Origin: Acanthamoeba sp. SK_2022b
Taxonomy: Eukaryota; Discosea; Longamoebia; Acanthamoebidae
Reading direction: 5' to 3'
NCBI GenBank assembly: GCA_027943245.1
Contig: JANDJZ010000155.1
Span: 1-54,978, forward strand
Length of the DNA stretch: 54,978 bases
The notes beneath the pieces are model-generated. The model searched no databases. It was not told where the DNA came from and worked only from the letters and a program-made list of their open reading frames with translations. Positions 1-54,978 of this stretch are shown here, piece after piece. A program made the position numbers and the translations under genes. Within the stretch, counting starts at the first letter, position 1; every line of letters begins with the position of its first letter.

Positions 1-368
1 ACACGCCCGGCCCCAAGGGCATCTTCAGCCGCCTCGCCTTTGTCGCGCAGTAAATCTCTCCCTCCACTCTCCTCTCTCTTTCCCTCCACCTGCTCCGCGT
101 GTGGCGAGGACCTCACCAAATCCACCACCACCACCTCCTGCAATGCAGGACCGGCGGATTGGCGGGCCTGTTCCGGGGCATCGTGCCGGGGTCGACGCGG
201 AGCCTGCTGGCCAACGGGTGCAGCATGATCGTCTTCACGCAGTGCCAGAGCCTGCGACACCACTTCGTCGGCGACGAGCAGCCGCCAGCGTCCCTGCCCC
301 ACGCCCCGCTCGACGCCGACGGCAACGCCATCGTCGAAGAGTCTTTGCCGTCCGAGTCAGACCAGTGA
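1..368 (+). CDS. Mitochondrial carrier family protein, C-terminal part (partial, 5' end outside window)
   Basis: Two exons are visible: up to about base 49, then 151-368. The intron begins GTAAATC and ends TGCAATGCAG, and the frame is kept across it. The joined peptide contains GGLAGLFRGIVPGSTR, the usual 'GLFRG..PR' element before the last transmembrane helix of SLC25 carriers, followed by SLLANGCSMIVFTQCQ as that helix. A hydrophilic, acidic tail of about 40 residues ends in SESDQ and a stop at 366-368. SLC25 proteins exchange metabolites across the inner mitochondrial membrane. The substrate cannot be told because the first repeats and contact residues lie outside the window. The call rests on one motif block, but that block is characteristic. 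Confidence 0.8.
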
Positions 369-478
369 CCGGAGAGAGGGAGACAGAGAGAGAGAGGCAG
401 ACTCGTGCTGTTGTACCGGTACAACGAATATTAAAATGTTTAATACTAAACCCAACGCAGCGTTCGCGGAGGCTCGTC

Positions 479-2627
479 TCACTGGGCGGAGGCGTCCTTT
501 CGGAGGAGGCGGTTGAGAACGTGGACGGTGAGCGGGTCGCTGAAACCAAACACGAGGGGGCCCGAGATGCGGGAGCCCGGGGAGGGTCCGTCGATGCAGG
601 CCTTGGTCCAGGGCTGCGTCGCCGACGGGCCCTCGAATCGCTTGTAGGTCTTGGCTCGCTTCGCCTTCTTCTCGGGTTGCTGCGCCTTCTTGGGTTGTTC
701 TTCTTGCTTTTCCTTTTTGGGCTCCTTTTCCACTTGCGTTTCTTCTTCCGGCTCCTCGTCGGCGAACGTGAAGCTCTCCTGTCCCTCCTCCTCCTCCTCT
801 TCTCTCTCCCTCTCCCTCTCCTCTTCGGACCGCAGCTGAGTCGCGTCGGGTGTCGTGATGGGCGTGCCGTCCTCGTGCTCGTCGTCCCGCTTCTGGCGCA
901 CCACGAACAGCGGCCCGTCGCGGCCCTCGTGTATCTCCATGATCCACACGGAACCCCACTTGACAGTCGAGGCCCGGTAGCCCACGGGGTAGGGGTGCCG
1001 GTACATGCACTGCTTGCTGCTGTGGTACTTCTCCGGCGAGGCGTCGCCCCGGTAAATGCGGCCCAGCGACCAGATGGTGGTGGCCACGGAGGCCAACGAG
1101 AAGGGCGCAGCGATGTGCTCGGTATCGGGCACGCGGCCGTTGCCGTGGAACCCGCGCGCGTGCGACACGAACGCCCCGCGAGTGCGTCGGATGACCGGGC
1201 GATCGGCCAACTCCTGCACTACTTCCTTCTGCTCGTTCGTGTCAGACACGCACGCACATGCCCGGTGAGCATCCGTGCAGGAAACCACGCCAAAGCAGAG
1301 AGCACGGTGACTCACCTTGATCTGCGCGTAGTCGAGCGCGGGCTCGTTTTGAAGCCGACGCGACTTGCGCACCGGCTGGGCTCCCGCCAGCCTCGAGCTC
1401 TCCTCTGTTTGTTCATCATAGGTAACATTAATTATTTGCTTAATAATATATATATATATTATTCATTAATTTAATTATTTCTTTTGCGTTGGAAAAGCTG
1501 GATGTCGGCTTCAAGCAGGAGAGCAGGAAGGAGAGGGAAACTTGGGGGGGGGGATTACCGTCGCCCTCGAATGAGTCGTCGCCCCGGCTGAGGTCGGCGT
1601 CGCCGGCGCTCCAGCGGTGTCGCTTGCCGGTGTACTTGCGGGCGGGCCCGGCCGCGGACGCGGAGGACATGCCGAGCGACTTCTTGGCGTCGAGAAGCCC
1701 GAGCGACTGGAGGAATCGCTGGTTCTCCTCCATGCGCCGCTTCCGCTCCTGTTCATAGGACGACTCCTCCTCTTCCTCTTCCTCGTTTTCTCCGTCTTCA
1801 TCTACGTCTTTGTTCGCGTCACCTTCATCAGCTTCTTCGTCTTGGTCTTGGTCTTCGTCGTCCTCGACCACTGCCTTCTTTTCCTCGTCTTCGTCGGCGT
1901 CCTCGACTTCGCTTTCGTTGTGGCCGGAACTGTTCTCGGCCTCTTCCTCCTCGTCCTCCTGCTTCCGCCGTCGCTTGCTTCGGCTATTGGTGCTGCTGCT
2001 GCCCTTGTCCTTGTTGGCATCAATAACGGCCTTTCTCGTGCGCTTGGCGAGCCGCCTCGGTGCAGCGACAGCCGTCTCACTGCTTGTGGTCACGGCAGTG
2101 GAGTGATCGCCTTTCGCCTTTCGGGCGCAGCCGGGGCACGTGAACGACTTGAGCTTGCTGGCGGCCGTCTGAAAAGCCGATCATTGTGGACAGGCAAGAG
2201 GGAAAGAAGAGCGAGAGGAAGGTGAGATTGCAAGTGTATAAGGGTAAATTGACCCAGCGGACGCACCTTGGTCATCCCAATGCAGCCTACGTGGAACCAA
2301 TCGTTGCAAGCGTCACAGGCGATCATCATCCTGCCATCATCTGGTCCTTTGCACACGCAGTACACGCGCTAGGCCAAAGACAAATTGTTTGGGAAGAGAT
2401 GTTAGGAGTGAAGCCTTCGAGGTAGACCTGGCCCAGACAACAAATTCGTATGAAATTGTAAAAACCGCCAAAGCGCAATTTGGATTGAATTATTTTCTGG
2501 TGCCACCAAGATCCTAGCGAGCGAAGCAATTGAGGTTGTATTGGCGCCTTACCTTGTTCTTACGTCCCGATTTAGCGCCGGGCTTGGCGTCCAGTGATTT
2601 GCTCTGTGCGGTCCTAGATCGACTCAT
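479..2627 (-). CDS. PHD-finger protein with FYRN/FYRC domains (chromatin reader-like)
   Basis: Five phase-consistent exons on the minus strand: 2627-2553, 2368-2267, 2168-1559, 1404-1316, 1228-479, giving about 541 aa. Residues 26-80 form a PHD finger (YCVCKG...CDACNDWFH...GC, closing with CPGC at the start of exon 3). Then come a Lys/Arg-rich stretch and a long Glu/Asp tract. The C-terminal half carries an FYRN-like block (HPYPVGYRAS, then VKWGSVWIMEI) and, after an acidic/Lys insert, an FYRC-like block (GPLVFGFSDPLTV). PHD fingers read histone H3 tails, and FYRN/FYRC pairs occur in MLL-type and TBRG1-like nuclear proteins. I infer a chromatin-bound regulatory protein. No SET or JmjC catalytic domain is present. 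The start ATG follows the last upstream in-frame options and encodes a basic N-terminus. Confidence 0.8.
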
Positions 2628-2670
2628 ACTACTTGATTCTCACTGACAGTCGCAATCGCCCTCCACTTTC

Positions 2671-2721
2671 GCTGTTTCTTCTTTATCTTTAGCCTTACGC
2701 TGTTTCTTTATCTTTAGCCTT
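2671..2721. repeat. Tandem duplication of a 23-26 bp pyrimidine-rich unit
   Basis: The unit beginning GCTGTTTCTT and ending AGCCTT occurs twice back to back; the second copy (from 2699) lacks one CTT triplet. It lies 44 bp upstream of the PHD/FYR gene start, so it could be 5' UTR or promoter sequence of that gene. Confidence 0.75.
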
Positions 2722-3393
2722 GGGCTGCCACTGTCGACATAAAAGGCACATTGCGCGGGAAAGGCGCCACCACGACAGCAGGGACGCGTGTTGCATCATT
2801 TTGTGGTGGTTTTGCAAACTGGAATATCACCTGGCTCTGCGTCAATTGCTGGTGTATTACTAGATCGACCCTTGGTACTGAGGTGGGAGAAACAAGCGGA
2901 ATGTCAAGATATGTCTAACACTTTACAAGATGGCATCTTTAGCCAGTAGGACTGGGCATGGGCAACAACACTTCTCCTATGTGGTTGGAGTTACCATCCC
3001 TTTATGTACTCAGCATCCCTTTCCCAAAAACATCTCTTTTATCTCTTGACCAGACACACCCTCATACAGTGGTCAGTCTCATAAAGGTTATGGGCCCACA
3101 ACTTCTCACCCAATGCTAAAATCAACCACAGCCCATTGGGCTCCTCATTACCCCTCTTCATTACCTGAGTGGAACTGAGCTGCACTAGCCATGGCAGTCT
3201 ACATTATAACTGCACACTCACCCAAGCCAACATGCAGGCACCATGATGGTTGTGTAGTTGATGTCCATAGCCTGCTTGGGGAGGTTGTTTGGAGTCTGAT
3301 ACCTTGGACTGATGACAGGCTTTGCATGACCATGAAGATCTGTTCTTATTGGATGTAGAGTTGCTGGTAGAGGTAGAAGCAACGTTGGCCTTG
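2722..3393. other. Non-coding, lower-GC intergenic stretch
   Basis: About 670 bp without a supportable gene. Base composition is closer to 50% GC than the surrounding exons, and stops are frequent in all frames. No terminal repeats, transposase motifs or RNA genes were recognised. It leads directly into the CAC/AAC tract. Confidence 0.6.
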
Positions 3394-4177
3394 TCACCAC
3401 AACACCACAACACCACCACACCACCACCACAAAATCGCCACAACACCAATTCATCATGACAACATAACCACAACAACGCCACAATACCACAACATCTCCA
3501 CCACATCACCACAACATTACCACACCATTACCACAACATCATCACACAACCACCACACAATTGCCACCACCACAACATCACACTATCACAACAACACCAC
3601 AGGTGACCCCACCAGCACCATACTATCACCACAACAACACCACACCGTCACCATAATAACACCAAAACATCATCTCACCACCACAATGACAACCACCACA
3701 CCATCACCACAATTTTACCACCACAACCACAAGATCACCAAAACAGCACAACATCACCACAACATTGCCACACCACCACACCACCACACCATCACCTCAC
3801 CACCACAACACCACCACAATTACCACAACAACACCACAACACCACCACATCATTACCTCAATGACACACCACCACAACACCACCACACAATTACCACAAC
3901 AACACACCACAACCTCACCACAACCCCACATCAACACTGTTACCCCCAAGACCACACCACAACACCATCACAACATCACAACCACACCACAACACCACCA
4001 CAACACCACCATCCCATCACCAGAACACCACAACAGCCCCACAACACCAAAACACCACCACACCAACAACACACCAACATCACACCAACTCAACAACAAA
4101 CACCACATCACTACCACCACATCACCACCACAACATCACCACAACACCACCACACCAGCACCACAAAACAACACACC
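3394..4177. repeat. Long degenerate CAC/AAC/ACC trinucleotide tract
   Basis: Almost 800 bp built from variations of CACCACAACA, with scattered ATC and CAT triplets. The plus strand is nearly free of G and rich in A and C, so the two strands differ strongly in composition. Conceptual translation gives only His/Thr/Asn/Pro strings. It lies between the divergent PHD/FYR and WDR26-like genes and is probably a degenerate satellite rather than coding sequence. Confidence 0.85.
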
Positions 4178-4249
4178 AATGAATGGTGCAAATCACAAAC
4201 ATACAACAGTCAGTGGCACCTTGAAGAAACATTACAGCTGTCTACTCAA

Positions 4250-4799
4250 ATGCTGCTGCTCCTTGCTATACCATCATTTAAGCAAACAGGCAGTGGACAA
4301 CACGTGGACGGCCGGGCCAACATAGGCACGTACTTTCTTCAACAGACTATCATCCTGCTGCTTGTCAAGCGGGATGACTACGTTCGCCCTCTTATCCAGG
4401 CACTCTGCGACTTGGGCCTCAAGTACGTATATCTTTTTCTCCCCACAAAAGATGAAGCATCTTTCTACTTCGTCGACGGATTGCCGGCAAACCAAGATCT
4501 TCAGCAAACGGCTGACTTGCATCGCCGCGGCGGATGGTTTGGTGGTTGGGGGGGGGGGCAGCCAAAGCGCGGCCATGGTAGCCAAGGAGTCGCGCACGTC
4601 GCTGCAGTCCGAGGCCGTGACCACTTTCTGTGAGGGCGTCCTCCGTGGCGAGTGGAAGGCCGTGGAGGACCTCCTTCCCGAACTGCACGTTGATGAGGAC
4701 GACGTACCGGTACACCAACGCGCCCACATCAGCAACTTGCGCACACGTGTTGTGTGTGAGTGTGTGAGTGTGTGCGTGTGTGCGTGCGTGCGTGCGTGC

Positions 4800-4848
<49 letters not shown>

Positions 4849-5110
4849 CCAGCAATGAACAGTCAAGCAGTTAAGTGGACTCACCCCCCGATCTCCCCTC
4901 GAACGTCGCGCAGAGCGTCCTCTTCTTGCTCTATGAGCAAAAGTACCTGGAGCTGCTCGAGCAGGGGCGTGCGATCGACGCTCTCGACTGTCTGCGAAAG
5001 GAGCTGACGCCCCTCCGGCAGGACTTCGCCCGCGTCCATCGACTGAGCAGGTCAGACCCCCCTCTTGTGCCCATCTCCTCTCTCTCTCGACTTCAACGTT
5101 GCTGAACCGG

Positions 5111-5172
<62 letters not shown>

Positions 5173-5389
5173 TAACAATCAACGTTGATGCAGCTTGATG
5201 ATGCTCACGGACGCGAGCGAGCTGAAGCAACGAGCCAACTGGGACGGCGTGCATGGCTCATCGCGCGCCAAGCTGCTCGAAAAGCTCAGGAGTACCGAGA
5301 CCTCTCCTACTCGTGATTTAAAAAAACGTTTCACCCGCGCAGGTGCTGACGCGTCGGTCCCGTTTGGTCGGCGCACGCATCACGCACAC

Positions 5390-5442
<53 letters not shown>

Positions 5443-5635
5443 CAGGATACATTCCTTCGAGCACTCTTCCACCTCCGCAAAGGCTCGAGACGTTGGTTCT
5501 TCAAGCGCTGGAGTTCCAGAAGTCGCACTGCCAGTTCCACAACACGCAGTACGACGATCTGTCCCTCTTGGAGGACCACGCCTGCACCCTGTACGCGCTC
5601 GGCTCCGCCTCCACGCAGGCCCTCGTCCATTGTCA

Positions 5636-5689
<54 letters not shown>

Positions 5690-7501
5690 CGCACTAACAG
5701 CAAATCACGCATCGCGACTCGATCAGGGACCGCCTGCCGCGGAAAACCAAGCACGTGCTCACCGCGCACACGGGCGAGGTGTGGTACGTGCAGTTCTCCC
5801 ACAACGGCAAGTTCCTGGCCTCTGCCTCGCGGGACAAGTCGGCCATCATCTGGAACGTCCAAGACGGGGTGCGCGCCCCTCTCTGTCCTGCGCTCAACCC
5901 AACCCAACTCGCCTCAACCACGACGCGCTTCGTCGTCAACATGGCTCACCCCGCTCTGTTGCGCAGTCGGCGGAGCCGCTTCACGTCTTGGCGGGCCACA
6001 GCAAGGAGACGTCGTTTCTGTCGTGGAGCCCCACGGACGAGTACCTCATCACGGCGGGCGGGGACAACGTGGTGCGGTTGTGGAACGCTCAGACGGGTAC
6101 ACGCCCCGAAGCTCTCTCTCCCTCCTTTACTGTCCCCATTTGCTGCGCGCGGTTGCTTGCTGCTGACGCAAGCGCGACGTCGGTACAGGCGAGCAAGTTA
6201 CGGATTGCCTGAGGCACACGAACGCCGTGACAACGCTGGCGTGGATGCCGGACGGCAAGCATTTCGTGTCGGGCGGCTTGGACAAGAAGATCTACATGTG
6301 GGCACGTGTCTCCTTCTGCTCCTCTCCCCTCTCCGCGGGCTCGTCGTGTTCGTCGTCTCGACGGTAGTGTTGCGTTGCTGCGTTCTGACCACTCGTGTTT
6401 CTCTCGCGTTGTCACACACACACACACCACAACACACACACACACACACCACAACACACACACACACACAATAGGATCTGGAGGGAAAGGACGTGCACGC
6501 GTGGGACTTTGCGCGCTCGCAAATCAACGACCTGGTCGTCTCTCCCAACGGCCAGTGGCTTATCGTGGTCACCCAGGAGAAGAGGATTCGACTCTACGAC
6601 ATCCAAAAGGGGGAGAAGGAGAGGTACCAGCTCCTCCTCTCCCTCCCCCGCCCACCCGCTCGCTATGTGTGCGTGTGCGTGTTACTCACGCGATGATGAA
6701 CGTGTGCGTAGCCTCGACGAGACGGAGGCGATCACGTCGCTGTCGATATCCGACGACAGTCGATACCTGCTCGTGAACCTCGCCTCGCAGGAGATCCACC
6801 TCTGGGACCTCGACACGCGTACGCTGGCCCAGAAGTACACGTACGTGTCGCGCCCACTGCACTGCACTGCAATTTGCCTGCAGCCAACGCAACGGTTTCC
6901 GGGGAGGGATGCGCGCAGTGGGCACAAGCAGAGCCGCTTCGTCATTCGGTCGTGCTTTGGGGGCGTGGGCCAGGGCTTCGTTCTGTCGGGCAGCGAGGAC
7001 AACAACGTGTACATATGGAACCGGGAGCACGGCACGCTGTTGGACTCGCTCGCCGGCCACACGGGCACGGTCAACTCGGTGGCGTGGAACCTCAAGAACC
7101 CGCACCAGCTCGCCGCGGCCTCGGACGACCACACGATCCGCATCTGGGAGTCGGAGCACGCCCCGAAGAGGCACGGCACGAAGAGGAAGGCGCGGGGCGC
7201 GCACGAGGGCGAGCACGGGGGCGTCGCGACCGAGAACGGCAAGGCCGTCGGTGGAGGAGGCAACGGGGTGCACGCCCACGATCGTCACGGCCAGCTGCAG
7301 CAGGTCAAGGAGAAGGAGAAGGCCGATGATGACGAGGATGATGGTGGCGATGAGGAAGACGATGACTGCGACAGCGACGGGGTGGCTGCCATGAACATCG
7401 CGCAGGACGAAGAGGGCAGCAAGCCTTCACGACTGAGCGGCCTTGGGCCGTTGCTTGGCTGGCCTACCTTGTGCGTGAATGTAAATAAATTGAATAAATA
7501 A
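4250..7501 (+). CDS. WDR26/GID7-like LisH-CTLH-WD40 protein (CTLH/GID ubiquitin ligase subunit)
   Basis: About ten exons. The LisH motif (YVRPLIQALCDLGL, about 4376-4428) and a CTLH region (GVLRGEWKAVEDLLPEL; then VLFLLYEQKYLELLEQG and LRKELTPLR) match WDR26 closely, as do RAKLLEKLR and CQFHNTQYDD. WD40 repeats follow (VWYVQFSHNGKFLASASRD; FLSWSPTDEYLITAGGD; VSGGLDKKIYMW; FVLSGSEDNNVYIWNREHG; LAAASDDHTIRIWES). The C-terminus adds a Gly/His/Lys-rich then highly acidic tail not typical of animal WDR26. In yeast and animals this protein scaffolds the GID/CTLH E3 ligase that degrades metabolic enzymes. Several introns consist largely of CA or TG repeats. The start is uncertain: 4250 is the first in-frame ATG before LisH, and an upstream exon is possible. 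AATAAA repeats just before and after the stop probably serve polyadenylation. Confidence 0.87.
4748..4847. repeat. (TG)n microsatellite in WDR26-like intron
   Basis: TG repeats interrupted by CG units at the 5' side, then pure TG. The array fills most of the intron between the two CTLH-coding exons and starts a few bases after the probable donor. Confidence 0.9.
5113..5169. repeat. (CA)n microsatellite in WDR26-like intron
   Basis: Pure CA array of about 28 units, ending roughly 25 bp before the acceptor of the exon at about 5194. Confidence 0.9.
5391..5440. repeat. (CA)n microsatellite in WDR26-like intron
   Basis: Pure CA array directly followed by ACAG, so the repeat runs almost into the splice acceptor of the next exon. 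Confidence 0.9.
5638..5688. repeat. (CA)n microsatellite in WDR26-like intron
   Basis: CA array upstream of the exon that encodes the first WD40 repeat. Confidence 0.9.
6411..6472. repeat. Interrupted (CA)n microsatellite in WDR26-like intron
   Basis: Three CA blocks separated by CAACA interruptions, ending in AATAG, which is the probable splice acceptor. Confidence 0.85.
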
Positions 7502-7794
7502 ATAAATAAACAGATAAATATCCAAAAAGTTTGGGCACAGAAAAGGCCGAAAGCAAAACAGAAATTAGTGGGAAACACGGCAAGGACAAAGAAGGAAAGC
7601 GCCAGAACGACGCAGATTGAGAAAAGGAAACAGCCACGCCTTTTTTCGATCCATTGGCCAGGAGTGCTCACGTGCAGCGATCAGTATGGCTTGGACTGGT
7701 GGAGACGTGGGAAAACTCGAGCTCTCTTGGGTGAGGTTGCAATGTAATGCTCCAATGGAACGGTGCCAACACAAGGGAACCCCCCCCGAGCAGG

Positions 7795-7802
7795 TATTTA
7801 AA
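7795..7802 (+). promoter_or_regulatory. TATA-like box (TATTTAAA)
   Basis: TATTTAAA lies about 104 bp upstream of the ATG at 7906, followed by a CA-rich leader. It is the clearest core-promoter-like element in the window and supports a real gene start downstream. Confidence 0.5.
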
Positions 7803-7905
7803 CGCCCGTTTCGACCTCAGTTCTTCACTTTTCTACCCACCAGCTACAACCAACAACCAAACTACCTGCGGAACCTCTTACCTCCCTCACCATTCTACAT
7901 AAGCT

Positions 7906-8732
7906 ATGCCTCGAGTCCCGCTACCACCATCCGAGCTGCAAGTGAGGCGACCGTGGACCTGGTGGACTGAGCTTGTACCTGGGCCGGACTGAGCCCTTGC
8001 CCACGAAACCTTAGCATCATAACGCAAAAGGTTGGCGCCACCCTTCAAGAGTAAAAGGTAACCTCATCTTTTCAAGTATTGACCACCTCTCGGGCTCTAT
8101 TACAGATGCCCTCCAACTCAAGCGCGACCACCGGGCCTGAAGGGAGAACAGCTGCGGGGGGCCTGCAAGGTACATGGCTGCTTCTTCCCCCCCCTTTCTC
8201 ATTTTCAGAGTGACCGCAAGCTTTCTTCTGTGGGACAGAGGGCCACCTCGAGCCTACATGTGTTAGTGTGTTTGGTTGTGCGTGACTCATGGTTAAACCG
8301 AGGTGGGCGGTTACCCTCTGAGGCGATATGGTTGTGCTCTCTCTTCTCCATTCTGTCTTCTCACGCACACAGAACTACCTGCTCTGAGCATGTCCAACCT
8401 CAGTGTGCGAACCACGGCATCGTGTGCGGTCCTCAGCCCCATGGGTCTCCCTGAGGACTTGCCTGGCCACATAGGTGGTGCCCCTGCAGGCGCATGCGAG
8501 GACTTGAGAGAGTTCAGGCCTCTGTTCTCCGTCCTACCGGAGATGGGGATGGCTTGGGGCTCGGCCATCCTCTGTGTGTCTATCCCCTCCTTTTCTCTCT
8601 TTCTTCTGTCTCTCTGCAGGTGAAGGTGGCCGGCCCCCAGCTCTCCCAGCCCAGCAAGCGTTCGCTACCACACGCCCCAACGCGCGCTCGACCAGTCGGC
8701 CCAGCCCACGAAAGCAGCGTCGTCATCGGTAA
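7906..8732 (+). CDS. Small hypothetical protein, four exons
   Basis: Not recognised. Four exons (7906-7941, 8106-8169, 8373-8573, 8620-8732) join in phase at every junction to give 137 aa, with GTGAGG, GTACAT and GTGTGT donors and CAG acceptors. The product is Ser/Pro/Ala-rich, has no membrane segment or signal peptide, and ends in a basic tail (SRPSPRKQRRHR). A TATA-like box and CA-rich leader precede it, and the upstream gene's polyadenylation region ends about 400 bp earlier. No single open frame is long, so support comes from phase consistency and the promoter alone. Confidence 0.4.
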
Positions 8733-8862
8733 AGAGCCGCAGGCGGATGTCAACGATAGGGTGACCGCGACCAAGGCCATCGCGAGGAGGCGAGTGACTT
8801 GTCGGCCCTTAACAACAAACAACATCCAAATGCAACTCTTTTTCTTTACCCAACCTCTCGGG

Positions 8863-9509
8863 TCATCGGAGGAAGTTGAGGTAGAGGTTGGACGCGGTGC
8901 CGATGACGCCCATGGAGAGGCCGATGGTGATGAGGAGCGACGAGAGGTAGGTGTGGGGGTCCTTCCAGCTCGCGCCCGACACCTTGAGGTGGGTGAGCGC
9001 CGGCACGATGTGGCCGCAGAACATCACGCACGTTCGGCCCAGCAGACCAAACACCTGCTCGTCGGTCCACATGTGTGAGCGAATGCGAATCACTCCCGCG
9101 CGCGAGTGTGGTCAAGGCAGGGGGACAGATACCGTGGTGATGTTGGGGACGGCGATGGCCATGAAGACGAGGAGGAAGATGATGGCCAGTGTCTCCAGCA
9201 CGTCACGGAAGACGTGCGGGCCTTCGCTCGGGCCAAAGAGCATGTAGTCCACACTGCGCAGGAGGCGGTGAGCGTTTGGCGGCTGCGGAGGACATAAACA
9301 GGGAGGGCGGGGGAGGAGGGGGAGACACTACCTTGTGCGACAGGGCGTGGTGAAGAAGGGCACGCTCGTGATGAGGGCGATGGTGAAGATGAACGACGCG
9401 GCCTGGAGCAGTATGTCGCTCAGCGGGTAGTTGTTCAGCATGTTCTGCTGCGTCACATCCAGGAACGACAAGTAGCCGCACACGCCTTCCATCAACGCAC
9501 ACGCACACA

Positions 9510-9581
<72 letters not shown>

Positions 9582-10490
9582 TGATGTCAGAGCTTGCGCG
9601 CACGGGAGGCAGGGCGCACGGGAGAGGGCGTACCGAGAGCAGAGTAGAAGAGGAAGAGGATGAGGCAGTCGGTGAAGAGGATGCGCTGCATGCGCCGGCC
9701 GTCCTGGGGCTGGAGCTCCTGGTAGAGCGGGAAGATGGAGATGTGGGCCGAGTAGACGTAGAACATGATCGGGAGGAGCGCGGGCGACCCAAAGTTGGCG
9801 TAGGCGATGCGGTCGCGCACGACGTCCCACTCGGTGGCCAGCGCGAAGCGCTCGAACGAGCGGAAGAGGATGATGAACAGCAGGAAGAAGATGGAGGCGA
9901 AGCCCAGCGACGACACGTAGCGCAGCGACGACAGGTTCTTGACCAGCGCCAGCGGCAGGATGACGACCAGGGTGAAGGCCAGGATGAGGAACCACCGCTC
10001 GGTCAGGAAGGCCGACGCCGCGGGCCCCGGTGACCACGAGGAGGAGGAGGAGGAGTAGTAGTGGGACAGCTCGCCCAGGTCCACGCCCAGGAACAGCCGC
10101 AGGTAGTTGGGCAGCACGTCGCCCACGATGATCAGCTTGCCGATCGCGCTGCCCCACGACACGACGATGATGTTCACGTTCACCACCTTCTCCTGTTGCG
10201 TTGTGCGCGCGCGTGGGAGAGTGAGCGTTGATGTGGAGCGAGAGAGAGAAAGAGAGAAGGCTGGGCCCACACCATGGGCTTGCCCTGGACTTTGCCGACG
10301 AGCTCCTCGTAGGAGGTGGTGTGGGTGGCCTCGAGCGCGGAGACGAGGAGGTGGTAGGAGTAGAAGAGCAAGCGAGCGTGAGCAAAACTCTCTTCAGACC
10401 AACACACAACCCGCTCTTGCGTTCGCATTCTCGGGAGGCTTAGACGTTGAGTCCTGAGTCCTTGGTGGCCTCGAGGAGGCGCAGCCCCAT
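8863..10490 (-). CDS. Amino-acid/auxin permease family (AAAP, SLC38/AVT-like) transporter, N-terminus incomplete
   Basis: Minus-strand exons run 10494-10446, 10389-10273, about 10198-9630, about 9491-9332, about 9260-9133 and about 9063-8863. The product is hydrophobic with about eight helices and contains the AAAP signatures TSYEELVGK, KLIIVGDVLPNYL, LVVILPLALVKNL, YVYSAHISIFPLYQEL and IFLLVFMAIAVPNITT. AAAP proteins move neutral amino acids by proton or sodium coupling across vacuolar or plasma membranes. The usual first two helices, with the 'G.G.L.LP.A' motif, are missing. One more in-phase exon fits at 10866-10802, but no ATG exists on this strand between it and 11115. Translation could begin at the ATG at 10490, or the gene has lost its 5' part. 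The stop (8863-8865) and C-terminal helix look intact. Confidence 0.75.
9509..9579. repeat. (CA)n microsatellite in AAAP transporter intron
   Basis: Pure CA array of about 35 units inside the intron between the exon ending in FLFYSAL and the exon starting with GVCGYLSF. Confidence 0.9.
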
Positions 10491-10801
10491 TTGTCTGACA
10501 ACGGTGTCAGCCGCTATGTCTGCCAGCGGCTTGCTTATTATATATTAGCGGTGTATGTCAAACAAGCGGCATGACGCGGCAGGAGGTGGGGGAAGAGCTA
10601 GACTACTAGTTTCAGTTGATCGACCTTGATGGAACTCAAGGTTGTCGTCAGCCCTGCGATGTCGAGTGGCGCCCCTAATAGAAGGCGCCGGCATCGCTTG
10701 TTTCGGACACGTCCTAGATGAATGAAGTCAACCAAAACCGAAGTAGAGCCTGCCAGTGACGCGATCGATTAGTCACTACTTGACCGTGCTCTGCCGCACA
10801 C

Positions 10802-10866
10802 ACCGCCTTGAAGACCTCCAACTCGAATGGATCGTGCTTGTCAGGAATGTTGATGGGCTCCTTCAC
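10802..10866 (-). other. Candidate upstream exon of the AAAP transporter
   Basis: A TTTTAG acceptor opens a 65-bp segment coding for KEPINIPDKHDPFELEV, ending in a GTGTGC donor in the phase needed by the exon at 10494-10446. It is hydrophilic and lacks an ATG, so it does not repair the missing N-terminal helices. It may be a remnant of an exon from a formerly longer gene. Confidence 0.4.
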
Positions 10867-10971
10867 CTAAAACAGGAAACCACAATAGAATGTGCCGCTT
10901 GTGCAACCAGGTTTAGGAAGCGGGGCACGACGCACGAGGGCTGGGAGTGCTGTGAGTCAGTTGTGTTACTT

Positions 10972-11044
10972 CGGTTTATAATTCAATTGGTAGAATGCAA
11001 GCTTAGCGTGCTTGATGCAGTGGGATCGAAACCCACTAGATCGC
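10972..11044 (+). tRNA. tRNA-Ala (anticodon AGC)
   Basis: A full cloverleaf can be folded. Acceptor 10972-10978 pairs with 11037-11043 at all seven positions (two G-U pairs). D stem ATTC/GAAT has loop AATTGGTA. Anticodon stem CAAGC/GCTTG has loop TTAGCGT, giving AGC at 11005-11007 after U33. T stem GTGGG/CCCAC has loop ATCGAAA. The third acceptor pair is G-U, the universal tRNA-Ala identity element, and the T-arm resembles eukaryotic tRNA-Ala. Odd points: C1-G72 instead of G1-C72, discriminator C instead of A, an A/T-rich D stem and a weak A box. TTTT at 11073-11076 could terminate Pol III. No intron. It could be a diverged or inactive copy. Confidence 0.7.
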
Positions 11045-11141
11045 CCAACACACGACGCGACCACTCCTCGTCTTTTCTTTGCTGGGGCACAAGAAAAAAG
11101 ATATGAAATTGAGTTTCCAATGGTTCGTCTTGCGGTAGAAG

Positions 11142-13472
11142 ATGGAAGCCACAAGCAACCAGGAGTGGCTGGCCCGCGGAGTGGTTTCTCTGCTCAACTT
11201 GGACGTTGCCCAAGCGGAAGTCGAGGTAGCCTCGCTGCAGTCGACCCACAGCAGCGCAGCCCTCCTCTTTGCCGCGGTATCCCCTCTTCACGCGCCTTTT
11301 CTTGCTTCCTGGCTAGACAGCTTATGCTCCCCTCCCGCCTGTCCCGGGCCTAGGTGGCCACAATTCGAGCACTTCTAACAGAAAGCGAGGAGGACTGCAA
11401 GGAGGCATTCAAACGGATCGAGGCTGCCCAGACCTTGCTGGGAACCGAGCCGGACAAGACCGTACCGTACACCTTGTCACTTGTTCGAGTGGCACGAGCC
11501 CTTATCATCATCGCCTTTGCGGCAACAGATCCAGACCTGGCATACCTCCGAGTTGGCAATGATGAAGTCGGGCGTGCACCTGAGAAGCGGTTCTTGGCTC
11601 AAAGGTCGCCCTCACACCGCTTCACCGTTTCATGGCGGATCCACAGCTCTTACACAGACCCCGGCAGGCGGTTATGGCGTACACAAGGCCTGGAAGTCCT
11701 ACGCCTCCCTGCAGGGAATCATGCAGGGAGCTGGATCCCTAGACGAAGGCGAGGCATCACTGGGAGAGGTCGTATCGGGCGTCGGGTTCGGGCTTGGCTG
11801 CTTCCACTTCTTCGTTTCGCTGGTACGTCGAGTCTTCTCCTGTCAGGAGAACATACGCCACGTATCCATTTATGGCCACCACGTGCCAGGTGCCCGCGTC
11901 CTTCCAGTGGCTCCTCTCCGTCATCGGCTTTGTGGCAGATCGAGCCAAAGGCTTGGAAGAACTGCGCTTGGCCGAACAGGCTAATGGCTCTCGCTGTACG
12001 CCACCAACCTTCCGACCCATCTTACGAGTGAGAACAGGTGGTCTCACACCTGTCGTGGGTAGCGGCTCTGGCGTCGCTGCTCCTGCTTTGGCTCGAGTCC
12101 TTTTACTTCTGCGACAACGCAATGGCTGAGGCGCTACTCGAGACTTGCCTGTCCAAGTGGCCCGAGTCGCCCTTCTTCCTCTACCTGGGCGGCTACTACC
12201 TCCGCAAGAACGGCCAGGTCAAGCGGGCCATCTCACTCTTCGAAAAGGTGTACGCCAACTCGTCGCAGGTATCTCTCCCTACATCTCTGTCAAACACCAA
12301 GGTTGTGTGTTTACACACGCCCATGCACAGGTGAGGCAGATGCAGTTGAGCGCCATGTACGAACTGGGCTGGTGCCACTATCTTCTCCTGGATCTAGAGC
12401 AATGTACGTCGATCACACTCTGGACCATTGATGCATGCGCATTCACATGTCCTGGGCTTACGTTGGCGTACGTGATTCAGCTATCTCGCATCTGAGCGCC
12501 TTCCTGTCCGGTAAGAGGTTAGAGTGATGAAGCTTGGATGCACGCCCCGCTTACTCGCCTCTGCCTCCAGAATCCAGGGCGGCTTCATTCAGAGCGTACG
12601 CCGCGTATCAATTGGGCAACAGCTACGCATTGCTGGGCCGGCATGAAGAAGCCCTGTCCGTCTTCCGTAGCACGCCCAGCTACGCCCGCAAGGTGCGCTG
12701 TCTGTCGTGGCATGTCCATTGCAATGTTTGGAATGCGCGAGACTCACGAACCGTTGTTGCTTTCCTGTGACGCCCTAGCACTTCTCGTATGACCAGTGCG
12801 CGCAGAGGAAGGCCAAACAGTACATCAAACGAGGAGGGATGAACGGAATGGACCGTGTGCTGCTCGTGCTCGCGATCCTTGTCGAGGGCGAACACCACGG
12901 CGAGGCCGCTGGGCTCCTCTCTTCCATCGCAACCCTCTTTGGAGACGAGGACTCTCTACGTAATTCGCCAACACGCGAGGGGCGCGTTGATGCCGCCGAA
13001 GGCGAGGAAAGCGACCAAGACACGACAATGAACCACCGGGTGGAGCAGCTGGTTGGCGACCCGGGATCGCTCGCGAGCGCCGAGTCGGTACCAAACGCCG
13101 ATCAAGTTGCGCAGTACTTCTACTTGCAGGGTCTCAATCTTCGCGCTCTCGGCGCTGTTGATGCGGCCGAGCGCTATTTCCAGGTGATGCTCCCAGCTCC
13201 TTCGGCTTGTGTATTGTGGCCCTGATAGCGCCAATTGACGTTACATCATCTACCACTATCAGAGAGTGGTGGCGTTGGGCGACAAGGTCAGGGAGGAGAA
13301 GTGGGTGGTGCCCCATAGTTTGTGCGAGATGGGCGAGATATACGTGGCCGCGGGTCGCGCCAGCGACGCACGGCAGGCACTGCTCGCTGCCAAGGCCTAC
13401 TCACACTACGACCTCGACAAGCCACTCAACCGGCGAATCACCAGCGCGTTAGAAAAAAATACATACAAATAA
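11142..13472 (+). CDS. TTC39/IML2 family tetratricopeptide protein
   Basis: Eleven phase-consistent exons (11142-11276, 11354-11461, 11529-11604, 11668-11822, 11890-11995, 12063-12268, 12331-12403, 12481-12510, 12571-12692, 12779-13183, 13263-13472) give 541 aa, close to animal TTC39 length. Diagnostic blocks are GVGFGLGCFHFFVSLVPASF and LLSVIGFVADRAKGLEEL in the centre. They are followed by helical repeats such as AEALLETCLSKWPESPFFLY and ALLGRHEEALSVF, and by a C-terminal block (LLAAKAYSHYDLDKPLNRRI). The family is linked to clearance of lipid-droplet or inclusion-body proteins in yeast (Iml2) and to HDL/cholesterol metabolism in mammals (TTC39B). The molecular role is unsettled, so function is not assigned beyond a TPR-type scaffold. 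A 30-bp micro-exon (12481-12510) is required to keep frame. Confidence 0.87.
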
Positions 13473-13557
13473 CCAAAAAAGAACACAATTAAAAAAATTA
13501 ATGGGAAATCAGGAAGTTCGGCACGGTGAGCACGTCATACGTGCAAAGTGAAAGAGG

Positions 13558-15990
13558 ATGGAGTGGGGAGCAGCCACGCTGGGAGTGCTTGCAGTCATTG
13601 TCATACTGGCTGCAGCGGTACGGACACGCTAGCTGTAAAAAAAAATCTGCGTTTGCCCACAAAGATTGGAGGTAACATCGCGAACAACTTTTGTAGGTGG
13701 TGCAGCGGAGGCGCCATCTTCGCTTCTGTAGAGAAGACGATCCGACTGTACCCTTCTCCCCTCTTGAGTTGACACAACTTCCTGTTTTCACCTTATAATG
13801 CGTGGCCTAGTCACTTCTGGGCGGTCCCTGGCCGATGCCCCTGGTGGGCAGTGTATGGCTGATGCTCCGCGAGGGCGGGGTGACCACTATGCACCGCGTG
13901 CTCCACGCCATCAGCCCTGTCTACGGCAGTACACTCCCGCAGCCTCCTCTCGAGTCCACCGAGCCTAAACTTAGCGAGTGCACATAGACTTCTATATGCT
14001 GTGGCTGGGCATCTCTCCGTTCGTGGTGGTTCATGACCTGCAAATGGTGAAGGAGGTCCTGCACTCGCCCACTTCCTCAAAGAACTACGAGAAGGGCATG
14101 TTCGCCGAGATCATGCGCCCATTGCTCGGACAAGGCCTTCTGCTGAGTGAAGGTAACGTGTCACTCCGACCGCTTTTCCCCTCTTCCTTAACGTCGCCAT
14201 TCATGATGCCAGGGGAGATCTGGCGGGAGCATCACCGGCTCGTTGCTCCAGCGTTCCAGCCCTCGCACTACCGCAACGCTTTGCCAGGTGACTCGCCCAC
14301 CCGCATTACTGATGTCCCTGTCCTCTCTTTTACGCTCGTCTAACTCACAGGCATGATCGAGCGGATGACTGCCCTTCTGAACAAATGGAAGAACTGCAAG
14401 CAACGTACATTGCTCTCCGCACGCTCGCTGGACTCGCGATTTGATGACACTTTTTCTTGTGCGCGTATGTGTGGCACGCACGTGTGCAGTGGAGATTTGT
14501 GAAGAGTTGAGCCGCCTTACGTTGGATAATATTGGCGTGATGGCCTTTGGTCAGCACTTCAACGCCATCGAGGACAGCTCCGAGTCCCACACAGGTTGGT
14601 TCCCTCCGACGCTAGTGATTCCCTTGCGCAGCTGACTGGTGTGACGCACAACAGACAATTCGATCTACTCGGACGTGTCGGTGATACTGAGGGAGATGCA
14701 AAAACGATGCATCCAGCTCGTGCCACTCTACGAATACTTTCCGTTCCGCCTCCTGCCCAGCCAGAAACATTTCGCGCAAGCCAACGACAAGATACATCGC
14801 ATCGTCCGCCGGCTCCTTAAGGAACGGAGAGCGGTCATCGCCGCGAGTACCACCGGTATCGCCTCCATTGGTTCATCTCGCGAACGTAACAACGATGGCT
14901 TGTCGGTTAGGCGTCCACTTAGGTGTTCTCGCTGTAGGAGAACGAAAGAAGTACCTGCTCGACGTGCTTATCGAAGGTCAAGAAACCAGTGGATTCCCTG
15001 ACACGGTAAGCTTCTGCAATCATTTTCTCAATCATTTTAGTTATTATTATTTTCTTGACTTTATTGATGTTTAATATTACAAATTATGAAATTCTAATTT
15101 GGGCCGGGCAGGAGGTGGAAGACGAGCTGATTACGACGATCATGGGCGGACACGAGACGACGGCGTCCTCCCTGTCCTTCTTGGTCTACCTGCTCGTCTC
15201 CCATCCCGACAAACTGCGGCTGGTCTTGGACGAGCTGCAGCGCATCCAGGACAGCAAGAGCGAAGCCGAAAGGGCCGCATCGTCAACCGATGTCGACTGG
15301 ACGTTTGAAGACCTGCAGCAGATGGACTACCTGCAGAACGTGATCAAGGAGGGCTTGCGCCTCTACCCCAGGTAGCTGCTCCCACCAGATACCCGCTACT
15401 TGATCGGTTTCGGACCGTTTTACCTGACATCCGTCTATAGTGCGCCGATTCTGAATCGGAGAGCCACCAGGGATGTCGTGTTGGGCGGCTACCACATACC
15501 GGCCCACGTGCGCTGCCTGCTCAATCACCCCTTTCCTGATGGATTAGTGCGTCTGACCAAAAACATGTGACATGTGCACGCAACGCTAGACCGAGATCTT
15601 GATCGCGCCTTGGGTCCTGCAGCGACACCCGCAGTACTGGGACAATCCAGATGAGTTCGTTCCCGAGCGTTGGGCAGGCGGCGCTAGGGAGAAGGACGGC
15701 TCCCTCTCCTTCCTCGCATTCTCGGCGGGGTCCCGGAAGTGTTTGGGCCAGCAGTTCGCCTACATGGAGGCCAAATTGGCCATCGGTGCGCCCACACCCT
15801 ACACTTTAACACTGTGGAACGATAATTCTCACTACTACATAACATACTCGCACAACACGCAGCGTCGATCTTTTCTCGCTACGAGCTTGCACTGGTGCCG
15901 GGCCAAAAGGTGGAGACCGAGATGGCCATCACCCTGCGCCTGCGCCACGGCCTCATGTGCACCTTGCGTCCCAAGGTCAAGCGAGAATAA
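13558..15990 (+). CDS. Cytochrome P450 monooxygenase
   Basis: Thirteen exons, all phase-consistent (first 13558-13617, last 15863-15990), give 528 aa. The N-terminus is a short membrane anchor (ATLGVLAVIVILAAA) followed by a basic stretch and a Pro-rich hinge (GGPWPMPLVGS). Other landmarks in order are the C-helix WREHHR, the I-helix GGHETTAS, the K-helix EGLR (E-x2-R), the PERW motif (FVPERWAGG) and the heme loop FSAGSRKCLG with the ligand Cys. All catalytic elements are intact. The layout is closest to CYP4/CYP97-type class II enzymes that hydroxylate fatty acids, terpenoids or carotenoids on the ER face, but the substrate cannot be named from sequence. It starts 85 bp after the TTC39 stop and ends 98 bp before the F-box gene. 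Confidence 0.92.
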
Positions 15991-16088
15991 CCCAAGAATT
16001 GTTGCTGTTTCTCGGATTTTATTCACGAAGAACCAATCGACCTTGGGTGCTCGAGTTTGGGACCAAACACGTGGTGAAGAATAAGACT

Positions 16089-17788
16089 ATGGAGGGTGGA
16101 AGGAAAAGGAAGATAGTGGTGGACAAGAAGAAAGTGAAGAAAGTGAAGAAAGCGAAGAAAGCGAAGAAAGATCATAAAAAGAAGGCACATAAGCTGGCGA
16201 AGCGGCTGGAGGCTCTACATGCCGAGGCCCTTCGCGCGGTGGCAGAACAGGACTTGTTCGAGGCAGTGGACAAGTGGACCTCACTCATCGCAAAGGCTCA
16301 GAAAGGAGATGGGGTGTGCACGGACGAACGGCTGGCCAGGTCGGTGGTGGCCGCCCGCAAGGAGCGGCTGCAGGTGAGTCTGCGGCTCAAGCGTTACGAG
16401 CGGGCTGCAGAGGATGGCCAAAAGTTGGTAGAGCTCATGGGCGACCGAGATGTAGGGTGTCACCTTCTCCTTGGCCATGCGCTCTTCCTGCACGCCCAAC
16501 GCGTACGTTTTTAATCGTTTTTTTTTATTGCATTAATAAATAATAAATCGGTTAGTCTTCATTTCGTGACACCTTATCTTGGGCAGAGAGAGGAGTCGTT
16601 GGGTTGGACCGGCAGTAGGCACCAGCCCATTGAAAGACAGCGACACATGGCGCTCTACCAACAAGCCTTCGACGCCCTGCACCTGGCCCTGCAGGTGCGC
16701 GTGGAGAGCTGTGGCTCCTCATTGAAGGCTTGTGGACCCTAACCCACGTTCGTATTGATTGTCTGGGGGGTTTCATCGGCGCCAGGCGTTTCCAGACAAC
16801 GAAGAGCTCAGGAAAGCGGCCGAAGCGGTCAAGCCTCACCTCGAGTGGCTCACCGCCCTGCCTGATGAGATCTGCATCAACATCTTCACCTTCCTCTCCA
16901 AACGACACCTGCACCAGGTCTCTCACCGACCTGGTCTTCTCTGAAATTTGGGTGTTGCTTGCTTCGACCATTTCTGTTTCACTGACATTCGAGCCTTTGC
17001 TGTTTGGCCGTGCGCCGGCACAGGCATCGCAGGTGTGTCGCCAATGGTACAGGTTGTCGTCTGATGATGCCATGTGGCGACCCTTCGTTCTGGAACTCCA
17101 ACCCGATGCCCCCGTGTCCAACGCCTGTGGTGCGTTGCCTGGTGACTTGCAGGCCGCCTCTCGTGGCCACGAGAGCCTCGCTAAGGCAGAGGTGGGTCCA
17201 GGAGGACTGGAAAATATCGGATGGAAGAAAGCCTACGAACACTTAGTTCGTGATAGTCAAAAGTTGAGGAAGGCGTCGGAGTTGCTGAACAACATGTTCT
17301 CGGAGACATACTCTGGCTGTCACGTGGTCACGTGAGACCTTCACTTCTAGATCGATAAGAAGGCCGGCACGCAGCTTCTGACCCTCTCGCCCTTCCGCAG
17401 GAAGGTCCAGCAGCAGTTGCGGGACTCCCTGCCCTTCAACCAAACGGACATTGCCGCTACCTTTGAAGGTGGCGTATGTGTGCGGCAAACCGTTGTTCCC
17501 ATTCTCATGCGGTTGGAGCTTGGTGGGCACTGCAGTCATCGCGAGAAAGCCCCTGGTGGTGGCCATGGACGAGGATGCGGCTTGGGCTACGTTCAAGGCA
17601 ATTCTCCTGCATAATTCCCGTGTCCTACAGTACGAGGCCGAGTCTTTTATGCGGGTGCGTGGCTCCTTCCCTGTTTGCAGCCCCCGCGACGCCACTCTCT
17701 CTCACAGTTGGCGCAGCTCTTTTGGGGCTTGCTGTCAGCACCTCGGTACTTCTTCTCCACCACCGGAAACACGTTGCCGGTGCTCTGA
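16089..17788 (+). CDS. F-box protein with N-terminal basic and helical repeat-like region
   Basis: Seven exons (16089-16502, 16587-16694, 16786-16917, 17024-17331, 17401-17468, 17536-17654, 17708-17788) join in phase to 409 aa. The N-terminus is almost pure Lys/Val/Ala (KKVKKVKKAKKAKKDHKKK), a likely nuclear or nucleolar signal. Two amphipathic helical segments with TPR-like spacing follow. An F-box lies near residues 205-245 (LPDEICINIFTFLSKRHLHQ, then VCRQWYRLSSDDAMW), which would bind SKP1 in an SCF ubiquitin ligase. The C-terminal region (AAWATFKAILLHN...) has no family I recognise, so the target is unknown. An alternative acceptor nine bases downstream of 17024 would remove three residues from the F-box; the longer form fits the consensus better. 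Confidence 0.72.
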
Positions 17789-17821
17789 TGACCAACGTTT
17801 GTCTGGTTTATTCTGTTCTAT

Positions 17822-19063
17822 TCATGGCTTGTTGTTGAGCTTGGGGAACCAGGGGATAAACATGCTCGTCTCCCGCTGGTATCGCACGTACTCTTGGCCT
17901 CTGTGCTTGACGCTACCCTCTTCCGTGACTGGCACGCCGGTGAAGTGAACCAGGAAGATGTACATCACCGGAATGATGCCCAGGATGAGTGCCACATCTT
18001 TCTGCGTGTTGGCCGAGCTCATAACGAAGATGGCGTAGGCCACCCACAGCATCTGGAGTACGTCAGCAAGATGACAATGTTACATGTCATATCAGATAGG
18101 ATAGGATGGCTCACCTCTTCAAAGAAGTAGTTGGGGTGCCTAGAGTACCGCCACAGCCCAACGTTGCACACGCGACCATTTGCGCCGTTGGATCTGTAGC
18201 AGGACCATCATGCGTAAGCTTACCGGTAGGCCGCGGCTGAAGAAGAGAGCTCACCTTTTACTGCTGGCCAAGAAGTTTCGCAGTTGCGAGTCGGCCACAT
18301 TCTCCAAGTAGAAGCTTATCACCCAGACCAACAGGCCCACCCACTCTGTTGAAAAGTCGTGACATGAGCAGAGAGGTTATCCGAGTGGAATGAGCACAGG
18401 TACCGTTGACAGTGATGTAGGGTGTAGGGTTGCTGTTCGCAAGGGAGAGCAAGGGCACAACGAACAACATATTGGCAAAGCCCTGAGCCTAGTGGAGGAA
18501 AGCGTAACGAAAGAGTAAGAAACAGCCAGTAAAGATTACGCTGGACGCGTACGTGGTAGAAAAAGAACATGTTGACAGCAATGCTCCTAATGCCCATGTA
18601 ACCTTTACCCTGCTGCCATCGCTCGCGCCACAGAGACCACCTTTTGTCTTCGCCGTGGCGCAAAGTTCGCATCCACCAGCCCACCATGAACCGCAGCCCG
18701 GTGAAGAAGAACAGTGACGAAAATATCTGCGAAGGGAGTAGTGAGGCCAAGAACGAGGTTCAATGGGGAGGTTGTTCACCTACCAGCTTACGCAGCCAGT
18801 ACCCCTCGCTAGCGAAGCTCATCACCAAGGTGTCGATGAAGAACGAGCTTGGCCAAGCAAAATCGATCAGCCCTGTCGTTGATGGTTGGCGTGAGTAAGG
18901 GTCATTGAATCTTGTAGAGGAACGTACCGGCGTTCTTGGCGGGAAAGTGTATGGCCCAGAAGAAGGTCATCCACACCAGTTGGAAGACCACAAGACACGT
19001 GAAGAACTCCACTGAGATTGACGAACACGAAACCCAAGCAAGCAGCTGTGTTGCTGTGTCCAT
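17822..19063 (-). CDS. DUF1295 / steroid 5-alpha-reductase-like membrane protein
   Basis: Seven phase-consistent exons (19063-18928, 18872-18784, 18726-18553, 18488-18404, 18345-18255, 18193-18115, 18052-17822) give 294 aa. Several hydrophobic helices are followed by the family's C-terminal signature: FYLENVADSQL, then NVGLWRYSRHPNYFFEE, then VHFTGVPVTEEG and the terminal ETSMFIPWFPK. The RHPNYF element is the NADPH-site block shared by DUF1295, delta-14 sterol reductases and steroid 5-alpha-reductases. Family members are ER or organellar integral membrane proteins, many of unknown substrate, so sterol or lipid reduction is an inference. The start gives a hydrophobic N-terminus and leaves 256 bp to the next gene. 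Confidence 0.87.
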
Positions 19064-19319
19064 CTTTGTTTTTGACAATGAGCCAAGAAAAGAAACAAAA
19101 AAGTGAGACTGGGCGACCAGCCAGTAGGATCTTTTGTTTCTTTTTAGGAGTAAAAAGTCCCCTGGTGTTCAGGTGTAACGAATCATCCCGGTGAGGTGGT
19201 GAGGTCCAGTGATATCCAAAACAAGTAGGGACCAAGACTACAAGATTGGTAGATGAGCATGTCCTCGATAGGCAAGTTGATTGATAACTACAATACATCA
19301 CTTTTCGTCTTGCCGCCTT

Positions 19320-20454
19320 TCACTTGTTTGCAGACGACGAAGTTTCGAGGCAGTGGGCAAGCCAGCCGCGGCCGCTCTTGTGGCGGCCGCGCACGATCTT
19401 GAGCATGCCCACCAGCCCGTTCGCCGCTTCGCGTTCGTCGAACAGGAAGGCCTCCTTCTTGATCACTTCGGCTATGTGATCTATGTGCGCCATCACAAAC
19501 TCGCAGCACTCGGCGCCCTGGCTCTTGCACGCCACTTCGATGGTCACCAGGTCCTCGGGGACGAGGTGCAGCGGCGACCCATGGGCGCAGGCGCACGATC
19601 CGATGATGTGCTTGACGTAGCCGTCGATGAACCCGCTGAGCATCAGGCACACCGGCGAGGACGCAGCGCTGCGCCTGCCACTCGCCTTTTTCTGACCCTC
19701 GTCCTCGCTGTCGTTTTCGCCTTCGCTGTCGCCGACATCGTTTTCGTTCTTTCGGGCGCGCCTGCTGAGGAACTCAACGGCCTCGACGCTCTGGGCCACG
19801 CTGATCTTGAGATAGAACGTGGACGACGATGACGATGACGACGAAGAAGACGACGACGAAGGCGAAGGTATCGTAGTCGACACGCCGTCGTCACCACCGC
19901 CGCCTTCGCTCTCTCCCTCGGCCTTCGCCTTCGCCTTCTCCTCGCGACCACCGAGCGACCGCAGGAAGTCGGCCGAGAACGAGAAGTTTACCAGTCCCCA
20001 GCCCGTCGAACTGAGAATGGCCGAGAGGCCGAACAGGCGCTCGAGCAGGGCCAGCCTGGCCCGCACCCGCTCCGCGTGAGAAGCGGAGACTACCGCGTTG
20101 TGATGCGTCGGCAGCGACGACGTAGACGAGGTGAGGGACACCGACGCCGACGATGAAGATGAAGATGACGATGACGACGATGTCGCAGGCCTGGACATGC
20201 GCGATTCCAGGTGAGCGCAGTCCGATCTGCCGAGGCACTGCCCGAAGTCGAAGAGGAAATTGTCGACAAAGGTCTTGACCTCGGGCTGGGCCGTTCCCCT
20301 CGGGAACAGGCTCTCGACCGACTGCAACATTCGGTCGGTTAGCCAGCCAGTCAACTTCTTGTGTGTACAATTGTTTGTGTGTTGTTGCGAACCTGTCGTA
20401 ACGTCACCGCCAATCCTTCAGCCCGCAATAGCACATAACGCTCGGAGGCCTGAG

Positions 20455-20530
<76 letters not shown>

Positions 20531-21464
20531 GAGTAGCTGACGCGAGACTACAAAATGTCGACAAAGAGCTTACCGGCTTCCTCGACTTGCGGCGGCGAGC
20601 GTAGGACGGCTTTTCAGAGAGCGTGATGATGCCCTTACGCACGTCGCCCTTCATGTGGTGAAACACGTTGCGGTATCGCGACACGCACATGTCCTCCAAC
20701 CGCAGCAGCTTGGCGCGCATCCGCGTCTCCTCGGTCAGCAGCTGCTCCTCCCCGCCTAAGCCCTCGGCGCCTTCGATCCGCTGGTCCTCGTCCCTGTACT
20801 TCTTAAGGAGGCTGAACTCGTCATCGTTCTCATCGTCGACGTCGACCTTGGTCGTGTTGAGCGTAAGCGACACCGAGAGCCGCTTGTTGCGCCACGCCGT
20901 CGTTGTCGACGTCCCGGCCGATCGCAGCTCGTCGAGCAGCTCGCTGCCGCCCGCGGCTGCGGCGGACGTCGACACGAGGTCGCCCACGCCGTGCGACGTC
21001 GACGTGGGGATGGCGTCGCCGCTGCTACTATTGCCGGCGGCGGCGCTGTTGGCCGTCTTCTTCTCTTGTGCGTTCTTCTCACGCCATTCGCGAGACCACA
21101 GCACGCCCTCGCGTTCCAACACCTCTCGCCTTCGCCGATCGTCTGATCAACCAATTGCACTCGTCCAATCAGTGGGTCGTGTGCGTGTGCGTGTGCGCGT
21201 GTGCGTGCAAATACCAAAGTTGTTCTCGGAGAAGAAGGTGAGCAGATGACGTTTCATCATCTGCGGCGGAGCGATGAGGAATCGGCAACACTCGTCCCTG
21301 TCATCGCGAGCAAGATGTTGCCGTGAGTCAGTTCACTCTCAAGTGAAATGAGCCGAGCATTGCACTTACCCATTGGCCCGGCACAGGACCTCGACAGCGA
21401 GCACGTCCAACCCAAGACACGTCTCACACCAGCCACTGCGAAGTAGCGACATTCATCAGCTGGA

Positions 21465-21543
<79 letters not shown>

Positions 21544-24500
21544 CTGTCAGGTTACCTGATGTAGCCGGCGTTGATGAGGCAGCAGGGCCCGGCGGTCCGC
21601 ATGTCCCGCTCCTCGCGCTCCTCCTCCTCCTCGAGCGACTTCTTCTTGGCCGAGTGGAGGATGAAGCTGCCGCGCCGCCTCTGCTTCTTCTTCCGCTCCT
21701 TCTCCTTGTCCAGCTTGGCACGGTCGACCGACGCCGCCGCCGGCGACGGCATCTGCGACGCCGGCGATGTCGACAACGACGACGCCGACGATGAGGACGC
21801 GGAAGAAGCCGCGGGCGTGGTCGCTGCCGCGGAGGAGTCCTGAATCTCGAACGAGTTGTTGAAGTCGCACAAGAAGTAGAAGTTGATCTCCTTCTCCTTG
21901 CTGCCGCTGCCGCTGCTGGTGCTGTCATCGACGGGGATTGGCGAGGCGCGTCCAGTCGCGCTGCTCGTGTTGCCGCCGGCGGTGGAGGCGGTGGGACTGG
22001 TGGAGGCGGTGGTCTCACCAGATGCCTTCTTGTTGGGGATGGGCCGCACGAGCGACGCGCCACGGCCGACCGGCTCGTCGTCCTTGTGCGGCGGAGGCGG
22101 CGGCGACTGCTGCTGCTGCTGCTTCTCGTTGGCAGCGCCCGCGCCGGCCCGGAAATTGATCTTGCGTGAGAGCAGCGACTGGGGGAAGACCTTGACGAAG
22201 CTCCAGCCCATGAACGACAGCTGCAGGAAGCCCGACGCGATCGATATCTCCGTGTCCCGGCCCACTGTTTAGGTGTAGTTGTACTTGTGAGCCAATGGCG
22301 GACGTGCGTGCGTGTGTGCGTGTGTGTGTGTACCTCCAGAGGGAATGAGGGCAGAGCTGGCCTCGTTGGAGGACGGGAGTAAGATCATGCTGCCTCGTCC
22401 CCGCTTCCACGAGGGGAGCAGGTGCTGACCGACCGACGCCGTTGCACCTGCGGCGTTCGTCGCATGCGACGAGGACGCGCTGCTCGAGGCGCCCGCGAGC
22501 GCCGTGGCCGCGCTGCCGGTGGCGTTGCCGGTGAGGGCCTGCTGCTGGATGGCAAGAGAGAGCAGAAGCCCTGCGCGCTTGGTGAACAGCTGGGCGTCCT
22601 TGCGGCCGACGCTGCGCGCGAACGTGTAGACGAACTTGCGCTCAAAGTCGCGTTTCTGACGCAGCGCCGGCGGGAGCGAGGGATAGTAGGGCCGGGCCAA
22701 GGTGGGCTGCAGCGACGAGGACGACGACAGCGACGACGACAAGCCGGGCGCCATCGGCGATGACGCGGAGGAGGAGGCAAAGTCGTATGCGGTGACGGTG
22801 GCCGATCGTCCGATGCGCATCTTCTCGGCCTCGTCGGAGATGAGCTTGCGGCGCGGCGTGAGCAGGGGGGCGCTGGCGCCCGAGGTCGACTGATGTCTGG
22901 GCAGGAACCCGCTGTCGTCGGCCGCTCTGTCGCGACGTGTGCGCTTGCCCGATCCACCGGCGGCGGCGGGGCCGTTGGTGGCGGAAGAGGTCTCGGGGCT
23001 GAAGGGCTCGACCAGGCTGCGGCCTTTGGCCTTGGCCTTGCGCTCGGCCTCGTCGTGGGCCATGATCTCCCTCGTGGGCGTCTCCAGCGACGCCGACAGC
23101 CGCTTCCACAGATTGGATATCGAGCTGTGGACACCAGTTAGTGATCGCAACGCAACGCAACGCAACGCAACGCAACGCAACGCAACGCAACGCAACGCAA
23201 CGCAACGCAACGCAACGCAACGCAACGAAACGCATTGTGCTTTACCTGAAAGAATTGGCCGACTCGGGAGTTTGCCGAAGCCAGGAGTTGGTCGTCCCGC
23301 CACTCGGGACGCTCCGCTCGCTACTCGGCCGAGGCACACGACGATCAGAGACGTTGGACAACAGTCGTATGAGGGGGAAGGGCTGGGGCTGAGGTACCTC
23401 GAGTTGCGCTGGAGCGGGGGTCGGCTGGTGGGCGGCGCCGGGGTGTCCGTCGACGCGTCGCCCCCTGCTGGCGGAACCGAGATCGACAGCGGAGTGATCG
23501 CTCCCGCGCTGCCCTTGCTCGCGCTGGCCGCGGCGCTGGTGGCTGCGGCCGCGGCCGAGAGGCCGAACGTGTTGGTCACCGCATTCAACAGCTCGTCGTG
23601 GAGCGACGAACTCCTGGTCATGGGCAGAGTTGTTTCAGCGATCGCTCTGCTATCACGTTACGAGTGGTGGCGGTACTCACCGTAGTAGGAGATAGCGATC
23701 GTCGAGGATCTTGACGAAGCCCAGCTTAGACGACTGATCATGGGCGAGAGAAAAGGAGTCAAATACCAAACGTTATAAATAAAAATAAAATGAATGTAGA
23801 GGTCGTACGTAGGTCATTTGGGTGAAGAACTTGTCGACCTGCTGCTCGGCGAGGGCGAACAGCTCGGTCATCTTGGCCGAAGGAGCGGCGCCTGATATGA
23901 TTATGCGCACAAGTCGTGAGGCACTCGAGGGCGCCACAGAGTGAGTCGCGTGGTACACGCACCCTTGCATTCGTGGGGCGTCGTCGAGGCGGGCGTCGCA
24001 GTTGCCGGCGTCGCGCTGGCGATCGTGTTGAGCAGCAACGCGCTGGTGCCTCTGCATTCGCGTGCCGCGTGCGTGAAGATAAAGAAGGGCAGGCGTTGAG
24101 AGCTGCCCGGCGCTCACCCACGGCAATAGCATGCACAGTGGCGTTCGACGTACCTCCGCTTTCGGTCCTTGGCGTTGGCGGAGCGGCTCGACCGCTTCCT
24201 CGGGCTAAGGGCACCGCCCGACCCCGGGAGCGAAGCCTGCGTGGCGAACAGGTTGATGATGGCCAACGATGTCTCCGTGTTGCTGCGCTGGTGCTGCTGG
24301 GTTGGGCGCGGCCGCGAGCCCTCCACGGTGTCCTTGACGCTCGCTGCGACGACCTTGGTCACCGCCTTGGCCAGGGCCGTGAGCTCCCTCAGCTGCTCAT
24401 CGTCATTGTCGCCCTCGGTCGACGTGGTCGCGGCAGACATGATCGGAGTTGATGGGGCCGCAGGCTGGGCGCCAGCGGCGTTCTCCAACTCCGACTGCGC

Positions 24501-27103
24501 GTTCGGCTCCGGCTCGGCAGCAGAGACGTTGTTGGCCTGCAGAGCTGTGGCAGCCACCACTGGGGTCAGCGAGCCACTATGGTCGCCCACGTTGGCATCG
24601 ACTTGGTTCTTCTCCGCGGCCGCCGGGACCGGTGCCACAGCCTCGCCCTGGACTGCGGTCGCCTTGTCCCTGCTGGCCAAGACCACGGAGTCATCGGACT
24701 TGGATCGCGGCATTGCACTGTCGACAGCCTGAATGATGCGGCTCTTCTCCTTCTTCTTGCGCTTCTCCTGTTTCTTCTCCTTCTTCTTGTGCTTCTTCTC
24801 CTTCTTCTCAGTGCTCGGCTCAGCCTCAACCGCCACCACGCTCTCCTTCACCTCCTTCACATTTTCCTTTTGCTTTTCCTTCGTCGTCTGATCCTTTTCC
24901 TGAGGAGTTGCAGGCGATCCCTCCTGCTGCTTGGGAATGTTGGTTAGGCTAGACGTGCGCTGCAGCCACTTGGTGGAGCCTTCCTTGACCCGCTGAATTC
25001 TTGTCGACGCTGTACGCTTCTTGCGCTTCTCCTTGGCCTGAATTACGGCGGCGGCGGCGGCCACAGCCGCATGTTCGCCGCTGCCGTAGACAGACGCAGC
25101 ACGAAGGCGCATCGTGGCTTCGCTGTCGCTGTCGCTTCGCTCTTTGTCGCTTTCGCTTTCGTTTTCGCTCTTTGTGAGGCCAATTGCAGCGGCCGTGGCG
25201 ACTGATGTGTCCGAGGACGAGTAGCCCATCATCATCGCCATGCGCTCCCGTTCCTTCTCCTTCTCTTGCGCGATCGGGAATCCGTCGCCAGAGTGGTGTC
25301 GCTTGACGTCTTCCTCGCCCTTTGACCTCCTATTTCTGTTTCGGAGTTAAGGCTCGAGCTTGCACAGTAAGCGGAGCTAAAAACACACACGTACCGCAGA
25401 GAGCCGAGGAAAGAAGTCGAGGGAGGCGAACTCGATGGAGGAGACGAGGAGGGCGAGGACGACGCCGACCCCGTCGACGAGGCGCTCCGGACCGAGTACG
25501 AGGTCGATCTGAACAGGAACGAACGACGCTTGGCCGTTGGGCTGTCGGCCGCGTTCTCGGTCTTGTCCTTGGTCTCGCGGATCTTGGCCGCCCGGCGCTT
25601 GAGCATCTCGTCCAGCGCCGATTCCCTTTTCTTCTTCTTGCGGTCAACCTCCGTTTCGGCGGCGGCTGCGGTCTTTGCCTCATTCTCGTTGTTGCTCTCC
25701 TCCCTCGTCACGCCTACAGCCTCTGTCTCCCCGTTCGGCATCTTCTTCTCTTTGGCCACCTCCCCAGCGGGTGGGCCATGGCTGCCCTTGTCTTCCTTGC
25801 GCTTACGTTGGGGCGTGCCCGGCGAGGATTCGACCGAAGACGCTTCGCCCACGGCCTTGTCCTTCTTCGCCTTCTTTCGCTTCTTCTTTTCTCGGCTCTT
25901 GGAGGATGCCTTTCCTTCTTCGTTCTTTTTCCCCTCCTTCTCTTTCTCCTCCTTCTCCTTCTCCTCGTCCTTCTCCATCGTCTTCGCTCTTTCGTTCACA
26001 GTAGACAATTCTTCGCTCTTTCTCGCCCCCACTTCGCCGCCATCGGTGGTCGGCTCGGTTTCATCGGCGGCTGCACCTGTCGGCTGTCGCTGCTCGCCGA
26101 CCTGCGGGTCCTCACTCTGCTCCGGCGCCGCCGAGTCCATGGCGCGCGGACTGGGGTAGAGCTGCTCAGTGAGCTGCATCAGTTCGAGCTTGAGCTCCTC
26201 CAGCTCCTTCCTGCGCCGCATCTCGCGCCTCTTCTCCCGCTTGCGTCGATGTTCCTCGGCTTCCTTCCTACGCGCGCGCCTGTCCTTATGCTTCTTCTGC
26301 TGTTGCTGAGGCTGGCCACCGTTGGCCGCGCCCGAGTCCGGCTCGCTCTGCTGTGTAGCCACCTTAAGGCCAAGAGAGTCCTTCAAGCGGCCATTATCGA
26401 CACCGCTGTTCTTGACGCCTTCGCTCGACGACCGTATGCCGCTGCCGGCGCCTCCACCCGACGATCGAATGGCACTGCCGCCACCGGACGAGCGAATGCC
26501 GCTTCCCGATGACGAGCGAATGCCGCTTCCCGGTGCTGAGCGAATGCCGCTACCCCCGGAAACCGCGTGGTTCTCGTCGGCTTCGAAATCGCCAAAGGCG
26601 TCATCACTGTCTGAGAACTCCAGGGTGTCGATCGAAGCGCTCGACAGGCTGTCGTCGAGATCGTCGTCCGAGAATCCGCCATCGGTAGTGTCCTGTTTTT
26701 TGGAGGACAGCGTAACACGGTGTCACGATCTCAATTGCACAAATCAGCAGATCACGAAAAAGTTGGTTACCGTGTTGGTGATCAACGTCGAATCGGTGCC
26801 GTCCGACGTTTCAGTATCTTGTTCTGTCGAGTCCATTTCTGTCGACCTATGCGCACGTGTGAACGCATTAGCGCTAATGTGAGGTGTGTTGTGTGAAGCA
26901 GCGCAGACACGTACATTTCGGAGAGGTTGAGGTGTTGGGCAGTCGAATGGTTGCCCCACACGGAGGGCTGTTGTGAGCACGAGAACGCGTACATGGCCTC
27001 CTCATCGATGTACTTGAGATGCATCAACATCGCACTCACCTTCGGGTTGCGGGTCAGCCCATACGGTGTCGCCTTCACCGAAAACAAGCCGGAATGCTGT
27101 CAG

Positions 27104-27201
<98 letters not shown>

Positions 27202-29282
27202 CCACTCAACTCAACTCACCACCAGAGACACAGCCACACCGCACACATACCTGACATTGGAGCATGTGCTTAATCTGCTGATGAAGAAGCTGCAGCAATT
27301 CGAAGTTGATGTTGCCATCAGGCAGATAGGTCACGTTGCCCTCTCGAATGAACGTAAGATCCTTGAGCAGCAAAGCTGCATACGTGCGTGCGTCAGATTC
27401 GAGCTTCCGCATGTTTGGCGATTGCCATTAAGGTCGTACCAAAATAGGGAAACTTGGGTGGAGGTCGCTGGTTGGTGGCGCGGCGGCACTGGATGAAGTT
27501 TTGCTGCGGCGCCATGACCTCCTCGATGGCCCGGAATTGTACATTGAAGCGCTCCGGCAGAGCCTGGAACATGTGAGAAATGAAGAAAATAATGAAGGCG
27601 AAGCTTTCCCATTCATATTTACCTCCCAGAGTTTCTTCAGGCGCACGATCGAAGAGTTGTTCAACCCGGAGAGGATTTCCATCGTCGAGTTAAAGTTGTT
27701 CAGCAACAGGCACTCACGGGCGAGCTGTCATTGAGAGGGCGGAGTGGAGTCGTCAGGCAAGCTGGCCCACGCAAGCACACGCAGCTTCCCATACCTCTAT
27801 GAATTTCTTGAGCACAGAGAGCTGTTCCTTGGGTTTGCTGAGAAGAATGGAAGAGGCCACCCAATAGGACACCTGATCCAGTACAGCGGTTGGACTCATG
27901 GTATCAAATAGGAATTGAAGCCACGCCGAGTAAAAAACATGTGAAAAGGCGCACCTCGTTGAATCGGGCGATGATGGCTTTGATATTCTCCGCCTGCGCC
28001 TTCCAGCAGTAGGACAGGAGCTCTCGCGGCGTGACTTTGCTGAAGATGTCAAACTCGATCAACGTCAACTCCCTGGCGTTAAACGAATGGCGTTAGTCAG
28101 TTCGGGCCTGCTATTGTGAATTGCCCTGGGCGGCCTGGGGCGTGGAGTACCGCGCCAACTCCGCTGGAGAGATGTCGAGAATACTGAACGAGCTTTCAGT
28201 AGTGCCATCGTCCCTCCTCTCTGCGGCTGTTCAAGACGGGTGAGGTACTCGTTTTCGCCGCAAAGAAAAGATGAGAGCGAACCTCCAGAAGCGAGAAAGC
28301 GAGACGACCGAGCACGATGGCTTTTGACGAACAGCAGCTTGAGTTCGTTCACCACGGCCATTCTGCAAACACATTTTGGCATACGCATGGAATAAATCGT
28401 CAGCTCAGACGAGCTCGGCCAAGTCGCGGGTAGGGAGGTTACCCAGAGGGTAGCTGGTCTTTGTAGGCGGTGATGTTGTTGATGAGTTTGGTAAAGGTCA
28501 CGGTGGAGAAGTCCTCGGGATAGTAAGACATCCAGATCCGCAAGAAGTCCACCATCCTGCCCACATCACCACCGCAATACGGTTAAACAGTTGGCAACAC
28601 GAAAGGCTAGATGTGGTGTGATGTGATGTGGCGTCTGTGCGTTGATGACGGGAGAGACGGGCACCTCTGAGGCAGAGTCTTCTTCACCTGGCGCACCACC
28701 TCGGCGCCCTTTTCCTTTTCACACACCTTGACGAACCTGCGGCGTTTCCCAGCCACGACCGAGGTGAGCAAAATGGGGTAGCAAATTGGAGAGGAATTAT
28801 CGTACTGCTGGATCCACAGGTTGCATAGGGTCGACGAGTGCTTGGTCAGCTGGCGATAGCACAAAAGGAACGCCTCCTGGTTGGCTGCAGCGTTGGGGGA
28901 AGCATAAGGATGCTGGCAAAGAAATAGCGAGATAGCGAAATAAAAGACTACAAAAATAAACAATAAAAGAAAGAAAGGCAGCTCCCGAAAAGTGTTCACC
29001 CACGAGAAGAACGAAAGCGACGAGAGGCGGAGTTAAAAGCAAGAGGGGGCTACCGATGGAGATGTCAAACATCATGCGCCTGGCAAGACTGGCAAAGGCC
29101 TCCTTCTTCGTCTTCTTCTCCGTAGTTGCCTCCGAGGCAGCTTCGTGAGGAACTTCGGGTATGGCATCCGTTGACGCCGACAACGATTTCTGATCGTTAC
29201 CACCCACATCTCCTCCCGTTAACTCTCCTCCTTCTCGAGGCTCCTGCCCCTTCTCCGGCGGCGAAGACGTCGCCTCCTCCAT
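19320..29282 (-). CDS. RasGEF protein with two C-terminal V4R (4-vinyl-reductase-type) domains
   Basis: About 25 exons on the minus strand, with every junction I tested in phase, give roughly 2,500 aa. In order: an acidic N-terminus; RasGEF_N (QEAFLLCYRQLT, FLRIWMSYYPEDFSTV); a complete RasGEF catalytic domain (ELTLIEFDIFSKVTPRELL, VSYWVASSILL, NNFNSTMEILSGLNNSSIVR, LLLKDLTFIREGN; 28080-26930); a long low-complexity linker (26700-24170) with SGIRS repeats and Lys/Glu tracts; then V4R domain 1 (22268-21240: FLQLSFMGWSFVKVF, AVEVLCRANGDECCRF) and V4R domain 2 (20324-19320: SSTGWGLVNFSFSADF, TIEVACKSQGAECCEF). RasGEFs load Ras with GTP. V4R modules bind small hydrophobic ligands and zinc in bacterial phenol sensors. 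The pairing suggests ligand-controlled Ras activation. No internal start, stop or promoter was found, but a split into two genes around 24.1 kb cannot be excluded without transcripts. Confidence 0.72.
20455..20530. repeat. (GTT)n trinucleotide repeat in RasGEF-V4R intron
   Basis: About 25 uninterrupted GTT units on the plus strand (AAC on the sense strand). It sits after the GTAAGC donor of the exon ending in RRRKSRKP, so it is intronic and not a coding Asn tract. Confidence 0.9.
21473..21541. repeat. (CA)n microsatellite in RasGEF-V4R intron
   Basis: Pure CA array filling much of the intron that splits V4R domain 1 just before its zinc-ligand segment. Confidence 0.9.
23146..23229. repeat. 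(CGCAA)n pentanucleotide repeat in RasGEF-V4R intron
   Basis: About 16 head-to-tail CGCAA units ending in CGAAACGC. It lies in the intron between the exon ending LQRNS and the exon starting SISNLWKRL. Confidence 0.9.
27121..27200. repeat. (CA)n microsatellite in RasGEF-V4R intron
   Basis: CA array with one GACA interruption, next to a CT-rich tract (27104-27120). On the sense strand it reads TG followed by AG. Confidence 0.9.
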
Positions 29283-29522
29283 CTCTCTTGCTGGGCTCCT
29301 CGAGCTCGGCTACGTGTGTTACTTGCGAGCACGGCAACAAACGGCACAAAACGAAAATAGCCACCCACGCTGTCGTCAGGCGCGGTGCTGTGGAGGGCCC
29401 TACCGTGTCCTCGCTAAGTTCGCCAATGGCGGAACTCACGCGTTTCATAGTTTAGATATGGAAAACGTTTTCTTTTTTCATTTCTCGTACAAACACAACC
29501 TCGCCGCTTGAGATCGCGGAAG

Positions 29523-30897
29523 ATGCGCCGGTGCGCTGCGCCTTGTGCGAGAGCAAGAGTCGCAAATCGCAAGCCAACATTGCGGCTCGGTGGCTGGGCC
29601 TGCTTGCGGACGATGTCATCCGCAGCCTCCGGCAGAGGTGCGCCGCAAGTCTCGTATGACCCGAAGGAGGGCACGGCCGTAATCCAGCCCAAGGCAGGGA
29701 AGAAGCACACCGCGACCGTCCTCTTCATGCACGGACTCGGCGACACTGGTACCCTCCCTGCCGTATAGATATTTACCTATTTCTTTTGTTTCTTTTATTT
29801 TACTTGATATTTTATTGCGGCAGCCATGGGGTGGATGGACGCGATGCACTTTGTCTACGAGAGGCTGGCGCAGGAGGGCCACCCCACCCGCTTCGTGCTC
29901 CCCACAGCGTAGGCCTTCACCGTCACAGCACCGCGGCTTATGTTAGCGCTCTGATGACCTTTACTTCCTTCTGCACGCAAACCTCAACGGCCACGCAGGA
30001 AGACACGTCCCATCACTATCAACGGTGGAATGAAGATGCCCGGATGGTGCGTACTTGTGTCTTGCTTTCCATCCTCTGTTGTGGTGGCCACGTTCAGGAC
30101 TCCTGGCTGATATTCATTTTCGTTTTTTGTCAACTCACAACATTACGTTTTTAATCTTAACTTTATGATCACTTACTAAAAAGGTATGACATCACCGGCC
30201 TGGACGAACGAGCCAAAGAGGACTTTGACGGCATCGAACAGTCGTATGAAACTGGTGCGCCCTGCACTCCATTTTCTTTCAAATCTGCTATGATCACATA
30301 AGTCTTTAGCCGCGCTCACACATCATTATCAACATCTCCGTCATGTTCGCAGTGTCCCGCATCCTACGATCGGAAATGGAAGAGGAGGGCATACCATCAA
30401 ATAAGATATTCTTGGGCGGCTTCTCCCAGGTGCCCTGCCTCGCAGCCTTCATCTCATCTGTCCCACTCGCCCTAAATGTGGTCATGGGCAGGGCGCGGCC
30501 ATGGCCCTGTACTCGTGCTACTTCAAAGAGACGCAGACCCTGGGCGGCGTGATCGCCCTCTCCGGCTACCTCCCCTTCGCCTACCAAGCCCAACAGGTGC
30601 TCTCCCCCCGCTTGCGCGTGGCCTCTATCGCCCAACCCCGTGCTCACCTATGGACAATCGCCCAACGATGATGCACTGCAGTTGGTGCAGAAGCAGAACA
30701 AGACGCCGCTGTTGATGTGTCACGGTCTGGACGATGGCGTGGTGCTGTACCCGTGGGCGAGGAGCAGCTTCGACCAGCTCGGGAAGTGCGGGGTGGAGGG
30801 CCAGTTCAAAACCTACCCCGACCTCGCCCACGGCGCCTCTGAAGAGGAGCTCGACGACGTGCTTGCCTTTCTACGTCAACAACTACAGTCCAGCTGA
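29523..30897 (+). CDS. Acyl-protein thioesterase / lysophospholipase (APT1/2-like)
   Basis: Seven phase-consistent exons (29523-29748, 29824-29908, 29999-30046, 30184-30254, 30353-30429, 30492-30596, 30682-30897) give 275 aa. The alpha/beta-hydrolase landmarks are all present: the oxyanion segment VLFMHGLGDTG, the PITINGGMKMPGWYDI block typical of APTs, the nucleophile elbow GFSQ-GAAMAL split by an intron after Gln, the acid in CHGLDDGVV and the His in DLAHGASEEE. APTs remove palmitate from membrane-anchored signalling proteins such as Ras and G-alpha. The family is usually about 230 aa. The extra 30 or so residues at the N-terminus are Arg/Ala-rich without acidic residues, like a mitochondrial presequence. 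Starting at the second ATG (29611) would give the cytosolic size. Confidence 0.92.
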
Positions 30898-31472
30898 AGC
30901 CAATGAGTGTTGGTATAAAGCAACCCCATTGGGCATTGTCTTTGTGTTAGGGGGGGGGGAGCGGAGGGAGCAGGTGTGCCCCTCCACACTAGCAAAAATT
31001 TGGAGTCGGCCGTCACGTGCTCTCCCTCTCTGGACAGCTTCGTGAGGAGCAGCCCAAAAGAAGAAGCGCGGCGACCAGAACTCAAGGTAAGTTACGAAGT
31101 AGCACTGTGAGCCTAGCGGCGCGTTCCTCTCAGAGAGAAACGCAACAGCGGCAAGTGCGATCAATAGGTGGTGTGCTAAAGCTTCGACGGCTAAACTCGC
31201 CTATTTGGCTTCGCCATTATGGGACGGCGTTTTCGTCTATTGATAAGCTGCGTAGTTATTGGTGCGCAAGAAGATATTCTTGCTCCACAGAGAGACCTGT
31301 CTGTGGGTGCGGGTCATTCATCGCGTACCACGCCTCAGAGAGCGGGACGGATTCATGCTTCGTCGGACACAACTGAACTGCCGTTCTGGCCCCACTCTCC
31401 TGATGTCTGAGTAGAGGTCTGATCGTTCTGGCTCCACTCTCCTGTGGTCTTCTGATCTTTCTTTTTTATTCT
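30898..31472. other. Intergenic stretch, no gene seen
   Basis: Between the convergent thioesterase and secreted-protein genes. It holds a short G run (30950-30960) and an imperfect direct repeat of a CTCCACTCTCCTG-like unit (about 31382-31407 and 31424-31450). No RNA gene or coding frame could be supported. Confidence 0.6.
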
Positions 31473-31982
31473 TTACGAAGGACAAAAGAAGCTCCACGCA
31501 TCTGTCTGCAGCACAAAGCCCCACTTGGCATTGATCCCGCCTAGCCCGCAGGAACCGATGGCAAAGAGGTAATTCGTGAGTCCCCCCAACGGGTCCAAGT
31601 CGGTATAGTTGGAGTTCGTTCCGACAGTGAGCGGGATATTCCTGAAGGCGAATGCCAGCTTCTCCATGCACGGCGCATCAGGGGGTATCTTGGCAAACAC
31701 TGGGTAGGTGTACATGAGGAGCCTCACAGGTGCATCTTTCACCACAATGTCCCACCCCACATTGCTTCTAACTGAACGAGGACCAATCATGATGTTAGTC
31801 TTGGCTGAGCAAGAGAAGCAAGAAGGACAAATAGTACATGTGTTTCTCGTGCAGACTTGAACCACCTGAAATATACCACCGTCTCTGACCAGGGTACCGT
31901 TGGACCATGAAATCGCACTAACGCCATGGCTGAACACAACAACCAGGCACACGACCACCAAGGAAGCTTGCACAAAAGCCAT
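31473..31982 (-). CDS. Small secreted protein of unknown family
   Basis: The frame is open across the whole interval (169 aa). A GTATAT donor at 31876 and a strong pyrimidine tract ending CTCAG at 31805 mark a 72-bp intron that keeps phase, giving 145 aa from exons 31982-31877 and 31804-31473. The N-terminus is a classical signal peptide (FVQASLVVVCLVVVFSHGVSA), with cleavage likely near Ala-23. The mature part of about 120 residues has three cysteines (PCMEKL, SCGLGG, FFCPS) and N-glycosylation sequons (NGT, NYT). No membrane anchor or known domain is seen. It could be a cyst-wall, adhesive or digestive-vacuole protein, but nothing in the sequence decides this. Confidence 0.6.
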   Translation of the reverse strand: MAFVQASLVVVCLVVVFSHGVSAISWSNGTLVRDGGIFQVVQVCTRNTCTICPSCFSCSAKTNIMIGPRSVRSNVGWDIVVKDAPVRLLMYTYPVFAKIPPDAPCMEKLAFAFRNIPLTVGTNSNYTDLDPLGGLTNYLFAIGSCGLGGINAKWGFVLQTDAWSFFCPS

Positions 31983-32694
31983 AGCAAAGAAGATTTGCTT
32001 GCAGTGACCGAGAAGAAGCAGAAAGTATGTTCTGTTCGCCTGCAGCGACGTAGACGGACTGCTTTTTCCTTAAAAGAACAAACCGCCCACTGGTATCGGG
32101 GCCCGACTCAAGGAACCTTCCTCTCCGGGAACCGGTCTTGTCTCCATGCTGTTCTTTTGGCTTGGACTAATCGGTCTCGTGTGCTGGTTGACTGCGGCGA
32201 GTGGTGATTGCGCACGGTGGTCGCTTCGCAGCAATATTGGCCAGCCACCCGCGAAGAAGCTGAGGATGGCGCGGAGGGTGTGGAGCGCAAGATTACTTGA
32301 ACTACGCTTGGTACAATGCTATTGGGCATGCTTACCACAAGGTGGCACTACAACTTCGTTTGTAAACGCTCTCGATTCGCTAAACAGTCTGAAATCATTG
32401 CGTTGGAGCGGGATTGCTTTGTGAGGATCAAGCTCTGCAGCGAGTTGAAGATGGTGGGCGTGGAGAGGCTCCAGGAGGACCGATTCACTATCCCCAAAGT
32501 AGAATAGGATCCACTGCTCCCTCTCATCCTCGGGCCTGGCCATAACACCAAGTTTGGTGCCCCTTCCACCTCCATCTGTGGTTGGTGGACCGCATCTCGT
32601 TATTGCCTGAAGTTGCTGTATTGGCTCGGAATTGGTGTATTCGTTTGTGCTTGTTTGTTTGCTTTCGTGTTTGTTTCATGTTTCCCACTCACTG
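31983..32694. other. Intergenic stretch, mostly unassigned
   Basis: Upstream of the secreted-protein gene and downstream of the TOPLESS-like gene. It contains one short open frame with signal-peptide-like start (listed separately) and a TTAAAAG-type sequence near 32070 that could be core promoter for the minus-strand secreted protein. Confidence 0.5.
32146..32424 (+). CDS. Possible small secreted ORF (weak)
   Basis: A 92-codon open frame starts with a hydrophobic segment (MLFFWLGLIGLVCWLTAASG) that looks like a signal peptide. The rest is unremarkable and basic. No splice partners, promoter or homology were found, so it may be chance. Confidence 0.2.
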   Translation: MLFFWLGLIGLVCWLTAASGDCARWSLRSNIGQPPAKKLRMARRVWSARLLELRLVQCYWACLPQGGTTTSFVNALDSLNSLKSLRWSGIAL

Positions 32695-33019
32695 TCAGAG
32701 GACGATGCGATGGACCTTGCCGCTCTCGGAGCCCACGACAAAGGCAACACACGAGTCGACGGGGATTGGCGCGATGGAGAGGGGCCGCTCGGGGAGCGTG
32801 TAGGTCCCCATCACGGCCAGCGTCTGCGCATTCAAAACACAAAGGAGGGTCAAGTCCACTCATCTGTGAAGTTTCGGCGGTGAGGCGGTGGTGTGGTGGT
32901 TGGGCCTACCTCGAGTTGCAGGCATAGGAGGGTTGAGTCGGCCAAAGCGCATGCCAGCATCGTCTCTCCGGCCTGCGTGCATGAGGATTGGAGCGAGTGC
33001 GATCAGGTAAGGCGAGTGT

Positions 33020-33083
<64 letters not shown>

Positions 33084-33257
33084 GCACACACACGCACACA
33101 CACGCAAGCACGCACACGCAAGAGCGCAATGGGGAGTAGGTTGGCTTGTACCGAGAAGCACGCCGCAACGATCGCGGCTCCAGAGGGTAGCTGTAACGAG
33201 GCCTTCCACACCATGCTCGGTATATGGAACACACCAACCTGCGCCATTCAACGACCA

Positions 33258-33343
<86 letters not shown>

Positions 33344-36300
33344 ACACTACATGTGTCAAGGCATGCAAATAGGGGGAGGTCACAGCAAGCGAGCAGGTCG
33401 AGAACGAATACCTCGACGTCAGAGTAGAAGATCACCGTATCCCGCGTTCGATTGACGAGCGCGTAAACCGGCGAGCTGCCGTGACTGGGCAGCGTGAGCG
33501 AGGTGGGGATGGGGATGGTGCTCTCCCACGGAGGCAAATAGATGCGTCCCTGCGCATCGGTCGCCACCAGCAGTTGCTTGGATATCAAGGCGATGGAGGT
33601 GATGGCCGCCTTGTGTCCTGCGACCAAGAAACAACCAAAACAAAACAAGTTTGGTCAGCTTAAGCCACGAGCAGCAAGGTGAATGAGCGAGCGAGAGAGG
33701 ACGGGCCACGAGTACCGGTGACCAAGGTGTGGGTTGGGCGAGTGATGTCCTTGACGCTGTGTATGGTGATGACGCCAATGGAGTTGCCCATCCCGATTAC
33801 GTTGTTGTCGTCCTGTTCCAAAAGCAGCGAGGGGGGGCAATGAGAGCGGCGCTGGTGGTGGCCACTTGAAGGAAAGAGAGGCGCGCGCGTACGAAAAAGC
33901 CACACAGCGCCGTGCGGCCTGGACCAATATCGACCCTGAGCCGCTCGCCGACATGAGAGCGAACGTCGGTGACGCTGAATGTGGTTCCGATCACCGCCAA
34001 GGCGAACGACTCATTCTGATTGATGAGAAAGAGAAGCCACCTTGAACGAGTGCACAGGGCCAAGCAAGTAGTGGCTCATGACGCCCCGAAGAAGTACCGA
34101 GGTGACTGCGAGGTTATGCGCCGCGCCAGGTCCAGCTTTAAGGTTTTCCTTGGCATACGTCAGCCTGGCGCCTGGGTGGACCGAGACGACCCGACTCTGT
34201 GTGAGTGTCGCTCTTCGAAAGCGGCACGCAAGGAATGCGGGAGGTGAGCAGACCTTGTGCGTGAAGCTCCCAGAGTCGGAGCGTGTGGTCTTGGGTGATG
34301 GCGACCATTTCCATGCCCTTCTTCATGAACCGCATCTTGTCTACTCCGCTCCCCATATCCATCAGCAGGGCAGTGTCCTTTGGTGTCCTCACGACGGGCA
34401 CCGGCGGCGGTAGCGATGGCACTGGTGTCGTAGCGGGGACCGCGGGCCTGTCGTTCCTGACGAGATATTGCTCAGCTCAGCACAACTGTTGCGTATATGA
34501 AGCGAAGCGTACTGCGCGCCAAGCTGATCGTTGACGGCACTTGGCACCGGGGCAGGAGCAGGGGCAGGAGCAGGAGCAGTAGGGACAGAGGCAGGAGTAG
34601 GAGTAGGGACAGGGGCAGCAGGGGTAGGGGTAGGGGCAGGAACAGGAACAGGAACAGGAGCAGGGATAGGGGCAGTAGCGGGGGCAGGGGCCGTGGCATC
34701 TGCGGTGCCCAGCGAAGGCAATGGCTGACTAGTGGCAGTAGGCTCGAGACTGGCGCGACGCCTCTTGTGGGAGGCAGCAGGACCGAAGATGGACACCAAA
34801 CCGCGGCTCCGCGAATAGACGCCAAGCAGACCGTTGTCGTGGGTGATGCCGCCAATGGCACCTATCACCATCATCATCATCATCGATGCTCAGCTGATCG
34901 GTCGCGCGAACACTCCCTTGCCACACCACCAAGACCTTGCTTGACCTACCTTTCACCAGGTCTTCGGCAGGCACCAAGGTGGAATGGACAACCGGGCTTG
35001 GGTCGTTGATGTCCCACAGGTGAATGCCCGCTTTGGACGCCACCGCTATGTACGCATCCATGATCGCCTGCGTTCGGCACGACGAAAGCGTGAGACCACC
35101 GAGGTGACAAAGCGAGGTGGTTAGACAAGCGCCTCCGTTTGTCTGCTTGCTTGCTTGCTTGCTGCGCAAGGGAATGGTAGCGGCACCTCGATGCGCGGCA
35201 TGGGGCCGTCCTTTTCCGGTCCTTGGAAGCCCTTGAAGCGCAGCGGCATGGGCTGGGGTTTTTCTTTGTACCACTCCTGGCATGGGCAATTGCATGAGTA
35301 GTGCCATTCCTGGCATTTGTTAGCGCGCCCAACGCTACGCAGCGCTTAGCTCGGTTCTGCGTACCACGATCGAATCCATCAGCGGACTGACGGTGAACAG
35401 GCGCCCCCCGACAACGCGCACGTCCGTGCAGTATTTGCCCTCGGGCAGTGCCTCAAACGACACCGTCACGTCTGTGTGGATCAACGCAACGGTGAGCGAA
35501 GAAGCAGCACGAAAAGGCATCGTGGTGCGTGGAGCGGGAGGCCACCTTTGATGAAGCATTTCAGACCAGCCTTGCCAGTGGCCAGTGTGTAGGGTATTTT
35601 GTCTTGCTTCGCAGTCCAAATGCCATAGACAGGCCCACCATGCCTGGATCGCGGAAAGGGAGGGGGAGCAATGCTAAGTTGCAGGCCTAGCTGTCGCACA
35701 GAGAAAGAAGGAGGGGGAGGTTAGGAGGGTGTACTCGTAGGTCTTTGTCACCATGCCGGTCTGCGTGTTCCACAATAGGGCCGTGCCGTCCTGTGAGCAC
35801 GAGACCAGTGTATTGGGCCGGAAGGAGCAGAACTGCAGCCGGTGGACGAGGTCCTTGTGGCCCGTGAACGTCTTGTCCTTTGTTGGCGTTCCGTTGTCCT
35901 GCAGGTGGTAGATGACAATGTCGCCATTTCGATACCTGCAAGAGCATAGAGCCATCAACACCACAATGCGCATGACCACACTTACAACAAGGATTTGGGG
36001 GGGGGGGCATTACCCCACAGCAAAGGTGGTGGAGTTGGCCCAGGTCAATGTGATAATTGCGTGAGGTGTCTGCGGGTCTTGGATGATAAAGGCCTGGGTT
36101 GCGCGCTGTGGCGACAAAAGGAGGGTTTGCGAGATGAACCAGGCATGATTGAAGTGAGTTGGTTACCTGCTTCGCCCTGACGTTGGGCTTGATCGTCCAG
36201 AGCGCTATCTGCCCTGTTGGGTGAAGTGGCCCCGTTAGTAATAACCTGGCCATGAGATCAGTTAACAACTCATAAACCACAATACCCGAATTGAAGCCAA

Positions 36301-38063
36301 TGAGAATGCTGCGATTCAACAGCGCGTCGGGATGGTCCGGTACTCCGGCCAAGGGTCGGAAAGCGATGGCGGTCACTCGGGCGTCTGCGTGGACGGAGCA
36401 GGGGTGAATATGTGGGCTGCCACGCAGGAACGGAAGGGCTCACTCAGCGCACGCACCCGTCTTTGTATCGATCACGGCCCACTCGTGTAGTAGGTTGGTG
36501 CGCAGCAGGTCATGAAGACCGGTAGGCGGAACCGGAGTTGGTGCGGAGACTGGCGCAGGGGGAACGGACGTTGTTGGCGCTGCCGCCGCCGCCGATGGTG
36601 CGGACGAGGTCGAAGCAGACTCGGGAGCTTCTCGCCTGGCCATCTTCCGTGGCGGCTCCGCCGTTTCCTTGTTCCTGCTGAAGGCGTGAGCAAAGCCGCG
36701 TATTGTGCGAAGTGCATGACACACGAACCCTGCTATTGCTTCTTGCGCTACAGCCGTGGTCGGTGGAACGGAAGGTGCAGATGGTGGCACCGAGGTTGTC
36801 GATGGCGGTGTCTGAGCTGTCGGTGGCGGCACCAAGGGCGCCGCCACTGGGATTGGGGCCGGGGCCGGGACTGGAGCTGGGGCTGGGACTGTGGCGACAG
36901 TCGTAGGTTGCAGCGCTGCAGCAGGCGCGGGCGCGGGCGCGGGCGGATGTAGGGACGGAGAGAGCGGAGAAGTAGGGCGAGTTATGTCAAGCAAGCCATC
37001 GCACTCGTGATCCACCTGGTGTCTGATGAGTAACCTTCTTTCATGGCTAGGCGAAGCGAGCCAGGCGAAGCGAGACAGGGGTGAGGGGTGGCGAGACGCA
37101 CCAGAAGCGAAGTGAGGGCAACCTTTTGCTGCGAGCCCGGGGGCAGTCGTGGCTTGCAGTGCGTGGTGTGCTGCCAGCTCACACTGAGAGAAACGAAAAC
37201 AAGGTTAGCACCGAGGCTCAGACCAGAGAGAGAGGCTTACTGAGGGCCACCTCTGGTTGATGAGTTTTCGGAGTCGGTTGGGCTCGATGGCGGGCTTTTC
37301 TAGGAATGGGGCCAGTTGTGGGTTCATCGAGATGGCGTTCTTGAGCTGTTCGGCTACGCCCTGCCTGTAGGTCTGGTTCAGCGAGTAGTCCTTGAAGAGG
37401 TCGAGAGTCCTGTTGAAACGGCAGAGTGAGCGCCATGCTCAGAGGCCAACGACCCGCACAGCATATGGTAGAATCCGTACAGGGGCTGGCTGTGCAAGAG
37501 AGCATCATTCAACTGGACGTAGACGTCATGATTCTTAAGAGGAGCCAGGTCCTTTCTCAGCAACTCTAAGCAGGCTTGTGTGTCGCCCCTGCACACCGCA
37601 ACACGAGTAAGGCCACTGTGCTGGCGGTAGTGATGCAGATGCTAACAAAATTTGAACGCACGTGAAGAGAGATTGCATAAAGCGCTGCTTCTTGAGGAGA
37701 GACAAGAGCTCGTTCGTCTGCAAGTCGTGATCAGTGAATTCCAGTGGCGTGAACGCACACAAGTGCTTCTCTACTTTCTTCCATCTACCGCGCAGGACGA
37801 GCTTAGTAATATAATCGAGATTGAGGTGTAATCTCGCCTTCCGCATAAGGCTGCAAGTTAATCGTTAGTCCATTGAGCCAGCATAGGTTGGAACGCGAGA
37901 TTGAGAGCGTGTACTGTTCTGCTACAGAGGACAAATTGTCTCCCTCGAGATGCTGGCCGATCAGAAACAGCAATTCTTGCATTCCTTTTGATCGGTGATG
38001 CGTGGTCATTGTTTTTGTTGTTCCATTCGGCGCTGCCGAGGCGGGAGTAGCCGCAGGCTTCAT
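32695..38063 (-). CDS. TOPLESS-like transcriptional corepressor (LisH-CTLH-double WD40)
   Basis: Over twenty minus-strand exons, phase-consistent wherever tested, give about 1,160 aa; plant TOPLESS is about 1,130. LisH: MQELLFLIGQHLEGDNLSSV. CTLH: HLNLDYITKLVLRGRWKKVE and SLLKKQRFMQSL. The linker RLRKLINQSVSWQHTTHCKP, followed by TSLLVDHEC, matches the TOPLESS-specific 'LINQSLNWQHQLC...LFVDHSC' block. Two WD40 propellers follow (GHKDLVHRLQFCSF, VSCSQDGTALLWNTQTG; FMKKGMEMVAITQDHTLRLW; DNNVIGMGNSIGVITIHSV, GHKAAITSIAL). Ala/Pro-rich low-complexity inserts (36990-36480, 34740-34520) are lineage-specific. TOPLESS proteins bind EAR-type repression motifs through the N-terminal tetramer and recruit histone deacetylases. 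The start at 38063 is chosen over 38111 because the longer form adds an atypical Trp-rich leader. Confidence 0.82.
33022..33119. repeat. (CA)n microsatellite in TOPLESS-like intron
   Basis: CA array with CGCA interruptions towards its 3' side, inside a C-terminal intron. Confidence 0.9.
33263..33341. repeat. CGCA plus (CA)n array in TOPLESS-like intron
   Basis: Four GCAC units grade into a pure CA array. It lies in the intron next to the one holding the 33022-33119 array, only about 140 bp away. Confidence 0.9.
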
Positions 38064-38289
38064 CTCCAACTCTTCGTGCAAGCAAAACCACAAACCGCGC
38101 CAAAATTTCACAAGAAAAGTGAGGAAAATAGGGTCCTTTTGCAGGCATGTTTTTTTTTAATGCAAGTATTTTCTTTTCGTTGTTGTCTTTGTCATCCAAG
38201 GTAAGGCCTCACATTTGTTAATTATTAAAGGCGATTAGGCTTGAATGGCTTCTAATGGCGATCAATGGTAACAAGAAGGCGGCTGCATC
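38064..38289. promoter_or_regulatory. Divergent intergenic region between TOPLESS-like and SDR genes
   Basis: 226 bp separate the two opposed start codons, so any promoter elements for both must lie here or within the transcripts. It contains a T-run (38149-38157) and an A/T-rich patch near 38216-38230. No clear TATA box was identified. Confidence 0.4.
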
Positions 38290-39879
38290 ATGTCGGCGTT
38301 CGGTATTGATCTTTCTGCCTACCCGATCCTCCACACCCTTGTGGTGGTTCTCGGCCTGCTGGTGCTCGCCAAGATCGGCTATTTCGTGGCCAGCCTGGTG
38401 TACCGCCGCCTCCTCCGCCCCGCCACTGATCTCAGAAAGTACGGCGCCAAGTCGGGCGGCTGGGCAGGTAATTGCGCATTCCCATTTTATTTAATTTGCA
38501 TTCATTTGCAAGTCATTCGCTCAATTATTTTTTTTTTTTTGTTTCTGATGCTTAAGTCGTCACGGGAGCGTCCGATGGCATTGGCAAGGCCTACTGCATT
38601 GAGCTGGCCAAGCGCGGCTTCAACGTGATGCTCATCTCCCGCACCAAGTCCAAGCTGGACGAGGTTGCCAAGGATCTCGGTTCGCCTCAGTCCCTCCCTC
38701 TACCCGCATGGCCCCACCGCTCGGTCGCCACAGCGTAGTGCCCTCAGGGCAGACGCCTCGCGCCCTACCGCCAAGCTTACCCGTGCTATGCTGTGTGGCA
38801 CACAGAGGCCAAGTACAAGGTCGAGACCGCCGTGGTCGCCGCCGACTTGAGCTCGACCGACCCCAAGATCTACCAGGACATCGCCGCCAGCATCAGCCAG
38901 ATCGGCAAGGTCGGCGTCCTCGGTGCGTGTCCCTCCCCCTCTCTCCCTTCCATGGTCTCGCCGGCAGTGGCGCGCCGCATCGCACTCATCGCTACCGCGT
39001 GGTGTGTCGTTACTAGTCAACAACGTGGGCCTGAGCTACGACTGGCCGACCAAGTACCTGAATCTCCCCAAGGAGACCGAGGAGGCGCTCATCCAGATGA
39101 ACATCAAGACCATGCACGAGCTTACTCGTATCGTCCTGCCTCAGATGGTTCAGAAGTATGCACACACACACCGCACACGCACGCGCGCTAATGTAACCTT
39201 TGGTCGCTGACTTGTGTGTTGCGATGCTCGTGTCCAACCAGCCGCAAGGGCGCGATCATCAACCTGTCGTCGTTCACCGGCTGCATCCCCACTCCCCTCC
39301 TCAGCGTCTACAGCGCCGCCAAGGCCTACGTCAACTACTTCTCCGTCGCCCTCTCGCACGAGTGCGTCAACGCCCCTCCCCTCTCCCGCGCTTCTCCCTC
39401 TCTCAACCGGCGAGCGCTTCTTGCGGCTGTGCGTGTGTGATCGAAGCCTGAACGCGCTAACTGCGTTGCGTCGCCAGGTACAAGAAGGACGGCATCGCCG
39501 TGCAGTCGGTCACCCCCGGCTTCGTGGTGTCCAACATGAGCAAGTTCCGCAAGCCCAACCTGCTCGCCGGCGTCTGCAACCCCGACGTCATCGCCAAGGG
39601 CTCGCTCAACTCCATCGGCCAGGACGTGCACTGCAACCCGTTCTTCATGCACGCCCTCATCGAGTACGTGCTTGCTCCATTGCCTGCGTGTCGTGTGTGC
39701 GCTGCTGACTCGCGTGAGTGCGTGCGTGTGTGCGTGCGGCCAGCTGGGTGGTTAACACTGCGCCCGAGAACTTTATCCTGGAGAAGATCCGTGCCACCAA
39801 CCAGGCCACCGAGACTCGCGCCCTGCGCAGGAAGGGAGCCACCTCGGCCGCCCCCGACGCCTCCAAGAAGCAGAAGTGA
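38290..39879 (+). CDS. Very-long-chain 3-ketoacyl-CoA reductase / HSD17B12-like SDR
   Basis: Seven phase-consistent exons (38290-38467, 38557-38679, 38806-38922, 39017-39155, 39242-39361, 39478-39663, 39744-39879) give 332 aa. A hydrophobic N-terminal helix ([20 protein letters not shown]) anchors the enzyme. Then come the cofactor site [14 protein letters not shown], the NNVG motif, the catalytic Ser block [11 protein letters not shown] and YSAAKAY (Y-x3-K). The NADP-binding arginine context LISRTKSKL and the C-terminal region [14 protein letters not shown] fit the HSD17B12/KAR branch, which reduces 3-ketoacyl-CoA during very-long-chain fatty-acid elongation in the ER. The protein ends in KKQK, a dilysine ER-retrieval signal. 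All catalytic residues are present. 17-beta-hydroxysteroid activity is possible but cannot be inferred. Confidence 0.9.
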
Positions 39880-40034
39880 CTGGAGGAGGAGCAGGAGCAG
39901 GAGAAGGAGGAGGAGGAGCTCTCAGCCGTCCAGCCTCTGCTGCCCTCGTCTTCTGTCGAGCAGGTGTGACAGCTCGTTGTGTCTTTTTGTTGCCAACTTC
40001 ATAAACTTCTCGCGCCTGGCGCAGGCCACACAAG

Positions 40035-41894
40035 ATGGAAGACAAGAAGAAGCTCTTTGCAGAGCTCGAGGACGCCTTTGAAGAGGGCAAACTCATCTTG
40101 GACGAGGAAGAGGAGGTTCGATTCGACAGGTCCAGCAAACTGTTGTAATCTTGGACAAATCTTTATCATCTTCTGCCCCTTCTGCCACTGCAGGAATGGT
40201 GGATCTGCCCGTATCGGCGTGACCATAGATTTCCCTTCCAGAAGATGTTGCCTCACCTGGGCTCCTGCAAGGAGGGCAAGGCCGCCGACAAGGTCTCTCG
40301 TCTGCCCTGCCTCTACCGACTCTGTAATTCGCTCTACTTGCTCACATAAGCGCGTGCAGTCGATGCTAGAGAGGTGCCCTTACGAGTCATCGCACATCGT
40401 CCCGCGAGGCTCCCTCGACGCGCACTTGCAGAAGTGCTGGTGCAAGGTTCGCGTGGCCGTGTGTGAGAGAACCGTGACGGCCTATGCTATGCCGTCTGAC
40501 CTGGCAAGGTGGTCCACCGTGTCTAGGCCAAGATGGATGAGGTAGAGCGGGCCCGTGGCAATCAGGTGCCCACGCCACACGGCGAAGGCTATCCGAACAG
40601 AATCAACGTCATCGGCGCCGGAGTGTACCACACGCAATGTCGTGCCTGCCACGCAGGTATCGCCCCATCCCGCCTCGCCTCGCCTCGAAGGCGGGACATG
40701 CGCTCATGTGCCTCTGTGCACTCGCAGACATCGAGTTCGTGTCACTGCAGTGCGCAGTCTGCTTCACTGTCCACCCGCAGTCGCTTACCGCTCGAACGCG
40801 AGACCTGGGCACGACGAGCCTACCCCAAAGATCGCTGGATACTGAAGACTCATCCACCGTGTCACTCCCCTTGTGATGTGTGTGATGTGTGCACAGATAG
40901 AAAGCTGGGAACCAGCAAAGAGATCACCGCCGTCCTAGTGGCCAAGGCAGAACCGGCACAAGCGGAGCCGTCCAAGGCGGACGATCGCATGACACGCCGC
41001 AGCAGCGTGCCTAGCGATCCCAAGCGCCGGCGAATAAGGTGTCCGCGCCTCCTTGCCTGGAGCTTCGTCGAGGCTCGTTGACCCGCCTCTTACCGCGTTT
41101 ACCCACTCCCCCTCTCAAGCGACGACGACCTGCGCCGGCAAGGCGGCAGCGAGACGTGGAGCAGCTCGTGGGCGCGCTCCGAAGGGCAATGCGACGCGCA
41201 TGAGCACGGTCACCCCCGAAGCGACGACGCTCGCTCGAGCATGGAGGTGTCGCACGACGCTGCCCCACCGTTGCGACAAAATGTCAGTCAGGGATGGGGC
41301 AGCTCGTGGGGCGACTCGGCGCGGCAGGGCAGCGGCGAGGGGTGGGGCGGACAGGGATGGGGAGGCGGGGGATGGGGGGACTCGACGCGGCAAGGCGACG
41401 ACCGGCGGAGCAGCCGCGAGGGGTGGGGCGGCCAGGGATGGGGAGACTCGACGCGACAAGGCGACGACCGGCGGAGCAGCGCCAGCAGGGAAGATCACGA
41501 ACGCAGACCCCGCGACATCCTTCGTTATTGGTCAGCCACGGAGTCGCACGCTGCCTCGTGGTCAAGCACGACGAGTGTTTCAATGGGCGGCTCGAAGGGG
41601 CAAGGCGAGGCGCGCGCACACGCGGCCACCGAGTCGTACACCGCCCCGCGGTTACCGGCCTCGCCGGACTCTGCCACAGGCAAGCCAGTACCGCCGGCGG
41701 CTGTATCGCCGCCCTCGGCGGACTCGTCCACCCTCCCGTGGTTCGTTCGGCGGTCGTTGTCGGCCGAAAGCTCACCTCAGCCCGCGGTCCCGTCCAGCGA
41801 CGTCCCCGCTCCTGCTACTGCCCCCGCGCCGGCGCCCAAGCCATCAGCCGCGTCCGCCGTAGACTCTGACGAGAAGCGGTTCTGGTGGGAGTGA
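40035..41894 (+). CDS. CHHC zinc-finger (GTSF1/U11-48K-type) protein with GW/WG-repeat C-terminus
   Basis: Six phase-consistent exons (40035-40115, 40194-40292, 40360-40446, 40527-40656, 40897-41038, 41120-41894) give 437 aa. Two CHHC fingers with exact C-x5-H-x9-H-x3-C spacing lie in exons 2 and 3 (CPYRRDH..H..C and CPYESSH..H..C), arranged in tandem as in GTSF1. A CRACHA segment follows. The last exon codes for a disordered region with at least seven GW/WG pairs (SQGWGSSWGDS, EGWGGQGWGGGGWGDS, EGWGGQGWGDS) built on a tandem DNA repeat, then an Ala/Pro/Ser tail ending in EKRFWWE. CHHC fingers bind RNA. GTSF1 works with PIWI proteins, and GW/WG repeats are the classic Argonaute hook. A role in small-RNA silencing is therefore inferred. 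TRM13 and U11-48K share the finger but not the GW tail. Confidence 0.8.
41338..41482 (+). repeat. Tandem coding repeat (about 63 bp unit) encoding the GW/WG motifs
   Basis: Two near-identical units encode EGWGGQGWG...DSTRQGDDRRSS, the first with an extra GGGW insert. Differences are mostly at third codon positions, showing recent duplication with the protein repeat kept. Confidence 0.8.
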
Positions 41895-42353
41895 ACCGTT
41901 CTCCGCTGTCGCTTTGCTTCATTTGAAGTGATACGAATGAACATACGGAAGTGTATAGCATGTCACAACTGCGACATCCTTGACACGGGAGGCTAAGAAG
42001 GAGATCAGCTTAGCGCGTGGAAGCACCTGTGAACCACTGTCAAAAAGGGCTGCTATTTTCAAACAACAATAGCGACGGTAGCTCTGGCTCACTCTCGGCG
42101 GCCTCCTTCAGGGCTGACATACGCCAGCGAGAGGAAGAAGTACGCCAGGGCGTCATCACTTCGGACCTCGCACCAACGCCGGTACACGAGAAGTCACCTT
42201 GCTGCACCCACATACCTGTTGTTGACACAAGTGAGCAGGGAGACTACATCAAGTAAGCTAGCATACTTCCGGAAGCTATTGGCTCCGGAGGTTGCAGGCC
42301 AGATCGGAGGGGCACTGAAGCGAGTGTGGATATTTTTCTGCCCGCCTTAAAGA
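41895..42353. other. Intergenic stretch with an ATG-less open frame
   Basis: A codon-like open frame without ATG runs 42017-42256 (contains SAASFRADIRQREEEVRQG) and ends next to a GTAAGC donor. A CAG acceptor near 42293 would continue it in phase to a stop at about 42411, overlapping the GRAM gene's first exon in another frame. This may be an alternative 5' region or chance. Nothing else was recognised. Confidence 0.3.
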
Positions 42354-43465
42354 ATGGAGGGACCGCGGAGTGGAGCAGCGCCGTACGGCGACTACGCAGA
42401 GCTGCTGGCTAAATATGAAGTCCTAGTGCGCGACCACGAAGAACTCAAGTCCTGCGCAATGGGTGCGCCCCCCCCCACGTCGTGCGTGTTTATTACTGCC
42501 CCTTAAAATTATTAATTTTTTAATTGTCACGTGCCGTAAGTGTCCAGCTCGCGAGAGTCCCTGGAGCGACAGCTTGCACGGGCCAACAGCCGAATCGCCG
42601 AGCTCATGGCCGAGAACATCGAGGTGCGGGTGCATTGCCAGCCATGCCTTCACACGGTTTGATTGATGTGCAAAACAGTTGGAAGCAGAGAACAAGGAAC
42701 TGCGTATTCGGGTAAGCGACCTCACGGATGCGATCAACGCTGGCCCCTTGCCGTCGCGCCCAGACGATGATGTATGCCGAACGACCACACGACTCGACTT
42801 TCTCTCACATGCGTGACAGGCTCACCCTTTCTTGCAGGGCTTCTATGCGCGTTTCGGCCTCCCCGCTGCCGAGCTGCCCATCTTCAGTGCGGTGCTCCCT
42901 CGGGACCTACCACAACGCAGTTGATCTCACTTGCTATCCTTTCATATCTGCGGTCAACTCCCGCGCAATGCAGAGTATCGATGTGCCAACGACGCCGGGA
43001 AGCGAGGCAAGCTGTTGATCACGACCAACTACTTGTGCTACCACCCCAAGTTCAACAAGGATCAGGACAAACAGGTCGTCCCGCTCAAGAGCATCGTATG
43101 CATGGAGCGGGTGCGCCTCCGTTCCCCCTCCTCCCCCTTCTCCCATTCGAGAGCCACGCATTGATCTATGGTCCGTCAGGTGAAATCGCATTCGTTCACC
43201 GTCGGCGCCGGCCATGCTGTCGAACTGACGCTCAACGACAACTCTGTACGCTTCGTGTGTCAAGCTTGAAACTCAATAGACCTCACCCACACAACCGGAA
43301 GCGCGGCAGGCTAGCTCACATCAGCTCGTCGTGCACGTCGGGTGGCGTGTTGTGTAGAAAAAGTGGTTCCGCGACTTCTACGACGTGGAGGGGGCAATGC
43401 GCGACATCGGCGCGCAGGCACAGAAGGGCGGCCACGTCATCAGGATCATCGCCCGACGCAAGTGA
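42354..43465 (+). CDS. Coiled-coil GRAM-domain protein
   Basis: Seven phase-consistent exons (42354-42462, 42541-42623, 42679-42771, 42838-42886, 42974-43110, 43180-43245, 43358-43465) give 214 aa. Residues 10-90 are heptad-like coiled coil (LLAKYEVLVRDHEEL, RQLARANSRIAELMAENIE, LEAENKELRIRV). The C-terminal half is a GRAM domain: FYARFGLPAAELPIF, YRCAND, GKLLITTNYLCYHPK, VVPLKSIVCMER and WFRDFYDVEGAMRDI. GRAM domains have a PH-like fold and bind phosphoinositides or other anionic lipids. Animal GRAMD and plant GER-type proteins sit at membrane contact sites or endosomes. No transmembrane tail or StART domain is present here, so this is a small peripheral membrane adaptor by inference. Confidence 0.85.
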
Positions 43466-43588
43466 GCGGCAAGCCCCCTTGAGAAGGACACACGAGCAGC
43501 GCAAGCGGAGGGAGGCAGCCGGGGGAGGATTCACGGGCGAGTGGTGATGAATATGTATAAAGGGCGCCCCCCATGCGACTCTAGAGGC

Positions 43589-44560
43589 CTATTTGGGGTT
43601 GAAGATGTCTGCGTCGAAGTCGCCGCCGGCCAGGGAGGCCGCTGCCTCCCTTCGCTTCTTGGAGGTCCTCTTGTTGGACCTCTTGGCCGCCTGCGCCGCG
43701 CTGGTGGTCCCCTCCTCGAGCCCCTCCTCCCAGTCGACGTCGGCCGCCACCGCCTCCTTCTTCTCCTTCTTGCGCCCACCCTCACGCTCCTTCAGCGCTT
43801 CCTTCTCCTTCTTCTTGGCGTCCAGCTCGCGTCGCCGCTGCAGCTGCCCCCTCCTGTGTGCGCGTGCAAGATCAGTCACCCACGCGTGAGTGCGATTGTC
43901 GCCGGACAAGAAAGGCGAAAGCATCGCGAGAGTGCGCGTGAGACCACGGACCTGATCTCCTTCTTCTTCTGCTGCCTCTCCTTCCGCTCCAGCCGCTTCT
44001 TCTCCTTGGCTTCCTTGCGCTGCTTTGCCAGCTCCGCCTGCGACACGCCAGTAGCCGTGGTGTCTTTGGCCCGGCCTTCCTCGTCTTCTGCTTCGTCTTC
44101 TTCTGCTTCGTCGGTCTCCTCGTCTGTGTTATCGTCATCGTCCTCATCCGTCTCCTCATCTTCATCCTCATCAATTTCGTCTTCGTCTTCGTCTTCGCCC
44201 TCATCCTCATCCTCGTCCTCATCCTTGGACCTCCGCTCCTGAATTGAGCAAGTTAATGCAAAAGAGAGCAAATGGCTAGAGTTTCTCAGTAAAGCAAACC
44301 TGCTTGTTGTTGCCTCGGTTGGAGAGAGAGGCTGCAGAAGCAAGGCAGCGTCGCTGAAGAAGGAGCAGGCCTGGCCCAGAGGCTTGGGCTCGCCGGAAAA
44401 TCGGCCATCCAGCGGAGGTGTGGTCAGTTCGCAAGAAGTTACCCCCGCGAAGAGCACACAGGTGCTGCGACGATGAAGCAACTGCCACACTGTAGCGCAG
44501 ATGCGCTGGGCCCTTGCCCACGCTCGCAGCCCGAGCTCCAATCTTGACCCCTCGATGCAT
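43589..44560 (-). CDS. Putative mitochondrial protein with acidic and Lys/Glu-rich low-complexity regions
   Basis: Three phase-consistent exons (44560-44300, 44238-43952, 43853-43589) give 270 aa. The first 87 residues contain many Arg and Ser and almost no acidic residues (RRCLASAASLSNRG near the end), typical of a mitochondrial targeting sequence. Exon 2 begins with about 60 residues of Asp/Glu and then a charged helix (AKQRKEAKEKKRLERKERQ). Exon 3 is Lys-rich and ends in GGDFDADIFNPK. I recognise no family. An alternative is a nucleolar protein, since acidic plus KKE tracts are common there, in which case the first exon would be a non-coding or differently used exon. The stop lies 123 bp from the convergent GRAM gene. 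Confidence 0.6.
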
Positions 44561-44712
44561 ACCTGCCGAATATCAAAATGTTTTTCTTTTCCTTTCTTCA
44601 TTTTCTTGATGATGACCATGACGCAAGGCGGGTGTAGCGAGTCAGGTCAACTGTGCGCTGTACAAGACATTCAACTTCTCTTCCTTCTCGCATAGGCCTC
44701 CACGCCACAGAC

Positions 44713-46200
44713 CTACAACAACTCTTCGTGTTGCTGATGCGTCTGCTGGGGCTGTTGAACCAGCGCCGCAGGAACGGCCGCCACGGGCTGCAAGGGCAGA
44801 ACCGCCCCTTCGAAGGGGCGGTCGGTGGCCATCCCATTCTCGCCCGGCAGCTGCTGGTGCTGCTGCCGCTCCGCCGCCGAAGCGAACCTGAGGCCGCGCT
44901 TGTGCCTGTGGGCGTCGTCGACGTCGTCGAGCCCCATCGTGGAGATAACGGCCTTCTTGAGAAGGGCGCCCTCTCCTCGCGGCTGCTGCTGCTGGCCCGC
45001 CTTCCTCCTCCTTTCGTTCTTGTTCCTCTTGTTCTGCGCCTTGAGCTGCTGCCTGTCCTTGTTGATGCTCACCTTGATCGAGGGCCCGTTGCCTGTACAG
45101 CTATGCGTTAGACGCGCGTGCGCGCGCGCGCGTAAGGCGGGGCAGCGTACGCTGTTGGGCTCTCTTGCGAAGCATCTCCTCGACGTAGGCGCTCTTCTTA
45201 GGGACCACCGGTCGACGGTCCTCGATGGTGGCGAAGCGCATGAGGAGGACGTGGTTCCGCCACGGCTGCTTGCCTCGCCGCCAGGCGTACACGACCTCGG
45301 ACTCCCCGGGCGGGACAACGGGCTCGCTCTCGCTCGGGTCGCTCACGCCCACGAACGCCTGCGCCGCAGACCTGAGGGGAGGGCGTTGCGATGGAAATGA
45401 GCAATGATTGCTTGCTTGCCTGCCTGCCCGCGTTGAAGAAGTAGGAGAAGGAGGAGGAAGGGCGTACGCGTGATCGTCAAAAACGACGTTGCAGCTGCTG
45501 TCGTCGATCCACTCCACGAAGCGTGGCTTGTGCTCCACAAAGTACTTGAAAACGTCTTCCGTGCTCATCTTGTCCGTTCCGTAGAGGTAGAGCGTGTCCC
45601 GCCTCCTCTTGACCTCGACTGGCCACTCCTTCTTCGGCTCCCTCGTCTCTGCGGTTGGTTGCGATGAGATGCAAGGCGTTCGTTGTAGGAAAGGGAAGAC
45701 ATACCGACGTCCATGCTCTCTTCTTCATCTGCCTCTGCTTCCCCCTCCTCTTCAAGCCCCTTACCCTTCTCCTCTTCCACCTGTTCCTCTTCGCTTGGCG
45801 TCGCTGCCGGTACGAGAGGCCCAAACTTCTGCAGTCGCCTCTCCTTCCTGGCCTTTTCCTCCGGATCGATCAAGCCAAAGCGCAGTCCGCGCTCCTCCTT
45901 CTTCTTTTCCTTCTCCTCCGCGAGCAGGAAGGGGTTGGCGTAGCGCTTAACTTGCATGAACAGATCCTTAGGTGGTTCACGAAATTCGACCCCAAAGCGC
46001 TCAGCACTACACATAGCATGAAAATATCGAAGATGGATATGGTTATTGTAGTTTCATCTCAATTAAATTAGGCGATTTGAAGGTAAACAGTACCGTTGCA
46101 TCTGCCTCTCACGCTCAGCCTGCACCGGATCGGCAGCACCTGGCTCCTGTGTAATGCTGTAGAGCGGCGTGAACACGAATTTCTGCTCTCGTATGTCCAT
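44713..46200 (-). CDS. Nuclear cap-binding protein subunit 3 (NCBP3) homologue
   Basis: Five phase-consistent exons (46200-46094, 46006-45705, about 45656-45474, about 45372-45151, about 45095-44713). The core matches NCBP3: RRRDTLYLYGTDKMSTEDVF, then RFVEWIDDSSCNVVF (the cap-contacting W-x-DD block) and VLLMRFATIEDRRPV. The N-terminal part carries QRAERFGVEF and acidic tracts; the C-terminus is Gln/Lys-rich. NCBP3 binds the m7G cap and joins NCBP1 in an alternative cap-binding complex that links to mRNA export through TREX. The start at 46200 gives a 99-bp gap to the divergent neighbour. An in-frame upstream segment (KRLLADRLKNKQ) behind a CCAG acceptor could add N-terminal residues if a further 5' exon exists. 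Confidence 0.82.
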
Positions 46201-46299
46201 CTCGTTTGTGTCTTGTTTGTTTTTCAAACGATCGGCCAGCAGCCGTTTGGTGCTCACTGGAAAAGAAAAAGAGAAAAGTTTGGCTAGCCAACACCGAAA
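46201..46299. promoter_or_regulatory. Putative bidirectional promoter between NCBP3 and RMP24-like genes
   Basis: 99 bp separate the chosen start codons of two opposed genes. The segment is T-rich on the plus strand at 46205-46230 and A-rich at 46262-46280. No TATA box was seen. The boundary depends on the NCBP3 start choice. Confidence 0.35.
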
Positions 46300-47306
46300 A
46301 TGGAGGAGAGTCACAGCAAGAGTGTGAAGCGAGTGGAACATCTTTGGCGCTTGGCGCATACCTATGCAGCCACCACCCCTTCCCTTTCTCGATTTTACAT
46401 GTACGCCAATTTGCGATTAAATCTTCAAATTTGCTGTTTGATGCTCAACCTGCGGGCGGTAGGTCAGAGTTCCGGAGACATGCGCGCGAGCATGACATCG
46501 GTATCTTCCCCCCCTCTCTCTTAGGACACGTCTGCTGTCCACGCATGAGCTCTGCTGACCTCCTTCGTTCACAGACGTCACCGGCAAGGCAAACATGCAC
46601 TTCTGTTCCTATTGTTCAGCCGTCTTCATTCCTTCACAGAACTGTAAGTTGCATCATGCCCCCCAACCCGTTGTCACAGTCCGTGACCTTCTCGGCACGT
46701 CCACTCGGGTGAGCGCAGGCAAGGTACGGCTGCGATCGATCGAGCAGTGCTCCAGGACGAGCAAGTGCGAGTGGGAGCGCAAGAAGCAGGGCCAGGGCAA
46801 GAGCGTGACCGTCGTGCCCAGCGGGGGGCTCTTCTCAGCTCCCTCCACGCCGCAGGGCAAGGGCCTCCCTCAGCAGGCCCAGGACAAGGCAGACAGCAAG
46901 AAACGAAAGCGGGCGAGCGGCAAGAACACCCTCGTACACATAGTCCCGCGCATCTGTTCTGATGCCTGCGCAGGCTATTGCTGATGGGCTCTACCGGTTG
47001 CAGGCGTACCACTGTGATGCGTGCGACCATGTGACCTACTTCGAGGGCACACCACCCTCGTTCATCGCGCGGAAAGAGGAGCAGCAGAAGGCCGCGCTGA
47101 CCAACGTGGCCGCCTCGCCGCAGGCAACGCCCGGCAAGGGCAAGAAGGGCAAGAAGGACACGCCCAACAGCGAGCGAAGGCGTGCACCGCCCAAGAAGAA
47201 GAACAAGACGCTCAAATCCATGCTCGCCCAGAGCCAGCACGCGGCCAAGGCCAACGCAGCGCCGTCTGCGCTCAGCCTCTACTCCTTCCTTGAATCCCTC
47301 AAATAA
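46300..47306 (+). CDS. RMP24/C18orf21-like (Snm1/Rpp21-type) RNase MRP protein
   Basis: Three phase-consistent exons (46300-46462, 46575-46933, 46974-47306) give 284 aa. The N-terminal helix pair (RVEHLWRLAHTYAATTPSLS then RFYMYANLRLNLQ) matches Rpp21/Snm1/Rpr2 proteins. A split zinc site follows (FCSYC and, after a long low-complexity insert, HCDACDHVTYFEG). The C-terminus (KKKNKTLKSMLAQSQ...LSLYSFLESLK) matches the human C18orf21 (UPF0711) ending. C18orf21/RMP24 is the RNase MRP-specific relative of Rpp21, acting in pre-rRNA processing. The stop codon TAA lies inside an AATAAA hexamer. Family identity rests on pattern and order rather than strong identity; Rpp21 itself is the main alternative. 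Confidence 0.62.
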
Positions 47307-47372
47307 ACCAAAGAAATAAGTGTAAATAGGACAAGAAAAGGAAGCACTTTGTGTGACAAGAAGGGTGGCAAG

Positions 47373-50109
47373 ATGGCGGACGAGGACCACCAACAGTCCG
47401 AGGGATCGGTCCCGACGCGTGAGATAGAGATGCAGCTGGCCGAAGACAGGAAGAGAAAGCGAGCTGAGCGATTTGGGCTTCCGGCCTCGGAGGACTCTTC
47501 CGCCCCCGGACTTCTCGGCGAGCCTCAGGCACACGATCTTACATCGCGGTACGCACTCCCATACCAGATGAAAGGTCTAAATTCTATAACTAAATTTTGC
47601 CTTTACATTTGAGCAAATTCAACCCATCCATTGAGATGAACGCGCATTGGCAGGCGAGATCGTTTCTCAAAACTCTTTTCTTGATTCAACTACTACTTGC
47701 GAGAACTCACATGGGCTGTTGCTGGGTTGATGCAGGGTCACCTCGGAGCGACCGAGCAAGAGGACACGCCCTGACCAAGGCGGCGACCAAGCGCGACAGC
47801 GTGGACGCGGCGGAGGCGACCGCCACTACGGCAACGACCAGCGAGGTGGGCGCGGCCGAGCTCACCAACCACAAGGCGGGCATGAGGTACCTGTGGCCAC
47901 TCCGCTTGTAGTGTTGTCTGCATACTCATTACGACGGCCGTTGCGCGCACAGAGGTTCGACGACCAGCGGGCTCGTCCCGAGAGGTACGCCGCTAGCACT
48001 GACCATGCCAGTCGAGCACAGGGAGCAACACACTAAAGCGTCATCTGACGAATTCGAACTGCAGGTCCTTCGTGCGCAGCTACGATGTGCGTGGCTGGGA
48101 CGGCCTTCCCATCGAGAAGACCGAATGCTTCAAGATCAGTGCTTCGAAGAGGTAATAATTCATATAACTCGTTCACGCCCAGCGGCCGTTGGCGCTTCAC
48201 CGGGCCTCGTGTTCTCAACAGCGGTTGGTGCAAACAGGTTGGAACTCTACGACTTCACACATGAAGACCTTCGTCTGGTATCCAACGCCGACCCGGACCG
48301 GTACCGACTTCGGTCCCATACCTGTGTGCACGGCGCTAGCACGCTCACCGTAAAAACCGCGCAGCATGTTGAAGGGCGGCTACTGCTCGGAAGAGATGAT
48401 CAGGAAGCTGTGGTACGAGAAGGGCAGGCTCGACCCGATGTTCGATTCAGGCAACAGCCAGGCCTACTACACGTAATCGCTGCCCCTCCCTCTTTTCAAA
48501 GGCACGGCAGGGCTGTCAATGACCTAACACCGTCGTGATATGCACGCAGGGTGCGCGATACGCTGTATCCGCTGGACCGCAAGGGCAGCTCCCGTTTCTG
48601 GAACCGCGCTGGCGACAAGCTCATGCAGCTGGTCGAGAGCGTCGAGCTCCTGACGAGTCTGCGCTCCACCACCTTCATCGACGTGTGCGGCGGTCCCGGC
48701 GCCTTCACCCAGCTGATCCTCAGGTACACCGCCTTGGCGCCTTCTCTCCTTCGCATCACATTTCAGTTGCCGATGATGTTTTCATTTAACTGCAATACGA
48801 CTGCTTGCATGAGCTCACTCATAACAACAACTCCTGAGTCTCGATTTTAAATGCGAGCGATTCGATGCCGCGACCCATTCGCGCTGGGCTGACCCCCCTT
48901 TTCTTTGATCGTGATTATTTCCCGTGGACGCGCAGGTTGGGCAAGCAGCCCTGCCGTGGCTACGGTATGACGTTGCGCATGCCCAACACGCCCAAGTCCG
49001 ACGCCTGGTACCCGATGCTCGAAAACGACCCCAACTTCACCATTTCCTTCGGTGTCGATGGCACCGGTACGCTACGCCTGCACTCCCGCGCTCCAGTCGC
49101 GGGCCCAGGTCTGATCGGCGCCGTCAGGGAGCGTTTACGACCTGAACAACCTCAACGGGCTGTGCGAGGAGATCAAGCAGAATGGGGACACGCAGCGTGT
49201 CAATCTCGTGGTCGCCGACGGCGGCTTCGAGATCAAGAAGAATGAAAAGGGCGAGCACATGGAGAACTACCAGGAGCTGTTCTCCAGCCGCATCATTCTC
49301 TCCGAGATATTGGTCATGCTCAAGACCCTCCAGCCCGGCGGTACCCGATCTCTCCCTGGAACGCATTCGCGCATTGTTGGTAACTCTTGTTGCTGACTAT
49401 GGCAACAGGCCATTTTGTGTGCAAGGCGTTCGACTGCTTCTCGTCCATCAGCGCCAGCTTCATCTACCTGCTGACGCTGTTGTTTGAGGACGTTTACATC
49501 ATCAAGCCGCTTAGGAGCAGAATCGTCAACTCCGAACGCTACTTTGTGGGCAAGTTCATGAAGAGGTACGTGCGAGCCTACTTCAACACGCGGCTAAGCC
49601 GCTGTGTAAACCACTCCCCCTCTCCGACAGCTTACGGCTCCTGTGGTGTCCAGACATGGTCGGTCGCACGAGTTGATGCTCCGCATCTGCGAGCAGCTTC
49701 ACGGCAAGTGCGAGGAGTACCTGTCGCCTCTGTCGATTCTTCCTCTCAAACAGATGCAGGAGGATGAGGTACTTGCGGCGCTCCTCTTGTAGAATCGCCC
49801 TGCTCCGTGCGACAACTGAGCTCTATGACTTGTCTGCGTTGTAAAAAACAGGCATTTATGAGCACGATGCGCATGATGCTGGAAACCATCTGCGAGAAGC
49901 AGACGGTGGCGCTGCGGATGGTGTTGGACGAGGCCTATAAGATGCTGAACAAGGATAAGGCCAGAGAGGGTTCGGGTGTGCAGGCGACCGAAGACGTTCC
50001 TGCTGCAGCCTCTGAGACCACAACCACGACATCATCCAACGGCGCTGACCGCTCCGACCTAAGCCAAGACACCGCACTGGAAAAGGAAGAGGAGCACGAA
50101 CTGCTCTAG
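47373..50109 (+). CDS. CMTR-like cap-specific mRNA 2'-O-methyltransferase (FtsJ/RrmJ fold)
   Basis: Twelve phase-consistent exons (first 47373-47548, last 49852-50109) give 554 aa. The N-terminus contains RKRKRAERFGLPASED and an RGG-rich segment. The catalytic core has RFWNRAGDKLMQL (first Lys), the SAM-binding motif TTFIDVCGGPGAFTQLIL, NLVVADGGFE (Asp), GGHFVCKAFDCFS (second Lys) and RIVNSERYFVGKF (Glu), completing the K-D-K-E tetrad of 2'-O-ribose methyltransferases. CMTR1/2 methylate the first or second transcribed nucleotide of capped mRNA. The G-patch and WW domains of animal CMTR1 are absent. The closing segment is an acidic disordered tail. It starts 67 bp after the RMP24-like stop. 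Cap-1 versus cap-2 specificity cannot be decided from sequence. Confidence 0.87.
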
Positions 50110-50168
50110 CTTTGTGTAGGGGCCGAATCGCCTTCGTGAAAACGCTAAGTTAAATCGACTATTCATCC

Positions 50169-50191
50169 AAAAAAAAAAAAAAAAAAAAAAA
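50169..50191. repeat. Homopolymeric A tract (23 A)
   Basis: An uninterrupted A run 60 bp after the CMTR-like stop and 44 bp before the dioxygenase start. It may act as a nucleosome-excluding promoter element. Confidence 0.9.
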
Positions 50192-50234
50192 CCGCCAAAA
50201 GAAACGTTGCGTTGCCGCCGAGTAGCGACGAAAG

Positions 50235-51386
50235 ATGAAGCATACGCTCGCATTTCGTCCTCAGCAGGCCTTTCGCCGCTCGGGAATCGCCAAGAGGCTG
50301 GTTGAAGGCTACAAGGCCAGTGGGGTAGGCTTGCCTGCGCGTCGCGGCCTCGCTACGCAGTCCTTCCCGGTGATAGACATCAGCAGGCCTCGCGAGGAGA
50401 CGGCACAGGCGGTCTACGATGCATGCTCTACGCGGGGCGCGTTCGTGTGTCGAGGGCACGGCGTACCGTCGTCCCTGCTGCGAGACCTGTTCGCGCAGAC
50501 AACCGCCTTCTTCGCGCTACCAGCGGAGGAGAAGCTGAAGCTGCACCTGCGCCACGGAGGCTTGGCCTGGCGAGGCTACATGCCACCAGGAGGAGAGCTT
50601 ACGCACGGACGCACAGACCAAAAGGAAGGCCTCTACGTTGGCCCCGAGCACGGGCCCGACCACCCCCGCGCCGGTACGCCGCTGTACGGGCTGAACCTGT
50701 TCCCCGACGAGCTGCTGCCCAGTCTTCGCCCCACCGTTCTGGCCTACATCGACGAGGTGACCGAGGTCGGGCACCGCCTCATGGAGCTCGTCTCCCTCTC
50801 GCTGAAGCTCGACTCTTCCTACCTTCGCACGCACTTGACCTACGATCCCATCGCCATCGTGCGCCTCTTCCGCTACCCGCCCGTCACCGCGCCCGACGCC
50901 TGGGGCATCGGCGAGCACACCGACTACGGCCTGTGGACGATGCTGACCACGGACGCCCCCGGCCTGCAGTTCAAGCACCCGCAGCTGGGCTGGGAGGACG
51001 TGCCGCTGGTCGAAGACGGCCTGCTGTGCAACGTGGGCGACCTCCTCGACGTCATGACTGGCGGCCGCTTCAAGAGCCGCCCGCACCGCACCCTCAACGT
51101 GGGCCTGCGAGACCGCCTGTCAGCCCCGTTCTTCTTCGACCCCGCGTGGGACGCGCCGGTGCGAGCGCTCCCGCTGGACCACCTGCCGCTCCCGGCCGAC
51201 CCCGACCGGGAGGCGCGGTGGGCCGCCACGTCGATCGTGAAGCTCGAGGGAGAGTACTCGGCCTTCCTGGCCAAGAAGGTCTCCAAGATCTTTGGCCTCG
51301 GGGATCAGCCGGACCTACGCTCGACCAAGGGCCCCTCTCGGCGCTTCTCGATCGACATTAAAGGCGATTTAAGTCTTGAAAAATAA
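50235..51386 (+). CDS. 2-oxoglutarate/Fe(II) dioxygenase (isopenicillin-N-synthase-like), intronless
   Basis: A single 383-codon open frame. Residues 1-40 are Arg/Ala/Gln-rich without acidic residues until Glu-24 (FRRSGIAKRLVEGYKASG), resembling a mitochondrial presequence. The DIOX_N region follows (FPVIDISRPREE, RGAFVCRGHGVP, FFALPAEEKLKL), then the jelly-roll core with the metal triad H-x-D (GIGEHTDYGLWTML) and distal His (RFKSRPHRTLNV). The expected Arg for 2-oxoglutarate is not in the usual RxS form after the distal His, so co-substrate use deserves care. Family members oxidise small metabolites, amino acids, flavonoids or gibberellins. Intron absence is striking beside neighbours with 7-25 exons, and suggests recent acquisition or retroposition. 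AATAAA occurs just after the stop (51391-51396). Confidence 0.88.
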   Translation: MKHTLAFRPQQAFRRSGIAKRLVEGYKASGVGLPARRGLATQSFPVIDISRPREETAQAVYDACSTRGAFVCRGHGVPSSLLRDLFAQTTAFFALPAEEKLKLHLRHGGLAWRGYMPPGGELTHGRTDQKEGLYVGPEHGPDHPRAGTPLYGLNLFPDELLPSLRPTVLAYIDEVTEVGHRLMELVSLSLKLDSSYLRTHLTYDPIAIVRLFRYPPVTAPDAWGIGEHTDYGLWTMLTTDAPGLQFKHPQLGWEDVPLVEDGLLCNVGDLLDVMTGGRFKSRPHRTLNVGLRDRLSAPFFFDPAWDAPVRALPLDHLPLPADPDREARWAATSIVKLEGEYSAFLAKKVSKIFGLGDQPDLRSTKGPSRRFSIDIKGDLSLEK

Positions 51387-51722
51387 TTGAATAAATCGTA
51401 AAAGGAGATCAGCGTGGCCGTTACCGAAAAGGTGATGGGTCCCACAATGTGTAGAGGAAGAGGAGGGTGGTACAAGAAAAGGATGGGGCGCTCAAGCTCA
51501 AGCTTGGCGTGGTGCCCTGGTCGATGAGTTACTTCGATTCACAACCAAACAACCAGAGTAGTTAACGACCTGTGGCGCAGTGCGAGTATGAGCGGTGCTC
51601 CGCTCAGACCGGTAACGCTGCGCCACATCAACTCATGACGCTGCCACCACCCTTTTGCCTCTAAAGGCAGTTCTTAGAACGAATTCAAAGTGAAGAGGAA
51701 ATAATCTTTTCCTCCTCGCGTA
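51387..51722. other. Intergenic region upstream of XPB
   Basis: 336 bp holding the dioxygenase polyadenylation signal at its start and presumably the XPB promoter. I see no gene, repeat or RNA. Confidence 0.6.
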
Positions 51723-53289
51723 ATGGAGAAGCCACAGAAGAGGAAGGGTGGTGTGCCCGACGATGGCGAACCAGAGGAGACAATTGCCGCGAAAGACCAA
51801 GCACTCGGCCCCTCACCAAAGAAGAAATCAAAGACACAACCCAAAAAGACTCAGAAATCCACACGATCAACGGCAACTTCGCGCAAAGGTGCCTCTGATT
51901 CTCGGTGCACCTGAGCGTAACAACTACCAGCTACTGATCTCGTTAGGTTGTAGAGTACCAAATAGAGCTTCATGCAGCGTCCGGAGACTACCGAAGTAGG
52001 CTGTTAGAACAGTACCAGCTGCCTACCCTCCACGACTACCATGATCTCGAGGTTAGTAGTGCATGTTGCCCACGCTCTTAGGCCTAACGTGTGCAATGCT
52101 GATGTGACGATGCGCGTGCTCCAGCTGAAGGCAGACCATGCACAGCGACCGATCTGGGTGTGTCCCAATGGGCACGTGTTCTTGGAGACCTTTTCGCCTA
52201 TCTACCAGCAGGCCTACGACTTCCTCATCGCCGTCGCCGAGCCCGTGTGCCGGTACCTGCCGACACCCTCCGTTGCATCGTAGTGCAGTGATTGCGTGCG
52301 GAGAATGTTGACAGATGCGGTTACAGACCGCCAATGATCCACGAGTACGTGATCACACGCTATTCGCTCTACGCGGCTATATCGGTTGGACTGGTGCCCA
52401 ACGACATCGTCACTGTCCTCGATCGACTCTCCAAGGTACTGCACCCGCAAGTCGTGGAGGGGCGAGGCCCAGACAGAGGTCTTACACGATTGTGGTCACA
52501 GGTCAAGCTGCCCAAAGCCATCGAGGAATTCGTACTGGGAATGACTCAGCTGTTTGGTAAGGTGAAGCTCCTGCTGCAGCGCAATCGCTATTTCATCGAG
52601 TCGCCGGACGCCGACGTCCTCGAAGAACTGCTCGCCGATGAGGTCATCTCCAATGCGCGCGTGAAGGAATTGGTATGTCTTTTTCGTTGTGTATTATTAT
52701 TATTATTATTATTATATTTTATAGCTATCGCTGAGCAGATTGTAATGAATTCTCATTTGTGGTTGGCGCGTTCCGTGTCCACCTTAAGGATCATGGCAAT
52801 GGTGTCATCACGTCGTCTCTATTCGCTCCGCAAGCGATCCAAATCCCGGGTGCCAGTGGCGCGCCGCCAGAAGACGGGGACGACCTGGCCAAGGCGCTCT
52901 ACGAAGGTAGCCTACCTCATTTTTGTACGGACGCATGTTGAGATGCCGTGTTGATCTCAAATGCGTCATTCCAGCCGACGAAACGGAAGAGGTGCAACGC
53001 GAAGTGCACATGTTTGAGATTGAGAAGACACAAGTGGAGGTACATCGCGCGCCTTGTAATGGAAGTCAAAGCGTTGCTCACACTCTCCTTCACGCGCATG
53101 ACAGGCAGTGAAACAACGGTGCTCCGATCTGGAGTACCCGGTGGTGGAGGAGTATGACTTCCGGGGCGATACCGTGAACCCAAACATTCCCATCGACCTG
53201 AAGCCCACCACGCAAATCAGGAGTTATCAGGAAAAGAGCCTCAGCAAGATGTTCGGCAATGGGTAACAAACTCACACACATCGCGCGCG

Positions 53290-53334
<45 letters not shown>

Positions 53335-54593
53335 GGAGCGAATACGCACTTGAAATTAAGACTTTGTTGTGTGCAGACGAGCGCGGTCGGGCATCATCGT
53401 GTTGCCGTGCGGGGCAGGCAAGACCTTGGTGGGCATAACGGCTTGTTGCACCATCAAAAAGCCAACGATTGTTCTCTGCACATCAACGTACGTAACCCTG
53501 GGGACGTGCAGGACTGTAACGCCGGTGTTCGCAGTCGCTTAACCAAAGTTGGCCCATTTAGCGTGTCCGTGGAGCAGTGGCGACAGCAGTTCAAGCTGTG
53601 GGCCAACATCGACGATCGAAACATCACTCGGTTCACCGCAGACAACAAGGACAAGGTGCCTCCCGCACTACATTGCGACCCTTCGTTGCTCGTCTGGCCA
53701 CTGCCAGGCTTTTCTGACGCTCGCGTTGTGCTGTGCCGTGTTGTGTTGTGTTGTGTTGTGTTGTGTTGTGTTGTGTTGTGTAGCATATTGGCGGGGTGGT
53801 GATCACCACCTACTCGATGTTGGCTCAAGGCAAGCGTTCCCGCGAATCGAAGGAGATCATGGCCCAGCTGCAATCCCGCGAATGGGGACTCATCATTCTC
53901 GACGAGGTGCCTCATGTGCCCTTCTCTGGTCTTTGCGTTTTTGCTAAGGTCTGTGACACATGTGTGGCCCGCAGGTGCACGTCGTGCCCGCAGACATATT
54001 CAGGAAGGTGATCTATGCTAGCCCGGCCCACTGCAAGCTGGGCTTGACAGGTATCTTCTCTCTTCCCCCCCCCATATGCTACTTTAGGTGCGTTATTTTT
54101 AATAAATTGAATCAAACATTGTTTATTCGTGGCGATGTTGTCGAACGCAGCCACGCTGGTGCGGGAGGACAAGAAGATCAGCGACCTCAACTTCCTCATC
54201 GGGCCGAAGCTGTACGAAGCTAACTGGATCGATCTGCAGAAGTCGGGCTACATTGCCAACGTTCAGTGCGCCGAGGTGTGGTGTACGTTTACTGCGCGCC
54301 CTCCCTCTACTGCTCTCGCTTCGCTCAACTTCTGTGCTCCTGTAACCTCTCTCTCTCTCTCTCTCTCTCTGTTCGTCTGTAAGGCCCTATGACGCCCAGC
54401 TTCTATCGGGAGTACTTACCGGCGTCACCGGCGAAGCGCAAGTTGCTCTACATCGCCAATCCCAACAAGTTCAGGGCCGCGCAGTTCCTGATCAAATACC
54501 ACGAGCAGAGAAATGACAAGATCATCGTGTTCTCGGACAACATCTTTGCGCTCAAGATGTACGCCGAGAAGCTCAAGCGGTACGGCGTTCATC

Positions 54594-54647
<54 letters not shown>

Positions 54648-54978
54648 GAGAGAGAGAGAGAGAGACGAATTGACACAACGCACGAACCATGTGGTAACAA
54701 TACAGGCCGTACATCTACGGACCCACGAGCAACAAGGACAGGATGCAGATATTGTCGCAGTTCCAATTCAACCCGTCCAGCAAAACGATCTTCATCTCCA
54801 AGGTGGGGGACAACTCGATCGATCTCCCCAACGCGAACGTCATCATCCAGATCTCGTCCCACTTTGGCTCGCGACGCCAGGAGGCCCAGAGACTCGGTAT
54901 CGTGTGGCCTGCTCAGCTTCGTCGGCTCACCTCTTTTCCCACTCACAAGATACAACGCGCGCGCAGGCCGAATCTTGC
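51723..54978 (+). CDS. XPB/ERCC3-type TFIIH DNA helicase (partial, 3' end outside window)
   Basis: The first exons are 51723-51888 and 51954-52051; about twelve follow. The N-terminus is a basic nuclear-targeting stretch ([15 protein letters not shown]). The XPB-specific N-terminal domain is recognised by [20 protein letters not shown], then [16 protein letters not shown]. The helicase core has [15 protein letters not shown], Walker [25 protein letters not shown]-type motif Ia, GLIILDEVH (motif II), LGLT.. (motif III), then the second domain ([39 protein letters not shown] and the start of motif [13 protein letters not shown]). XPB is the 3'-5' translocase of TFIIH in promoter opening and nucleotide-excision repair. 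Introns carry CA, GTGTT and CT arrays. The C-terminal part is beyond base 54978. Confidence 0.93.
53282..53331. repeat. (CG)n-(CA)n microsatellite in XPB intron
   Basis: A short alternating CG block runs directly into a CA array. This purine-pyrimidine alternation is Z-DNA-prone. Confidence 0.9.
53722..53780. repeat. (GTGTT)n pentanucleotide repeat in XPB intron
   Basis: About ten units of GTGTT/TTGTG between the exon ending ADNKDK and the exon starting [11 protein letters not shown]. Confidence 0.9.
54595..54662. repeat. (CA)n followed by (GA)n in XPB intron
   Basis: A CA array changes to a GA array, a compound microsatellite beginning close to the donor after YAEKLKR. Confidence 0.9.

Follow-up and report, generated by a model that had tools for sequence, protein, structure and literature searches.

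The window analysed here, a stretch of 54,978 nucleotides from Acanthamoeba sp. SK_2022b, carries on its minus strand a single spliced gene that joins a CDC25-type RasGEF domain, through a long charged linker, to two C-terminal V4R sensory domains of bacterial type. V4R domains are known mainly from bacteria and archaea. While the domain order can be read directly from the gene, ligand and gating are suggested by comparison with known sensors. The reading that we favour, and consider on balance probable, is that of a cytosolic sensor in which the V4R pair would respond to an apolar ligand and gate Ras exchange.

Table 1. Features of the RasGEF-V4R gene, in window coordinates (aa, residues of the spliced protein)
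Feature	Position	Strand	Basis
Whole gene (RasGEF, charged linker, V4R1, V4R2)	19320..29282	-	spliced frame, GT-AG introns, gene finder
RasGEF_N (REM)-like region, aa ~78-163, exons 2-3	28443..28882	-	Pfam RasGEF_N, below cut-off
RasGEF catalytic domain, aa 213-382, exons 5-10	27299..28161	-	Pfam, 190 bits; PDB RasGRF1 and Epac2
KDLTFIREGN segment, aa 361-370	27335..27364	-	aligned with RasGRF1 and Epac2
Long charged low-complexity linker, exons 12-16	23809..26846	-	open frame, third-position GC
V4R1, aa 1371-2022, with large low-complexity inserts	21222..23703	-	Pfam, 30.8 bits (C-terminal piece alone); MopR/DmpR alignment
V4R2, aa 2216-2527	19440..20446	-	Pfam, 24.2 bits (exon 26); relative P0009; alignment
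C-terminal tail KIVRGRHKSGRGWLAHCLETSS, aa 2541-2562	19335..19400	-	near-identical in relative P0009

The hand-spliced model runs from a start codon at 29282 to a stop codon that ends at 19320, and its 26 exons encode 2566 amino acids. All 25 introns are of the GT-AG type and 56-180 nt in length. Each of them either contains an in-frame stop codon or has a length not divisible by three, so that none can be left unspliced without losing the 2566-residue frame. The first-pass annotation had described a single minus-strand gene with splice phase kept at the junctions tested, which agrees with this open frame and with the unbroken call of the gene finder given below.

The RasGEF domain was recognised by PF00617 with 190 bits (cut-off 23.1), and positions 1-178 of the 181 profile positions were covered. 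In the PDB, it matched RasGRF1 (2ije, E 2.8e-30) and Epac2 (3cf6, E 1.2e-29); the KDLTFIREGN segment is taken by us to be part of the catalytic helical hairpin. RasGEF_N was found at the expected position, but with a weak score of 15.3 bits at aa 80-145, which is below the cut-off of 28.3. Hence, the full RasGEF domain claimed at first pass is supported, whereas the claimed RasGEF_N is a weak match. A search with the RasGEF region in a protein database of poor eukaryote coverage yielded one fungal RasGEF as the sole match.

Exons 13 and 14 of the linker contain no stop codon in the frame used, compared to 5-13 in the other two frames, and show a third-position GC of 0.75 and 0.78 against 0.49-0.60. 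No Pfam match at E 0.1 was obtained for the linker (aa 477-1338). Direct contact between RasGEF and V4R1 is not a given because the two are separated by about 990 residues.

Both V4R stretches jointly reach 38.2 bits with the Pfam V4R profile, which is above the cut-off of 31. Taken singly, the C-terminal piece of V4R1 (30.8) and V4R2 in exon 26 (24.2) score below it, so that the first-pass identification stands for the pair and falls short for each domain alone. When compared with eight bacterial DmpR-like loci using hhalign, the V4R profile gave a probability of 96.6 (E 6e-10, 149 columns, query columns 5-164 of 179); the value was again 96.6 after correction of one V4R row, and 86.0 (E 5e-6) with only the two V4Rs of the window gene. 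Judged by these alignments, the V4Rs are full-length and colinear with the whole DmpR-type sensory domain. The PDB matches were MopR (E 1.6e-11), CapR/DmpR (E 1.2e-8) and PoxR (E 5.7e-7). AlphaFold, applied to exon 26 with an alignment of ten rows, gave no usable model (pLDDT 48.2).

Residues were counted in seven V4R domains from four genes of the genome, aligned to MopR/DmpR. The zinc-site residues Cys/Glu/Cys/Cys (MopR Cys155, Glu178, Cys181 and Cys189) are kept in all seven; by alignment, the putative ligands are C1967, E1990, C1993 and C2001 in V4R1 and C2458, E2495, C2498 and C2506 in V4R2. Both glycines of the pair at MopR 160/164, in the helix close to the first Cys of the zinc site, are likewise present in 7/7 domains, and the pocket positions of the window gene are mainly apolar. 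Of the residues that anchor phenol, Trp occurs in 0/7 domains and His in none of the six that could be aligned at this position, one more being gapped. Phenol held in the known way is thus rejected as the ligand. At the position of MopR Tyr176, a smaller residue is found in all seven domains, which suggests a different ligand. A pocket that has ceased to bind anything would likewise be consistent with the loss of both anchors.

The same combination occurs elsewhere in the genome. Two further RasGEF genes on other contigs bear V4R downstream, and a fourth gene (C671) encodes a RasGAP followed by two V4R domains, so that, with the window gene, V4R is found on three RasGEFs and one RasGAP. The GAP domain of this fourth gene is nearest in the PDB to neurofibromin-type RasGAP, from which the gene differs by the two V4Rs after it. 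Together with the open frame and the domain profiles, the paralogues with the same order support the claim that RasGEF and two V4Rs are joined in one gene. Among the relatives, the V4R cores are conserved and the inserts drift; for V4R2 of the window gene, identity to relative P0009 is 47%. In a small tree, the V4R2s cluster at 0.898 (0.937 after correction of one row, 0.779 on the C-terminal half), which suggests that the V4R pair may predate the split between GEF and GAP genes. That the V4R-bearing RasGEFs are one another's nearest kin was not supported, as three other RasGEF loci resemble the window gene to the same degree (39-42% vs 38-41%).

In the ligand-sensing reading, the two V4Rs would probably pack as a V4R homodimer made internal to one chain, with a presumed zinc ion stabilising each core. 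An apolar small molecule, perhaps lipid-like or aromatic and other than phenol bound via His/Trp, would enter the V4R pocket, and the altered pair would lift or impose a block on the RasGEF, whose target is presumably Ras. Such a block would be analogous to DmpR, where the sensory domain is described as restraining the output, an ATPase, until phenol binds (PMC7264223). The amoeba V4Rs share with the sigma54 AAA+ regulators DmpR, MopR and PoxR the full-length domain, the zinc-site residues and mostly apolar pocket positions. They differ in the missing phenol anchors, in the presence of two V4Rs per chain and in the output, where RasGEF or RasGAP takes the place of the AAA+ ATPase; Pfam searches covering aa 1-476, the linker and the V4R region gave no AAA+ match. 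A ligand-gated Ras exchange factor, as put forward at first pass, is plausible with regard to the whole-domain match and the zinc site, but the phenol-holding residues are lost.

A small-molecule domain and a RasGEF on one chain are also found in Epac (cAMP, RapGEF) and in Dictyostelium GbpC, reported to be activated by cGMP (PMC3188802). The Epac2 catalytic domain is among the PDB structures closest to the amoeba RasGEF domain. However, these proteins carry a cyclic-nucleotide domain, whereas the amoeba gene encodes a C-terminal V4R pair. The Dictyostelium RasGEFs (25 genes) likewise form a large amoebozoan family with unusual partner domains; those named in the account consulted are LisH, DEP, cNMP, GRAM and F-box, with V4R not among them (PMC1273635). 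The literature searched contained no paper that combines V4R with RasGEF or V4R with RasGAP.

In amoebae, movement and feeding are governed by Ras. The presence of the V4R pair on RasGEF and also on RasGAP suggests that Ras activity may be under the direct control of small molecules. We tentatively propose, as an extension that we consider rather doubtful, that Acanthamoeba Ras is under receptor-free chemical control: an old bacterial-type V4R pair, possibly acquired from bacteria, would have been joined to RasGEF on-switches and a RasGAP off-switch, and hydrophobic compounds, e.g. from prey bacteria, would set Ras both ways. If true, a bacterial-type small-molecule sensor would directly control both activation and inactivation of Ras without a surface receptor, and bacterial-type V4R would have a place in eukaryotic signalling, its distant relative Bet3 aside. 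Such a protein would offer a natural Ras switch for research and application, and with it the coupling between chemical cues and amoeba movement and feeding could be clearly tested.

The main alternative, which is possible but in our view unlikely, is that the V4R pair serves as a dimerising or tethering scaffold in the manner of Bet3 in TRAPP and, sensing no free ligand, recruits RasGEF and RasGAP to a membrane or partner. The common fold and ancestry described for V4R and Bet3 (PMC2253512), the lost anchors of the known phenolic ligands and the long linker are consistent with this role. However, the V4R sequences are closest to ligand-binding bacterial sensors, and all zinc-site residues are kept, whereas the site is described as replaced in mouse TRAPPC3 (PMC10933270). 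Identity as a TRAPP subunit was rejected: Pfam TRAPP was unmatched up to E 1 (up to E 10 for the V4R1 piece and exon 26), and the TRAPP matches of the genome lie on other contigs than the RasGEF-V4R gene. The genome scan gave a fifth V4R match, a weak one (C1000), just past two TRAPP matches that share its strand; it probably belongs to the neighbouring TRAPP gene.

Control of Ras by redox state or metal, sensed via the zinc-thiolate site, appears improbable. The conserved zinc-site residues are in keeping with it, and in the archaeal regulator MsvR, redox-dependent DNA binding is reported to be tied to V4R cysteines (PMC3729527). Zinc in MopR-type sensors is, however, described as keeping structural integrity (PMC10715001), and metal as the signal, considered at first pass, is less likely for this reason.

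The continuity of the gene was assessed with a home-made gene finder, its codon table derived from exons 2-11 and 20-26 only and its splice tables from all 25 introns. A single unbroken gene over 19320-29282 was returned at intron penalties of -7, -9, -11 and -13. According to the first-pass annotation, transcripts with a stop and start between 26.9 and 22.3 kb would speak for separate genes; a break forced within this interval costs 4-8 nats at a start penalty of -8, and nothing at 0, where the gene finder is undiscriminating. That two adjoining genes, or a faulty model, were taken as one is highly improbable and the two-gene reading was rejected, because the cheapest break, at 23,650 in intron 17 and free of cost only at zero start penalty, would split V4R1 in two, and the same domain order recurs on two other contigs with shorter linkers. 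Scanning the start region for sigma-70 promoters, a model unsuited to a eukaryote, found nothing. At intron penalties of -7, -9 and -11, the gene finder extended the gene upstream to 30936.

The RasGEF gene on the minus strand can be read as a chain of exons coding for RasGEF, a charged linker and two V4R domains (V4R1 and V4R2). All 25 introns have GT-AG borders and range from 56 to 180 nt, with a median of 75 nt. Each of them either shifts the frame or contains an in-frame stop, so the 2566-aa frame needs all 25. The claim of the first-pass annotation that splice phase is kept at the junctions holds. Third-position GC in the used frame is 0.75 for linker exon 13 and 0.78 for linker exon 14, compared to 0.49–0.60 in the other two frames, which contain 5–13 stops. 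Long simple repeats (TG, TTGCG and CAA units) were seen by eye inside several introns.

Features of the window
Feature	Position	Strand	Remarks
RasGEF-V4R gene	29282 to 19320	minus	26 exons, 2566 aa, stop-free spliced frame
Linker exons 13 / 14		minus	1298 / 1182 nt; 0 stops in used frame
C-terminal tail KIVRGRHKSGRGWLAHCLETSS	19335-19400	minus	outside V4R; nearly unchanged in metagenome protein P0009
Intronic simple repeats	27100-27200, 21460-21540, 23140-23250, 20450-20530		by eye
Predicted acyl-protein thioesterase-like gene	29613-31090	+	Abhydrolase_2, 134 bits
Cytochrome P450 gene	14044-15990	+	148 bits

A small gene finder was built with a codon table from exons 2–11 and 20–26 only; the test is not independent, since the splice tables took in all 25 introns. 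It predicted one unbroken gene across the span at intron penalties of −7, −9, −11 and −13, and its exons agreed exactly with the hand-spliced ones in 21 or 22 of 26 cases. At all of these penalties except −13, extra upstream exons were added, reaching position 30936. When an intergenic point was imposed in the 22.3–26.9 kb stretch and the start penalty was set to −8, the cost was 8 nats at an intron penalty of −9, 6 nats at −11 and 4 nats at −13. The best forced break, at 23,650, lies inside intron 17 and would split V4R1. The earlier proposal of a single gene agrees with the unbroken prediction. A forced break was free of cost with a start penalty of 0.

Pfam profiles run on the spliced protein, a check proposed in the first-pass annotation, recovered RasGEF (190 bits, cut-off 23.1) and V4R (38.2 bits across two stretches, cut-off 31). 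The V4R cut-off is reached by the pair only, since the single domains score 30.8 and 24.2 bits. RasGEF_N was weak (15.3 bits) and stayed below its cut-off of 28.3. The linker (aa 477–1338) gave no Pfam match at E 0.1. Closest among solved RasGEFs were RasGRF1 (E 2.8e-30) and Epac2 (1.2e-29), followed by RalGPS1, RasGRP1, CDC25 and SOS.

When the genome that holds the window (44.9 Mb on 1129 contigs) was scanned exon by exon with Pfam V4R, five candidates came up, located in the window and on contigs C671, C785, C109 and C1000, none of them above the cut-off as single exons. On C1000, the candidate lies just past a pair of TRAPP matches in the same orientation. On C785 and C109, RasGEF exons are located ahead of V4R on the same strand. 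The C785 piece scored 196 bits for RasGEF and 25.4 bits, under the cut-off, for V4R; this contig stops too early for a complete second V4R. C109 reached 49.4 bits for V4R over two repeats.

Contig C671 features a RasGAP followed by two V4Rs (locus L002, C671:12500-22499). The RasGAP scored 25.3 bits in the gene-finder model, 38.6 bits with its neighbours in the genome scan and 64.7 bits when spliced by hand (cut-off 28.3). This domain is closest to neurofibromin, and the arginine of its LREDSL motif aligns with that of neurofibromin FRGNSL, the catalytic finger. Upstream of the RasGAP, a resemblance to a thioredoxin-like gene was noticed by eye.

A local V4R profile matched 9 of 59 loci (E up to 1), all from the four V4R genes, and gave no match in the other 50, from which an intron-split V4R could escape. 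Nine of these 50 are stretches that follow further RasGEF matches on their downstream side, and three of the nine belong to the RasGEF loci with the greatest similarity to the window gene; most other RasGEF loci were covered with short flanks or left out. A RasGEF (PF00617) scan gave 160 exon matches in this one 45 Mb genome, which is a very large RasGEF family. The genome is called Acanthamoeba-like here on the strength of a profilin exon that aligns closely, from end to end, with profilin II 1f2k of Acanthamoeba castellanii (E 1.3e-74).

Seven V4R domains from the four genes were aligned, with inserts omitted and some joints set by eye, resulting in ten invariant columns. The profile found the bacterial phenol sensors MopR (E 1.6e-11), CapR/DmpR (1.2e-8) and PoxR (5.7e-7), and weakly archaeal MJ1460 (E 0.0086). 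Compared with a profile built from eight DmpR-like loci of bacteria, it reached a probability of 96.6 (E 6e-10, 149 columns), and again 96.6 with one doubtful row corrected; the two window V4Rs alone yielded 86.0 (E 5e-6). Cys155, Glu178, Cys181 and Cys189, in MopR numbering and matched here by residue letter only, are retained in all seven domains, as are glycines 160 and 164. His106 was found in none of six aligned domains (one further domain is gapped) and Trp134 in none of seven, its position being polar (His, Ser or Asn) in some paralogues. Tyr176 is replaced by a smaller residue in all seven. According to two published accounts, three cysteines and one glutamate are zinc ligands, and His106 and Trp134 grip phenol (PMC10715001, PMC7264223). 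Judged from the alignment, the phenol clamp is gone from the window gene, because the anchor positions carry Leu/Phe in V4R1 and Leu/Val in V4R2, and the putative zinc core stays.

The V4R2s cluster in a seven-domain tree with a support of 0.898; once the doubtful row is corrected the value is 0.937, and the C-terminal half gives 0.779. Grouping within the V4R1s is weak. Since the V4R2s group together, the pair may tentatively have arisen before the GEF and GAP forms separated, as far as seven short, divergent sequences indicate. A search with the RasGEF region returned one fungal protein only, in a protein database with few eukaryotes. The V4R profile returned seven metagenome proteins, which we read as probable exon-level relatives of the four genes. 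Exon 21 is 54% identical to P0008 and 41% to P0007 over the aligned stretch, and exon 26 is 47% identical to P0009, tail included. The contigs listed for P0007 and P0009 are both 3441 long, which suggests a single contig. V4R cores are kept among these relatives and inserts vary. The tail is nearly constant compared to P0009, although neighbouring sequence drifts.

The sensory domains of DmpR are described as a tight dimer with a proposed restraint on output until phenol binds (PMC7264223). The two V4Rs of one chain could form such a dimer inside the protein; an apolar molecule might shift the pair and thereby change RasGEF availability, and the linker would transmit restraint or localisation. 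An apolar molecule acting via the V4R pair on RasGEF would be the most economical reading. Earlier work describes GEFs controlled by cGMP (GbpC, PMC3188802) and cAMP (Epac, PMC1273635), whereas the window gene carries V4R as putative sensor. This sensor appears to be new, as does its use with GEF and GAP alike. No paper in the PMC library that was searched joins V4R with RasGEF or RasGAP; the architecture may be listed unremarked in subscription journals or in domain databases such as InterPro. Co-mention of V4R and 'guanine nucleotide exchange' in that library concerned Asgard proteins only. Among the matches listed, papers with V4R and 'amoeb' had other subjects by title, and those with 'V4R domain' named no eukaryotic Ras regulator in their titles. 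V4R is absent from one searched Acanthamoeba castellanii genome/RasGEF paper in PMC, and a term search of the main text of the Acanthamoeba genome paper found neither 'V4R' nor 'RasG' (PMC4053784).

The thioesterase-like gene stands head to head with the RasGEF gene, with predicted starts about 330 bases apart. Acyl-protein thioesterase-type enzymes strip palmitate from Ras.
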